A stretch of DNA of 64,000 nucleotides from Dendrophyllia cribrosa (lineage: Eukaryota > Cnidaria > Anthozoa > Scleractinia > Dendrophylliidae): NCBI GenBank assembly GCA_024195265.1, contig JAJLRJ010000010.1, positions 7,100,581 to 7,164,580 on the forward strand. The letters are read 5' to 3'. Shown here piece by piece: positions 1 through 64,000 of this stretch; position 1 is the stretch's first letter, and the number at the start of each line of letters is the position of its first letter. The notes below the pieces were generated by a model that was given only the letters and a program-made list of their open reading frames with translations, did not search any database and was not told the origin of the DNA. A program made the position numbers and the translations under genes.

Positions 1-335
1 TTTATTTCTTTCTTTCCAAATCAAAACTTTTATTGGAAAGAAATAAATAAAAATGAATTTGTTTTTTTATTTCTTTCTTTCCAATAAAAGTTTTGATTTG
101 GAAAAGATTTTTCTCCAAATTAATTTCATTTAGGGGAAGATCTCCTTTCAAAATAAATTTCATTTTTTTTTTTTTCTAACTAAAATCTATTTTTTCATGA
201 AGTTTTATGTTGAAGATAGGCTTATCTCTCTTTTTTCCCCTCTGTTTATTTCCTATAATTTAATCAACTCTTTTCAGGAAATAAATATATAAAATCTTAT
301 TTTATTTTTTTATTTCATTTTTATATTTATCTAAA

Positions 336-917
336 ATGGCGAAACAAACAGACAAGCATTTTACAATTTCAGATGGGAAAAAAACCAAAACATTCACCTC
401 TATCAATTCTGCTGCTAAAGAATTTAACATTTCAAATTGTGCAATTACAAATGCTCTGAAAAAAGGAAACACATCTATCACCAGAAGATCGGATAAGAAA
501 AAATTCTTTCTCGGAGAACCAAAACCAAAATCAAAACAATCAGATACAGAATTTTCTTCACTTCCAATGGATGAGGAATGGTTTGATAAATTCAAGATAG
601 TAGTTTCAAACATGGATGAGTTTGGTAAAGGGATTGTTAATATATTATTTATGGATGAGGACATCGCATTTGATTGGAAAAAAAGAGAAATTTTATATAA
701 TGAGGAAACTGTTTCATTTTTCAAGATTATCTCCGTTATCTGTAAAGTAGCATTTCCGATTAACAGAGATTATTGTTTGGAAGAACAGAATAAAAAATTA
801 TCTGTTGGGGAAAAAAATGCAATTGACTTGAAACGATTGAATTTCATTTCCAAAATGAGGAAAAATGAAAGAACCTTTCAAGTGGATTTGTTCAATAAAA
901 TCAAGAAATATAAATGA
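336..917 (+). CDS. Small HTH (NUMOD1-like) protein encoded inside the left TIR
   Basis: 193-residue protein, start at the AAAATG common to genes of this element. Residues about 20 to 60 have the pattern of a NUMOD1-like helix-turn-helix: a run with SINSAAKEFNIS, then a second helix, then RRSDKKKFF, which closely matches the N-terminus of the protein encoded at 4801 to 5283. The rest is lysine-rich and unrecognised. An identical copy is encoded at 15717 to 16298 because the gene lies wholly in the inverted repeat. Known: NUMOD1 modules bind DNA next to homing nuclease domains; no nuclease motif is seen here. Inference: a DNA-binding protein acting on the element's own ends (replication origin, integration or expression control). 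Function unproven. Confidence 0.8.
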   Translation: MAKQTDKHFTISDGKKTKTFTSINSAAKEFNISNCAITNALKKGNTSITRRSDKKKFFLGEPKPKSKQSDTEFSSLPMDEEWFDKFKIVVSNMDEFGKGIVNILFMDEDIAFDWKKREILYNEETVSFFKIISVICKVAFPINRDYCLEEQNKKLSVGEKNAIDLKRLNFISKMRKNERTFQVDLFNKIKKYK

Positions 918-1022
918 AATATATTTCACAGCTGAAAATCAATGACTAATAGCTAAAGTTTTCAAAAAAACTTTTTCTCCTGAAAAAGTTTTTTATTTTA
1001 AATTTGCTTCATCAACCACTTT
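918..1022. other. TIR spacer between HTH gene and polymerase 3' end
   Basis: About 100 bp of AT-rich TIR sequence. It contains an inverted repeat (AAAACTTTTTCTCC with GAGAAAAAGTTTT in mirror sense around 965 to 993) lying between two convergent stop codons, so it could serve as a 3' end or terminator for both genes. No known signal is clear. Confidence 0.35.
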
Positions 1023-4000
1023 TTATCCTTTTGGAGGAGAAGACAATCTCCAATGACCAATAGCCAAAGTGTTCACTCCATCATCCATTACAACTCTCTT
1101 ATCATCATAAGCACTCAAAGCCACTTTCAAAATCTGCTCAGTGAAAATCTCATGCAGATGTGATCGGAGAGAAACATTTTTCATTGGAGGAAATTTTTCA
1201 CCATGAAGAACACGCATAAAATCTTCATGTGAAATCTTATTCTTGACAACATTCTTTTTTGTTCCCTTTGCTTTCTTGATTCCTTTTCCCTCATCCATCT
1301 TTATGGAATAACATTTTGCTCTCAATCCAGCAAATTCACGAATGATTTTTCCTCCAGCTTCATCTTTAAACATTCCTAAAATTTTCTTGTTTTTTCCAAC
1401 AGGAAAGCCATTTTTCACAGCGAAATGATCTTTCGGATATCCAGATGTGTCAAACCATTTCTCAACATCTCCAGCAGTATCAGCAAAGAAATCATCCGTC
1501 TCAATCTCCAGAATCAAAGAATCTGTATCAGAATAAAGAACTTTCACATTCTCCCACTTTTTTTTCACATATCCATAATGAAATTTGAACATATGAATTT
1601 TGGAGAGATCAAGAATTGCTGCTCCAACAAAGATTGGTTTATTCAAAACGACTTTTGTTTTTCTCATATGAACAGCTGCAACTGTATCTCCAAACTTAGC
1701 CGCGTGTTTGAAGTTGATTTTTTTCACCAAGTTTGCTTTTTTCTTCCTATCATTCACCAGTTTCATGTCAATTCTGTTCCTAACATTTTCCATGGTTTTC
1801 CCGTAAACAGCATTGCTTGCTAGTTTGAAAAGATCTTTCTCAAAATCATTTTTGGCTGCTGTTCTCAGTTTCGTATTCCATTCAATGAAAGGTTTCATGA
1901 AAGCTTCATTTCTGAATCCAATTCCTCTCCAAATCTTTTTCAGTTTCATTCCTAGGGAAAGAAAGAGTCTCAAACTCCTTCCATCCAAAACCATTTTTTC
2001 CTTATCCATCAAGTTGGGAATTAACTTTTTGAATCCCCCAACTTCCAGGAGTTCAGGCGCTAAAGGAAAATCATTGTGGAAATCATGATTTTCTTTTGGA
2101 TATTCCAAGTTAACTTCCAAAACACATCCATAACCTTTCTCATCAATAATCTTCTCCCATTTCTTCAAAACCCCTTCACTCAACCATTCAAATCCTCCCA
2201 CAGGGAGTGGTTGCACCATCGCAGTTGGATAAAGGGAATTTGCATCGAGATAAACGATGAACTTTGATGGTTGGGAAGGATCAAAATCTTCCATGAATTT
2301 GTTGTTTGCTTGAGAAAATCTGTGAAAGACTGTGGAAACTCCTCCACGAATTTGCCTTTCAAAAAACCGAAACATTTCCACATCTCCTTCACAAATCAAT
2401 TCCAACTCAACTCCTGTCATCTTCAACATAGCATCCCAAAAGAAAGAGGGGGCAGTCAAAAACCATGCGGGGTCCAACAGATAGTTTTCCAACAAAACTT
2501 TCCTAAAATTTTCCACCACATCTGTCAGGAGAAAAACATTCGTCTTCAAATAGAGATCATGATATTCTCCCATATTCAACATCCCAAATTTTCTCCAGAC
2601 ATTTTCAGCATGAGCAAAATCTTCATCTGAAATTCCTTCTCCAGACAACTGGGAGAAAAAAACATCTTTCCCAGGAAGTTCATAATTAAATTTCTCAAAT
2701 GAATCCATGAATTCATAAGGAAAAACTCCTTTTCTGGAAAGCAAATCAACTTCATCATCATTTGGGAAAAATCTTTTCAAACAATGTAAATCATCTTTTC
2801 CCAAATTTCCAACAAGATTTGCCAAAGAAGAATTCATAAATTTCAGGGAGTCAACAAAGCGAATCTCATGTTTCAAATCATGTTTTTTTCCCTCTTCATC
2901 TTCAAATGTTCCCCAAACAATTTTCAGGGAGAAAGAAACATATTTTTCGTCATTGTTTGGGATTGCATCAATCTCCCCAAATTCATTTCCCATGTTTTTG
3001 ATGAAAAGATGGGAATCATATCCATCTAAATTGTGAATGAAGACTGGAGTGAAATCTGGCACTTTCGCTTGCAAATTACAATATTCATGAGCAGCTCCGC
3101 GAAATTCCCCAGTCAGATGACAATGATCAGCAACTTTTTTTTCCTCAATCTTTTTCCTGCAAAGCCAACAAATATCAGTTTTCTGGAATGCTTCCTTTTC
3201 TCCTTTCTTCCAAAGAATTCTCTTCCAATTTTTTCTCAGCATTGGTCTTCTCACATCATTCAGAATCCATTTCACCTGATCAACAAGTTTCACCAGAAAC
3301 TCTTTCCCAACATCATCTCCTTCTTTTCCACGAAAGAAAACTGGGGAGAAATCAACCCCAACTTGGCTCACAGGAAGAAAACAAAAGCTGCAGGGAACAT
3401 GATGCTGAATTTGCTCTGTTTTTTCCCCAATTTTCTTTTCTGTTTTCTCCAAAATCGACTCAAAATCAGCGTAGATGACAAAGGGAACGGTTGTTGCGCA
3501 TTGAACTTTCTTGAATTTCATAATTGATTTTTCTGGAGGGAGAACAGCTTTCACTCCATCATCCATACAAAATTCTTGATGAACGTCAAATGTTTTTTTA
3601 GAGTTAAATGAATTGAGACAACCATCACAAACATGCCTTTGGTTTTTATTTTTTGAATCTTCTCCAAACCACAATCGATTCAAATTCTTCACTAAAGCGA
3701 AATGTTCATTTTCATCGCTTTTCAGTTTGAAAAGAATCACATGATTCTCTTTCTTTTCCCTTGCTTTTTTCAAAGTCACGATTTGTTTCCCATCAACAAT
3801 ACCCAAGACATTCACAGAAATGTTATTTTGTCTTTCAAATCTGTCAATGTCTCTCCATGAAATGGGGAATGAAATTCCTTCCCAATTGAATTCTTCGCAT
3901 TGTTTTCTCAACAAAGGAGTGATTCTTTGTGGGTTTTTCTCCACAGGATTTTTCCATCTTCCAATGCACCACTTGAAGCACTCATCATCATTTTCATTTT

Positions 4001-4763
4001 TCATGTTTGTCAAAGCTTTTTTTGCAGCAAGCCAATCAGGAAGTGGAATGAATTTTCCAACAGTTATTTCATCCAGATGAATTTCCAATCTTTCAACTCG
4101 TAAGAATCTCCAGTTGCTTCTTCCCCTTTGGAAATTCCGCATGTTTTCCAACATTCTCTCATTCATTTCTCTCAGCAATTTTTCCAAGTCAGTTCCCTCA
4201 AAAACTTCTTCAACCAGGGAAGAAAAGAAGGCATCATTTTCAATGGTTGTTCCCTGCGCTAAATCATGAGAAATCATTCTGCAAACCAAAACCATTTTCA
4301 CTTTGAACCCAAAATGTTTCTTCAGAATTTCAATCATATTTCCTTTCACATTCTTCAAGAATCCTTCTGCGGAATATCCTTCTTTTCCATTTATAATAAA
4401 AGTCGATCCACCTAATCCCGGTTTTTCTTCAATATCAAACTCAGGTCTCTTCAGCATTTCTCCAATCTTTGTGTTTAACTTTAAAAGTTTTTCCCGAGCT
4501 TTTTCCTTCAGATTCCAATCAACTCTTTTTTTTATCTTTCCAAACCAGGAATTCATTGAATCAATGGATGACTCAATAATGTTTGGCACTCTTTCTGGAA
4601 GAACTTTTTGTTCAGTTGATTTCACTTCAGGAAAAGATGTTTTCTTGATGATTTTTCTCTGTGGATTTTGCAACTCTTTTTCCAAATCAGCTTTTTTCAT
4701 CCTGGAGAATCCAACCATTCCTTCCGAACGTGCACGATCTTTCAATTCTTTTAAAGTTGTCAT
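1023..4763 (-). CDS. Protein-primed family B DNA polymerase (pPolB)
   Basis: 1,246 residues from the start at 4763, chosen because it has the AAAATG context and leaves 37 bp to the divergent gene; an upstream in-frame extension to 4967 overlaps that gene and is rejected. Order of parts: a SAP/Rho-N-like N-terminal segment (residues 2 to 32), a C2H2-like finger (about 376 to 398, CDGC...H...C), the exonuclease DFE (about 433 to 435), an endonuclease VII-like zinc module (about 530 to 562, CWLC...DHCH...RG...H..CN), Exo II HNLDGYDSHLF (about 575), Exo III (about 738), motif A DANSLYP (about 840), motif B NAVYGK (about 985) and motif C YSDTDS (about 1075). This matches DNA_pol_B_2 of Polintons, which copy linear DNA from a terminal protein. 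The Exo III Asp is Asn here (YLKTN). The last codons lie in the TIR. Confidence 0.95.
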   Translation of the reverse strand: MTTLKELKDRARSEGMVGFSRMKKADLEKELQNPQRKIIKKTSFPEVKSTEQKVLPERVPNIIESSIDSMNSWFGKIKKRVDWNLKEKAREKLLKLNTKIGEMLKRPEFDIEEKPGLGGSTFIINGKEGYSAEGFLKNVKGNMIEILKKHFGFKVKMVLVCRMISHDLAQGTTIENDAFFSSLVEEVFEGTDLEKLLREMNERMLENMRNFQRGRSNWRFLRVERLEIHLDEITVGKFIPLPDWLAAKKALTNMKNENDDECFKWCIGRWKNPVEKNPQRITPLLRKQCEEFNWEGISFPISWRDIDRFERQNNISVNVLGIVDGKQIVTLKKAREKKENHVILFKLKSDENEHFALVKNLNRLWFGEDSKNKNQRHVCDGCLNSFNSKKTFDVHQEFCMDDGVKAVLPPEKSIMKFKKVQCATTVPFVIYADFESILEKTEKKIGEKTEQIQHHVPCSFCFLPVSQVGVDFSPVFFRGKEGDDVGKEFLVKLVDQVKWILNDVRRPMLRKNWKRILWKKGEKEAFQKTDICWLCRKKIEEKKVADHCHLTGEFRGAAHEYCNLQAKVPDFTPVFIHNLDGYDSHLFIKNMGNEFGEIDAIPNNDEKYVSFSLKIVWGTFEDEEGKKHDLKHEIRFVDSLKFMNSSLANLVGNLGKDDLHCLKRFFPNDDEVDLLSRKGVFPYEFMDSFEKFNYELPGKDVFFSQLSGEGISDEDFAHAENVWRKFGMLNMGEYHDLYLKTNVFLLTDVVENFRKVLLENYLLDPAWFLTAPSFFWDAMLKMTGVELELICEGDVEMFRFFERQIRGGVSTVFHRFSQANNKFMEDFDPSQPSKFIVYLDANSLYPTAMVQPLPVGGFEWLSEGVLKKWEKIIDEKGYGCVLEVNLEYPKENHDFHNDFPLAPELLEVGGFKKLIPNLMDKEKMVLDGRSLRLFLSLGMKLKKIWRGIGFRNEAFMKPFIEWNTKLRTAAKNDFEKDLFKLASNAVYGKTMENVRNRIDMKLVNDRKKKANLVKKINFKHAAKFGDTVAAVHMRKTKVVLNKPIFVGAAILDLSKIHMFKFHYGYVKKKWENVKVLYSDTDSLILEIETDDFFADTAGDVEKWFDTSGYPKDHFAVKNGFPVGKNKKILGMFKDEAGGKIIREFAGLRAKCYSIKMDEGKGIKKAKGTKKNVVKNKISHEDFMRVLHGEKFPPMKNVSLRSHLHEIFTEQILKVALSAYDDKRVVMDDGVNTLAIGHWRLSSPPKG

Positions 4764-4800
4764 TTTGAATGAAAAATAAAAAAAAATGTTTTCATTCAAA
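4764..4800. promoter_or_regulatory. 37-bp divergent intergenic region (polymerase / second HTH gene)
   Basis: Very short AT-rich gap between the divergent start codons at 4763 (minus) and 4801 (plus). It is itself almost palindromic: CATTTTGAATGAA on one side and TTCATTCAAAATG on the other, so both genes share the same start context in mirror image. Any promoter for the pair must be this gap or lie inside the coding regions. Confidence 0.5.
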
Positions 4801-5283
4801 ATGAAGTTTTCAATCCAGGAAGAAGGAAAAGAAAAGCAGATTTTTTTCACATTCAAAGAAGCATCAGAAAAAACTGGTATTCCAAATTCCACCATTTGGA
4901 GGTTCATCAAAAACAATTCAGAAAACAAAAAGTTCACCAGAAAATCAGACAAAAAAGTTTTCTTCATTCAGGAAGAAATAACAGATAAACCTTTTCTCCA
5001 AGTTGATGGAGAAGATATTTTTGATTGTGATGAAATAGAAAAGTTTGGAATTTCAAACACAATTTTTTTCAATCAAATTCTCAGGAAGAAAAACCATTTC
5101 CTTGATTCAGAGGAGATCTCTCACCACATCACATGGAAATCTCCTGAATTTGATTTCCTTATTGATAGATTGAGGGAAAATCAAAGGGATGCAAAAATCA
5201 TTCAAAAGGCAAAAAAGAAATCATGGCCAAAATCAACCATAAATCACGCTTTAGTTTTTGTAAATGATAAAGACCATATTTAA
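4801..5283 (+). CDS. Second small HTH (NUMOD1-like) protein
   Basis: 160 residues from the AAAATG at 4801 (an in-frame ATG at 4786 lacks this context). The N-terminal 55 residues parallel the TIR-encoded protein: a helix-turn-helix segment with FKEASEKTGIPNSTIWR, followed by FTRKSDKKVFF, almost the same as RRSDKKKFF in the TIR protein. The C-terminal half is basic and differs. Inference: the two are paralogues, one copied into the TIRs and one single-copy beside the polymerase; either may regulate or mark DNA ends. No catalytic motif is seen. Confidence 0.75.
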   Translation: MKFSIQEEGKEKQIFFTFKEASEKTGIPNSTIWRFIKNNSENKKFTRKSDKKVFFIQEEITDKPFLQVDGEDIFDCDEIEKFGISNTIFFNQILRKKNHFLDSEEISHHITWKSPEFDFLIDRLRENQRDAKIIQKAKKKSWPKSTINHALVFVNDKDHI

Positions 5284-5344
5284 AAAGTTTGAATTTTCAT
5301 TTCCAAGAAATGAAAAAAAAATTATTTTTTTTTCTCCAAAGAAA

Positions 5345-5599
5345 ATGAATGTTGAAGATTTTGAAAGAATGATGGAAGATAGTGATTATATTATTGAATT
5401 GTTGAATCTCGGATTTTTGGATGATTTGGCGATAGAAATTATTCTAGAAATCCGAGAAAGAGGTGAACACCCAGAGGACTTAATTGATATGTTTATTGAA
5501 TATGATTTTAATGGAGATGATTTTGAATATGATGAGTTCTCAGCATCAGAAATTGTTGAACTGTTTATGGAACCCTCATCGCTTGGGAATGTGATATGA
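5345..5599 (+). CDS. Small acidic protein, unknown function
   Basis: 84 residues, very rich in Asp and Glu, beginning at an AAAATG (5345). An in-frame upstream extension to 5264 overlaps the previous gene and is judged not real. It looks helical with two short amphipathic segments (DYIIELLNLGFLDDLAIEII). It ends 2 bp before the stop codon of the convergent membrane-protein gene. I do not recognise the family. Small acidic proteins in such elements could act as DNA mimics or regulators, but that is a guess. Confidence 0.6.
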   Translation: MNVEDFERMMEDSDYIIELLNLGFLDDLAIEIILEIRERGEHPEDLIDMFIEYDFNGDDFEYDEFSASEIVELFMEPSSLGNVI

Positions 5600-5601
5600 G
5601 A

Positions 5602-6096
5602 TCACTCAAACAATAAATCATATTTTCTCTCAAACTTCTCCAAATCCAATCCCAAATCAATCACAATCCCATCAACCACCTCCATTGCTGGAAGGAATTC
5701 ATTTCGAACGAATTTTCCACTTCTCAAAACAAAACGTAGATCAGTCAATGTTTTCTCATAGGTTGTGAACGCGAACTTCGCCATGTCAATTTTATTTCCA
5801 TATTTCTTCATTTCATTCCCTGTTTTGACAACCAATCCTGCACCTGAAATCACTCCCAAAACGATGGGATTCATTGTCACTCCCCCCGCAATTGCACCAA
5901 TCGCAACAAGAGCGGAAGATGTTAAATTCACAAACAAATTCATCTTTTTGAAATGTTTGTGAGCTCTTTTCAAACACCAAAATCTTTTGTGATAGAATCG
6001 GAAGAGTTGCTTGATCTCTTCCAGTTCTTCTGGAGAGATGTCTTTGCTGATGTGATTGAAATCGAGAATCTTTTTCTTTTGTCGCTCTTTTTTCAT
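5602..6096 (-). CDS. Small membrane protein with hydrophobic hairpin
   Basis: 164 residues from the AAAATG at 6096. A basic, lysine-rich N-terminus (about 40 residues) and a charged helix lead into a long hydrophobic stretch (about residues 55 to 85, with SSALVAIGAIAGG and VLGVISGAGLVV) that can form two transmembrane helices with a short turn; a charged C-terminal helix follows. The layout recalls 2-TM effector-type proteins such as SLATT domains, but I cannot claim homology. The gene sits just after the fibre gene and may act in membrane lysis, egress or entry; this is inference. Confidence 0.7.
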   Translation of the reverse strand: MKKERQKKKILDFNHISKDISPEELEEIKQLFRFYHKRFWCLKRAHKHFKKMNLFVNLTSSALVAIGAIAGGVTMNPIVLGVISGAGLVVKTGNEMKKYGNKIDMAKFAFTTYEKTLTDLRFVLRSGKFVRNEFLPAMEVVDGIVIDLGLDLEKFERKYDLLFE

Positions 6097-6118
6097 TTTG
6101 AAAGAGAAATGAAAAAAT

Positions 6119-7969
6119 TCATGACAAAACCTCAAAAACTAGTGTAATAATAATTGTTATATTTGGAGTTTTACTCAAGGTTTTTATTGGATAAAAATCA
6201 ACACGAGTCATTTCCTCGATTTCAACTCCATCTCCCAGATCATACTTCCAAATGTGTTGACCAAGCTCTCCTTGCCAAAACCATGTTTTTTTCTTTTTGT
6301 TCACTAACATATCCATCCCAAGATCGATTTTAGGGTGTATAAATGATTGGATTGAATTAAACATTATCCCAGCTTTAACAAGTCGTGTTTTCATTGGAAA
6401 GAAAACAAATTTTACATTTCTTCCAAACAAGAAGCTATAATTATCAACGGGATAGTAATAATAACCTGTTTGAATAATTTTATCTCCTGTCAACTTGAAA
6501 CCATTCATGTCAAGGTTTGTTTCCATGACCATCTTCCCCGAGTCAAAAGCGAAAGGAGCATCATAAACAGAACTTGGTACATCTGATTGAGAACCTTTGA
6601 CGCCATAAATAATCAGATTTGCTGGACCTTGAGAAGCTGATGATGCTGTTCCTTGCCATTTCAGATCCAAATAGATGAATTCAGGGGGAGTAATCTGCCA
6701 TTTATGCATGTGAATGATTGATCGAGAATAGTTGGAAAACTTCTTCGTTGATTGTTGATTGATATTCAAGCTGGTTGAAACCACGTCAACGCTCACACCC
6801 GTCATGGAAGCGGGGAAGAATTCAATGCAAATCGTATATTCCCCTTCTGGAAGCTTCAGCATGTTAAATCCAAGTCGACCAGAGTATAAATTGGAGGAAG
6901 ACTTAGTAATTTCTAAATCATACGCTTTTTTATTGAATAAATGGGGTGAATTGGTAAAATTAGATAAACCAATCACTGTCATATCATGTTCAGCTTTGGA
7001 TTCATCCACATCCTCCATCAAATACCGGAATTCATCCTTCAAGTGGGAGGTTGAAGATATATGTGATTCATTAACATATTTTTTAAGGTTAGCTTCTGTT
7101 TTAATCAGTTCCTCTGACAGAGCTACTGTCTTCTCATTTAGCTGTGTATCAACATATTGTTTTGATGTTGCTTCATTAGATGTTTTTAGATCGGGAAGAC
7201 CAATGATTTTCTCCGATCCCATATCAAGTTGCCCAGTCATTGTTCCACCTGATAAAGAAAGCTTATTAGCTACCAGCCCGGAGACTACCGTGTCCACATA
7301 TTTTTTGTTGACTGCTTGATCGATTGCTGTTGGATCTTTCACGTTATAAACAAATTGGTTTCCCATATCAAGACTTGTTTCCATTGGAAACGTTTCTTTC
7401 CGACTGAGAAAAACATTCTTTGCGTCATTATAGGAGATCAGATTGTTATAGTTAGCTGATAAATCAGCATAAGTTTGTTGCTTTGATTTGACAACATTAA
7501 AAAGTTCTTTCAGATCGATGTTCTTCATCACTTCATGCGTTGGTGCTGGAGCATTTGGGTGGAACTTCTTCAGCGTTACCATATTCACCGCGGAAAGATC
7601 ATTTGATTCATCTGTATCCAGATTTGTGATCAGTTTCCGATCCATGTCAATCTCTCCAGGAAGAATCAGTTTCTTTCCCCTGAGATCCAGATCTCCAGTC
7701 ATATGGGAGGATCCATCAACCTGCAAAGAATCTGCTCTCAATTGAATCAGTTTGGTTTCCACACTTCTGTCTAGCGTGTCAACTTGATGTTTTGTGACTG
7801 CATCACCATTTGCTGTTCCTTCAGCGACATTGACCAGTTTTCTGTTTGACATGTCATAATCCCCTGTGGATGTCAGTTTAAAACCAACTCCTGGCAATCC
7901 ATCTCTTCCATCTCGACCCCCTCGGGAAGTGCTTGTTGTTTCAGAAAGCAATCCATTTGAATAGCTCAT
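6119..7969 (-). CDS. Fibre-like protein with collagen-like and phage tail-fibre repeats
   Basis: 616 residues from the AAAATG at 7969, which follows the ATPase stop by 1 bp; the longer open frame to 8125 overlaps the ATPase and is rejected. After about 15 residues comes a short collagen-like tract (GGRDGRDGLPG). Then there are about five imperfect repeats of the kind LDMGxxxIxxLxDPxxxxDAxxKxYVD, e.g. near residues 35 to 60, 90 to 125, 205 to 235 and 255 to 285, as found in phage tail fibres. A longer coiled segment and a C-terminal beta-rich domain follow. By analogy with adenovirus and phage fibres this is a trimeric spike for attachment, with the C-terminus as the head. Inference only for receptor binding. 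Confidence 0.85.
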   Translation of the reverse strand: MSYSNGLLSETTSTSRGGRDGRDGLPGVGFKLTSTGDYDMSNRKLVNVAEGTANGDAVTKHQVDTLDRSVETKLIQLRADSLQVDGSSHMTGDLDLRGKKLILPGEIDMDRKLITNLDTDESNDLSAVNMVTLKKFHPNAPAPTHEVMKNIDLKELFNVVKSKQQTYADLSANYNNLISYNDAKNVFLSRKETFPMETSLDMGNQFVYNVKDPTAIDQAVNKKYVDTVVSGLVANKLSLSGGTMTGQLDMGSEKIIGLPDLKTSNEATSKQYVDTQLNEKTVALSEELIKTEANLKKYVNESHISSTSHLKDEFRYLMEDVDESKAEHDMTVIGLSNFTNSPHLFNKKAYDLEITKSSSNLYSGRLGFNMLKLPEGEYTICIEFFPASMTGVSVDVVSTSLNINQQSTKKFSNYSRSIIHMHKWQITPPEFIYLDLKWQGTASSASQGPANLIIYGVKGSQSDVPSSVYDAPFAFDSGKMVMETNLDMNGFKLTGDKIIQTGYYYYPVDNYSFLFGRNVKFVFFPMKTRLVKAGIMFNSIQSFIHPKIDLGMDMLVNKKKKTWFWQGELGQHIWKYDLGDGVEIEEMTRVDFYPIKTLSKTPNITIIITLVFEVLS

Positions 7970-7970
7970 T

Positions 7971-8603
7971 TTAAAGTCTTTCATCAAAGTTTTTAGCAAT
8001 GAATTTCCTCGGCTTATCCACATAGAGGAAAGAGAATGGATCATGCGTTGCTTTCTTATAATCTTCTTTGCTGACTTGTGTCTCCCTACAGAGTAGGGAA
8101 ACTTCATTGTTGCTGGGGAATTCAAAGATGCAAAAATGAGAACAATTCAGGCGGATATCTTTTGGTGTTTGGAAATAGCTTTGTGAAAGATAAATCATAG
8201 AACAATTCTTATGCCTACCTTGGATAAAATAATCAATTAGGGGTTTTTGATTCTTTTCGCAAACAAAATCATCGAAAACAACCAGTTTTTGATTCTCCCC
8301 TGACAATTCAGAAACTGGGATGATTTCATCCGGTGATGCCTCCACAACATCATACCCAGCTTCTTTGTTGATTGGGTGAAATGTTTTCAGAAGATGTTGA
8401 TATTTAGCTTGGTTAAGATTTTTCGCATAGAGATAAATTTTATCATAATACAACAATCTTAAAATCATATCCAGGAGAACATTTGTTTTCCCCGATCCTG
8501 AAGGGCCGCAGATCAACATTCTGAAAGCTTGATCAGGCATGAAAGGATGGAGCTGTCGAAAATTTGTAATTGGATCCTGACAATCATAATTTGGAATCTT
8601 CAT
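7971..8603 (-). CDS. FtsK/HerA-type DNA packaging ATPase
   Basis: 210 residues, start AAAATG at 8603. Walker A GPSGSGKT is at residues 33 to 40; Walker B is KLVVFDDF near residue 110; a serine/glutamine-containing sensor segment (MIYLSQSYFQ) follows. Length and motifs match the A32-like packaging ATPase of Polintons, virophages and large DNA viruses, which drives genome entry into preformed capsids. Its presence beside capsid genes implies the element can, or recently could, make virions. It is the first gene leftward from the 12-bp tandem repeat at 8611 to 8706. Confidence 0.95.
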   Translation of the reverse strand: MKIPNYDCQDPITNFRQLHPFMPDQAFRMLICGPSGSGKTNVLLDMILRLLYYDKIYLYAKNLNQAKYQHLLKTFHPINKEAGYDVVEASPDEIIPVSELSGENQKLVVFDDFVCEKNQKPLIDYFIQGRHKNCSMIYLSQSYFQTPKDIRLNCSHFCIFEFPSNNEVSLLCRETQVSKEDYKKATHDPFSFLYVDKPRKFIAKNFDERL

Positions 8604-8610
8604 TTTATTA

Positions 8611-8706
8611 TATTCAATATGATATTCAATATGATATTCAATATGATATTCAATATGATATTCAATATGATATTCAATATGATATTCAATATGATATTCA
8701 ATATGA
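8611..8706. repeat. Eight tandem 12-bp repeats in the divergent promoter region
   Basis: Exactly eight copies of TATTCAATATGA fill the gap between the divergent ATPase (start 8603) and the PPxY-protein gene (start 8723). The unit holds a near-palindrome (ATATTCAATAT / ATATTGAATAT). Inference: a repeated operator or promoter/enhancer element controlling left and right gene blocks, or a simple replication-slippage microsatellite. Confidence 0.9.
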
Positions 8707-8722
8707 TATTTTTAGATTTAAA

Positions 8723-9760
8723 ATGAGTTTATTGAAATGGAATGAAATGGCTAAAAGCAAATCTGCTTTGGGTAAAAAAATCAACTTTATTCATGATGTC
8801 ATCACCCAGAAAAAGTTGGGTAAAGAAACAAGTCAAATCGGATTTGAAAAAATGTTCAAACCCATCACATCGAAACTGGATGATGTTATTGCATCGAATT
8901 TAAGACCACTTCCACGGAAAAAGAAAGTTGGAAAAGCCAAACCCACGGACATTGATTATTATCCTGAAGTCGATCCATTTGAAGAGATGGAAGTTGGCGG
9001 TTTGTTTGATGATGATGATGAGATTGTATCACCACAAACAGCTAAGCAAATTCCAGTAAGACCCCCAACATACGAAGAAGTACTGGAAGAGTTAGAAGGT
9101 GAATCTCCTGTATATAAATCAACCGTTCCTGATTATGAAGTGGAAGAAGAGGAAGAGGAAGAGGAAGAGGAAGAGGAAGAGGAAGAGGAAGAGGAAGAGG
9201 AAGCTCAAGAAGATATTATTGAAGAAGAAGAAGAAGATAAAATTAATGAAATGTTAGATAAGATGAGTTTATCAAATTATAGAAAAACAGATAAAGTCTT
9301 AGCTCAGCCAAATGTTCCAGTAGAAAAGAAAAAAAATTTAATTGCAAACAGCATTATAAAGCCAGCTAATAATATAAGAGCACAACTGAACAACCGTAAC
9401 AGTTATCTGAATAAAAAATTCAATGAAGGTAGAATAACTAAAAATGAAAGGGATATAGAATGGCAGGCTATAAAAGAAAAAAGAAAAGTATTGAATGACT
9501 ACATGAAGTATTATAAAAACAAACTCAAGTCATTTGAAGGCTCTGGAGCCCGAAAACGATACGGACGTGGCATCTCATTTTTCAACAATCCAAAAGATCT
9601 TCTCCAGAAACTTGAAGTCATTGTCGGCTCTATCCTTGCTGGAAACACTAACATCGACGTGAGAAATGAAGGAGTTGCAATTCTCGATATTCTCCTGAAA
9701 GAGTCAGTGATTAACAGGCCTCAGCATGAAAAGCTGTACAAAACCTATTTCAAAACATAA
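8723..9760 (+). CDS. Virion-type protein with PPxY motif and poly-Glu tract
   Basis: 345 residues from the AAAATG at 8723; a longer frame runs back through the tandem repeat but lacks that context. A basic N-terminal third is followed by an acidic middle with a PPTYEEV late-domain motif (about residue 123), which in other viruses recruits Nedd4-type WW ubiquitin ligases, and a run of more than 20 Glu. The C-terminal 80 residues start with a Lys/Arg/Gly patch (GARKRYGRG) and form a helical domain. First gene of the rightward virion block. Inference: minor capsid, scaffold or cement protein; the PPxY suggests a membrane trafficking or entry step as for adenovirus pVI. Family not named. Confidence 0.75.
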   Translation: MSLLKWNEMAKSKSALGKKINFIHDVITQKKLGKETSQIGFEKMFKPITSKLDDVIASNLRPLPRKKKVGKAKPTDIDYYPEVDPFEEMEVGGLFDDDDEIVSPQTAKQIPVRPPTYEEVLEELEGESPVYKSTVPDYEVEEEEEEEEEEEEEEEEEEEEAQEDIIEEEEEDKINEMLDKMSLSNYRKTDKVLAQPNVPVEKKKNLIANSIIKPANNIRAQLNNRNSYLNKKFNEGRITKNERDIEWQAIKEKRKVLNDYMKYYKNKLKSFEGSGARKRYGRGISFFNNPKDLLQKLEVIVGSILAGNTNIDVRNEGVAILDILLKESVINRPQHEKLYKTYFKT

Positions 9761-9761
9761 A

Positions 9762-10520
9762 ATGGAAAGAGAAATCGTCCTGTCATCTTACGCTGTTAAG
9801 AACAGACAAAACAAACCTGCAGATTTCACAACAAAATTTAATCGTCCAATTATTCTTGATTTGAATGAACAATATGTTGTTGGGTTGAAACGAATCATCA
9901 ATATGAGTTTTACGTGGTATAACATCAATCCACAATATGAAAATCAACTGATTAGGTTTTCCTCTGATGGTGGGAAAACATTTTCCGATATTGCTTTTCC
10001 TGCTGGAGTTTGGGAGTATTCTGGGATAAATGATTTCATTCGGAAAGCAACAGTGGTGAAAGAATCTGGGAAAAAAGATGTTTTTCCAATCAATCTTGCT
10101 TTCAGCAATGAAACTTTCAGAGTGACAGTTTCACTAGCTGAAAATTATCAACTGGATTTCACCCAATCGAATTTCGGGGAGCTTGTGGGGTTTGATAAAA
10201 AGATTCTGAAGGAGAAAGTTAATGTTGGTCCTAATGTTCCAAATCTCAGTCAAGATACTGATATGTTGAACATTCATTGTGATTTGACAAATGACTCACT
10301 TGTGGATGGGGAAGAGACTGATATCATCTATTCCTTTTCCACATCTGTTTTACAGGCATCATATAGTTTTGAGCGTGAACCTATAAAAATAGCATTCTGC
10401 CCTGTGAATAAAAACACGATCAGCTCAATTCGGATGTATATCACAGACGGGAAAAGAAGAATTGTTAACCTGAATGGGGCAGACACAGCATTTTCGTTGA
10501 TATTAAAAAAAAGACTATAA
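9762..10520 (+). CDS. Probable minor capsid (penton-like) protein
   Basis: 252 residues from an AAAATG 1 bp after the previous stop. Predicted beta-rich with no transmembrane segment. The opening (VLSSYAVKNRQNKPADFTTKF) and the pattern of alternating hydrophobic residues fit a single jelly-roll protein, and the place just before the major capsid gene fits the Polinton PY (penton) gene. The C-terminus contains ITDGKRRIVNLNG followed by a beta strand. Function by position and general composition; structural prediction would be needed to settle it. Confidence 0.65.
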   Translation: MEREIVLSSYAVKNRQNKPADFTTKFNRPIILDLNEQYVVGLKRIINMSFTWYNINPQYENQLIRFSSDGGKTFSDIAFPAGVWEYSGINDFIRKATVVKESGKKDVFPINLAFSNETFRVTVSLAENYQLDFTQSNFGELVGFDKKILKEKVNVGPNVPNLSQDTDMLNIHCDLTNDSLVDGEETDIIYSFSTSVLQASYSFEREPIKIAFCPVNKNTISSIRMYITDGKRRIVNLNGADTAFSLILKKRL

Positions 10521-10521
10521 A

Positions 10522-10932
10522 ATGAAAGCATATGAATTTTCTCGTTATTACCACCCCAAACTGGGGAAGTTTGTTTATAAGCATAAAGGAACAGGAATCA
10601 TTTTTGATTCCATCTTCAAGCCACTGAAAAAGATGGTAGGACCAGCCATGAAAGGAATTCTCAAGAAAGTTGTGAAACCATTTGCGAAAAAAGCTTTGGA
10701 TGCAGGAATTTCTCACGCTGGAGAAAAAGTGGGCAAAATGGCAGTTGAAAAATCAGGTGATTTAATCATGAAAAAACTGGGGAACATGAAGATTGGAAAA
10801 CCATCTGCGAAACGAGGACGAAAACCACAATCACTCCCTTCAATCAAGGTCGCTTCACTCCCAGCGAAACAACCACAGAGAGAAAGTGCAAATGATATCT
10901 TGAATAGACTTATCAGTGGCCAAGGAATTTAA
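10522..10932 (+). CDS. Small basic core-like protein
   Basis: 136 residues, AAAATG start 1 bp after the previous stop. Strongly basic, with Lys/Arg throughout and SAKRGRKPQSLPS near residue 95. An amphipathic Lys-Pro rich segment (IFKPLKKMVGPAMKGILKK) covers residues 33 to 60. It resembles in size, charge and position the DNA-condensing core proteins of adenoviruses (pVII/pX type), but no family signature is seen. Inference: packs DNA in the virion or a membrane-active peptide. Confidence 0.65.
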   Translation: MKAYEFSRYYHPKLGKFVYKHKGTGIIFDSIFKPLKKMVGPAMKGILKKVVKPFAKKALDAGISHAGEKVGKMAVEKSGDLIMKKLGNMKIGKPSAKRGRKPQSLPSIKVASLPAKQPQRESANDILNRLISGQGI

Positions 10933-10946
10933 AATAATCTATTAAA

Positions 10947-12233
10947 ATGGCTTTTCGATCGAATGAATATCTCCAAAGAAATGAACTTGTAAGATTCCAG
11001 TTGGATGATGTTATCAGAGCCCCAGCAAATGGGCAACATCAAACAAAAAATGGTTATAAATTCACCATCAATGACAGATCAGCGTTTTATGATTGGCATA
11101 ACGCTTATTTTGAAGTGCAATTTCAACTCCAGAAATTAGCAAATGGTGCTGGATATGCTGCTGCTGATAGGATAACAGTCATAAATGGCTCACATTCCCT
11201 GATAAAACACATGACAATCAGATCTGCAGGGAAGATTGTTTACGAACCTGACAATCTGCATAAAGTTACTTTTGTTAAAAATCTGTTGGAATACTCAGAT
11301 GACTTCAGCAGATCAGTAGCAAAGAACAGTTTCTGGTATTTGGATACGGATGGAACAACTGCTGATACGAATACAGGATTTGAAGCGAGACGACTACAAA
11401 CTCAAGCAAACGAAGACGATGGAAGTGAAGGTGCTAAAAATGTTAATTGCATTATCCCCCTGAATCGTTTCTCCTTTTTCGAGGAACTGGAAGGCAGGAT
11501 GTTGGTCCCAATGCAGTTGCAATTCGAAATTAATCTTCAACAGGATGGTGAATTGATTCATAAGGCTGCTGCTGCTGCTGCTGGAAGAGTTGTTATCAAC
11601 AGATTTTTGCTTTGGGTGCCAAGACTGTCTCCCAAAGATTCTCTTTATGATAAATTTATCAGTTCATTCCTGAAAGAAACACAATGGAAGTATCTGAGGG
11701 AGACATATGATCAATCAGCTCCCGCAACATCATCAGGATTCTTCCAGATTTCAGCGAGCATTGACAATGTAAGGCATATTTTTGTCTGGCTGAAAAGAAC
11801 AGCTCCACCTAATAATCACCCTGAAGAAGACTCTCCATATTTAATGGATACTTTCAAGCTGAATGAAGCAGATGATGACTCATCTTTATCAACTTGCAGA
11901 TTGGAGTATGGAAATGGAGTGTTTTATCCTGAAACTGACTATGACACAGAATCAAAAGTCAGAATCTTCAATGATGTCATGGCTTATGCAATGAGGAAAA
12001 ATGATTTCAACACTGGTACTCAGTTGAATTTGGCTAACTTTCAATCACTTTATGGTCTCATTTATTTCGACTTGTCTTACCAAGCTGAAAAACCAACAAG
12101 AGATCCCAAGCAGTTGATATTTCGATATACGCTGAATGCTAATGCGACTGAGAACTTCAATGTGCATGCAGTGGTTCTTTATGAGGAAACAGCTAAGATT
12201 AATAAAGTTGGTAATGAGCTGGTTATTGCTTAA
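10947..12233 (+). CDS. Probable major capsid protein (double jelly-roll)
   Basis: 428 residues, AAAATG start at 10947. Long beta-rich chain with no transmembrane region; the opening (RSNEYLQRNELVRFQLDD) and length fit the hexon-like major capsid proteins of Polintons and adintoviruses. The frame is open from start to stop. It sits between the penton-like and pVI-like genes, as expected for the structural block. The double jelly-roll call comes from context, size and composition rather than a strict motif; a fold prediction would confirm or refute it. Confidence 0.75.
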   Translation: MAFRSNEYLQRNELVRFQLDDVIRAPANGQHQTKNGYKFTINDRSAFYDWHNAYFEVQFQLQKLANGAGYAAADRITVINGSHSLIKHMTIRSAGKIVYEPDNLHKVTFVKNLLEYSDDFSRSVAKNSFWYLDTDGTTADTNTGFEARRLQTQANEDDGSEGAKNVNCIIPLNRFSFFEELEGRMLVPMQLQFEINLQQDGELIHKAAAAAAGRVVINRFLLWVPRLSPKDSLYDKFISSFLKETQWKYLRETYDQSAPATSSGFFQISASIDNVRHIFVWLKRTAPPNNHPEEDSPYLMDTFKLNEADDDSSLSTCRLEYGNGVFYPETDYDTESKVRIFNDVMAYAMRKNDFNTGTQLNLANFQSLYGLIYFDLSYQAEKPTRDPKQLIFRYTLNANATENFNVHAVVLYEETAKINKVGNELVIA

Positions 12234-12264
12234 AGCGGAGTGAAAACATATGTTATCATTAAAA

Positions 12265-13065
12265 ATGACAACATATCACCCATATAAAATAAATTTGTCT
12301 AAAGGACAAAAAGAAAAGCTTGGAAGAGCATTCAGAACAAACACTCCAGTCACCCTGAGATTGGGTAGTAATCAAACAAGTGGAAATGATGAACTGATGC
12401 TGACAACTAATCAAATTAAAAGAATCACAAAAGCAAAATCTCTGGGAAAAGGAGTTGAGATAAAGATATCAAAAACACAAATTAGAAAAGTAATGAAACA
12501 AGGTGGAAGTCTATTTTCTGCTATTGTTCCTTTGGCTAAAACATTGATACCCACCCTGGGTAAAACACTTGGGTTGTCAGCACTGGCTGGTTTAGCGAGT
12601 GAAGGAGCAAGTCAAGTCGTCAAAGCAATAAGTGGAAAAGGTGGTGGTCAGGTGGGTGGATTTCTCATCCCCCAAAATAAAATTCAGAAACTGATTGATA
12701 ATAAACATTTGTTGACAAATAAACAGAAACAGGACATTTTGGTTGCCCTGCAATCAGGAGGACAGTTGGTGATGAAACCATCCGTAAAACAGTCTGGTGG
12801 ATTGTTAGGAAGTGTGTTGGCATCCATTGGAATCCCATTAGCACTTGACATGGTAAAGAATTTGTTTGGGAAAGGTGCTCCTAGAGTTGGCCGACCAAAT
12901 GGAAAAGGAGCTCCAAGATTGGGAGCGTATCCTCCACCATTTATTGGAAGTTGGAGACGAAACCCTGTTGGGATGGGGAAAAAAAAATCAAAAAAAGGCA
13001 AAGGACTTCTGCTGGGGACGAACAGCCCATTCAACAACATCCCAATTCTCGGGGCAATATTGTGA
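12265..13065 (+). CDS. pVI-like glycine-rich minor capsid protein (frame 0 of a possible frameshift pair)
   Basis: 266 residues from the AAAATG at 12265 (an ATG at 12250 is in frame but out of context). The N-terminal 80 residues are basic; then two Gly/Ala-rich hydrophobic amphipathic stretches (about 90 to 135 and 175 to 205), repeated GKGAPR motifs (about 210 to 225), a Lys block and a hydrophobic tail. Composition resembles the membrane-lytic cement protein pVI of adenoviruses. The protease frame begins inside its 3' end in the -1 frame, with an in-phase A-run (12990 to 12996) as a possible slip site. In adenovirus a pVI peptide is the protease cofactor, so a fused arrangement would be notable. 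Homology to pVI is inferred. Confidence 0.7.
   Translation: MTTYHPYKINLSKGQKEKLGRAFRTNTPVTLRLGSNQTSGNDELMLTTNQIKRITKAKSLGKGVEIKISKTQIRKVMKQGGSLFSAIVPLAKTLIPTLGKTLGLSALAGLASEGASQVVKAISGKGGGQVGGFLIPQNKIQKLIDNKHLLTNKQKQDILVALQSGGQLVMKPSVKQSGGLLGSVLASIGIPLALDMVKNLFGKGAPRVGRPNGKGAPRLGAYPPPFIGSWRRNPVGMGKKKSKKGKGLLLGTNSPFNNIPILGAIL
12990..12996 (+). promoter_or_regulatory. Possible -1 frameshift site (AAAAAAA) from pVI-like gene into protease
   Basis: In the pVI-like frame the codons read TCA AAA AAA GGC, giving an in-phase A AAA AAA heptamer. A -1 slip here enters the protease frame directly. A second A AAA AAA lies just upstream (12981 to 12987). Downstream structure is weak: only a 4-bp GCTG/CAGC stem (13011 to 13014 with 13023 to 13026) was found. 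Support comes mainly from the frame relation and the lack of an AAAATG for the protease. Confidence 0.45.
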
Positions 13066-13496
13066 GGCCTAAATTTGTAATTAAACCGCTGTCAAATATT
13101 GATCTGTTGAAGTGGATTGAATATCTGAGGATTCCTAATTTCAAAGGCATCTTTGCGAGAGATCAATTCATGCCACAAAAACACAGCCCCTGCATTATCA
13201 ATCTTGATTCACTTGAAAATGCAGGAACTCATTGGGTTTGTTGCGCTCCGGGGAAAAAATTCACATGGTATTTTGACTCTTTTGGAATGGGATTTCCAAA
13301 AGAATTCAAAAGTTCCAAACCAGTGATTTGGAACAGCAGTCAGTATCAAAACATAAACAGTGTTCTTTGCGGGTATTATTGCCTTTATTTCCTCCATCAA
13401 TGGTCGCAGGGGAAAGATTTCTATGATATTCTCAAACCTCTCAGTTTGACTGATACAATTCAAAATGAAAGATTCATAAAAGAATATTTCGATTGA
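12996..13496 (+). CDS. Adenain-like cysteine protease (expressed by -1 frameshift?)
   Basis: Maturation protease of the adenovirus/Polinton (C5, Ulp1-like) type, which cleaves capsid precursors. Catalytic residues in order: His in GTHWVC, Asp in YFDSFGM, a Gln in SSQYQ, and the nucleophile Cys in LCGYYCLYFL. The conserved domain opens with IKPLSNIDLLKW. There is no ATG before the domain: the first Met in frame is about 30 residues inside it, and no AAAATG context exists. The frame is -1 to the pVI-like gene and overlaps its last 70 bp, so translation by frameshift is the simplest reading; a spliced mRNA or a GUG start at the overlap are alternatives. The start given is the first codon after the proposed slip. 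It ends 2 bp before the zinc-ribbon gene. Confidence 0.85.
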   Translation, partial: RQRTSAGDEQPIQQHPNSRGNIVRPKFVIKPLSNIDLLKWIEYLRIPNFKGIFARDQFMPQKHSPCIINLDSLENAGTHWVCCAPGKKFTWYFDSFGMGFPKEFKSSKPVIWNSSQYQNINSVLCGYYCLYFLHQWSQGKDFYDILKPLSLTDTIQNERFIKEYFD

Positions 13497-13498
13497 AA

Positions 13499-13657
13499 AT
13501 GAAGTCATATTGTGTGAAGGAGAAAAAACAAACTGAATGTGTTGAGCCATCTGGAACCATGACCGCAAAAAATGGAAGAAAGATGTGGTTTTGCCATTGC
13601 GCTTCCTGTGGAATCAAAAAGACAAGATTTGTGAAGGCAAAGCCCTCGGGAAACTGA
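13499..13657 (+). CDS. Small zinc-ribbon protein (frame 0 of zinc-ribbon/PLA2 frameshift)
   Basis: 52 residues from an AAAATG two bases after the protease stop. It has a Cys near each end of the ribbon: Cys5, Cys14, then FCHCASCG with three further Cys (about 32 to 37), typical of short zinc-ribbon proteins in Polintons. The stop TGA (13655) immediately follows an in-phase GGGAAAC heptamer. A -1 slip carries the chain straight into the PLA2 frame, so this can be read either as a free small protein or as the N-terminal domain of a PLA2 fusion. Confidence 0.8.
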   Translation: MKSYCVKEKKQTECVEPSGTMTAKNGRKMWFCHCASCGIKKTRFVKAKPSGN

Positions 13658-13680
13658 GTCTGCCCTCACAAGGTGGGGGC
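13648..13680 (+). promoter_or_regulatory. -1 ribosomal frameshift signal, zinc-ribbon to PLA2
   Basis: Slippery heptamer GGGAAAC (13648 to 13654) in the correct X XXY YYZ phase of the zinc-ribbon frame, directly followed by that frame's stop TGA. A 7-nt spacer (13655 to 13661) precedes an 8-bp hairpin: GCCCTCAC (13662 to 13669), loop AAG, GTGGGGGC (13673 to 13680), with one G-U pair. GGGAAAC is an established slip site (for example simian retrovirus gag-pro). The -1 frame is exactly that of the PLA2 protein, which has no AAAATG of its own. Confidence 0.78.
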
Positions 13681-14313
13681 TTTGGTGAATTAGCATTGAC
13701 TGGCGTTGCTCATGCTCTTCCCTGGCTCGGGAAAAAAACAGTTGAAATGGGTCGTTATGGAGCCAGTGAATTGTTGCGAAATAAGAACACTCAGAAAAAA
13801 GCATTGGATTTTGCTTTAGATAAGATGAAACCATTTCTTGCAAAAACCTCTTCCGATATGCTGAATCAACTATCCACTGCGATTAGACCAAACAGAAAAT
13901 ATAAGACAGATCGAGCTGATTTGGATGGAAGAGGATTGGATATTCATAACTTGATTGGGAAACTACCAAAACCAAAGAAAGGTTTCACTCTTCCCGGACA
14001 TAACTTCACTGGCCCGTATAACCCTTTGAAAAAGCAAGTCAGATTTGATGATACTGGAAAGATTCTTGAAATTATGCAACAACCCACAGGAAAAACAGAC
14101 GCAGTTGCTATGCAGCATGATGTGGATTATTCAGTTTGCGCAAAACAATCAAACCCACATCAATGTAAAAATAAAGCAGACAGGAAAATGGTTGCCGCTT
14201 TGGATTCCATTCCCTGGAAAGAAAGACAGTGGGGTCATGCTTTGGCGAGAAATACCATTGATGTAAAACAAAAACTTGGTTTGGGTGCCCAAAAAAACGG
14301 GAAAAGATTTTGA
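13654..14313 (+). CDS. Parvovirus-like phospholipase A2 domain protein
   Basis: 220 codons counted from the proposed slip to the stop at 14313. The PLA2 signature is clear: calcium-loop LPGHNFTGPYNPL, then the catalytic helix DAVAMQHDVDY with the His-Asp pair, then an ADRKM helix supplying the next Asp, as in parvovirus VP1 unique regions. The N-terminal 60 residues are Gly-rich and amphipathic. Known role of vPLA2: breach of endosomal membrane during entry. The first ATG in frame is at 13747 and lacks the element's start context, so the main route is probably fusion to the zinc ribbon by frameshift; a shorter AUG-started product with the intact domain remains possible. Its 3' end carries a second slip site into integrase. 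Confidence 0.88.
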   Translation: MSLPSQGGGFGELALTGVAHALPWLGKKTVEMGRYGASELLRNKNTQKKALDFALDKMKPFLAKTSSDMLNQLSTAIRPNRKYKTDRADLDGRGLDIHNLIGKLPKPKKGFTLPGHNFTGPYNPLKKQVRFDDTGKILEIMQQPTGKTDAVAMQHDVDYSVCAKQSNPHQCKNKADRKMVAALDSIPWKERQWGHALARNTIDVKQKLGLGAQKNGKRF

Positions 14314-14356
14314 GTGAAGGCTGGACTCAAAATCTAGCAAATGAACTTCACCAGCC
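14292..14356 (+). promoter_or_regulatory. -1 frameshift signal with pseudoknot, PLA2 to integrase
   Basis: Heptamer AAAAAAC (14292 to 14298) in correct phase of the PLA2 frame. After a 7-nt spacer (14299 to 14305) comes a perfect 10-bp stem, GATTTTGAGT (14306 to 14315) with ACTCAAAATC (14325 to 14334), loop of 9 nt. The loop's GGCTGG (14319 to 14324) is perfectly complementary to CCAGCC at 14351 to 14356, giving an H-type pseudoknot. The PLA2 stop codon lies inside stem 1. AAAAAAC is the MMTV gag-pro slip site. The -1 frame is that of the integrase. Confidence 0.85.
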
Positions 14357-15254
14357 AATCAGGAGAAGATTTCCAAAGAGAAGAGTAATTGCATATGGTG
14401 TTGACAACATTTGGGCGGCTGATCTGGTTGAGATGGGGAAATATTCGAAGTGGAATAAAGGAATAAGATATCTCCTGATGGTGATCGATGTTTTCTCAAA
14501 GTTCGGTTGGATTCGCTCCCTGAAAGATAAGAGAGGACAAACAGTAGCCGATGCTTTCCAATCCATATTCAGGGAGAGAAAACCAAAGATGCTTTGGACT
14601 GACAAAGGAAGTGAATTTTTCAATGGAATTATGAAGGATCTCCTGAATAAGAATGGGATAAAATTGTATACAACAGAGAATGAAGAAAAGTCATCTGTGG
14701 TTGAACGTTGGAATAGGACTATGAAGGAGAAACTCTTCCGGATGTTTTCTGCTAACAATAATACAGTGTTTTTTGACAAACTAGATGAGTTAGTGGATCA
14801 ATATAATCACCATTTTCATTCGAGCATTCGGATGACCCCAGCGCAGGCTAGCGAACGGAAAAATGAGAAAAAGGTTTTCGCTAATCTTTTCGGAGATATG
14901 ATTTATGCAAAACACAACCCAGCAAAATTCAAGATTGGTGACAGGGTTAGAATATCAAAATACAAACGAAAGATATTCGACAAAGGTTTCACCCCGAACT
15001 GGACAGAGGAGATATTTGTTATCGATGAGGTTTTAAACACAAATCCTATAACGTATAGGTTAGTCGATTTGTTGGGAGAAAAAATAACTGGATCATTTTA
15101 TGAAGCAGAACTCCAAAGGACAACACAAAGCGTATTTCGCATTGAAAATGTTATTCACCTCGATCAAAAGAAAAAGGAAGCTTTGGTTAAATGGAAAGGA
15201 TATCCTGATAAATTCAATTCCTGGGTTCCACTGAGTGATATGGAAAATCTCTGA
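14298..15254 (+). CDS. Polinton integrase (DDE, with chromodomain)
   Basis: Retroviral-type integrase that inserts the element into host DNA. 318 residues counted from the proposed slip codon. Catalytic triad: Asp in WAADLVEM, Asp in LWTDKGSEF, Glu in SSVVERWNR, spaced as D,D(35)E. An SH3-like segment (KIGDRVRISKYKRK) follows, then a C-terminal chromodomain (ENVIHLDQKKKEALVKWKG to NSWVPLSDM), usual in Polinton integrases. The upstream HHCC finger seen in some relatives is absent. The first Met in frame lies after the first catalytic Asp, so no AUG-started product could be active. That makes frameshift (or splicing, or a non-AUG start) necessary. Frame is -1 to PLA2. Confidence 0.93.
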   Translation, partial: REKILSEGWTQNLANELHQPIRRRFPKRRVIAYGVDNIWAADLVEMGKYSKWNKGIRYLLMVIDVFSKFGWIRSLKDKRGQTVADAFQSIFRERKPKMLWTDKGSEFFNGIMKDLLNKNGIKLYTTENEEKSSVVERWNRTMKEKLFRMFSANNNTVFFDKLDELVDQYNHHFHSSIRMTPAQASERKNEKKVFANLFGDMIYAKHNPAKFKIGDRVRISKYKRKIFDKGFTPNWTEEIFVIDEVLNTNPITYRLVDLLGEKITGSFYEAELQRTTQSVFRIENVIHLDQKKKEALVKWKGYPDKFNSWVPLSDMENL

Positions 15255-15283
15255 GATAGAATATGAATGTTTCACATTCATAT

Positions 15284-15526
15284 TTATGAAATAACACCTT
15301 TTTCTTTCAATTCCTGATGGATTTTCTGGAGGAGATCACTTTGTTTTTGGAGTTCATTTTTATGAATTTTGTATTCCTCTTGGAGATTGATAAATGATTC
15401 AAAGAGGAGTTCAATCATATCTTCCTCTTCTTCATTTTGCTCTGCTTCTTCCATCTCTGAATCAGAGACAATAAATTCCTCATCAGATGTTGTTGGGGTT
15501 TCATCTTCGCTCATTGATTCATCCAT
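15284..15526 (-). CDS. Small acidic coiled-coil protein
   Basis: 80 residues, minus strand, start AAAATG at 15526. N-terminal half is Glu/Asp/Ser rich (SEDETPTTSDEEF, EEEEDMIELLF), C-terminal half is a heptad-like helix (QEEYKIHKNELQKQSDLLQK). It lies between the integrase (convergent, 29 bp) and the right TIR. Family not recognised; likely a small oligomeric protein. The element's common start context supports it as a real gene despite its size. Confidence 0.65.
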   Translation of the reverse strand: MDESMSEDETPTTSDEEFIVSDSEMEEAEQNEEEEDMIELLFESFINLQEEYKIHKNELQKQSDLLQKIHQELKEKGVIS

Positions 15527-15590
15527 TTTGAGTTACAAGATTAAAATGTTTAATAGATATCACTCCTTTGTGGAAAAATGAATTTTGTCT

Positions 15591-16632
15591 TCTTCTCCTC
15601 CAAAAGGATAAAAAGTGGTTGATGAAGCAAATTTAAAATAAAAAACTTTTTCAGGAGAAAAAGTTTTTTTGAAAACTTTAGCTATTAGTCATTGATTTTC
15701 AGCTGTGAAATATATTTCATTTATATTTCTTGATTTTATTGAACAAATCCACTTGAAAGGTTCTTTCATTTTTCCTCATTTTGGAAATGAAATTCAATCG
15801 TTTCAAGTCAATTGCATTTTTTTCCCCAACAGATAATTTTTTATTCTGTTCTTCCAAACAATAATCTCTGTTAATCGGAAATGCTACTTTACAGATAACG
15901 GAGATAATCTTGAAAAATGAAACAGTTTCCTCATTATATAAAATTTCTCTTTTTTTCCAATCAAATGCGATGTCCTCATCCATAAATAATATATTAACAA
16001 TCCCTTTACCAAACTCATCCATGTTTGAAACTACTATCTTGAATTTATCAAACCATTCCTCATCCATTGGAAGTGAAGAAAATTCTGTATCTGATTGTTT
16101 TGATTTTGGTTTTGGTTCTCCGAGAAAGAATTTTTTCTTATCCGATCTTCTGGTGATAGATGTGTTTCCTTTTTTCAGAGCATTTGTAATTGCACAATTT
16201 GAAATGTTAAATTCTTTAGCAGCAGAATTGATAGAGGTGAATGTTTTGGTTTTTTTCCCATCTGAAATTGTAAAATGCTTGTCTGTTTGTTTCGCCATTT
16301 TAGATAAATATAAAAATGAAATAAAAAAATAAAATAAGATTTTATATATTTATTTCCTGAAAAGAGTTGATTAAATTATAGGAAATAAACAGAGGGGAAA
16401 AAAGAGAGATAAGCCTATCTTCAACATAAAACTTCATGAAAAAATAGATTTTAGTTAGAAAAAAAAAAAATGAAATTTATTTTGAAAGGAGATCTTCCCC
16501 TAAATGAAATTAATTTGGAGAAAAATCTTTTCCAAATCAAAACTTTTATTGGAAAGAAAGAAATAAAAAAACAAATTCATTTTTATTTCTTTCTTTCCAA
16601 TAAAAGTTTTGATTTGGAAAGAAAGAAATAAA
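15591..16632. repeat. Right terminal inverted repeat of the Polinton
   Basis: Reverse complement of 1 to 1043. The true repeat must extend outward past 16632, since its left partner leaves the window. Beyond it, 16660 to 16674 and 16689 to 16703 form another palindrome (GATAAAATTTATCCC with GGGATAAATTTTATC), so the terminus carries stacked hairpins. The element probably ends within about 20 bp after this. Confidence 0.95.
15717..16298 (-). CDS. Small HTH (NUMOD1-like) protein encoded inside the right TIR
   Basis: Second, identical copy of the 193-residue protein described at 336 to 917, transcribed toward the element's interior. Identity over the entire gene shows the two repeats are kept the same or are very young. 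Two copies double the gene dose and place a gene for a DNA-binding protein within the terminal repeat that is a natural candidate for its target. Confidence 0.8.
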   Translation of the reverse strand: MAKQTDKHFTISDGKKTKTFTSINSAAKEFNISNCAITNALKKGNTSITRRSDKKKFFLGEPKPKSKQSDTEFSSLPMDEEWFDKFKIVVSNMDEFGKGIVNILFMDEDIAFDWKKREILYNEETVSFFKIISVICKVAFPINRDYCLEEQNKKLSVGEKNAIDLKRLNFISKMRKNERTFQVDLFNKIKKYK

Positions 16633-16725
16633 AATGATTTGATTCCCAAATTTTCTGGAGATAAAATTTATCCCCATAAAGTTTTCTTGGGATAAATTTT
16701 ATCTTTCTTTATTCCCTACTCTGTA

Positions 16726-17157
16726 GTAGATAGGAAAGAAGGGTTCTGGCAAACTCTTCAACCGCTGTTTTTCAAACAAAATTCATTTCTGATGAATTTT
16801 GTGGGATTTTAGGGGAACTGATGGATTTGTTTGATTTTATGAGAATTTTTCATTAACGAATGTATCTGTTTGATTTTATGAGAATTTTTTGGTGAACAAG
16901 ATAGATTTTATTGATTTTCAAATAATTGTACGATGATTTTTTGCAGAGAATTTATAAAATGCTGAAAATTTAGCAGCTTTTTTTTGATGATTTTGTTAAT
17001 TTTTATGAGTCAGGATATGTAAATTTGGAACAATTTTCATGCGATCGCATGCAAATTCAGAGTTAGTGATGAAAGTAGGAGAAAAGTGAAAAGAATTAGA
17101 AATTGTGTTAAAAAGGGGCGGTTGAAGAGTGTGCCAGAACCCTTCTTTCCTATCTAC
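16726..17157. repeat. MITE with about 40-bp terminal inverted repeats, abutting the Polinton
   Basis: Left end GTAGATAGGAAAGAAGGGTT and right end AACCCTTCTTTCCTATCTAC are mirror images, continuing for about 40 bp with one mismatch (16726 to 16765 and 17118 to 17157). No coding content inside. It lies immediately after the Polinton end, so the Polinton may have inserted next to or into it; alternatively it could be a terminal piece of the same element, which the missing left flank would show. Confidence 0.7.
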
Positions 17158-17310
17158 TTACGTTATATAATTCTCAATAAGTGTCCGACCTCCGTCTGAG
17201 CTATAGAAGGTAGACTCTACCAATTCACTCACTCACTCGCTCACTCGCTCCATCACTCAGATGTGAACTTTTCCGCATATTTACGTTGAAATAACAAAAT
17301 TTGACCTTGG

Positions 17311-17472
17311 TAATAGCCCAATTTCGATATATTAAAATTCAACTTAAAACAAAAGACATCACTACGAGGCTTAGGGGAATGATAGTAGGGATTTATATGG
17401 TTTATTCCCCTAAGCCTCGTAGTGATGTCTTTTGTTTAAGTTGAATTTTAATATATCGAAATTGGGCTATTA
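17311..17472. repeat. Palindromic MITE (about 68-bp arms)
   Basis: TAATAGCCCA...TGGGCTATTA. The two arms are nearly perfect reverse complements around a 20-odd bp spacer, so the strand can fold into a long hairpin. Ends are compatible with a TA target duplication. A second, interrupted copy lies at 38181 to 38313. Confidence 0.85.
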
Positions 17473-17474
17473 GT

Positions 17475-17548
17475 CATTAGGTGACGCTGTGTGTAAGCGA
17501 TCAGACAATTGAGCCGAAGGATGTGAGTTCGATTCTCGTCAGGGTGGA
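17475..17548 (+). other. tRNA-like sequence (SINE or tRNA relic)
   Basis: Contains an A-box-like start and a B-box-like GAGTTCGATTCTCGTC, followed by a T-rich tail. The acceptor stem ends do not pair well, so it is not called as a functional tRNA. A similar sequence follows at about 17930. Confidence 0.35.
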
Positions 17549-17931
17549 TTTTTCTTCTTATTTTTGTTTTGTTTTTTCGAACTGAAAATTACTGTTTTTT
17601 GTTTGTTTGTTTGCGTTCGACAAAAGTCGTTACATTTAATTTCCAAATAAACCCCGCAATATTGCGTTACCGCTCACTCGTTCCATCACTCAGCTGTAAA
17701 CTAGTGACGTAATGCTTTGTTACGGATGTGTTTCGTAACGTGAATCCAGCGATAACAATAACTAATTTGCTGTAAACGAATATAAACATCAATAAGCTTA
17801 AAGATCTTTCGCATTTGGAGTCTTTAATGCAACATTAAAATCGATCTACAAGGATTTTTCAACCGAGGCACGCGTTTTGATACGTATCTACCTTACAATA
17901 ACAAAATTTAGTCTTATCTTAGTATGTGTTC

Positions 17932-18000
17932 CGCGATGGTCTTGTGGATTAGAGCCGCGCTTGACAGTCGGAGGCCCGAGTTCAAATCACGCTCAGGGCA
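17932..18000 (+). other. tRNA-like sequence (SINE or tRNA relic)
   Basis: ATGGTCTTGTGGATTAGAGC resembles a tRNA A-box region and GAGTTCAAATCACGCTC a B-box/T-arm, at tRNA-like spacing. Acceptor ends do not match. Best read as a tRNA-derived SINE head or pseudogene. Confidence 0.4.
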
Positions 18001-18276
18001 TTATTTTCCTTTCTTTTTTCTTCAGTCCGTGTCAGTGCGAAAACATAAGCTTACCGCAATATTGCGTTACGCGTTAGCATTTGGCTCTTAGGAGCCTTTG
18101 ATTAAAAGCTACTTACAAATATATTTGCTTGTTTATTAATTCTTCAGTCTTAACGGAAATATCCCTTTAAAGCATTATGTCAATATTTGCCATTTTGGCA
18201 GTTGTTTTAAACCGCGTAGCTACTGTCTGAAAGTAGTCATGCAGTTGACTTTTTATTTTATTTTCTTCATCGACAG

Positions 18277-18345
18277 CACCTCCTTCAACAACTACGTCAG
18301 CACCAACAACACCAGCACCACCTGCTACAACTCCACGACCAGCAG
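18277..18345 (+). CDS. Host gene A, Thr/Pro-rich stalk exon
   Basis: A 69-bp phase-1/phase-1 exon bounded by an AG acceptor (18275 to 18276) and a GT donor (18346). It encodes a 23-residue Ala/Thr/Pro/Ser-rich stalk typical of mucin-like O-glycosylated spacers in type I membrane proteins. The reading frame joins correctly with the next exon at 18946 (split GAC codon). Upstream exons are not in the 1.1 kb between this point and the Polinton, so they should lie left of the window with the Polinton inside the intron, unless the gene is a fragment. Confidence 0.6.
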
Positions 18346-18945
18346 GTAACATTTCTTGAGTTTCTGACAAGTACTATTCACATATGTCTGCATGTTAAGG
18401 AAACGCTTGTTGCTTCGCGTTTTGCGCTCGCGCACCACAAAAGCGCCTGAGTGATGTGCAGGTTACATAACATGCATTTAGTGATGTTGCCTATAATGTA
18501 GCAATTTTTTGTTGACGGGAAGTGGTCTACCTCGGGTGACTGGGGTGTCTGTGCTAAAAACATGTGGCAGTGTAACAAGCCGGCCGCAGCCTGTTGTGGA
18601 GCGGCTTGCAGAGGTGACATAAATGAGGCACGAGCTTGTTTGGTTCGTCATTGTTCAATTATAGAGTTGTTTATATGTAGGCAGAAAAAAACTAGGCTGC
18701 AACCGGAGCTCATTATACGGAGCTTGTAACTCCCATACTAAGCCTTTTACAGACCAGTTTATTTTTAGAACGGGTTTTGATTTATTTTTCCCGCACTATC
18801 ATCAGTATATTCCATGCATCTCTGAGACATTTTCTTCTTTTTATTGACTGCATGACTACCGGTTAGTTGATGACGCTAAGTTTAATAATTAAGTATACAA
18901 TGTATTTCATATCCTCTATTAAAATTGTTTTTCTTTTTTCCTCAG

Positions 18946-19205
18946 ACCATGATCGTGACGTAGACATGAATTGTGAATGTACAGGTTGGAAAATTGGCTT
19001 TGCCTTACTTTTCCTGCTGTTAATTTCTATTATAGTCGTTGAAATTTGGAGAACCCGCCGTTATCGCACAGCAGACCAAGCCCGTCGGGTTGATGGCGGC
19101 CCCGAAGTTGTTAACGCTGCAAACGAAAACCATCGCTATGTTGTAAATAACAGAAATGGCATTGAAAATGGTAATGTTAATTATTGTGAAAAGCGCGGCA
19201 GTTAA
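18946..19205 (+). CDS. Host gene A, final exon: transmembrane segment and cytoplasmic tail
   Basis: Begins after a polypyrimidine tract and CTCAG acceptor (18941 to 18945) and ends in TAA. It encodes 85 complete residues: a short Asp/Cys-rich juxtamembrane piece, one hydrophobic helix (IGFALLFLLLISIIVVEIW), a basic stop-transfer (RTRRYR) and a 45-residue Asn-rich tail. No signalling motif such as ITAM or ITIM is evident. With the preceding stalk exon this has the same exon phase and order as the Ig receptor gene at 45 to 52 kb, suggesting paralogues. Confidence 0.65.
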
Positions 19206-20002
19206 GGCGACCCTCGATGATGATGGTGAACTATGAATTTTTGAACAGCTAAGTGTACTAAAATGGCGTTCACATTTCCTCTTTTGTGATTTTTAGTTAG
19301 AGCGGGTATCAATGGAGTGTCGAATGTAACTTCACAGCTGGTTTGGTTTTGCATTGCTACGCTTTGTGATTGGCTAAAACAATTTCGCGCCACTTTCTCA
19401 ACCAATCAGAAGTAAATTCCAAAACCAATCGTGAGTTGTTCGCTCGCGTTTTTCCGCGCTTATCCTGGCTACATGTATTTTGCTTCGAGTTCTGATTGGT
19501 ATTATGGTTGTCTGCACTTGCTGTCATTGGCCAGAATGATTACTTGGTCTTTACATAGAATTAACTGTGTACGAAGTTTGATCAGAACTATTGTGATTGC
19601 ATTTGTATTTTAAGAAATTTTTAGTTGAGATTGTGACATAAGAAGAGAATATTTCTCTGTTTTAAAAAATACAATTTTGTATATTACAAAATGAAAAGTA
19701 TTGGATGTTGATCCATTTCATGCAATCATAGTTAATCGAGGGACTGGTTATGAAACCTTGCAGACTTTAATAGCGATAACCGTGAAGGAGCTACAATTTT
19801 TGTTAAGCCGTACTTGACCGTGCACATCTTTTGTTTTTTGATCACACGCTATGACTGAATAACTTAATAGCTTCATTTCTATTGGTCAGTTGCTCGAACA
19901 AAAGTTCAACATCTATCGTGTTGTGCACGGTCAAGAACGAAAAACGATAACAAAAACATCGAACAAAGACATTTCTCAGGTATCATAACCATTGCACTTT
20001 AT
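19206..20002. other. Non-coding stretch after host gene A
   Basis: About 800 bp with no supported gene. It contains short inverted segments including CACGGTCAAG / CTTGACCGTG around 19810 to 19935, which looks like a small MITE. Likely 3' UTR and intergenic sequence of host gene A. Confidence 0.5.
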
Positions 20003-20397
20003 TAACCCTTCAACTCCCAAGAGTGCCAAAGATAAAAATTCATATTAAATCCCAAATTTCATTTTGTAAAATGTTGAAATACAAATGGTACCATGCGAAT
20101 TCGAAAGTACTGCTGAAGAGGTTTCATTTGAATGGTCACATCACAGGATTTCATCAACAGACTCAAAAGTTAGAACAAATGGTACCATGCAAAAGTACTG
20201 CTAAAGAGGTTTCATTTGAATGGTCACATCATAGGATTTCATCAACAGACTCAAAAGTTACAACAAATGGTACCATGCAAAAGTACTGCTGAAGAGGTTT
20301 CATTTGAATGGTCACACCATAGGATTTCGTCCACAGACTCAAAAGTTAGAACTGCACTACATGTCTCCATAATTGACTCTGGGAGTGAAAGGGTTAA
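20003..20397. repeat. MITE containing three tandem about 88-bp repeats
   Basis: Ends TTAACCCTTCAACTCCCAAG and CTGGGAGTGAAAGGGTTAA form terminal inverted repeats. Inside, units beginning GGTACCATGC start at 20087, 20181 and 20269; spacing is 94 then 88 bp because the first unit has a 6-bp insertion. Open frames that run through it are by-products of the repeat. Confidence 0.8.
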
Positions 20398-20912
20398 CTA
20401 TGATGCAATGCACATATATTTTTTTTAAGAATAGCCGTATCTAAAGCAAACTATTAAAACGAATCGAATACAGTTGAACCTCCAGTAAGCGACCACCCAA
20501 GATGTAAAGCCAAGGTGCTTTCGGGAGGTGGTTGCATTTCAGAGATCAGACCACAGGGTTCTTTGCTTTGAATCATATGAACCTGCGGTAATTTGAATGT
20601 ACAAGGCACCTATCAGACCACAGGGTTTTTTGCTTTGCATCATATGAACCTGTTATAATTTCAATGTAAGCTCTTATTAGCACAAATATCAGTTGTATCA
20701 CACAGAAGTTTTGATGCATGCAAGGGACAAAGTTTTCGTTTTATTGGAGTTCTACTGTAACTCATCATTTAATTCGCATATGGAAGAGTGGCCGCTTATC
20801 AGAGGTTAAAAGCAATAGCAAATCACCGGCTTTGAAAGTAGTCGCGGTCGCTTTTATTTTGGAACTGAGTGTTCGCTTAGGAGAAGTAGTCGCAGTTGGA
20901 GGTTCGACTTTC

Positions 20913-21251
20913 ACAGGACGAAATAACGACTTTAAGTGCAAGTAAAGGTTCATTAAAGAAAACTTAAAGAACAATTTCGACTATCTTTAAGTGCACCGTA
21001 AATTACTTAAATAAGCCTTTACTTGACAACACTTAAAGCTAGTAATTAACAATTTAAGTTGCCTTTAAGGGTCTTTAAGTTGTTGAAAAGTTTAATTAAA
21101 GATAACGTAAAGGTTCTTAAACACATATTAAAGATACTTACTTACTTTAATACATTTAAGAGTATTTACGTCTCAACTTAAAGATTTTCGATACCTTTAA
21201 GTAAAATTTAATTTTCTCTTAAAGATTGGTAAATTCATTATTTCGTCCTGT
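20913..21251. repeat. MITE with ACAGGACGAAATAA ends
   Basis: Complete copy: starts ACAGGACGAAATAACG and ends TTATTTCGTCCTGT, with an interior rich in CTTTAAGT/ACTTAAAG words in both orientations. Two further pieces of the same family occur at 28427 to 28583 plus 33548 to 33592, and inverted at 34474 to 34608. Confidence 0.85.
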
Positions 21252-21852
21252 GTTTAGGTAGTTAATACTTACAGAATTATCCTCTTTTCATAAGGTAACT
21301 AACATGTCAGGTTTGCATTATAGAATAAATTGTTTTTTGGAAAAAATTTTTTGTCCCAAATTAAACGTGTCCAAATTTGAGGGTTTTATTATTGTATTCA
21401 AGATGTGAACACTGTCCGTCGGAAAATGTTATACACTAAGTTAAAAGTAAAAAGGTTGTACGTATTTTTAATAAGTTCGCTGTAACAAATAATTTTGTTA
21501 ATAAAATTAAATCTGGCTAAGTTTGTGTGTTACCTACATGGGGTCAGCAGAGAGGTGGGGAGGAGGGGGGTACTCCCTTATATAAGCTATATAGGTATGT
21601 GCGGCTGCAAAGGGTATGGTTTTTGAGCCGTTTTGGTCAGAAATAGGGTATCGATTTCGACCATTTTGGTCAGAAATAGGGTATGGTTTTAAAAGAAGCT
21701 ACTTTATTATTGTTATTTATCTGTCTGCGCGAGTTCGGCATGATCGGACGTGTTTACTGAGAGGAGCCTGATCTCCCTTCATTTTTCTAATTTCCTTGGT
21801 ATTTTCGACCGTCAGTTACATCTTGGAGCGATGCAGTATATCGATAACTTCA

Positions 21853-22719
21853 ATGGAATCGAAAAGTCGTAAAAACAAAAGGGGAGCTAGAGGTTCGATG
21901 GAAGAAGAAACCAACGCTGCGAAACGTTCCAATATGGCGGATAGTTGCGAGGAGTCAGAGTTGGACGCCTCTTCACCCGAGCCAAGCCTAACAGACATCA
22001 AGGAGATGCTTGTTGACATACAAACTACAGTTACAACGATACTCAAGGAATATCAACAACTCAAACAGGAAATAAAGGAGCTGAAAGCCGCCCTCAACGC
22101 CAACCAAAGGGAAACAGAGAAACTCAAAACACAGCTAACAAAGGCCGAGAAAGCAAACGACACCTTGCAAAACGAGCTAGAACAAGCAAGACACAAGCTT
22201 TATGGACAGATAGAAGAGACAAACAGACTTGACGAAAAATACGATGAGCTGGAACAATATTCGCGCAAAAATTCTCTGGAAATTGTTAGAGTCCCTGAAA
22301 GCGCGTATACATCCACGGAGAAAGTTGTGATCCGCATAGGAAAAGCTGTGAACGTCAATATCAACCCAGAAAGCATAGAAAATCTCATAAGCTGAAACGA
22401 AAGAACAGCAGTCCTATAATCGTAAAATTCTTAAGCCACAAGGCGAAGGCGCGATTTTACAAAGCGAGAACCAAGCTAAAGGGCCTAAAAGTGTGTGACA
22501 TCTTTCCAAGTTACGCCAACACTTCTCTTCAAGAACAGCGTATATACATAAACGAGAATCTGACGGAATACAGGCGGAAGTTGTTTTGGAAAGCAAATCA
22601 GAAGAAAAAGAATAACATGATTATCAGTGCTTGAACAATCGATGGTAAACTTTTCGTAAAAACATCGCCAGACAGAGCACCGATTAGAATATACGGTGAA
22701 GAGGACTTAGAAGATCTTT
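21853..22719 (+). pseudogene. LINE ORF1 (coiled-coil nucleic-acid binding protein), broken
   Basis: Open from 21853 to a stop at 22393; the rest continues in another frame to about 22719, so there is at least one frameshift and an additional in-frame stop. The first part has a Ser/Glu-rich N-terminus, a long heptad coiled coil (about residues 50 to 130), then ELEQYSRKNSLEI, the start of the RRM-like core usual in L1/Tx1 ORF1 proteins. It would coat LINE RNA in the active parent. Confidence 0.75.
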
Positions 22720-22917
22720 GAAAATTAATTGATCACTGAACAAATGAAGGGATAACGGACTGGATTACTGAGATAAGGAACTCTTTAAATAGGTTTGTTT
22801 TTAAATTTGGTGTCGGTTAATTTTGTTTTGATTTGCTTTTTTGTTGCTTATTGTTATTATGTATAGGAGAGCGTAAACATAATTTATCATCAAGGAACTA
22901 CTCTTAAATGCATAATG

Positions 22918-25900
22918 CAAATGTTCCGTGATTTCTTTAAATGTAAGAGGTCTAAGAGATACTTCTAAAAGAAGGAGCATTTTTGTGTACTTAAAAGATC
23001 AGAAGGCCGATTTTTGTTTTCTTCAGGAAACTTTTTCCAAACCAAGCGATGAAGCCATTTGGAGAAATGAATGGGGAGGTCCAATTTTCTTTTCTCACGG
23101 CACCTGTCACAGTAAAGGTGTTTGTATTTTGATCAACCGAGCGGTAAAGGAAAAGGTGACATACACATCCAGTGACACCTCTGGCAGAATAATTCTAATT
23201 AACATAACGTACAATGGTTTGAAATTATCATTTTGCAATATATACGCACCAAACGACCACACACAACAACTGGGCTTTATTCAAGAACTGAATTGCCTTT
23301 TAATTGACAAAGCCGAAATTGCAACTCTAATAGTAGGGGGTGATTGGAATTGTACCTTGGAAAAGAAAGACAAAAAAGGTGGTGTCCCCTGGAGGCCCAC
23401 AGCGTATAGGAATTTGGTTAAAATTACAATGGATAGTCTTGATCTAGTTGATATTCAAAGAACACGCCATCCGAAACTCAATGCGTTCTCCTATGTGTCA
23501 AAGGCATTAGGTGTTAAATCAAGGATATACTTTTTTTCTAGTTGCTAAACACCTAACAAAATTTGTTAAAAAAGTGGATATCCAAACCTCAATAGCGCCT
23601 GATCACAATTCGATATTTTTGTTAGAATCGCATACGTCAAAGGAAACTCACATTCTTATTGGCCAACGAAGCGAGGGTATTTGTATAGGTAATCATACGG
23701 TTTCGAGTTCAATTTGGGATTAATTTGCACGAGTGAGTTTTTCAAAAAGCTCAAATTGCACTCGCCGTTACTTATTAATAATTATACATGAAAAAATTTG
23801 CATTCATTTTTGTTTGGAAATTTTTTTTTTTTGCAAAATTTTTTTTTTGGAAATTTGGGAAAGAAAGTTTTTTTTTTCGATTTGTAATTTGCACTGGTGT
23901 TACACTTTTTGCACCGGTGTTACACTTGAACTGCACTGCTCTTAGCCAATCAGAATGGAATTGCATACCTGAGAAGTGATATTGCATGGCATCTTCGAAG
24001 GACGATGTTTCTGTACTTTCTTTGTATAGTATGTATACTTTCTTTTAAAATAGTGAGTTTTGATTTGAAGCGAAAAATACAGACGTTATATTCACAAGTG
24101 ATAAATTTGTCAAAAGTGAATTTCTGTTCTTCCCAATTTTATAACCAAAATGTGAACTTTGTAGAGAGTGAAGAAGCCATTCACACTGCAGTCCTACAAG
24201 AAGGCGAGCGAGCTATTGGCAAAAACCGATATTTCATGCTTAGAAAAAAACATGTCTAAATAAAACAAAGAAGTTTATGAAAACAAGAATACTGTACTGA
24301 GCTATAAATAAAAAGTAATTTCTTCTTACCGAAACGGCCGTCTGGTTGCTTTAAAAATATTAAAACAAGATGCTGTCCGAAGAAGAATTGAACTTTCAGC
24401 GAACTTTCTTATTTCAAAACCAAAACTTGTATCGCAACTCCTGTCTTGTATATAGTATCGGCAAAGAAAACCGGTGTAAAAAAGTATTAGAGATACAAAG
24501 GCAATAATGATAGTAATCGTATCAATAACAAATTCTCGATTGTGATTGGTCATCCGCGCGCCTATTTCTCACGTAACTGGCGCGCGGTCACGTGGGTGTC
24601 CAATTACAGCTATCCAATTACAACTTTTTGTAATTGGATAGCTGTAATTGGACACCTACGTTGCGCGCGCGTCAATCAGTTGCATTTGTATGGGCTCGTT
24701 TTTGCTGTTTTTCTTCCACTTTCAAACTGACAGAAAATATCCAAGACGTTTTTAGTACAAAAGAGTCGACATAGCTTCTTAATCTCGAATTTGGTTATTG
24801 ATGCGATTAATTAGTAATTGAACTTCGTGTCGTACAATTCAGGGGTAATCGTGCTCGTAATTTCAAATCGTCCTCGCGCTTCGCGCTCGGCCGATTTGAA
24901 ATTACTCGCCCGATTACTTCCTGAATTGTACTCCACTCAGTCCAATTACTATTACTAATAATATTAGTAGTCTGCGAAAATAAGGTGAGAATAAAAATAT
25001 TCCTGTTCGAGCGGAGATACTCCGAACCCTTTCGTCGTCAACTTATGGTCCTTATGAATAGAAGTGATCAACCGCGATAAGATAAGCATAATTTTTTTTA
25101 CGGCCGGATGTTTAATAACTAATCCATCAGTACATCACAAATTTGCCTTCTTTGTTGTCCAAAGGTTTTTCGTTTACTTGTCGCTGTGATGAAATTCCTA
25201 TTTGCCCTGTTTGCCGGTCGGCGATAACAAACTTCCGAACTGTCAAAGCTATAATTTCCACCACAAACATTCGCAGTTGGGCTCCACAGCCGTTCACATT
25301 ATGTACTTTAGTGTACAAACAGCATCAATTTCAGTCATAAACTGTCTTTTTCTGACAAACAAAACTAAAATTTGTCGCTACCACAAGTAGGTTTTCTCCT
25401 GACCGCGCGTGATTCACCCGGCGTGATTTCGGAATCAGTCTTGATTTCTATTCGCTAGTTCTTGACAGTTGGCTTTGAAATGGCTTTCTCGCTGGAAACG
25501 TTGTTTTTTTTTTTGCCAGACTCGTGAATTCCACGTTAAATTTCACTTGAAAAACCGATATCGCCCTCATCGCGATATCTGTTTTTCGCGTGAAATTTAA
25601 CGTGGAATTCACGAGTCAGACAATTAATTTTTCTATATTATCGTTGCCAGACGAGCACCCTCGTGGACCGGGATTTTGGAAATTCAATAATACTCTATTA
25701 AACGACGAGGAATACACAACCAAAATTCGAGAATAATATCCTGAACTTTGCAAAAAGTACTCTTATGTAAAAGACCAACAGCTATTTTGGGAACTGATGA
25801 AAATGGAAATAAGAACCATGACTATTTTATTTGCTAAAGGAAAGGCACAGATAGCTAGAAAGCGCGAGACAGTGATTAAAGAACAATTAGATGAGCTGGA

Positions 25901-28130
25901 TAAAAAAATCTGCAATATATAGCCAGAATCTTGATAATATTGATCCTGTCCTTAAACAATATGATGACCTTAAAAAGGAACTCCAACAACACTATGACAA
26001 TAAAGGTAAAGCTGCGATCTTCCGGTCTAAATGCCGATGGGTCGAAGAAGGAGAAAAGCCACAAAGTACTTCTTTAACTTAGAGAAAAGGAATTCTGACA
26101 ATCGGAAAACCATAAATGAAATTAATTGGAAAATGAGGAAACAACCACAGATGAAAAGCAAATCTTGTCGATGATTAAAACGTATTATAATGACTTGTAT
26201 AATTCCAAAACAACTGAGACACAAGATAACTTGGAAACATTTAGCGAAAACCTGGAGATCCCTAAACTTGAGGACGAGGAAAGGGATGAACTGGACGGCC
26301 CCTTGACATATAAAGAATGCAAAAAATCTTTGGAATCGTTTCAAAATGGTAAATCACCAGGAGTGGACGGACTAACCGTAGAATTCCAGCGGAATTCTAT
26401 AAGCACTTTTTTGATTTAATAGGATTAGATCTTTTAGCTAGCCTGAGTAAAGCCTATGAACTTGGGAGGTTATCAATCCCCCATCGTCGGGGTATAATTA
26501 CTCTTTTACCCAAAGAAGAAGCTGAATTGCTGCTCTTACAAAACTGGCGACCCATTACTCTACTCAACGTAGATTACAAAATAGCATCAAAAGCCATAGC
26601 AATGAGAATCGAGCCGATGTTGCCGAAACTTGTGCACCCTGACTAAACTGGCTTTGTAAAAGGAAGGTATACAAACAAGGGTAAATAACATCCCAGGTAT
26701 ACTTATATCAGTTGATTTTAAAAAAGCCTTTGACTCGCTGGAATGGTCATGTATTCAGAGCACTCTTCAAAAATTCAACTTTGGTGATAGCATAAGAAAA
26801 TGGATCGAAGTCTTCTATACAGATATTGAAAGTGCAGCCTTGAACAACGGCTTCGCTACGGGCTGGTTTAAGCCTTCTAGAGGAGTCAAAGACATGGATG
26901 CCCACCCTCGCCTTTTCTGTTTATCTTGACCGCAGAAATTTTATCAAATAAAATAAGACAAAATCCGACCGTCAAGGGAATTCGTATTTTTGGCTCTGAG
27001 GTCAAACTAACTGTCAGTTTGCAGATGACACGAACTTATTCTGCGGTGATTTTGCATCGGTCGAATAAGCTATAGACACAGCGAACGTCTTTAGTAAATT
27101 CTCCGGATTAATGCTCAACGTAGAGAAAACAAAAGCCATCTGGCTGGGAAAATGGTCAAAAAATAGAACCAAACCGTTAGGGATGAAATGGGTGAATAGT
27201 CCAACAAAATTCCTAGGAATTTTTGTCTCTTATGATGAGAAAGGTAACAACCAGATGAACTTCAACCTGAAAGTGCAAAAATTACAAACGAATCTAGATA
27301 TGTGGAATTCGAGAGGGTTAACACTATATGGAAAGGTGCTAATAATTAAATCTTTGGGGCTATCTAAGTCAATACATTCAATTTCGAACACAAACGTTCC
27401 CAAGGAGATTTAACGGTAAAAGATAAAATGTTTCGTTTCCTTTAGAAAAATAAAAAGGACAAAATAAAGAGACTACAAGTCTTTATCAGGACATTTGCAA
27501 TGGAGGGTTACGGATGGTTGATATGGAACTAACAATAAGATCATTACGATTAGCATGGATTCAAAGACTTCTGTTTGGAAATAAAGGTAATTGGAAAAAA
27601 GTTCCGGACCACTTCTTTAAAAAACATTGTGACCTCAACTTTTTTCTCCGATGTAACTATGATACCAAATACCTTGGGCACATTCCAGAATTTTACAGAG
27701 ACATACTTATTGCTTTTGACGAAATTAAAACTTTGTATAACTACGATCAAGGAAATGACATTATCCTTTTCAACAATAAAGATATTTTAGTTGATGGAAA
27801 GCCTATATTTCTTAGGGAATGGTTTAATAAAGGTATTTATACGATCCAAGAGCTCTTGAATGAAAACGGTCAATATCTAACTTTCAACGAATTTCAGTCA
27901 AAATTTCATTGCAAAACAAATTTTCTCCAGTTTTATCAAATCTTGAGCGCAATCCCCGGTTCTTTGAAAGAAAAAGCGCGAACTCTAAGACAAAATCCGA
28001 TGCTTAACTACAGAGAAAATTGTACATCGTTATTACTGAACCAAAACACCCAAATTGATCTGGAAAAGTTTAAAGCAAGGGACTATTACCGTTGCCAAGA
28101 AACATCAATCACCCCCTACTGGACCTAAAA
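22918..28130 (+). pseudogene. LINE ORF2 (endonuclease and reverse transcriptase), broken
   Basis: Endonuclease motifs are seen at 22,928 to 23,660: SLNVRGLRD, FLQETF, IYAPND, GGDWNC. After the inserted repeats, the linker resumes near 25,645 and contains the CRWVEEGEKP motif, then RT blocks (SPGVDGLTVEF; FKKAFDSLEW; a decayed FADDTN at about 27,020), then the C-terminal region to 28,130. Many stops and shifts. No functional product expected. Confidence 0.8.
23665..25640. repeat. About 2 kb insertion of palindromic repeats inside the LINE
   Basis: Contains three separate long palindromes: 24579 to 24671 (GTCCAATTACAGC mirrored by GCTGTAATTGGAC), 24832 to 24931 (GTACAATTCAGG mirrored by CCTGAATTGTAC) and 25519 to 25617 (GACTCGTGAATTCCACG mirrored by CGTGGAATTCACGAGTC). 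Each can form a cruciform. Exact insertion borders and target duplications are not resolved. Confidence 0.65.
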
Positions 28131-28426
28131 GATGGAGCACTGATCTATCAATGGATACAGGAGACACGCACGGGGAGGGAAAATTATATTAACACACGAT
28201 GCATAAATCATGCTCTAAAATGTCTCAAACAAGAAAACATCTTGATTATCGAGAAATGGAATGTTGCTATGCTTACCAATACTGCCTACCCAGAATCCCA
28301 TTCGGTCTCATCGTTCATGGTTTATGCCTTTCACGGGTCAACGTTTCTTCAATTAGGTGTATACCGGACATGACAGGATCTGAAATGATGTCACCTTTCC
28401 CGCTATTAATGTCACGCTGGGCCAAA

Positions 28427-28583
28427 ACAGGACGAAATAACGATTTTAAGTGCAACTATAGGTTCCTTAAAGAAAACTTAAAGAACAATTTCGACTATCT
28501 TTAAGTGCACCGTAAATTACTTAAATAAGCCTATACTTGACAACACTTAAAGCAAGTAATGAACAATTTAAGTTGCCTTTAAG
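28427..28583. repeat. Left half of an ACAGGACGAAATAA MITE, split by the foldback element
   Basis: Matches the start of the complete copy at 20913 to about 21070, then breaks at 28583. Matching sequence resumes at 33548 to 33592. Confidence 0.8.
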
Positions 28584-29902
28584 AGCCAATGTCTGAAATT
28601 TTCGAAAATCGGGCGTCACTCACAAAATTTCGGATTTCTTCATATTTTGCCCAAATAATCTCTATAGTGAAGTATTTTCAAAAATAACATTAAAAATTGT
28701 AACGGCGTTTTATTTTTTTCGAAAACGGGCAAAGTTTGAAAAACGGCAAATCGGCGGCCTTTCAGTTGTGAAACTGGCGAAAAATTACACATTTTCATCT
28801 CGCTCGTACAGAAAAACGCGATGCCATACATAAATAAAATGTGGCTACAACATAAACACGCTCTTGTTCTTCACACTACTGTTATTTACTTTGGATTAGC
28901 AGTTGAAATAAGAATATTTCGACCGTTAGAAGAAACATGATTTCTTCCATTTTAAAAATTAGCAAATTTGAACCAATTTCAACGCCGTGGAAACCCAATT
29001 GGTACGTTGAGTTTGAAAACAAAATTAAGACGGTCTTGAAGCACAACTTCTGTTGTTTACTGTGGTGAAATATTTCTGGCGGCACTTTAAAAGTGCCCCG
29101 TCGAGAGACCAAAATGTGAAGGGTAGTTTGAAACCAGGAGAACTTGTGACACGAACCTGAGCGCCGCCACTACGCACCAAATGTTTATCGCTAAAAATAG
29201 TTCCTTTGAGATAGAGCCTTTTTCAGAATCGTAAAGACTTCAGAAGAACTTTATATATCCTTTGCTAACTTAAAATGATATCTTTTAAGCAGTTTGTTGG
29301 GATACGGAGTAGAGACACGAACATCGATCATGTTGTGCGACCTTACAAATAACAGCGATCAACACTTACCCGCTTTTTCATCAGAAAATTAAACTGACCC
29401 GAACCTTGAATTGCGTTTATAATAAAGACAATCCTGCACTCCGATCCATTATATTGCTGTGTTTGGAATATCTGAGCCTTGTAGATCATATCATAGCGTT
29501 ATTTACTCCAAATTTGTTAAAACAACTGACAGTTCGAAAGTTTCCCACAATGTGTTGCAAAGAGATTGCGTGACGCATAGCACACTGGCATTTGCTGCGT
29601 GCTTATGGTATCGGTCAAGGAAAGAACATTAATATAATTGCCGTGGAAAAGTCACAGGAGTAACGTCCGTTTTTGGAAATGTATAAATGTATAAAGTCTG
29701 TTTCCTTCGTTTTGGTACAATTTTAATTAATGTTCAAATCGTCTTTCAGGTATATTTGGTAGATAAATATACAAGTCATTTATGGGGGGGGGGGGGGGGA
29801 GGGGGTGTCACCCTCACTCTTTCACTAAGCCCCTTGCCGGCTCTTTTGCGATAACACACCGCCTTTATTCTGCTACGAAGTTATGTTTTCAATACTCTTA
29901 TA

Positions 29903-30100
29903 AACTAATTTCGATTTTGAGGTGTCAATTGCAATACTGCATTATATTGACGGCTAGTTGGGAGAAAATGCATTCCGTATTGGGCGGAGTCGCGAAGCGG
30001 CGGAGCCCCGGGGACGGTGCACAGTACGGAATATATTTTCTTCCAACGCCGTCAATATAATGCAGTATTAACGCGCGCCTTAAAATCGAAATTAGTTTTG
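29903..30100. repeat. Palindrome inside the foldback element
   Basis: CTAATTTCGATTTTGAGG is mirrored by CCTTAAAATCGAAATTAG, with an inner pair TGCATTATATTGACGG / CCGTCAATATAATGCA. Two nested hairpin arms, with a GC-rich loop (GGAGCCCCGGGG). Confidence 0.75.
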
Positions 30101-30359
30101 TCTAGTTTTTTGAGACGTCAATACGACTTTATATTGACGTCTCAAAAGTAAGCAAAAGTATCTGAGAATAGTGATACTATTACAGATGTGAGCTACAGCT
30201 GGCTGTCAGTTCTGTTTTCGGCTGGTGGGTTTAAAGCTGTTTCTGTGACATCTCCACCGCAAGTTACAGTCTCAACAGCCACGTCCGATGACAAGGAAAA
30301 CAGTCCTGAACGTCCAGCATCCAATGTATTTTCATGCCCACAGAAAGGCTGCATCCCGG

Positions 30360-31055
30360 AAAGGGCGGGGGGGGGGAATTCCCAAAAATACCTATACGGG
30401 TATGTGCCGCCTAACGGGGTCGTAATTTTGGGACTCCTGGTCTAGAACGAACGGGTATCCATTTTAGAGACATTTCCTAGAACGAGGTATAATATTTCGA
30501 ACGCACGAAAGCTTCATAAGATGGTGAATAAAGAAATTGTAAATCGTGACTGTATCGCCTTTATCGTCTGTTTGAAATCAAAGCAATTATGTTGCTGATT
30601 TGTGTAGAAACAGAATTGTCGTATTTTGATGTACATGTATAAGTCGAACAAACAAAGAAATAACTTTTTTAAAAAATGGGCTCTTGAAAGTTACGCAATT
30701 TCTACGAAATCTAAATTAAATACTGCGCAGGATATTCCAGAAGTGGTGTTGACCTTGGGATTGTCTAGTTACACGCCCACTTGTACTCCTAACCAGAATC
30801 TGACTTTCAACGTCCACAAGGCCGTGGACAATCAGGGATAGGCGGCTGACAGCCTAGCGAGCTTCGAGGGTCTGCCATCCGAGATCGCATATCATTTTCC
30901 ATATCATTTTTCTAGAATCAGAGTGTTAAAAATTGACCTATTTTTAGAATGGGGTAACATTTTGAGTGCAAATTCTTTCTAAAACGGGGTCTAAATTAGG
31001 AGACCCAGGCGGCACATACCCAGCCAAGACATATCCGAGTACACCCCTAGCCTGC
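30360..31055. repeat. Repeat element with GTATGTGCCGCC ends
   Basis: GGGTATGTGCCGCCTAA near 30398 is mirrored by CAGGCGGCACATACCC near 31007, with a poly-G start. Related words (TATGTGCGGCTGCAAAGGGT) appear at about 21,595, preceded by GGGGGGTACTCCC, so this is a dispersed family. No gene. Confidence 0.6.
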
Positions 31056-32096
31056 GAGCAAGCTCTCGGGGTCGGGACCGGGTTCGCGATTTGGGAGGGG
31101 AGGAGGCCCCCCGAACCCCTTCCTCCCAACCTCTAAGAACGAGAGCCTTGCTCACAGGCTAGTACCTCCTGGGGGCTGCATCAAAGTGTTTCAACGGCCG
31201 TCCGACCTGTAACGTCATCTGTCATTAGAAGCCTGCTCCAGGTCACCGGAGAGCCACACCCTAATGAACCTGGCCAAATAACAGTACGCCACCCTCCTCA
31301 GCGAAAGCGTTGCACTTCTCCCTTTCTTTGCCACTCTCAAGCTTAGTTAGCAGCTCAAACAAAGGCCAAAGCCTCAAGGCGGGCTGGGCGCTAAAGGAAA
31401 TGGAACAGCCCTTGCTACCAATTCAATGAAAAGCAGAAAGCCTACCTGGAGGCTAAATTTACTATTGGTCAATCCACAGACAGGAAGGTCGACCCGGATG
31501 TAGTTACAAAAGAAATGCGTCGTGCCCGTGCCCGGCAGTGAAGAAAAAAGCGCCATCGATGGCCCTCCTTGAAGATTTTGAGGATAGTTGCCCTTGTAAA
31601 GCTAGAAAATGAAGGGCCAATGTAATGCAAGATTGCTAACCACTTTTACAGTTTTATTTTCTCTTGTAAGAAGATTGAAGAAGCCTTGTGTGATGCATGA
31701 TTTGTTTTCCGCCTTGAGGCTGTGCAAGAATTTTTTTTTCGAGATTATTCCATACTTTTCTTTCGCTCGCTGCGAACGATTTTTTTTCTCTACTTTTGCT
31801 GTGCAGGAATTTATTTACAAGAATGGAGTGCATGATTGGCTTTATCATAAACGCAATTCAAGGCTCGGGTTAGTTTAATTTTCTGATGAACTATTAACGG
31901 AAAGCGGGTGCAATAGTGGCTAAAAAGAAAGAAATATCTTTGAATTTCACTTTTGTTTTCGAAAATATCTTGTATTGAATGATGCAAAAAGCTCTTTCGA
32001 GCCTCCCGACGTCAAAAATCAATATAGAAGGCATGCACTCGGACCCCACTAGAGCCTCAAGTTCTACAACTAAAGGACCGGCCCAGCCCACTTTAT

Positions 32097-32479
32097 AAAG
32101 TCCCATTTACACGAGCAATTTTTCGTTGACAAGTTTTCCTTGACAAGGAAAAATTGCTCGTGTAGATGGAGAATAGTGGACAATTTTTCCTTGTCAAGGA
32201 AAAGCTGGCATGCTAGCTTTTCCTTGACAAGGAAAAATTGTCAAGTCAGAAATTTGCTCGTGTAGACGGACAACAAGGAAAATGTGGCAAGGATATTATT
32301 GATTTAGGCATTGTAGCCACAACCGAAACTTATCAAGGAAAACTTGCTCGTCGTCTACACGAACAAGGAAACCTTGTCAATGGAAAATTGTAAAGGAAAA
32401 CTTGTTAATCATCTACACGAGCAATAAAAATTGACAAGTAAACTTGTCAAGGAAAAATTGCTCGTGTAAATGGGGCTTA
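32097..32479. repeat. MITE with CATTTACACGAGCAATTT ends
   Basis: Starts AAGTCCCATTTACACGAGCA and ends TGCTCGTGTAAATGGGGCTT. The inside repeats TTTTCCTTGACAAGGAAAA many times in both orientations, giving many small hairpins. Confidence 0.85.
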
Positions 32480-33592
32480 AATGACACTGACCTGAAACCT
32501 TTTCCACGGCAATGTTCTTTCCGTGACCGATACATATTCATAAGCACGCAACAAATTCCAGCGTGCTACGCGTCACGCAATCTCTTTGCAACACATTGTG
32601 GGAAACTTCCGAACTGTCATTTAGCGACTGTTTTAACAAATTTGGAGTAAATAACGCTATGATATGATCTCAGCAATATAATGGATCGGAGTGCAGGATT
32701 GTCTTTATTATAAAAGCAATTCAAGGTTCGGATCAGTTTAATTTTCTGATGAAAAAGCAGGTAAGTGTTGATCGCTGTTATTTGTAAGGTCGCACAACAT
32801 GATCGATGTTCGTGTCTCTACTCCGTATCAAAACAAACTGCTTAAAAGATATCATTTTAAGTTATCAAAGGATATATAAAGTTCTTCTGAAGTCTTTACG
32901 ATTCTGAAAAAGGCTCTATCTCAAAGGAACTATTTTTAGCGATAAACATTTGGTGCGTAGTGGCGGCGCTCAGGTTCGTGTCACAAGTTCTCCTGGTTTC
33001 AAACTACCCTTCACATTTTGGTCTCTCGACGGGGCACTTTTAAAGTGCCGCCAGAAATATTTCACCACAGTAAACAACAGAAGTTGTGCTTCAAGACTGT
33101 CTTAATTTTGTTTTCAAACTCAACGTACCAATTGGGTTTCCACGGCGTTGAAATTGGTTCAAATTTGCTAATATTTAAAATGTAAGAAATCATGTTTCTT
33201 CTAACGGCCGAAATATTCTTATTTCAACTGCTAATCCAAAGTAAATAACAGTAGTGTGAAGAACAAGAGCGTGTTTATGTTGTGGCCACATTTTATTTAT
33301 GTATGGCATCGCGTTTTTCTGTACGAGCGAGATGAAAATGTGTAATTTTTCGCCAGTTTCACAACTGAAAGGCCGCCGATTTGCCGTTTTTCAAACTTTG
33401 CCCGTTTTCGAAAAAAAATAAAACGCCGTTACAATTTTTAATGTTATTTTTGAAAATACTTCACTATAGAGATTATTTGGGCAAAATATAAAGAAATCCG
33501 AAATTTTGTGAGTGACGCCCGATTTTCGAAAATTTCAGACATTGGCTCTTAAGTTGTTGAAAAATTGAATTAAAGATAACTGAAATGTTCTT

Positions 33593-34608
33593 AAAACGCT
33601 GTGCCGATTGCGTGAAAGATAAAGCGCTAGATTGCCCGGCATGTTATAGTCATTATCAATCAGCTTACGATATTGATCACGTTTTGAGCGTTCTTTTCTC
33701 GTAAGAAAGTAACGAATCCGTATCTTGTTAAAAGAATAAAGCTCTTACTTTATTATTTTTTTTGGTATCCAACAGAGACATTGTTTATGGCGTTTGAAGG
33801 CCACTTTTTCGTGCGATTGTCGGCCAATTTGACTAAAATTGCGTCTCTAATTAGATTTACAACTACCACTGAAAAAGAAGTGATTACTACTGTCTTTTGT
33901 ATTTCAACTGAAAAAGCGTAAAAAAGTTTTAACTAAGAATATTCTACTCCTATAGTACGGTGCGCTGGATTTTTTTTTTCGAGAAAATAGTATATTCATT
34001 TGGGCGATAAAGCGCCGTGCTGATTGCGTGAAAGATATAGCGTTAGATTGCACATACGACATATATAGTCATTATCAATCAGCTTACGACATTCATCACG
34101 TTTTGAACACGTTCTAAACAAAAATATGCGTTGCTATAAAGGTAGCAACTAGCAAATACAAACCCGGCAACTGATGACATTCAAGAGGAGAACCCGGAAA
34201 CCATGGTCTTGCCTGAATGAAATTGTGGTATAAACGAAGCAGTCGCTAGACTGTGAAAATTGGCAACGGAGGGGAATTAGTATAAACAGCGAGCTCCACG
34301 CTGCAGCTATAACCGTAGCGAATGGAAGCTAAAATTACAGCCTTGACTGAGACAAACTTCAACTCTCTACAAGTTGAATAGCTTATCATGTAAGCTACAA
34401 CTCTCTCTGCTATAAAGCTAGCTTGGATCCTGAAAATTTAAATCCTGCAAAGACGAAACTAAAACTAGCTGGCACAGGACGAAATAATGAATTTACTAAT
34501 CTTTAAGACAAAATTAAATTTTACTTAAAGGTATCGAAAATCTTTAAGTTGAGACGCAAATACTCTTAAATGTATTAAAGTAAGTAAGTATCTTTAAAAT
34601 GTGTTTAT
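33593..34608. repeat. Rearranged repeat block with two about 90-bp direct repeats and an inverted MITE half
   Basis: GATTGCGTGAAAGATAAAGC...CAATCAGCTTACGATATT (about 33608 to 33675) recurs at about 34022 to 34092 with changes. At 34474 to 34608 lies the right half of the ACAGGACGAAATAA MITE, but inverted relative to its left half at 28427. This indicates an inversion or a second insertion after the MITE arrived. No gene seen. Confidence 0.6.
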
Positions 34609-34829
34609 CGCCCAAATAGCTGACATACGGTTTTCTCGAAAAAAAAAATGCAGCACAACGAGGCAACACTGTTATCCTTAGTACGACAAACAACATTCAA
34701 GAGACCAGATCCAACTTAACAACAGAGACCATTATCAACCTGTTGGAAGCCCATGGTAACTGATACGTAACAGATAATCATCCAACTCCATCAAGACAAA
34801 CATATAGATGACATGACAAAACAATTGCT

Positions 34830-35215
34830 TTCACAAACCCCTAACCCGGGCCCCTAACCAGCCAACAATACCAATTATCTACACTCAAACAAAAATCCAC
34901 AAACCAAAACCGGTCGGCGGAACTATTATTTCGGGCTGCGAAGGACCTGCTACGACAATATCGTCCTTTGTAGACGCCGGCTTTGAACCTATTAGACTCC
35001 TACGTACAAACTCCTCGGAAACAAATTTCCAAGAGGCCATCTCTAACTTCAAAACGCGACTAGATACTCGCTTTTATTCTAAACACCCGATAGAGAGAAC
35101 GCTATCTGAGATCACTTTTGCCGGAAGGCAATCGACATTAAAAAGCAAAAAGAAAAAAACTCAGGAGATAATACATGTAATGCCTTTTGTCACAACATTT
35201 CACCCAAGAGTGAAA
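34830..35215 (+). pseudogene. Penelope-like reverse transcriptase fragment, internally deleted
   Basis: Conceptual translation shows IYTQTKIHKPKPVGG...ISGCEGPATTISSFVD, the RT fingers motif of Penelope-like elements, joined directly to a downstream-region block (RLLRTNSSETNFQEAISNF; FAGRQSTLK; PFVTTFHPRVKTAK). The RT catalytic core between them is missing. A decayed relic of another PLE family than the one at 39 kb. Confidence 0.6.
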
Positions 35216-36534
35216 ACAGCCAAAATTTCAAAGCTAATATAAATGCATCGCAACCGCAAAACCACATAGCGGAGTCTCTGTAGGCCGGTCATGAACCTTT
35301 CGATCTTAGGGAGACTAAAAAATCGACCACTGGGAGGAATATCCTGTTTACCCCTTCCGGACCCAATATTTTCTGTGTAAGTACCGCCATAGCGCACGTG
35401 ACTGATAAAATGACGACGTCATCACCATTTTCCCGCCATTTTTCACGTCCAGATAAATGAAACGACAGACTGTTACTTACGACAGAGAAAGACAAAGCAA
35501 AAAACTATCACTCTGCCGTTTGATTTATCTTGTACAAGATTTTAATTATCCAAATCTTGGCCACAGATCCGGCACCTTGCTTTCATCGGTTTGCAGTCGT
35601 GGTTTTTGCTGTTTATTATTTACATTTTTCACGTCGCTGCCGTTTACCCAGGCACCAAGTGCAGATTATTACACAATCACTCTCAAAACATAACATCCCA
35701 TAAAAATTTAGCGCCGATAAAATTGACAATTACTTAATTTCTGTCGATTTTTATCGATTATATTTTTTCATATTAGTATTTAATTTTTGAACTCGATCAC
35801 CTCGATGTCCAACTCGACGTTTCCGGGATTCCCTATTAATCGACATTTCGAGACGCTTTGTTTATATTATAGCGGAATAAGTGAAACAAATAACATCTTT
35901 ACCATACTCACTATCAATTCTTCTTCTTTTTTATTAACCTTACGATCTCTCGCATTAACGAGATGGCTTTAAGAGCCCTTTGATTCATGACAAGAACCGA
36001 ACATTTCAAGGCTCTTACTAAAAGTGACTATACATCAGCAGGACATCAGCCATTGCTGATCATATCAAAATCACTGGTTACAACATTAATTACAGTTTAA
36101 TTGCGATCATTTTAATATTTCAGCGTCCGGAAAAACAGACTTTCACTGTAAGATTAAGGAGACTTTGCTCATTCAAGAACTACAGCCTTCTTTAAATGTT
36201 AACGTCAGCAGTGAGAAGCTGTTGCTTTATTACTTGTACCTTTAAAGACTGACAGTCCGTTTATGTTTTTTCTTAATCTTGGTTCCAGACTGGCCCCTAT
36301 TTTGAACTGTATAAACAGTTTTCAAACACTGTAACGGTTACTTTTGAAAATGTACGTTGCTTAGCAAACCGAACGTCAACTTTTTTATAAAATTGCGTTG
36401 GTTTACCATGTTTATCACCGCTGTTTGTGTTTTATTTTTAATCAAGTTACGATCGCCTATCTAAGAACAAGAGTTTAATAAAAACCAAACTAGTTCAGTT
36501 AGCCAATTTTACCCACTTTGTCAAAATACCTTTA
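35216..36534. other. Non-coding stretch, 1.3 kb
   Basis: No supported gene. Contains short MITE-like ends (AAGAGCCCTTTGATTCATG near 35,972) and a long inverted relationship with 37,640 to 37,830: AAACAGTTTTCAAACACTGTAACGG at about 36,311 is mirrored there. This implies an inverted repeat pair of about 200 bp flanking the Harbinger-like element. Confidence 0.5.
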
Positions 36535-37234
36535 AGGTCGGTACACACTAGGCGACATGTCGCTGCAACGTGTCGCAAGTGTCGCTGCAACACGTCGCAG
36601 CGACAAACCACTCCTTGTGAACAGGTGGGGCGACAAGTTGCTGCAATAGCTCACGGCAACACAAGATTTCGGACGAGGGGGAATGTTAACTAGTTTCATT
36701 GATTCAATATGGCAGAAGCGCGAATACAGCGAATGTCTTCAAAGTCAAAGAAAAAGAAGGTTTTAGTTATCTTAATGATGCAGCAGTTAGATAACGAAGA
36801 ATATAAACACGTGGAAAGGAAATACTGGATACGCCAGTGGATGTCAAGAAGAGAAGAAAGAGGGGCTTATAACACTTTTTTTTTAGGGAACTCGCCCTCG
36901 AGGATTCTAGTGGATTTGCAATTACTTGAGAATGCCTCATTGTAAATTCATAGGATCACGGGAAAATGAATGTTGCTCTTTGATTGGTTGATTAATTTTT
37001 TGTTGCAGCGATATATTTGCAGAAGCGTTCACACGCTGCGAAACGCTCCGATATAACAAATTTTAATCTTTTTGTCGCCGCAACAAGTCGCACAAATTCT
37101 GTCTGATTTGATTTTCTGCAACATGTTGCTGCGACAAAATTTTGTTGCAGCGACAAAGATTTTGTTTAAATTCTCCAGTACACACGAAGCGATTTGTCGC
37201 TGCGACGTGTTGCAGCGACAAATCGCCTAGTATA
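36535..37234. mobile_element. Harbinger-related element, internally deleted
   Basis: Ends carry GTACACACTAGGCGAC and GTCGC...AAATCGCCTAGTATA, with TGTCGCTGCAACG-type words repeated in both orientations at each side. TTA/TAA flanks fit the 3-bp target of PIF/Harbinger. Encodes only the N-terminus of a transposase-like protein (next feature). Confidence 0.6.
36709..36945 (+). pseudogene. HARBI1-like transposase N-terminus, truncated
   Basis: 78 residues with a basic start and RKYWIRQWMSRREERGAYNT, the pattern found before the catalytic domain of Harbinger transposases. A run of nine T's near 36880 seems to have shifted the frame; after it the other frame still shows LEDSSGF. The catalytic DDE region is absent. 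Confidence 0.55.
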
Positions 37235-38180
37235 TTACATCACGCAAACCAGCCCAAACGTACTACTTTAACAATCTACACCATCAAAACAAAACCAATC
37301 AAAGTAATCAAACTCTAATTAACCATGAAAAAAAAAATAGTTTGAAAGTTAACACTTTTATTCACACGCACCTACTAAATTAACACGGATTGGATGAAAA
37401 GTCTCAAATAACTCCTCTCGCTTCCATGGTCATGTATACTACACCTTAAGACATTGGCTCTTACCTCTTTAGAATGTTCACTTATGCCGTTATTTGTTTG
37501 CTAACTAAAAAATTAAAAACGCTACCCTTCCTTTGTCTTTTTTGCAAGATAACTACTGGCTCCATAATTGTCCTTCAAATTAACCTTACCTTGTTTCACA
37601 TTAAAGAGATGGCTCTTAGAGCCCTTTGATTGATTGCCGGTAGTTGTTTTACTTTAAGAAATAAAACACAAACAGCGGTGATAAACATGGTAAACCAACG
37701 CATTTTTATCATAAACTTGACGTTTCGTATGCTAAGCGACATACGTTTTCAAAAGTAACCGTTACAGTGTTTGAAAACTGTTTATACAGTTCAAAATTAG
37801 GGGTCTGGGACCAAGATTAAGAAAAAAAATTTAACAGTAATTTAATATATATGCTTGACATGGGATAGTGATTCGCATAATTGAAGTAGTCGCACGTAGC
37901 AAAGAATCAAAGCTGGAATTCCAGCGTTAACTTGAGCGAATAAGTAACTAAATGATTGTTCTGGTCAATTGGAGAATTGTAGCAGGGCTTGAAAGCGTAC
38001 AATCGCGTTTTAGGGTAAGCTTATAAAAGTATTTGCCCAATAATTTTTCCCGCCGTCATTTTGTTTTTTCACCCCCAGTACTTCTCGGCATTCGGTAAAA
38101 TACAAATGGTGCAGGTCATTCCTGTTCGTTTCCTTCAGTAAGGAAAGTCCAGTACCATTTGTCGGAAAATTCTAACCGGA
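37235..38180. other. Non-coding stretch, 0.95 kb
   Basis: Nothing gene-like. Holds the mirror half (about 37,640 to 37,830) of the inverted repeat noted at 36,300, and a short CAAATGGT/ACCATTTG inverted pair near 38,104 to 38,165. Confidence 0.5.
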
Positions 38181-38313
38181 AATAGCCCAATTTCGATATT
38201 TTAAAATTCAACTTCAAACAAGACATCACTACGAGGCTTACAGGAATAAACCATATAATATCATTCCCCTAAGCCTCGTTGTGATGTCTTTTGTTTCAAG
38301 TTGAATTTAAATA
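38181..38313. repeat. Second copy of the AATAGCCCAATTTCG palindromic MITE, interrupted
   Basis: Same family as 17311 to 17472. The right arm breaks at 38313 and a short piece (TATATCGAAAT) resumes at 38841 after an inserted element. Confidence 0.8.
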
Positions 38314-38840
38314 CCTTATTATAGGAAATTAACAATGCACTTTATTAACGCGATTTTACAAAATTCGCGTTAATTTAATGTATCTTAATTAATGTCGATG
38401 TAAATTTAATGCACGCTATTTTACAACATTGTTATTTTAAAGCACCTTTATTTCATTACAAAACCTTATTAGTTCGTGACTCCTCTATTGGCTCTTCAGA
38501 GTCACATTTCACGGAGGCTTTGAAAGATCTTTTGAATTGATAGGGTCTAGTTAGGCTTCAAAACCAAATTTTCGGCTTTAAAAAAAAAACTTAGAAACAT
38601 CCGTGCACTTGTCTTGGAAGGTTTTATTGACGGAAGCCAAAACGCAGTTTGGCGTTCAGAAATGTAAAGTGCGAGTTTGCAGAATTATGAAAATCGCAGT
38701 AAATAAAGCAAGATGCTTATCGAAAAATTCGCGTTAATTTAATGCATGTAAACCTAACTTTTGAAAAATTCGCGTTAATTTAGTGTAACGTAAATTTTCT
38801 TCGCGTTGTCAACGTGCATTGTTAATTTCCTATAATAAGG
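38314..38840. repeat. 527-bp MITE nested in another MITE, TA target duplication
   Basis: Ends CCTTATTATAGGAAATTAAC and GTTAATTTCCTATAATAAGG are perfect mirror images (about 26 bp). TA on both sides. The interior repeats CGCGTTAATTTAATG-type words. No coding content. Tc1/mariner-type by target duplication only. Confidence 0.85.
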
Positions 38841-39335
38841 TATATCGAAATCAAATGGTAAGCGCTCTTGTGTTGGTGTCCCTGTGTCCTTCTCGTTTGG
38901 ACGGGAGCAGGTCCTGGGAACGAGGTTTGGTGTAAAAGTCCGTGTCGGGCGCGCGTAAAATGGCTAAAATGGAACTGTTCGTATATTTGTCTGTGGCTTA
39001 TAGGATATAGGGATAGACAGGTGTTTCTTTTTCTCATATTGCAAGTGAAATGAGGATCAACAGAAGTCTAACGAAGAAAGCGATCGATTTTTTGTTTGCT
39101 TTCCACTGTACATGTTTCGCCGATGAACCCTGGGTGATGAACGTTGGCTCGTGGTCTCGGACTTTATAGTGCTTTCGCGTACATGCTCGCTGTTGATGCT
39201 GATTTCACCCACGACAGCTTCGCGATGTTCCTGTGTTTGTGTTTATTCGCTGCTCGGTAATACACGCCAGCGTAAGTTTATTGTGTTATTTTACTAATTA
39301 AGATAATTCAATACCCTTTAAAGCTGTTTAAAGTG
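38841..39335. other. Non-coding stretch before the Penelope element
   Basis: About 500 bp with no gene or clear repeat that I can support. Confidence 0.4.
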
Positions 39336-39402
39336 TACATGTGTACTACGAGAATTTAGTTTTATCGACTGAGTCGATAAGGTAAATTGACCACCGTAAA
39401 AA

Positions 39403-39451
39403 GATTCAAATAGCTGACGTTTCGAGCGCTAGCCCTTCGTCGGAGCGAATC
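39403..39451 (-). ncRNA. Hammerhead-like ribozyme motif in Penelope end (copy 1)
   Basis: On the minus strand: GATTCGCTCCGACGAAGG, then a stem II GGGC/GCTC with TAGC loop, then CGAAACGTC, closed by AGC...GAATC. Core matches the hammerhead pattern CNGANGA ... GAAAC GTC with C in place of the usual U at the second core position. Hammerhead motifs with a very short helix III are described from Penelope elements and may act as dimers. Activity is not shown. Confidence 0.65.
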
Positions 39452-39541
39452 AAGGAATTGTGGGTAGTGTGTGGTTTTATATAGTAAGCGGTGGAGCTAC
39501 GCTATTGGTGGAAATTTGGTGACGTGAAAAACAAATGTAGA

Positions 39542-42253
39542 TTAGTTGAATGAAAAGCGTTCGTTGATTCCGTGGGGTTTGAGAGTGCCGATTTGAAAGA
39601 TGATTTTTTGTTCTAGGTTTTTACGGCTTTCTGTGTTACCCCGGTGTAGGGAAAGGCCGCAGATTGTCATGTGTTGTTTAGAATGGTTAGTAAGATTAAA
39701 ATGGCGCGCGACTGGTTTGGATGCGTCTTTGTCATTTTTTTCAACGTCTCGGAGATGTTCACGAAAACGGTCGCCCAGTCTCCTCCCTGTTTCGCCAATG
39801 TATATCTTTTTGCAAAAAGTACATGTAATGCAGTAGATAACATTTACGGAGGTGCATGTAAAACGATCAGTGATTTTAATAGATCGTTTGGGTCCTGTTA
39901 TTTTGTCCGCGTTGTGAATGAAAGGACAAGTGTTACATCGTGTGCGTGTGCATTTGAAAGTTCCCGGTACATCGTCAGATTTCAGTGCGCTCGTAACTAG
40001 AAAGTTGCCTATGTTTTTGTCACGTTTGAATGAAATTAGTGGGGGTTGTGAAAAAATTCTGCCAGTTTCGGGGTCGTTTTGGAGTAATTTGAAATTTTTT
40101 AAAATGATGCTTTTGACTGTGTTGTTGTGTGGGTGGAAAGTGAGGGTGAATGGAATTCTCCCTTTCTCTTCCTTCTGTGGCGTTTGTAGTGCTGACTGTC
40201 TGTCGATCTGTTGTGCACGTTGTTGGCCCGTATTAACAACAGAGTCAGGGTACCCACGTTTCTTGAAAAACTGGCACATTTCTTCTGATTTGTTGGAAAA
40301 ATCAGAGTCATCACTACATAGACGTCGAAGTCTGAGAAATTGAGAATACGGAATGGCGTTTTTAACGTGCGATGGATGTGAGGATGAATGTAACAGATAA
40401 CTGTGGGAATCTGTAGGTTTGTAGTGCACACTTGTGGATAAACTGTTACCGTTGATTGAAATATTAATGTCAAGAAAAGCGACTGAGGTTTCGGAAATTT
40501 CCCAGGTATATTTTAGAGCTGGATGAAAAGTATTGACAGAAGTTATGAATTGATTAAGTTCCTCTTTACTGGAAGAGGTAGCGCCAATGCAATCATCGAT
40601 GTAGCGGCCGTAGAGTTCGGGTTTGGTTCCGTGGTACTGATTAAAAAATTTGTCTTCGATGTGGCCTACAAAAAGGTTAGCGTAGCTTGGTCCCATTTTG
40701 GTGCCCATGGCGACTCCATTTACTTGTTTGTAGTAGTTTTGGGAAAATGAAAAACAGTTAAGTGTCAAAACTAATTCGGCTAAGCGGAGCAGTGTTTCTG
40801 AGCTTGGGTTTTGAATGGAGCGCTGGTCGAAAAAATATTTTAGTGCTTGAAGTCCTTCGTCATTGGGGATGACGGTATATAAAGAGGTAATGTCCATAGT
40901 GAAAATTAATTTGTTTTCGCTGGCAAAACTGAAATCCCGGAAAATTTCGAGTGCGTGATTGGTGTCCTTAATGTACGAGGGTAGTGATTTGACAATGGGG
41001 GCCATGATTTTGTCTAAATAGCTAGAAATTAGTTCGGTAGGACAGCTACAAGCGGAAACAATGGGTCGGCCCGGATTGTTTGGTTTATGAATTTTAGGTT
41101 TGAAATAAACGCGTGAGGTTCTAGGAGTAGTGATGATGAGATTGTTGGCGGTAACTGGTAATTGTTGTTTAGTAATGAGGTCTTGGATAGTTTCTTTGAC
41201 AATTTTTTGGTTGGTAGAAGTGAGATCTTTATCAACTTTGGCATAGAAAGCGGTGTCAGAAAGTTGCCGAAAAGCCTCTTGTCGGTAAAGGTCGGTCCGC
41301 CAAACAACTACCGCCCCGCCTTTGTCGGCCGCTTTGATAACAATGTCGCGTCGTTTGCTAAGACTTTTGAGCGCTGTCCATTCTCCTGTTGAAAGGTTGG
41401 AAATTTTGGTGTGGCGGTTAAATTTAAGTTTTTGGACATCGTGACGACATTTTTTGACGAAAAAATCTAGAGAAGAAAACTGGCCCTCTGGGGGAGTCCA
41501 TTTTGATTTGCGAACGTTGAGTGTTTCAAAAACATCTTTTTCCGAGGTGTTAGAATTGTCTTCTTTGTCGTGGAAAAAAGCTCTTAATTGCACGCGGCGA
41601 AGGAATTTTTCAACATCTTGTTTGACTGAAAATTCGTCGGTTTGTTTCGCTATAGGAACAAAGTTTAAACCTTTACTAAGAACGGACCTCTCTGGGTTAG
41701 AAAGCGGCAAATTTTCCGGAATGGTAACGACGCCATTGTGACTATCGAATGAATGGTCGCCGGATAATTGAGGACCTATTAACTGTTCAAGTTTTTGGGT
41801 CTTGATTTGGTTAAGGCTGTTGAACAGTTTAGCATTGAGTTCTTGAATTTTAGCGCGAATTGATTGTACTAAGACAGCTGGACAAATTTTGGAAAGTTCG
41901 GAACGGTATTGGATAATTTCCTTTTCGAGATTGTGACGTTTAAGGCACATAGCTCTGATAGTGATCCTCATAATATTACGCGAGAAAGAATTTTGGGCAT
42001 GGTGAATTTCGTGGAAATATTGTTGATTGGAATCAGAGAATGTAGAAGCGTGAAAATTTGAACGAAACCCTTTAGGAATGACTTTGGATTGGAGGCAACG
42101 GCCGATGAAATTGATGTGACTACAAAACCTAGTTTTGGTAAAGATGTGAGTGGCTAAACGAAAGGCTAAATTAGTGGAAATGGGGGGAAAAGGAATAAGA
42201 TAACTTACAATTTCCTGGCGTAGCTCCTTGGTGAGTGTCTTGAGGTTAGGCAT
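39542..42253 (-). CDS. Penelope-like reverse transcriptase with GIY-YIG endonuclease, intact
   Basis: 903 residues, uninterrupted. N-terminal 250 residues are helical. RT motifs follow: VIKAADKGGAVVVW (about 320), PKIHKPNNPGRPIVS (about 405), FTMDITSLYT, GVAMGTKMGPSYANLF and the catalytic YIDD in YGRYIDDCIG (about 570). A Cys-rich segment (CTRTRCNTC; CITCTFCKK) precedes the GIY-YIG nuclease, here KKIYIGETGRRLGDRFREH (about 815). This is the canonical Penelope protein that nicks target DNA and reverse-transcribes its own RNA. The intact frame implies recent mobility. Confidence 0.95.
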   Translation of the reverse strand: MPNLKTLTKELRQEIVSYLIPFPPISTNLAFRLATHIFTKTRFCSHINFIGRCLQSKVIPKGFRSNFHASTFSDSNQQYFHEIHHAQNSFSRNIMRITIRAMCLKRHNLEKEIIQYRSELSKICPAVLVQSIRAKIQELNAKLFNSLNQIKTQKLEQLIGPQLSGDHSFDSHNGVVTIPENLPLSNPERSVLSKGLNFVPIAKQTDEFSVKQDVEKFLRRVQLRAFFHDKEDNSNTSEKDVFETLNVRKSKWTPPEGQFSSLDFFVKKCRHDVQKLKFNRHTKISNLSTGEWTALKSLSKRRDIVIKAADKGGAVVVWRTDLYRQEAFRQLSDTAFYAKVDKDLTSTNQKIVKETIQDLITKQQLPVTANNLIITTPRTSRVYFKPKIHKPNNPGRPIVSACSCPTELISSYLDKIMAPIVKSLPSYIKDTNHALEIFRDFSFASENKLIFTMDITSLYTVIPNDEGLQALKYFFDQRSIQNPSSETLLRLAELVLTLNCFSFSQNYYKQVNGVAMGTKMGPSYANLFVGHIEDKFFNQYHGTKPELYGRYIDDCIGATSSSKEELNQFITSVNTFHPALKYTWEISETSVAFLDINISINGNSLSTSVHYKPTDSHSYLLHSSSHPSHVKNAIPYSQFLRLRRLCSDDSDFSNKSEEMCQFFKKRGYPDSVVNTGQQRAQQIDRQSALQTPQKEEKGRIPFTLTFHPHNNTVKSIILKNFKLLQNDPETGRIFSQPPLISFKRDKNIGNFLVTSALKSDDVPGTFKCTRTRCNTCPFIHNADKITGPKRSIKITDRFTCTSVNVIYCITCTFCKKIYIGETGRRLGDRFREHLRDVEKNDKDASKPVARHFNLTNHSKQHMTICGLSLHRGNTESRKNLEQKIIFQIGTLKPHGINERFSFN

Positions 42254-42451
42254 CGTTGTCTTCGGTTCGTTCGGTGAGAAAGCTGTTGAGTAAGAAATAT
42301 TGATGTCAAAAGTTAATGGTCGCAGCGAATAAACAACAAATGAATGGGGTTAGTTTCTAGAGAAACTGTGGTGCTGCGTCGGTGGGGGGATGAAACACGA
42401 GAATTTAGTTTTATCGACTGAGTCGATAAGGTAAATTGACCACCGTAAAAA

Positions 42452-42500
42452 GATTCAAATAGCTGACGTTTCGAGCGCTAGCCCTTCGTCGGAGCGAATC
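42452..42500 (-). ncRNA. Hammerhead-like ribozyme motif (copy 2)
   Basis: Identical 49-nt motif in the direct repeat of the pseudo-LTR, 3,049 bp from copy 1. Two same-strand copies flank the full Penelope unit, so cleavage at both would release a unit-length RNA. Confidence 0.65.
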
Positions 42501-42590
42501 AAGGAATTGTGGGTAGTGTGTGGTTTTATATAGTAAGCGGTGGAGCTACGCTATTGGTGGAAATTTGGTGACGTGAAAAACAAATGTAGA

Positions 42591-42974
42591 TTAGTTGAAT
42601 GAAAAGCGTTCGTTGATTCCGTGGGGTTTGAGAGTGCCGATTTGAAAGATGATTTTTTGTTCTAGGTTTTTACGGCTTTCTGTGTTACCCCGGTGTAGGG
42701 AAAGGCCGCAGATTGTCATGTGTTGTTTAGAATGGTTAGTAAGATTAAAATGGCGCGCGACTGGTTTGGATGCGTCTTTGTCATTTTTTTCAACGTCTCG
42801 GAGATGTTCACGAAAACGGTCGCCCAGTCTCCTCCCTGTTTCGCCAATGTATATCTTTTTGCAAAAAGTACATGTAATGCAGTAGATAACATTTACGGAG
42901 GTGCATGTAAAACGATCAGTGATTTTAATAGATCGTTTGGGTCCTGTTATTTTGTCCGCGTTGTGAATGAAAGG
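42591..42974 (-). pseudogene. Second, partial copy of the Penelope GIY-YIG end
   Basis: Repeats the last about 125 codons of the intact protein (39542 to 39925) exactly by eye and stops abruptly at the head-to-head junction. Confidence 0.9.
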
Positions 42975-43875
42975 TTTATCCACAAGTGTGCACTACAAAC
43001 CTACAGATTCCCACAGTTATCTGTTACATTCATCCTCACATCCATCGCACGTTAAAAACGCCATTCCGTATTCTCAATTTCTCAGACTTCGACGTCTATG
43101 TAGTGATGACTCTGATTTTTCCAACAAATCAGAAGAAATGTGCCAGTTTTTCAAGAAACGTGGGTACCCTGACTCTGTTGTTAATACGGGCCAACAACGT
43201 GCACAACAGATCGACAGACAGTCAGCACTACAAACGCCACAGAAGGAAGAGAAAGGGAGAATTCCATTCACCCTCACTTTCCACCCACACAACAACACAG
43301 TCAAAAGCATCATTTTAAAAAATTTCAAATTACTCCAAAACGACCCCGAAACTGGCAGAATTTTTTCACAACCCCCACTAATTTCATTCAAACGTGACAA
43401 AAACATAGGCAACTTTCTAGTTACGAGCGCACTGAAATCTGACGATGTACCGGGAACTTTCAAATGCACACGCACACGATGTAACACTTGTCCTTTCATT
43501 CACAACGCGGACAAAATAACAGGACCCAAACGATCTATTAAAATCACTGATCGTTTTACATGCACCTCCGTAAATGTTATCTACTGCATTACATGTACTT
43601 TTTGCAAAAAGATATACATTGGCGAAACAGGGAGGAGACTGGGCGACCGTTTTCGTGAACATCTCCGAGACGTTGAAAAAAATGACAAAGACGCATCCAA
43701 ACCAGTCGCGCGCCATTTTAATCTTACTAACCATTCTAAACAACACATGACAATCTGCGGCCTTTCCCTACACCGGGGTAACACAGAAAGCCGTAAAAAC
43801 CTAGAACAAAAAATCATCTTTCAAATCGGCACTCTCAAACCCCACGGAATCAACGAACGCTTTTCATTCAACTAA
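42975..43875 (+). pseudogene. Truncated inverted Penelope copy (end of RT plus GIY-YIG)
   Basis: About 300 codons in the same frame as the parental protein, from just after the RT core (LSTSVHYKPTDSHSYLLH) to the stop. It lacks the YIDD catalytic site. No internal stops, showing youth. Confidence 0.9.
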
Positions 43876-43965
43876 TCTACATTTGTTTTTCACGTCACCA
43901 AATTTCCACCAATAGCGTAGCTCCACCGCTTACTATATAAAACCACACACTACCCACAATTCCTT

Positions 43966-44014
43966 GATTCGCTCCGACGAAGGGCTAGCGCTCGAAACGT
44001 CAGCTATTTGAATC
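43966..44014 (+). ncRNA. Hammerhead-like ribozyme motif (copy 3, inverted)
   Basis: The same 49-nt motif on the plus strand in the inverted truncated copy. Confidence 0.65.
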
Positions 44015-44393
44015 TTTTTACGGTGGTCAATTTACCTTATCGACTCAGTCGATAAAACTAAATTCTCGTGTTTCATCCCCCCACCGACGCAGCACCACAG
44101 TTTCTCTAGAAACTAACCCCATACATGTGTACTAGTTCGGCATGTTGCTGCTAGTTTTTCATTTTTCCCCTTGATTTTCGCAGGACCAGTGACAAATATG
44201 ATTGGCTTGTTCAAATACAAATGTTCGAGGATTCGAATGCAGCTGCCTCCAGCTTCAGTTTTAGAAGTTTCTGGAATATTGAGACCGCGGGATATTAACC
44301 AATCAGCGGAAGAGACTACAATAAGGGATACTATAATAAGGGATACATGAAGTACACATACAATCGGAGTTGAAGCGGGAAATTCACGTCAAC

Positions 44394-44961
44394 TAGGCTT
44401 TGGCACAATATGCTTTTATTTTTTGCTATAATGCTAATTCTTAATGCTCAAAATTTTTGCTATTATGCTCTCAGGGTCTTGCTAAAATGCTCGAAATGCT
44501 CGAGGTCAAACATCACTAAACAGTAACACAAAACAAGTTTTATTTGGAGCCTTTAAGGCTTCGATTATGCTTCTGTTATTTTTTGGCTGGGTCTGCTCAG
44601 TTCTCTCCTTTTCAGAATGGTTATCCATGTAAAAACTGTAATGTAAGTATGAGCAAAACAAAATGGCGATCACACAATGCCACACATGCTTAACTGCTGA
44701 CCAGTTTGAGTGTAGGCACTGACCCAGACACCCAGTCCCTCTCTCTTATATTGAATCGATACCATATGCTGTTTTGGTGAGTTTTATAGAGTTTTATAGA
44801 ATCGTATTTTATTTTTTGAACATTTTATTGAATTTTATTGAATGTGAATGTCAAATAAATAACGAGACTGGATTTTTTTTGCTAAAATGCTAGCATTATT
44901 CTCGATGCTTTTACCTTGCTATTATGCTCAAAAAAATGCTAGCATATTGTGCCAAAGCCTA
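44394..44961. mobile_element. hAT-type MITE with perfect 8-bp target duplication
   Basis: 568 bp; ends TAGGCTTTGGCACAATATGC and GCATATTGTGCCAAAGCCTA are perfect inverted repeats. Flanked by ACGTCAAC on both sides (44386 to 44393; 44962 to 44969). Eight-base duplication indicates the hAT superfamily. Interior repeats TGCTATAATGCT-type words; no transposase. It ends 20 bp before the start codon of the Ig receptor gene. Confidence 0.93.
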
Positions 44962-44981
44962 ACGTCAACACCAGCGGAGTA

Positions 44982-45048
44982 ATGATGGAAAAACTATTTG
45001 TTCTTTATACAACCCTTCAAATGACTCTTTTAATAAGATGCACTGCAG
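44982..45048 (+). CDS. Host gene B (Ig receptor) exon 1: signal peptide
   Basis: Starts ATGATG, encodes 22 residues with a hydrophobic core (LFVLYTTLQMTLLI) ending CTA, then donor G|GTGAGT at 45049. Phase 1, which matches exon 2. The four exons of this gene sum to 813 nt, i.e. 270 residues plus stop, in one frame. Confidence 0.8.
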
Positions 45049-45835
45049 GTGAGTCACAATAACTGTGTTTATGTAAAATGATCGCGTTTTGGGGTTATTT
45101 TGTTTCTCGTAAATATCCTAATAATCTTCACAGTCGAACGCATAGCATCCACGCGTGGCATGCATGCCATGTCAGTTTCGCGTAAGTTTCTTTTTTCTTT
45201 ACTTTTGGGTGCAACGCAGAGCTTTGTTTTCTTCTGACAAAGAAAATAATATAGGAGTGAATCCGTGATTCCATCTGGGTTCGGCCTTATTCGATTGGAA
45301 AGAGATTTCCGATTTTAATAGCTTGCTTTTTATCACCTTACGCATGCCGTAAAAAAAAGGGGGAGGGGGTTCAAAATTCAGAAACATTAAAAGCAGATTT
45401 AGATTCCAAAATGTTTATAGAATTGCAGTGAGTTTAAAACTACACATCTGGGCCAAATTTTGAAACGCAAGAGCATTTCGTTCAAGAGTAATTTACATGT
45501 AGGCGAACGAGTATTTATAGACATTTTTATAGTAAGAAATGTATGGAGCGGCCATCTTTTATAGTGCCCCACGGCACCAACATGGCGGCCAAAACTTCAA
45601 AGTCTTAATTACACCCAAAATATTGGATTCACTATAAGTTCCATAAAATTGTCTTATAAGCATCTTCACTCTATAATGCAAAAATAATTTGCAACTGGTT
45701 CAATTTTGTTTATTTTCACGGCTTATCTGAAATAGCTTGACGAATTGTGACACATTTAAAATCTTTAAAATTCGGAAGCAAAACATCGTTAAAACCGGAA
45801 ACTATTTTATCCTAGTGATACGTAAATTTCATTAC

Positions 45836-46013
45836 AATAGGCCATTTCCGAGTTGCCTTTAGCCTCTCTATCAAAGCGAGGCGAGGTGTGCAACCTTTCA
45901 TATGAAAATGAGTTTTCATTCACATGCAAATAAGTTTTGATTTGCGTATGAAAGGTTTCGCACCTAGCCTCGCTTTGATAGAGAGGCTAAAGGCAACTCG
46001 GAAATGGCCTATT
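45836..46013. repeat. Palindromic MITE in intron 1 of host gene B
   Basis: AATAGGCCATTTCCGAGTTG mirrored by CAACTCGGAAATGGCCTATT. Arms of about 55 to 70 bp, small spacer. Confidence 0.88.
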
Positions 46014-47205
46014 ACTCAATGATAATTCTAAGTTTAATAATTTCAATGAACTCATTTCTACAGTATATGTTAATACTGGTATGTAACTGATACCAATTAC
46101 ATATCTATAGTTTAATTACATTTACATGTATCTCAAGGAAGACTACTTGTTAAAGCCCGCAGTCGCATTGTAATGGGTACAACAAATGATGCAAACTTTG
46201 CTGGAAAGGGCTTAATAAGTTAATTCTAAGTCGAAGTTTGATCCACTGCTTCCGTTTCCGAAACTTTTCTTCACTGGGAAATTTAAAATCTTGCATCAAA
46301 TTTGTACTGGAAGAAATATGGTTTGGAAAAAATTTATGTGATCGATCGCCGTAAAATTACAGACGATTTTATAATAAACATAACAATAATTTCCAGCTTC
46401 TGCTGCAAAATTAAAGCCCCTTGATGTCGACATAAATCTTATAGCTAATGTTTAAAACTGCAGTACTGATGAGGTAAATATACATGTGATGTCATTTACA
46501 GTAGTATTTAATATATGAAGCCAAAATTTATTATAATTGAAAAAATGTTACAAAGTGCAAAGTAAATTATTATTTATGACTGGGGATCTTCTTTGAAAAG
46601 CTCAAAAGTAGAGCTGCCACTTAATTAGTAAGTCCATGTTTCTACCATTTTGGTTGCATGTGCTTTCTTTGTTCATGAAAACGTTGTTTCCCCCTTCACT
46701 GACACATTATTACCCCCTGACACAGTTATTAAATAATTATTACATTATCAGTTTATCTTGTAAGAAAACAAGGTAACAAGTTGCTAGGCTGCATTATTAC
46801 AGTGGCTTCCCCTGGGAATCGTCAGGTGTTTGTTGTCAGAGGGTGTGGGGGGAAAATATCACTTTTGTTCATAAGAAGAGTGTACCCAGACTGCAGGGCT
46901 GTCATTAAAAGCCATCACCATAGCATCTGTCACGGTTAAGTACACTTGATGGGACCTTGATGTTACTGGTGATCTTGCCTGTTATATGTTACATGTAAAT
47001 TTACTGACAAAGCAATGTTCAAGCTTGTTACAGGTGTTAAGATCAGAGCAACGCTTGTTTCAAATCTTAATGACAGCCCTGCCCAAGGGATTTGTAGTAT
47101 GAGGACAACAGTCTAGCCCCTTGACAATTCATGCATGTTTTAGAGGATGTTCACTTAATTTGCACACAAGTTTTTTTGTTTAAGTATTCCTTAATTATAT
47201 TCAGC

Positions 47206-47449
47206 AATAGTCCATTTTACAGTTGTGCTTGGTGACCTTGCCTTTGAGTGGAAGTGAGGCTGGAGGTGACCTTGCTTTGATACAAACCTTTCTGCCTTTC
47301 ATATGTTAATAATGCTTTACTCATGCTAACAAGGTTAATTTACATCTGAAAAGCTTTAAGGTCTGTATCATAACAAGGTCAATTTCAGCCTCGATCGCTT
47401 CCACTCAAATGCCAGGACACTAAGAAGACAACTGTAAACTGGTCTATTA
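47206..47449. repeat. MITE in intron 1 of host gene B
   Basis: AATAGTCCATTTTACAGTTG and CAACTGTAAACTGGTCTATT form imperfect ends; inner arms also pair (TTTGAGTGGAAG / CTTCCACTCAAA). Located about 90 bp before the Ig exon. Confidence 0.8.
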
Positions 47450-47539
47450 GAACAAGGCAAATCAATAATTATTTGTGATTTCATTGCAAAGATTTTTACA
47501 GTTTACAACTGTACCTGCCATATGTTTTTTTTTCACTAG

Positions 47540-47917
47540 TGGCTGAAGGCAAGAACTTGGACAAAGTCCCAATTGTATGGCCAGTGGGTCCCGGTACAAA
47601 CCGGATTTCCTGTCACCAATTTCAGAAAATTATGTCTGATCTACCAAATAAGTTCCAGTATCTAGTTTGGCATAAGTGTGTGGAAAACTGCCAATCAAAA
47701 GAGAATCATATCTGGAAACCAATAGCCAGAATGAATCATAAGGGGAGTATCCATTATGAAAACAGCACCGATGCGTTCTACACCCTGTATACTGATGGAA
47801 TTTTGGAGATACAAAATGTAACTGTGGTCGACAATAACACTGAATACCGATGCGATGCACGTACGTGGGATTTGACGTCTGATCACATAATGCTTCGTTA
47901 TTATAAAGAACAACAAG
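47540..47917 (+). CDS. Host gene B exon 2: single Ig-like domain
   Basis: 378-bp phase-1/phase-1 exon (acceptor CACTAG, donor G|GTAAAA). Encodes one V-type Ig-like domain: Cys in RISCHQF, Trp in YLVWHKC, then LEIQNVTVVDNNTEYRCDA with the Asp-x-x-x-Tyr-x-Cys type signature of strand F. An extra Cys pair (KCVENC) lies in the middle. N-glycosylation sequons NST, NVT and NNT are seen. The exon is symmetrical, so it can be shuffled or duplicated. Probable extracellular recognition domain of a small receptor. Confidence 0.85.
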
Positions 47918-48619
47918 GTAAAAACGTGGCAGTTGTAGTCTCACTGAAGTCAGTTAGTGGTGGGCAGGGTGGATGCTTGGTTTGTTTGTTGTCCCATGTT
48001 AGACCATGCAACGTTGTTCCAGAGAATTAATTTTGTTCTTTGAAATTTAGTCATATTCATATCTATATCAATGTAAAATTTTTAAAAAAGACAAACAAAC
48101 AATTCTCCAGCTAAGAACATCACATGTTATACACTGTAAACCACATTGTCACTGATTTCCTTAATAAGCTAAATTTTTGTATTGATTTATGTACCAATTG
48201 AACTGTATGTGTATGAAGTATACACCTGATCTTAAAAATTGTTGTTGCCATGGGTAAAGTATAAACCATGAATGATGTGATCAATGGTTGTTTGGGAAAC
48301 AAAACAAATAATTATTGTTGTTTTTTTTTGTAGATTAATTGCACATTTTTATAACAAAGTATGCTCAAAATCATCCTCTTTAAATAATTTAGGAATGAAT
48401 AGATCTCAAATATTAATATATGAAATGTTAACAACTCTTATTTGCCTTTATAATTTTATACATGTATGCCCAGAATCCCATTGTGTCGTATCGTTTATTT
48501 GTTAAGCAGTTTTCCTATCAAAAAAAATATGTGGTGTGCAATGGCAATGATTGCATTTTAGCTTTCAATTTTTTCTCAATAACATGACATTATTGGATCT
48601 CTGTGGTAATTATTCAAAT

Positions 48620-48732
48620 GTTGCACACCTAATGTCACCTTGCACACCCAAGATTATCTTCAACACCTAATAAAATGTTGTACACCCAATATCATGTTGC
48701 ACACCTAATGTTGACTTGCACACCTAATGTCA
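48620..48732. repeat. Degenerate tandem repeat GCACACCTAATGT
   Basis: Five to six imperfect copies of a roughly 20-bp unit around TTGCACACCTAATGTC in intron 2 of host gene B. Confidence 0.7.
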
Positions 48733-49189
48733 AGGCAACTGCTGAGCATGAAGTTAACATATATAACCGCACATTGGAAGCTTGCAACATGGTGGCAAAC
48801 GCGATCAGGAGCAGCGTCTGTAGCATGCTTCAGGAAATGAGCCGAAAAATATGGTCAGACTAAAAGCCTTGAGCATTTGCCTGTAGTTTACTGCCTACCA
48901 GACACTTGGCTTTGAACAGGAGCAAAAATACTTCTGCTTCTACGCTGAACACTTGTACATTGTACACTTGGCACCAATATATTTTTTTGTGTGTTCTACT
49001 CTATCGATTGTAAAGTAAATGTAATCCATTTCGTCCAATCGTAAGTTCCTAGATATTAATTTCCAGCTTATTTCCTGAAGCCTGCTACAGACACTGCTCC
49101 TGATTGCGTTTGCGATTTGTTTGTTGCAAGCCTCTGATGTACTGGTCAGTGGTTATAATATGTTAACTTCATGCTCAGGAGTTACCTTG
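48731..49189. repeat. MITE in intron 2 of host gene B
   Basis: Left GCTGAGCATGAAGTTAACAT mirrored by ATGTTAACTTCATGCTCAGG at the right; inner pairs GCTTGCAAC / GTTGCAAGC and GCGATCAGGAGCAG mirrored loosely by CTGCTCCTGATTGCG. Confidence 0.8.
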
Positions 49190-49398
49190 TAATTTTTGCA
49201 GTTATACTGTATTTTTTTATTTCTGCAGTTTTATTTTAAATTTTAATGTGTAGCTGTTTTAGCTTTTATCATGACATGTTCATGTATGCATGCATTATAC
49301 TTGTTGTGTTGACTCTTAAGATTTGATTAGTATAATTTTTGTAGCACTTTCAACTTTTTATGTACAGTGTATACAATGGACAAAGTCATTATTCAGTT

Positions 49399-49934
49399 AA
49401 AGTGCCCAATAACCCATTTTTTTATTTTCTCACCTGAATCAAAATGTCATCCAAGGACCTTCCGCGACAACATTTTACAATTTGGATAAAACAAGATTGT
49501 TTTATAACTGTTTCATTATCTTCAAAATCCAATATTTTTGTGGCCTACTTGCCCTGCTGATTTAAGCCAACAGGCTCACATTGTGACGTAGATTCAGGAA
49601 CGCGTGTTGTTTGGCAGTCATCGACAGAAGAAAGCTTTAGTGAATCGGAAAGTTACAATGTTGAAGAACCAAGCAGTCAACATCTTTCAAACATTTTAGC
49701 TATACCAGCTAATCACAGTGACGAACTTCCAAGTGGGAGCAAGTACGTCACAGCTCCTTTGCAGACTGAGAGAGGACTAAAGCGAATGGTGAGCCAAAAT
49801 GGCAGCAAATTTGAAAGTTTTATAACATTTAACAAATTGCGTTTTGTGTAAGTCGCAAAATTTTTTTGCAGAAAGTCCTTGGGTGACATTTCAATTCAGG
49901 TGAAAAAATATAAAAATTTGGGTTACGGGCACTT
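49399..49934. repeat. TIR element in intron 2 of host gene B with an internal open frame
   Basis: AGTGCCCAATAACCCATTTT and a mirrored AAAATTTGGGTTACGGGCACT form the ends; CAAGGACCTT / AAAGTCCTTG extends them. About 90 codons inside (49,575 to 49,850) are open and Ser/Glu-rich but have no recognisable domain. Probably a non-autonomous transposon. Confidence 0.7.
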
Positions 49935-50143
49935 CCTAGGACTTGTGACAAGCATTTGATCATATCTCTTTGTGATACTTCATAAGTAATAAATTATTAT
50001 AATTGCATGTTACACACGTGTATATTATTATCATTTTTATCATGAAATAATTTTATAATTATTATTGATCTACATTAAGCTTTAGATTTTATTGACATGT
50101 ACATGTAACATTCTTTGCTTTCTCTTTAATTCATTCCAAACAG

Positions 50144-50215
50144 AAAACAGTAACACATGTACATGCACCTGTCCTACGACATGCCCAGCTATGTACAACA
50201 CCACCAATGGCTCAG
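50144..50215 (+). CDS. Host gene B exon 3: Cys/Thr stalk
   Basis: 72-bp phase-1/phase-1 exon after AACAG, donor G|GTGAAA. Encodes a 24-residue stalk with TCTCTCPTTCP and a glycosylation site near its end. Fits between the Ig exon and TM exon in frame; matches the position of the Thr/Pro stalk exon of host gene A. Confidence 0.65.
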
Positions 50216-51783
50216 GTGAAAATTATTTTTGTTCAGATATAGTAACATGTACATTCAGTTTTACATGAAACATAAAATAAGGATTAATATCACACATGCT
50301 TCGCGACACGGGCAATTTCTATAGCATCCGGAACTTTAACGGAAACATGCAATATTACTTGTTTATAATGTAGAGGACAAAATTATAGGGAAACCTTTCA
50401 GACTTTTCAAGAGTCACTCAGACTTGAAACAGACCCAAAGTGAAAAATAATACTCTCTCGCAAACTGACAAGAAAAACTTTTCAACTTATTGTTTTTAAA
50501 TAAATTTCTAATGTCAAAGATACATTTGGCTGTTATGTACATCTAGAGAACAATAAACCTAATTGATGCTCAACCAATCAGGAGCGAGTAATTTTGCGCT
50601 CAATTAAGAAAAAATGCCTTCTTTGTCAGCCAATCAGCATTCAGTAATTTTGCCCTGTATATTATAAAAATAGTAAATGACAGATATGAACGGGAAAGAA
50701 ATTTTTCAAAACAATGTTCTTTGTTGTTTTAATAAGTAAACTCAAGCTAATTAATAAGGTTAGATTACAGGCAGATTTCCAGAAAATAAAACAAACTGTG
50801 ACAAAAGGACTTCGTATAAACTATGCTGGTAGATCTAATTTAAGCAATAGAGTACATGTAGCTCAAAAGTTTGTGCCCCTTTTTGTTTGTTTGTTTTTTT
50901 CTTTTTTCGGGGGGGGGGGGGGGTACAAACTCAATGTTAAGTATTGTTCCACATAAGAACGATAGCAAACTTCATTGTTCTGCGGCATTAGCTCTTTCCC
51001 ACATAGAATATCTTTGATTTCAAGAATAGAGGAGGAGCTGATGGTTAATAATTATATTTCATTATAAAAATAAAGAAAATCCATTTGCGTCAAATAAATT
51101 TTAGGAAATGTCCGTGCTTAACCAATTAGAATAGCAGAAGACAATAGCTAATAATTTTGCTTCTTTGATGAAGTTCCCCAAATACAATTTCTTTTAAAAA
51201 TTGTATGTTGTGCGATTGGGTCTCAATTTACTTGAAACCTTAAAAAAAATTAGACAAAATGCACCTTGATCCTTAACTTTTTAGCGTTTTTTGAGTCTAG
51301 GCCAATGAGATCACTACAGTTGTAACAATGAAAAATCTTGACATTCCATCGTGTTTGACATTCTGTTGCCGTTCAGCGCCTATCCTTCTTATGCGGATCA
51401 TTATTTAAACTATTTTTTATTTATTCTGTCTATGTTTTATTTATTCAGCAATTTTTTTTCCATCAATACAAAATGAGGTGTTGATTGGCCACCTGTTCAT
51501 AAACTTAAAGCATCAAACAAACATGTTAATAACAATTAATATAGGCCTGCCTTGTTAAAGGTCAGCAGTTTGGATTACATTTATACACCCTGGATTATCA
51601 GCATTCTAAAAAAATGCCCTAAAGCTCCACCAAACCAGTGTAACAGTAACAAAAACTGAATAAATTAATTTTAGCAAGAAAGGGCGCCTTCTGAACTTAC
51701 AGTTGTAGTATCATTTTGCCTTTTCCTGATGCTTGGCTATGATATAGCTGGACATTTTTTACTTCATTTCTGTTTTCTTGTAG

Positions 51784-52079
51784 GCAAACCTACTGGGTCA
51801 AATGAATCATCTACAGTCCAGAGCTGGGCCCTTACTGGCCAAATTTTAGTGGCCCTCTTTACAGTGTCCATTGCAATTAATCTGATTCTTGCCCGTACCT
51901 ATCTAAAAAAGTGTTGCCTCAGACTTTTTGAGAACATCAGTGGCCTATTTCATTCTCAAAATGAAATTATGTCTAGTGGTGATGTGCATCATCAAAATCC
52001 CACATTTGAGGCTCCTAACTGTGATGGTGGAGAGAAGTCTAACACAAAGGAAAATGTTCCTGGTACTGATGCTGGTTAA
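51784..52079 (+). CDS. Host gene B exon 4: transmembrane segment and tail
   Basis: Follows TTCTTGTAG and ends TAA. About 20 extracellular residues, one hydrophobic helix (GQILVALFTVSIAINLILA), a dibasic/Cys juxtamembrane piece (KKCCLRLF), then a 55-residue hydrophilic tail with no obvious ITAM or ITIM. Together exons 1 to 4 make a 270-residue type I membrane protein. Possible roles: adhesion or immune/allorecognition-type recognition, by analogy only. Confidence 0.8.
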
Positions 52080-55000
52080 GAGATTCCTTTAGGAATTCAG
52101 GAAAACAATACTGACAACGATGTATTACGATACAACACTTTAGGGTTGTAGTACTTGAGCTGACAGTTTCAGGGTTGGGATGGTGAATGGTCAACTCATG
52201 CATTTACAGGATGGCTAGAGCAGCATTCCATCTGCAAGCCAAAGACTTTTTTATTTTTTAAAATGTGATACAGAGACCACTCAAATCGCTAAAAAAACGG
52301 GTCTCCAAGACCCATTAAATTTTACTAAAACTTTACAACACCCATATATTTTGAAAGACCATCCCACACCTGATGGTTAGTTTGAGAGCTACAGTACATG
52401 TATGGAGGTACTTTAACAGGCTTAGTTTATAATTAGTAGTATTAATATTGAAACCTCCCAGTGCAACCAGCTCTCATAAGTGACCACCTCTATTTAAGCA
52501 ACCTCTTTTCATCATTCTAAATTATACGTTTTTTCCCACTTAAAAATATGCTCAGTCATAAAATCTCCATATATTGGAGACGTTTCTTTACATATTTCTC
52601 TCCAAGGTGACTATCTTTTTTTGAAATGTTATGTGTCTGTTTATGAGAGGTTCTTAACTGTTATGCTAGTAATAATCATTTTAATTTTTATCATATGACC
52701 CGTACAGACCTGCGACCCTTTTCTTTGCAAAACCATCAATGGAAGGGCTGTATGTATTTGCACGAGTAGGGCCGGAAAAAGCGTGTTAAATTTTCAACCA
52801 ATTTTTGTCTCCAAATTGGTTAAAAGATAAAATACTTATTGACTAAGTTAGGTCGGGCCGGATGGGAAAATATTTGGCTCTCGGTCATGACCTCGAGCCA
52901 AATATTTTGCCATCCGGCCCTCCCACTCAGTCAATACATTGTAAGTACATATTCTTTGTACTTTCTTCGTACCATTCTGCATAATACTTGTTCTGGAAAA
53001 TGCACCCTAGAACATGAAACCAAACAGGTTATTTTGTGGTTATTTAATGAAAACATTACTATATTTGTACTTCTTTGAGTATAATTATTGGAATGTCTCA
53101 GTACCCTTTTGTGATATTTATGTTTATAATAATATTATATATTTTTATTTAATGTGTTTTTTTTATTTTTTTATTATATTCGAATCTTGCAGAGAAAAGG
53201 GGATATTGTGACATGTTTTTGTTGATTTTTGTCTTTTGTCCAATTTTTCACCATACAGACTTGTTTTCATATACTGTACCTACTGTAGTGATGGTATCAA
53301 AACCTATTGCAAAGAATTTTTTTGACTGTCATTTAATGGTCATTAATCGATCATTAATATATCAGTCTGATAACAACTTAAGCATCGTAATGCTTCTCTC
53401 CTCCGAGAGGGTTTCCAGTGAGAAGAGAATTGAAGTGAATGCTAGGGCAAAGACACAGGAGAACATGACCCAATGGATCTCTGGTCTCTTGTGCCTTCAC
53501 TCACCTCATGCAGCAGATTTTCCTAACAAAGACCCTGTTGAACCTCCACGGAGGAGAGAGAAGCAATGCTTGGTTAGTTTTCTTTGTTCAAGAGGTAATA
53601 ATATTTATTGCGGGTATTAATTTCACCAATGTCTTTGAAAGTGAAGGTGTATTGGGGAGAAAGCTTCTGAAATGGTTAAGTATTTGAAAGTAAGTTTGCA
53701 TATTGATGTGATTTTGAGGAATGACATTTATTATCATCAGAAATCCATTAAAAGTCATTCATACCTTTTTCCACCAAGATGGCCTTCATTTATATTTCTT
53801 TTTATAAAAACATTGTAACAAAGATTGTTTTGGGATACCTCTTGTGTAAAAGAGGCTGGTTGTAATAAGTTTGTTATCTTAAATAAATAAAGGGGCACTG
53901 TCACAAGGTTTCTTGAATTGAAACTTGAAAGGTTCAGCCTGAAATTTTCAAGTTGAAGTGTCAATATCAAAATGGCGTCGACTAGTGCTTGCAGTGCAAA
54001 ACAAATAAACTCGGGTTGGAAAAGGATATTTGAAAAATATTGGGACAGAAAACGATATTTCAAGGATACTAATTTTGAAGTGAGTCTGGTCCGTACATAA
54101 GAATCTGTGACAGTGTTTGTTTTTTGTTGGACAGGCATTTTAAGGGTCCAATTACAGTATCAGACAGAAGTATGTGTAACCTAATAGAGAATTCTGAGCA
54201 GAATTCATCGGCACGGGAACTGCAAATCTTTCAAAAATTAAACTTGAGATCCACAAAATAAATTCTAGATTCAATATTATTTTGATGGTCTCGAGTTTTT
54301 GACAGGTTTGCAGTTAACAGTTTTTTTTTTCATGCTTTTATTAGAACTACATACTAGTCTTTTGCATCTCTCTATGTCATTTAAAGAGAAAAATGTCAAG
54401 TTACAGTACATGTATAGCAGTACATTTAAAGCAGGTTAAGTACATTTCAAGCTATATAAGTTGCTCTGAAGCAAAATGTTTTGCTGGCCCAGTTAGTCGG
54501 GCTGGCTGGGTAAATGCAATTCCTTGGAAAAATCTCAGCCTAGTAAGCCAGGATCCTGGCTTTTCCAGTACTCATCCCACCTAAACGGGCTAGCCTGGGC
54601 TCATGCAGTTGGTCTCCAACCCAGTGACAGACCTTATTATTAAAAATTAAATTGAGTTATCTTTAGGTTTTATTTCACGTATAAGTGAGCTTTCAGGGCA
54701 GGCTCTTGAAAGTTATACATGTACTAAAGAGGTTTCGATTTAGAAACTGTTTTAAACGTATCAGAGCACTTCCTTAATAAAGGATATATTCTAATTTACT
54801 TTAATGATAAATCATTTTAAAATGTGTGTACAAGAGTGGTTTCACATAACCCATGAAATAGAAATTAGACAAATGGATACTATTAGACAGTGATTCCATT
54901 TGTGTTTACTAATTTTTTTATCAATAACTTTTTGTGTATTTCACGGGTTTTGTCAAAAACACTCTAAATAATAATTAAATTGACTTAATATTTTATTAGG

Positions 55001-57142
55001 CACTGCTTGCATCAAAGCATTAAAAGTAAAATAAAGTATATGTACTATTTATAACAAGACGCTGTGGAAGCGTATACTTGGGCGTCGTTGTATTAGGCAT
55101 ATTGGAGAATAATTGTCTTGGGAATCTGCATGCACGTTATTTCACGGTTTGATGATAGGGAGTATTCGGATAGTGTGAGCAGTCTAACAAAGAAGCGCGT
55201 TAACCGTCAAAACAAGAAGACACAGTACACTTTAATAGCGTGCGAGATCGCACGTAAATTATTAAAGTAGCGTGTTAACTGTGTCAAAAGACGAGTACAT
55301 GCTGAAAAATACAAATCGATGCCTACTTTGTACTTACCGTTGAAAAAAAGGCCGTATGTCAGAGTTTCCCGATGGTTGTTATTGGTTTTAGCTAAATCTT
55401 GTAACTAGCTGGTCTGTGTTTCTGACACTGTAGCCGCAAAGTGGCCTTTCGAAGCCATGATGTAATTGCCTGGTCCGGACCCGAGATCAAAACAACTTTT
55501 CCAATTGAAAGTTTTGCTGGAAGTATTCCCGCCGTTATTATAATAAAGTTTGAATGAAACTTATAACTTTAATCAAAGTTAACGACAGAAGTGATAATTT
55601 AGGAGGAGAGAAACAAATTTAGCCCTTTGAAACATATTTTTGCAGTTGAGGTAAAAATGTTGCAATTTGCATAATGTGAAAGTAATTTGAAACCTTTCCA
55701 GTAACGCATAACGCAGCTGTTTCATAAAACATCTCGCAATCAGTCACACGAAAATATATCCAGTTTTTATTCCTCTGTATCCGAAACACAGAAAAGAATA
55801 TTAAATGAAAAAGTGATCGCTTTAAGGTTATTTTCGCCCGAGAAACATTCACTAGCGGAAGCAAAACTCGCAAGTAACGTCTCGCAAGACAACGCGTGCA
55901 TTGTTTACATCTTCTCTCGGCGGTGAATTTTTGCACCCAAAGTTTCAGTTGGCTGTTCTGTTCCTTCAACTTCACGAAATAAAAATTAATGAAAGGCAAA
56001 CAACCGAAAGAAGTGAAATTAATTGGGATTCCTACCACGCTTATATTTCTTCCTTCGCTGTCCCCTGTTCACTTCTTATTAAATAAGCGCTAGGTATGTA
56101 TTCGTCTAAATTATCTTCTTCATGTTCGTTTGAACATGTTTTAGCGGGTTTCCGTCATGAAGGTATCGTAGAATTAATAGCGAGTGTCAAATACTTTCGC
56201 AGTGTCTTCTTGAGTAATTTTTTTACGCATATTGAATATGAAACTGTTAGATGCAACAGAGAAAACACGACTCGCACTTTGTGACGTTCGCCTCGCATCA
56301 ACAAACAACAGGTGTACTCCACCGCGGTTAAACGAGAGAAATTTGCAAAAGTTAACCAAAGTACTTCAAAGTTAAGGTTGTCATTTTCACTGTTTATTAA
56401 AAGTTTCATATATTGACAATACACTTTCAACTCACTAAACGTTTTGAAAGTTTACTAAAAAAAGTTCTAAGCGTTTGAAAACTATGAACCGCAGAACTGT
56501 TGGCGCCATTTGCCAACACAATTGTGCTCAGGCACGAAGCGTTTTGATCAGTTTTCAACGATGGAAAAGAAGCTCGTTATTTTGAGCCGGAAAGATGAAA
56601 AGATAGTTACATAAACTAATTATTTTATACATCCTTGCCCACGTTTCCACTTAATACTAAATGAATCCCACCAAATAAAACGAAAAACGCCTCGGACGTG
56701 TGACCGCGGTGAAGGTTTGAACAATCCCGCCATCCCCAGAGTTGCGCAATACTGCACATTTGTCGACGACCAAACTGCATTTTAATACTTGGTCGCTCCG
56801 CCCAAGTAACTAGCCTGGCTGCAATAAAAGATACATTTCCTAAAGCGGTTTTATTATAATTTAATAAAATTCTCTGCCTGAAAAAAAAAAAAAAGCCAAA
56901 TTAGATGGGCTTACCTTGAATGTCTGTTGTATTACTATGCCGGGTTGTATGGACATCATTTGAATCCCATAAACGAGACTTGGCCATACCCGCCCCACCA
57001 GTTAAGGTAGTCAGTCAAAAATTAGCCACTCCCCTAAAACAAGATCAAACTGCTAACAAAGTATTACCTTCAGAAATTACCTGATATTTCCCCCATGCAA
57101 AAGCAAGGTATTCACTTATTTTCACTTGCAGCTACCCCTTAA
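52080..57142. other. Non-coding repeat-rich stretch, 5 kb
   Basis: No gene can be supported apart from the palindrome noted separately. An open frame at 53,213 to 53,620 encodes a hydrophilic Arg/Glu/Ser-rich piece near its end (53,400 to 53,580) that could be an exon or transposon relic; no family seen. Elsewhere there are scattered AT-rich and MITE-like fragments. Confidence 0.45.
52838..52936. repeat. Palindrome after host gene B
   Basis: GGGCCGGATGG.AAAATATTTGGCTC mirrored by GAGCCAAATATTTT.CCATCCGGCCC around a short loop with CGGTCATGACC. Confidence 0.85.

Positions 57143-57186
<44 letters not shown>
57143..57186. repeat. Homopolymer of 44 G
   Basis: Uninterrupted G run. Such runs are G-quadruplex-forming and error-prone in assembly, so the exact length is doubtful. 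Confidence 0.95.
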
Positions 57187-57187
<1 letters not shown>

Positions 57188-59300
57188 TAAAAATGAACTA
57201 GGGTGCTGACGCAATTCCCCACAGCAGGAAGTATAAAAGCCATGTTGGTCAGGTCAGATCAGAACAATGAAATCTCAATCCTTTGAAAATAAAACTGAGT
57301 GTTTTTATATGCAAACAACTTTTATTCTTTGTGACCATCAACAAGAAAGCCATCTTATGAGCAATACCTTTGAAACTTTGATTTCTGGACATATTTAGGA
57401 AGAAGGGCAATTATATTCTAATTCGCTGCCCCGCTCAACCGAATAAAAAACATTTATCATGTAATAGGCAACCACTATTGGGGTGTGTCAACACGAGCCG
57501 TATGCGACCCTCTTTATTATGTCTTTACAATCAAAACTACAAGATAAATTTTACAAACAATTCGAAAAATACCGAAAACTCAACATACAACTAGATAGTA
57601 ACTACCGATGTAGTATAAAGCTAAACAAAAATCTGAACACGTGCATGTATAATACTAATACAATAAATATACCAATTCTTATAATGGCTTGTAAATACAA
57701 TAAACCTTAATCATTGGGTATTTAATTTAGAGGGTGAATGGACGGTCATAAATACATTGATCCATGTTGTATTGAAACAACAGATTCAAATGTGGTGAGG
57801 GAACTATAAGGTATCAAGAATTAAAAATCATGGCAGTTAACTAAAGACAAGAGAACATATAGCTTTATGTTCTCTTGCTAAAGAATAGTGCATTAACTCA
57901 TGGTAGCATAGATTCTTTAATTCTGGTATATCTGTTTCAGTAAAAACAATATTTACCTCGCACTTTGTACAGGCGATTTTCTCTCCCGCCATGTTTAAAA
58001 ACCCCGCGTCACCCTGAACGACCCCACAATCCCACAGGAACCTTATTCGTGCCCAGGCTTCCTCGGAAAAATTCCGAAACCTTCAACTACCACCCATCCC
58101 TCATTTTCCCATATTTACATCACATTCAGATCTTACTTAAGATTCAAGATTTAAAGATTCATGCCAATTCTTAGTCTTTTTAACTTTTCCCAAACAAGAA
58201 CGAGCCGGTTGAGCTTATAGTTGAAAGCAGTTCAGAAAAAAATCCTTTGTTAGTAGAAAATGCGAAGACGTTTACATGACCGCCATTGTATGTCAATTTT
58301 TCACATCGAAAGTGACTTCAAATGGATTAATGAACTTGCACAAGAAATATGACCAAAGAGATCAATTTGGCAAAGATTTTCATTCCATTAGCGCTAAACA
58401 TACTTCAACTCAGCAGACATTAGTTTAAATAAAGAATGGAGGTTGAGGACAGGCGAGAGTACGTCATTGCTCGAGATTTTCAAACATGCACAAAGTTCAT
58501 TCATCAAATTTAGATAGATTAACTTCGTAAACGTGACGAAGATTTGGACACCTGGATGTAGTCCGGGGGGTAGGGGAGAGGGATGAAAACTGTAATCTAA
58601 TGGTGACACCCGCGTGACGACCCCTCGGAGTACCTTTTTCAAGTTACAAATGCGGTTTTGATCTCAGGGAAGTGAAAAATATTTGCAAGATCTCACTGCC
58701 AATAACACTGAATTGTGATGACGTCTTTGCAATTGCATAAATTGCAAACACAACTGCGAGGATCATTCCTTTACATTCTCTATCCGCGGTTCATATGATT
58801 CTTTCATATACTTCATTTGTAATTGTGATAGTGTTTGTTAATATTTCTTTTGATACCTTCTTGGGGGAAAAATGTACAGGGGTACGTAAATTCTGGTATC
58901 TTTTAGAATTTCCAATGAATATCCTTGTCATCACTCATTTCCTTTTAGTCTCCAACTTTCTAAATTGATTGGTTCCGAAAATACTTTCTAAGGAAGATCC
59001 GAGGATGTTTCGATCACATATTAACTATTTCGGTCTGCCTGTTTCCGATATTTTCGCGCGTTATTTTTTAGAATCCTCTAAAGATTACGTGATCTTCCAG
59101 AAGCTTATACAGAACCATGCTCCGTCACGCGTGACCAGTATTTTTGAAAATTTGAAAGGAGATTTCAAGTTTACGCGTCGGTTTTGTAAATTCATTCCAA
59201 GATTCGGAATTCCCATGAGAATTTTACCACATTTTCGTTAACACGGAGAAACAAAATATCATTTTATTTTTAATGTTACATATCCGAACCGTCAATAATT
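57187..59300. other. Non-coding stretch, 2.1 kb
   Basis: No supported gene. One short candidate first exon on the minus strand (57,956 to 57,991: start in GGCGGGAG context, 12 codons including a CxxC, then a GT donor) is noted but no partner exon was found. Confidence 0.4.
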
Positions 59301-59440
59301 ATCAGGAGGGGGGGGGGGGGGGGGGGGGGGTGAAAATGGGCTTCAAGTAGGAAAATATTAGGTAATACCCCCCCTTCAAAAGAACTGAATTTAGTTATTG
59401 CCCCCCCCCCCCCTCTGATCAGTCAGAAATTTTGTATGAC

Positions 59441-59473
<33 letters not shown>

Positions 59474-59474
59474 T
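59300..59474. repeat. Cluster of long G and C homopolymers
   Basis: 23 G at 59308 to 59330, 13 C at 59401 to 59413 and 32 C at 59442 to 59473. The G run and the C runs face each other and could pair as a hairpin or form quadruplex/i-motif structures. Confidence 0.9.
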
Positions 59475-59824
59475 TCACACACCTTTTTATATACAAATAC
59501 CCAGCATTTTCTTAATATACACCCACCTGTTATTGCTACGAGGTAATGTTTGTTCCAGACGTGGACATACAGCAATACTACATGTTTACTTGTTGGAGTT
59601 GGACATTCATATCTGGAACAAACATGACCTCGAAGCAGTGTTCGACAAAGCCATCCGATTCCACTTCTGAATCACTTCATTGCAAATCCGAGTTGCTTGC
59701 ACTGGAACTCATTTCCTCGTTAACGTGCTCTTGGGTTTCACGTGGGATGCAAGAATGATCACCACGAGCGTACTGGAGAACTCGTGCAACCAGTGCCATT
59801 TTACCTCAAAGGTGGTCAGACATG

Positions 59825-60090
59825 AGGGGTCATGTAGCAGGGACATGTCGCAGCGACATGTAGCAGCGACATGTAGCAGCGACAAAAGTTTGTGTAGTAC
59901 ACACTGAGGGACATGTAGCAGGGAGTGTAGCGGGGACATGTAGCAGGGAAAAAATCACAGCGCTTGCACACCGCATGCAAATGTCGCGGGGACATGTCTC
60001 AGGGACATGTTGCAGCGACACGTCCCCTCGTGTGAACTTATACTATCATAATTGTGCAACACCAATCTTGGGGACATTTTGTCCCCGCGA
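59825..60090. repeat. MITE of GGGACATGTAGCAGCGACA words
   Basis: Variants of GGGACATGTAGCAGCGACA are repeated about nine times, first in one orientation and then with the mirror sense near 60,075. Similar in character to the TGTCGCTGCAACG words of the Harbinger-related element at 36.5 kb. Confidence 0.65.
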
Positions 60091-60189
60091 CATGTCTCAC
60101 GGTGTTCAAATTGTTGAACTTCCACCGCATTTGAAAGAAGTTAAATCGTTGGTAATCTTTAAAACGAAGCTTAAGGATTTATTTCTTTA

Positions 60190-60660
60190 GAGTTTTAATA
60201 TATCTAATTATTTTATTATAATATATTTAATATTATTATTAGCCCAGGGCATCCATTTATAACAGATTTGCTGAAAGGTTTACTCTGGTAAAATATATTA
60301 TTATTATTATTATGATTATTATTATTATTAACAATATTAGGTTTTTTTTGCGTGTAGCGAAGTCATTTTTCCGTTAACTCTTGACTTTCAGAGTGTTTTC
60401 CAGAGAGATCTTCAAGGTTTCATTCAAATCTCGGACGTTACAAAGAAATATTCAAATGTTCATTTCCAATCTTGTGGATTGAATAAAACGGACACAAACG
60501 GAGACTGTTTTCAGAGTATCATGAAGACTGTATTCGAAGATAAACCTTCAGACTCGTACATCAATTCAGACTACATTGAAGAGTTCACTGTTCAGTTCAT
60601 GGGGGGTGAAAACACGTGATACACTTGGGTCCAGTCACACTCGGTTTCCTGTTTTCCACA
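60190..60660. other. Non-coding; possible BEL long terminal repeat
   Basis: On the minus strand, a purine tract GCGGGGGAG is followed at about 60,667 by TGTGTGGAAAACAGG, as expected for polypurine tract plus LTR start of a BEL/Pao element. The LTR end is not identified. An ATT microsatellite lies near 60,300. Confidence 0.4.
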
Positions 60661-60762
60661 CACTCCCCCGCATTGATTGATATTATCAATCAAAGTTCAG
60701 AGTTCAGAAAATCTCAAAATAAAACTCGTACAAACTGATAGACTCGGCTTTAGAAATCCGTC

Positions 60763-62640
60763 TTAGCTAGTGTTAACAACAACATTTGAGATATCTTCAT
60801 CCCTTACTACTCTAACAGGAATGTTCGATGCATGTCGCACAGGGTTGTCAGGTTCAGCATTCACCTCCAAAGGAAACAACCTCTGCAATGGACGTCTCCA
60901 TTCGGACGTAGGCGAGTTCCCAGATTTCACTCTTACCACCGCACTTCTAACATGACCATCCCGTCCAGGAAGTAAGCGTTCAATCTTTCCCAGTCGCCAT
61001 CGTTGTCTTGGAATCTTGTCTTCGTGTAGGCACACAATATCTCCCACTTGCACTTTACGAAGCGAATTTGCTCTCTCAGAACACCGATGATGCTCACGAA
61101 CTTCTGCCAGATACTCGGATCGCCACCGATTCCAGAAGTGATCGATAGTTCGTTGTAGAAACTTTGCTCTTTTTGTGAGAGTTACTTCATTCTGGCCAAC
61201 TTCGTTAGAAAGGCTCTTTGATGGCATTGATAGAATTCTACGGCCGATAATCAGGTGAGAAGGTGCCAATGGTTCCTCCATTTCGTCGTAAACATATGTC
61301 AAGGGTCGTGAATTCAACACTGCTTCAACTTCTACCAAGGCAGCAGACAGTTCCACAAAATTCAACCGAGCATTGCGCAGACACTTCTTCAAACTCAACT
61401 TGACCGATTTTACCATCTGCTCGAAGAAACCACCCCACCAAGGGACTGCCTCGACATTGAACCTCCACTTGATGCCTTCACGCTGACAATAGGTCTGCAC
61501 CGTTGAATCCTTAAACGTTTTCCCATTATCACTGACAATCAAGGTAGGTGTTCCTCGTCTTCCCTTAAAGCGAATTAAGGCTCTTATGAAACTTTCTGCA
61601 CTTAGATTTGGTACAAGTTCCAAATGAACGGCTCGCGTTGCAGCACATGTAAATAATGCTATGTAAGCTTTGTTCATCTCTCCTTTCTTTGAGAATACAT
61701 CCTTGACATACATAGGTCCTGCGAAGTCCACTCCAACACGTGTGAAGGCAAACTCGTCACTTAACCGAAATTCAGGAAGAGGAGCGGGAGGAGGAACGGC
61801 ATAGCTTCTGCCTTCAATTTTCTTACAAACAGAACACTTTGCTATTGCATTCTTCACAGCTTGCCTTCCCTTGGTCACCCAGAATTCTGATCGTAGTTCC
61901 GTAAGAGTATCTCTCACACCGTTGTGAAGGACCTTGCGATGGCATTCATTGATGACTAAGTGTGTGAAGCGTGAACATCTTGGAAGAAATATTGGAAAGC
62001 GAGCATCGAATGAGATTGGCGCGTTCTTTAGGCGGCCACCACACCTCAGAATTCCCTTTTCATCCGTGAACAGTGACAGCGAAACTTTGACTTGGTTAAA
62101 CTTCCTGTCTTCGAGAACAGATCTCTGTACTTCCTTGTACCAAAGTTCCCTTGCTTGCTGCACTTCTTCTTGCTTTATTTCTGCACTGAGCAAATCTTTC
62201 CTTGCTTTCTTTCGCTTGAGATTAGATACAAACCGCAAGACATAAGCAGTGACTCGTATCAGTCTTTGTAGACTACTGAATCTTTCCAAAGACATTATGC
62301 ATTCAAGATTTAGCCTTCCAGTTGACAGCCCTTCAGCAACAATGTTCACGAGAACTGCACTGTCCTGCTGTTTCTTGCAGCTACTTGGCCTTTCTTTCTT
62401 CAGCTCCAAGCTGGGATCTAAATCATTGCTCGTGATCTCAATGGAATTCCCTTGAAGACTTGGCCAGAACTCACTGCTCTTCAGAAGAAACTCAGGGCCA
62501 TTCCACCACATCTGATTGGCAACAATTTTTGAGGTCATTGAACCACAAGAACAGATGTCAGCTGGATTGAATTCCGTGGGGCAGTAATCCCACTGTGTTG
62601 GCTTCACAAGTCCACGAATCTCAACCACTCTATTTTGCAC
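60763..62640 (-). pseudogene. BEL/Pao polyprotein, integrase part
   Basis: About 625 codons open. Contains an H2C2 zinc-binding region (HRKVLHNGVRDTL...CSVCKK), the integrase core with Asp in VGVDFAGP, Asp in IVSDNGKTF and Glu in WWGGFFEQMVKS, then a DUF5641-like tail (GDIVCLHEDKIPRQRWRLGKIERL). Upstream it is cut from the RT/RNase H-like part by a stop, so it is part of a broken polyprotein rather than a gene of its own. Confidence 0.85.
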
Positions 62641-63779
62641 AAACTGCTTGAATTCCTCATTTACACCCCATATTCACCACAGAGCAATTTGAGAGTCCAA
62701 CCAGCAGAACACAGAATCAATGTTCAAGGTTCCTTTAAAAACCGTCAAGATAGTACAGATCAGACGGGCATATCGTGTCCTCATTGATCACAGCAACTCG
62801 AGTTTTTGATGAGACAAGTTGGGTGAAAACAGTTCCAGAGGTCAATTTAACACGTAAATAAACAACTGCCCCATAGGCCTTCTCAGATGCATTAGCGAAT
62901 CCGTGGAGTTGAACACTTTGTAAATCTGCTGACGTTGAACCATGGAAGTAATGCCTTCTCGCCTCAAGAACTCCAACCTTCCTTGTGTCTTGAACGAGCT
63001 TCAACCACTGTTCATGAAGAAATGAATCAACGGGGTCGTCCCACTCCACCTTAGATTTGCAAATGGATTGAAAGATAATCTTCAATAGAATGATGACAGG
63101 GCTAAGAAGTCCCAGAGGATCATACAACTTGCTTGTGGCACCAAGAATCGCTCTCTTTGTGACTGGACCACTGTTGATAGTTTCCAGTGGGGAGGCTAGG
63201 TCCAGGAACAACAAATCCTTCTGACTATTCCATCCTACTCTAAGTACCTTCAGTTTTGCTGTGCTAGCATTTTTTACTGACTCGAATAGAGAACTTGAAA
63301 AGGTTTGATCTTCCTCTTGAATCATAGGGTCTTCAATAGACTTGCTTGGAACTTGAGACATTTGTACTTCAGGAGACTGACGTTCAGACTTGCTTTCAGA
63401 ATTGTCTGGAATTGGAGAAGCCTGGCCTTCAGATTCTTCAATTCTTGCTTGTAAAGCTGCAGAGTTGGAAACCCACTTTCGCATGTTGAACCCTCCATTC
63501 TTGAACGATAACTTTAGATTCTTGTACATCTCGAAGACTGACTCGTCGGAATCATCTCCGCCTAGGTAGTCATCGACATACAGACTTTTCAGCACTCCAT
63601 CAGCAAAATCCTTTGGGATATCAGTGCAGGTTAGGTGATGACGGAGAGTTGCATTCAGCAAGAAGGGACTGGAGGAGACACCAAAAGCCACTCTTGCAAA
63701 TCTGTAAACCTGGAGGTTTGGGTGCCTGCTTGTGACGTCACCAACCCAAAAGAAGCGTAGATAGTGCCTATCTCTCGGA
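62641..63779 (-). pseudogene. BEL/Pao polyprotein, RT end and A17-type region
   Basis: Begins inside RT (RFARVAFGVSSSPFLLNAT), then the catalytic LYVDDYLGG and the linker to the RNase H-like region (KRAILGATSKLYDPLGLLSP). The first Met is at 63691 but homology begins upstream, to the deletion point near 63,779. A stop near 62,650 separates it from the integrase part. Confidence 0.8.
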
Positions 63780-63998
63780 TCAATTGAAACGAAATCCCAG
63801 ATTGCGTGTGATAACGATTCGAAACTCCTCAGGTAATTTCTGCATGATAATTGGCGTCAAGAAACAACCGTACATATCTGGAGAGATTTCCATGCTTTCC
63901 AACCCACGCACATGTGACTCAACCGTGTCATACAAGCTTCGGAGACGCTTAACTTCGCTAATCGATGTTATCTTGGGGATTTTTGTGAGCGCTTCCAT
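63780..63998 (-). pseudogene. BEL/Pao gag (DUF1759-like) fragment, cut by window edge
   Basis: About 72 codons with ISEVKRLRSLYDTVESHVRGL and LPEEFRIVITRNLG, the gag pattern of BEL elements. It is joined to mid-RT sequence with the protease missing, which marks an internal deletion. Confidence 0.7.
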
Positions 63999-64000
63999 GT

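Follow-up and report, generated by a model that had tools for sequence, protein, structure and literature searches.

The stretch of 64,000 nucleotides analysed in this study (the window) begins inside a Polinton. Its terminal inverted repeats, paired between positions 1-1043 (plus strand, the part of the left repeat within the window) and 15591-16633 (minus strand), share 99.8% identity with one mismatch and one gap, and both extend past the paired 1043 bp by about 100 nt or more; in the 100 nt that were fetched to the left of the window the repeat is still paired, and the element ends, where a 6-bp target-site duplication would be expected, lie beyond. Long terminal inverted repeats, here of at least 1043 bp, are a hallmark of Polinton/Maverick elements, and the core genes of this group are likewise present: a type B DNA polymerase (PF03175) and an A32-type packaging ATPase (PF04665) on the minus strand of the element, and an rve integrase (PF00665). 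The adenovirus-type protease (PF00770) is represented by a weak match below the cut-off (16.8 versus 21.3 bits), and three among the relatives listed carry the PF00770 label. Considered for capsid proteins, the stretch 10938-12233 gave no Pfam match. Each terminal repeat holds a near-perfect 41-bp hairpin (13-53 with 64-104 and 16529-16569 with 16580-16620) and a small ORF (285-917 and 15717-16349, respectively); these ORFs and a third one beside the polymerase (4780-5283) showed slight similarity to DNA-binding domains (NUMOD1, HTH), with every match below the cut-off. At 8606-8710 lie 8.8 copies of a 12-bp unit, into which both the minus-strand ATPase and a plus-strand ORF read. Farther along the window, ORFs at 21772-28128 resemble, by eye, parts of a LINE-type retrotransposon.

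On the plus strand, three genes follow each other in successive frames, each -1 relative to the preceding one. The first is a DUF5679 zinc-ribbon ORF (13499-13657; PF18930, E 3.1e-8), which runs from an AUG at 13499 to a TGA at 13655-13657. The second, a PLA2 of the Phospholip_A2_4 family (PF08398, E 1.1e-9), occupies a frame that is open from stop to stop at 13546-14313 and ends with a TGA at 14311-14313. The third frame (stop to stop, 14262-15254) encodes an integrase with a chromodomain (PF00665, E 2.4e-11; PF00385, E 3.3e-7). The DUF5679 frame is the zero frame of a slip site at the first of the two junctions (J2), where a -1 slip is the putative entry into the PLA2 frame, and another slip site lies at the PLA2-integrase junction (J3).

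At J3, the integrase frame is the -1 frame of PLA2, which terminates with QKNGKRF before its stop, and A AAA AAC at 14292-14298 (plus strand) is in the slip phase of PLA2; both points had been made in an earlier note on this DNA, and this heptamer is the sole one in phase within the PLA2/integrase overlap (14262-14313). The perfect stem that the note had placed behind the slip site is also present, but it comprises 11 bp (14305-14315 with 14325-14335) instead of 10, and with this one further pair the spacer measures 6 nt (14299-14304) instead of 7. The proposed 6-bp pairing of loop and downstream sequence, 14319-14324 with 14351-14356, was found as claimed, and this stem 2 adjoins stem 1. Thus, J3 combines an in-phase X XXY YYZ heptamer, a spacer within the about 5-9 nt expected of a -1 signal and a stable stem and pseudoknot. 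The hairpin of stem 1 alone reaches -12.7 kcal/mol (z -3.5; equalled by 0 of 200 shuffles). The two strands of the 64 kb together hold 1068 canonical heptamers, among which J3 has the best pseudoknot stacking score (-31.2; next-best unrelated site -24.6), and its pseudoknot was matched by 0 of 3000 synonymous shuffles (stem 1 by 4 of 3000). A nested-only fold of 14299-14358 is ordinary (z -1.2; 27/200 shuffles as good), and that of 14299-14365 favours another structure (-14.5 kcal/mol); the case for the pseudoknot is therefore made by the stacking score together with covariation. The observation of a frameshift signal at J3 was confirmed, and the signal is stronger than first noted.

J2 was absent from the earlier note. 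The DUF5679 frame terminates TCG GGA AAC TGA, so that an in-phase G GGA AAC (13648-13654, plus strand) stands directly before the in-frame stop, and a slip by -1 leads into the PLA2 frame. After a spacer of 7 nt follows an 8-bp hairpin with the loop AAG (13662-13680), which gives J2, too, the in-phase heptamer, spacer and stable stem of a -1 signal. None of the other 1068 canonical heptamers of the 64 kb, both strands included, is followed by as good a simple stem as this hairpin (-13.7 kcal/mol, z -2.4, 5/200 shuffles as good), and 21 of 3000 synonymous shuffles equalled it. No notable pseudoknot was found at J2 (2029/3000 synonymous shuffles as good). In some copies (L071, L096, L101 and others) the J2 slip site is doubled at the equivalents of 13640-13654, reading GGGAAACTCGGGAAAC, with both sites in the same phase. 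Taken together, these findings support two tandem -1 signals that would link zinc ribbon to PLA2 and PLA2 to integrase by putative slipping.

Further copies of the element were sought in the genome assembly (627 Mb, 22 contigs). A DNA search with 14200-14450 gave 610 candidates, of which 40 were scored, and yielded 39 near copies; since this query itself spanned J3, their constancy at J3 is biased. The integrase protein P0020, which comes from another source, gave 2861 candidates and, with 126 scored, 90 copies; its match begins behind the J3 signal, which makes it the fairer test. The 126 scored places comprise 31 that are the window or had already been fetched, the 90 copies, and 5 that were left out, namely two of three equal matches in a 9.8-kb array as well as C19:37421031, C19:40177796 and C2:35281484. 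Three equal-score integrase matches on contig C1 of the assembly (G000), at 37489969, 37499777 and 37509583, are about 9.8 kb apart and resemble a tandem array. There is one duplicate among the 90 copies (L063 repeats L049), and one copy is common to both sets, the union of which amounts to 128 other copies. Stem pairs were counted in 41 distinct haplotypes from the 87 copies with an intact heptamer for J3, and in 25 distinct sequences from 87 copies for J2 (L065, L138 and L146 missing); as the copies, all from one genome, are interrelated, such counts are not independent events.

One of the two outcomes that the earlier note had named as refuting its proposal was that close relatives would lack any conserved slip site and structure. 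In fact, a canonical heptamer stands at J3 in 125 of the 128 copies, and the stems covary. Among the 90 copies picked with P0020 it is present in 87 (82 AAAAAAC, 5 TTTAAAC), the three misses being GAAAAAC, CAAAAAC and AAAAAAA, while the bases preceding the heptamer vary widely. The query-biased near copies have heptamer and stem 1 unchanged in 39/39 and stem 2 in 38/39, and net indels at J3 are absent in 36/39. The PLA2 motif could be placed in 80 of the 90 copies, where its frame relation to the integrase is -1 in 77, in frame in 2 and +1 in 1 (PLA2 was unplaceable by motif in the other 10), and the zero frame upstream of J3 is open for at least 100 codons in 83/90. Across the 41 haplotypes, 98% of the stem 1 cells are paired; shifting the 3' arm by 1-3 nt leaves no more than 54.5% paired. 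At 14307/14333, 27 haplotypes have A-U, 5 have G-U and 8 have G-C, and one lacks the pair; at 14313/14327, an A-C mismatch breaks the pair in 7. Stem 2 retains 5 or 6 pairs in 35 of the 41 haplotypes. In the remaining 6 it is weak in place and an alternative pairing lies 4 nt downstream, fully paired in 4 haplotypes (GAUUGG with CCAAUC) and with 5 of 6 pairs in 2. Third-position diversity at J3 is 0.075 in the stems, 0.30 in loops and spacer and 0.23 downstream; the stems are lower than the downstream part (p 0.006), a difference that is not significant over all sites (p 0.07).

J2 is conserved in a similar way. Of the P0020-picked copies, 87/90 retain GGGAAAC with a stop behind it, down to 76% nucleotide identity. 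In the near copies, for which J2 lies outside the query, GGGAAAC was found in 38/39, the hairpin is unchanged in 37/39, and 37/39 have a net indel divisible by 3. Among the 25 distinct sequences, one pair of the stem alternates between U-G, C-G and G-C and another between A-U and C-G, which are compensatory changes; 94.5% of stem cells are paired, whereas sliding leaves no more than 58.5% paired. G-G occupies the innermost position in 5/25 sequences, and the stem of L072 is disrupted by an insert. The DUF5679 frame is open for at least 35 codons in 83/87 copies, and the frame entered at J2 is open as far as the J3 stop in 67/87. Short GC-rich inserts with the core CAGCGGAGC or GCTCCGCTG were seen in coding regions at 14 of 179 loci (L076, L121, L141, L147, L081, L117, L133 and others; none in the window), some of them directly before the J3 slip site or behind the J2 hairpin.

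From the sequence evidence we put the probability at roughly 90% that one mRNA, through tandem -1 slips at J2 and J3, yields zinc ribbon, PLA2 and integrase products. Translation of this single mRNA would begin at the DUF5679 AUG at 13499. At G GGA AAC and its hairpin, a share of the ribosomes would shift back by one base and enter the PLA2 frame, thereby avoiding the stop in the next codon, and at A AAA AAC and its H-type pseudoknot a share of the ribosomes in the PLA2 frame would slip again into the integrase frame. We infer that the rates of slipping would leave the products in falling amounts, from zinc ribbon over zinc ribbon-PLA2 to zinc ribbon-PLA2-integrase. Parvovirus capsids contain PLA2 domains of this type. 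It is tempting to speculate that the PLA2 fusion brings the integrase into particles, where the protease of the element could free it.

Among the other explanations, slippage of RNA polymerase on the A-run fares best, although we regard it as improbable. One A would be added (or two dropped), so that some mRNAs would already join the frames. In the window there are seven consecutive As at J3, and the junction of ORF 12256-13065 with the protease (J1) has longer A-runs with a frame relation that varies between copies, as slippage would tolerate. On the other hand, many copies have only six As at J3 and five have TTTAAAC, J2 is GGGAAAC, and a conserved, covarying downstream structure would not be expected from slippage. 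J1 itself had been considered as a third -1 site. In the protease frame (12885-13496) the domain is not preceded by an AUG, and the overlap of this frame with ORF 12256-13065 contains two in-phase A AAA AAA. No structure was found behind these two A-runs (z +1.1 and +1.3). A motif search could read the junction in 33 of 40 diverged copies, of which 18 have a -1 relation, 8 have a +1 relation and 7 are in frame; among the near copies, 31/39 show a net indel of 0 or 3. J1 was thus not upheld as a -1 site, no structure and no conserved frame relation having been found. The length of the A-run at 12979-12996 differs between copies (L014-L052; L153-L192). The pattern at J1 would fit slippage on long A-runs or decay.

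Reinitiation is a slightly less probable explanation: having terminated at the stop of PLA2, ribosomes would begin anew at the TTG that overlaps it (TTGA), or they would reach this TTG by scanning and start there. The earlier note had pointed out that the first Met of the integrase frame follows the first catalytic Asp, and this holds: Met is encoded at 14433 and the Asp of IWAAD at 14421, and the integrase frame of the window has no Met before 14433. Where the integrase would have to start, 90/90 copies have the codon TTG (one of them after a 3-nt offset), and the stop of the zero frame of the J3 heptamer overlaps it in 89/90. Also, in 108 integrase relatives called to start at the TTG place, the second residue is S in 87, R in 17, N in 3 and I in 1, residues that can each be encoded by a codon with A in first position. 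In eukaryotes, UUG initiates translation poorly. Moreover, TTGA lies within stem 1, which accounts for its conservation, whereas a restart leaves the heptamer, its TTTAAAC variant and stem 2 unexplained. Six integrase relatives have an upstream extension; the residue at the TTG place is L or I in 5 of them and M in the sixth. At the slip these six read K-K-R (4), K-K-P (1) or G-K-R (1), as the heptamer read in the -1 frame would give. An upstream ATG in the integrase frame is found in 19 of the 90 copies, and this counts against a strict need for slipping.

The protein relatives come from other assemblies, some perhaps of the same species. Among the best 120 of 2076 PLA2 relatives, the LGLG motif is followed by K-N in 90 and by G-L-N in 22, with 8 off-pattern; the tails of these 112 match what A AAA AAC or U UUA AAC would encode. 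The residue before K-N has a codon ending in A in all 90, but the same applies to 86% of the linker residues, and K-N tails at the protein level should not be taken as proof of AAA AAC. In 79 of the same best 120 the terminal residue has codons ending only in T or C, therefore a TGA directly behind it could not overlap an ATG. Four relatives in which the parts are fused in frame (P0021, P0063, P0132 and P0162) were considered as support and set aside as weak, since stray indels among thousands of copies suffice to produce them; in-frame fusions in 15/113 protease matches by pattern share this weakness.

A small intron that joins PLA2 to the integrase, or an upstream exon that supplies the integrase AUG, is very unlikely. 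GT...AG pairs of a suitable length class are present (the shortest 35, 41 and 44 nt) and AG directly follows TTG in many copies, but the conserved peptides of the PLA2 and integrase ends are just about 25 nt apart, and the heptamers and covarying stems would have no explanation. Decay of this copy, with a chance indel behind the frame offset and a signal that arose by accident, has hardly any probability left. The single-frame parts in P0021, P0063, P0132, P0162, L095 and L136 could be cited for it, but it is contradicted by the copy comparison (36/39 near copies without a net indel, the -1 relation in 77 of 80 further copies, covarying stems), and the 99.8% identity of the terminal repeats also speaks against it.

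In scans of the viral contig collection no DNA relatives outside this genome were found, and the phage collection gave no integrase match; the genome contig collection contained five distant Polintons with 32-40% integrase identity, and the plasmid collection 19 records with 26-27% identity, in which the annotated matches are IS3 transposases. The distant Polinton integrases L001-L003 start with AUG and carry 39-47 residues ahead of the region to which the beginning of our integrase aligns; in L004, 53 residues precede the equivalent of residue 17 of ours. The PLA2 fusion would thus take the position of the additional N-terminal residues found in Polinton integrases that start with AUG.

In the open-access literature we identified no report of frameshifting into a Polinton integrase or PLA2; the founding adintovirus paper lies outside this search. 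Slippery sequences were predicted in adintoviruses with KnotInFrame, and -1 fusions of penton and of hexon with adenain were proposed and called hypothetical (PMC11071296). These hints concern the same wider group of elements and include a fusion of hexon with the protease; in contrast to the case described here, the parts of that paper on frameshifting involve neither integrase nor PLA2, nor covariation (PMC11071296). In the parts of other papers that were consulted, frameshifts, where mentioned, concern other matters (PMC10120064; PMC12721341; PMC3671162; PMC12567637; PMC11089739).

The wider proposal, that a Polinton clade uses two retrovirus-style -1 frameshifts in tandem to make its integrase and that a zinc ribbon-PLA2-integrase polyprotein carries the enzyme into virions at low dose, has in our judgement about even odds. 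It bears on the formation of Polinton particles, since an integrase fused to a parvovirus-type PLA2 would be most sensible if both were packaged. Furthermore, it would account for the apparent absence of start codons in annotated integrases and PLA2s of this kind.

RNA viruses and retroelements provide the best-known cases of programmed -1 frameshifting. In bacteria, OrfAB of the IS3 family is likewise a DDE recombinase produced as a -1 fusion, although there the upstream part is the DNA-binding OrfA and a single slip is involved. The pseudoknot of the coronavirus IBV shares with J3 an 11-bp stem 1, a 6-bp stem 2, a short loop 1 and a 6-nt spacer, and the coronavirus-type U UUA AAC is found at J3 in 5/90 copies; unlike IBV, J3 mostly has A AAA AAC, its stem 1 is richer in A-U and no viral RNA polymerase is involved. 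The closest parallel was already drawn in the earlier note, which compared expression of the integrase with gag-pro-pol; the analogy is supported at the sequence level and would extend to a second -1 signal one gene upstream. In gag-pro-pol of the MMTV/MPMV/HTLV type, two successive -1 slips likewise occur on one mRNA with the integrase last, and the slip sequences of these retroviruses, A AAA AAC and G GGA AAC, are those of J3 and J2 and have a hairpin or pseudoknot downstream as well. The retroviral upstream partners are Gag and protease; here they are zinc ribbon and PLA2, and instead of a reverse transcriptase and Gag the element has a DNA polymerase B and upstream frames for DUF5679 and PLA2. 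In contrast to retroviruses, the element is a DNA transposon or virus, in which frameshifting is predicted. If this is true, the logic of gag-pro-pol was reached independently in a DNA virus, and tandem covarying signals in a eukaryotic DNA transposon or virus would mean that the same dosage control around an rve integrase arose in a very different genome.
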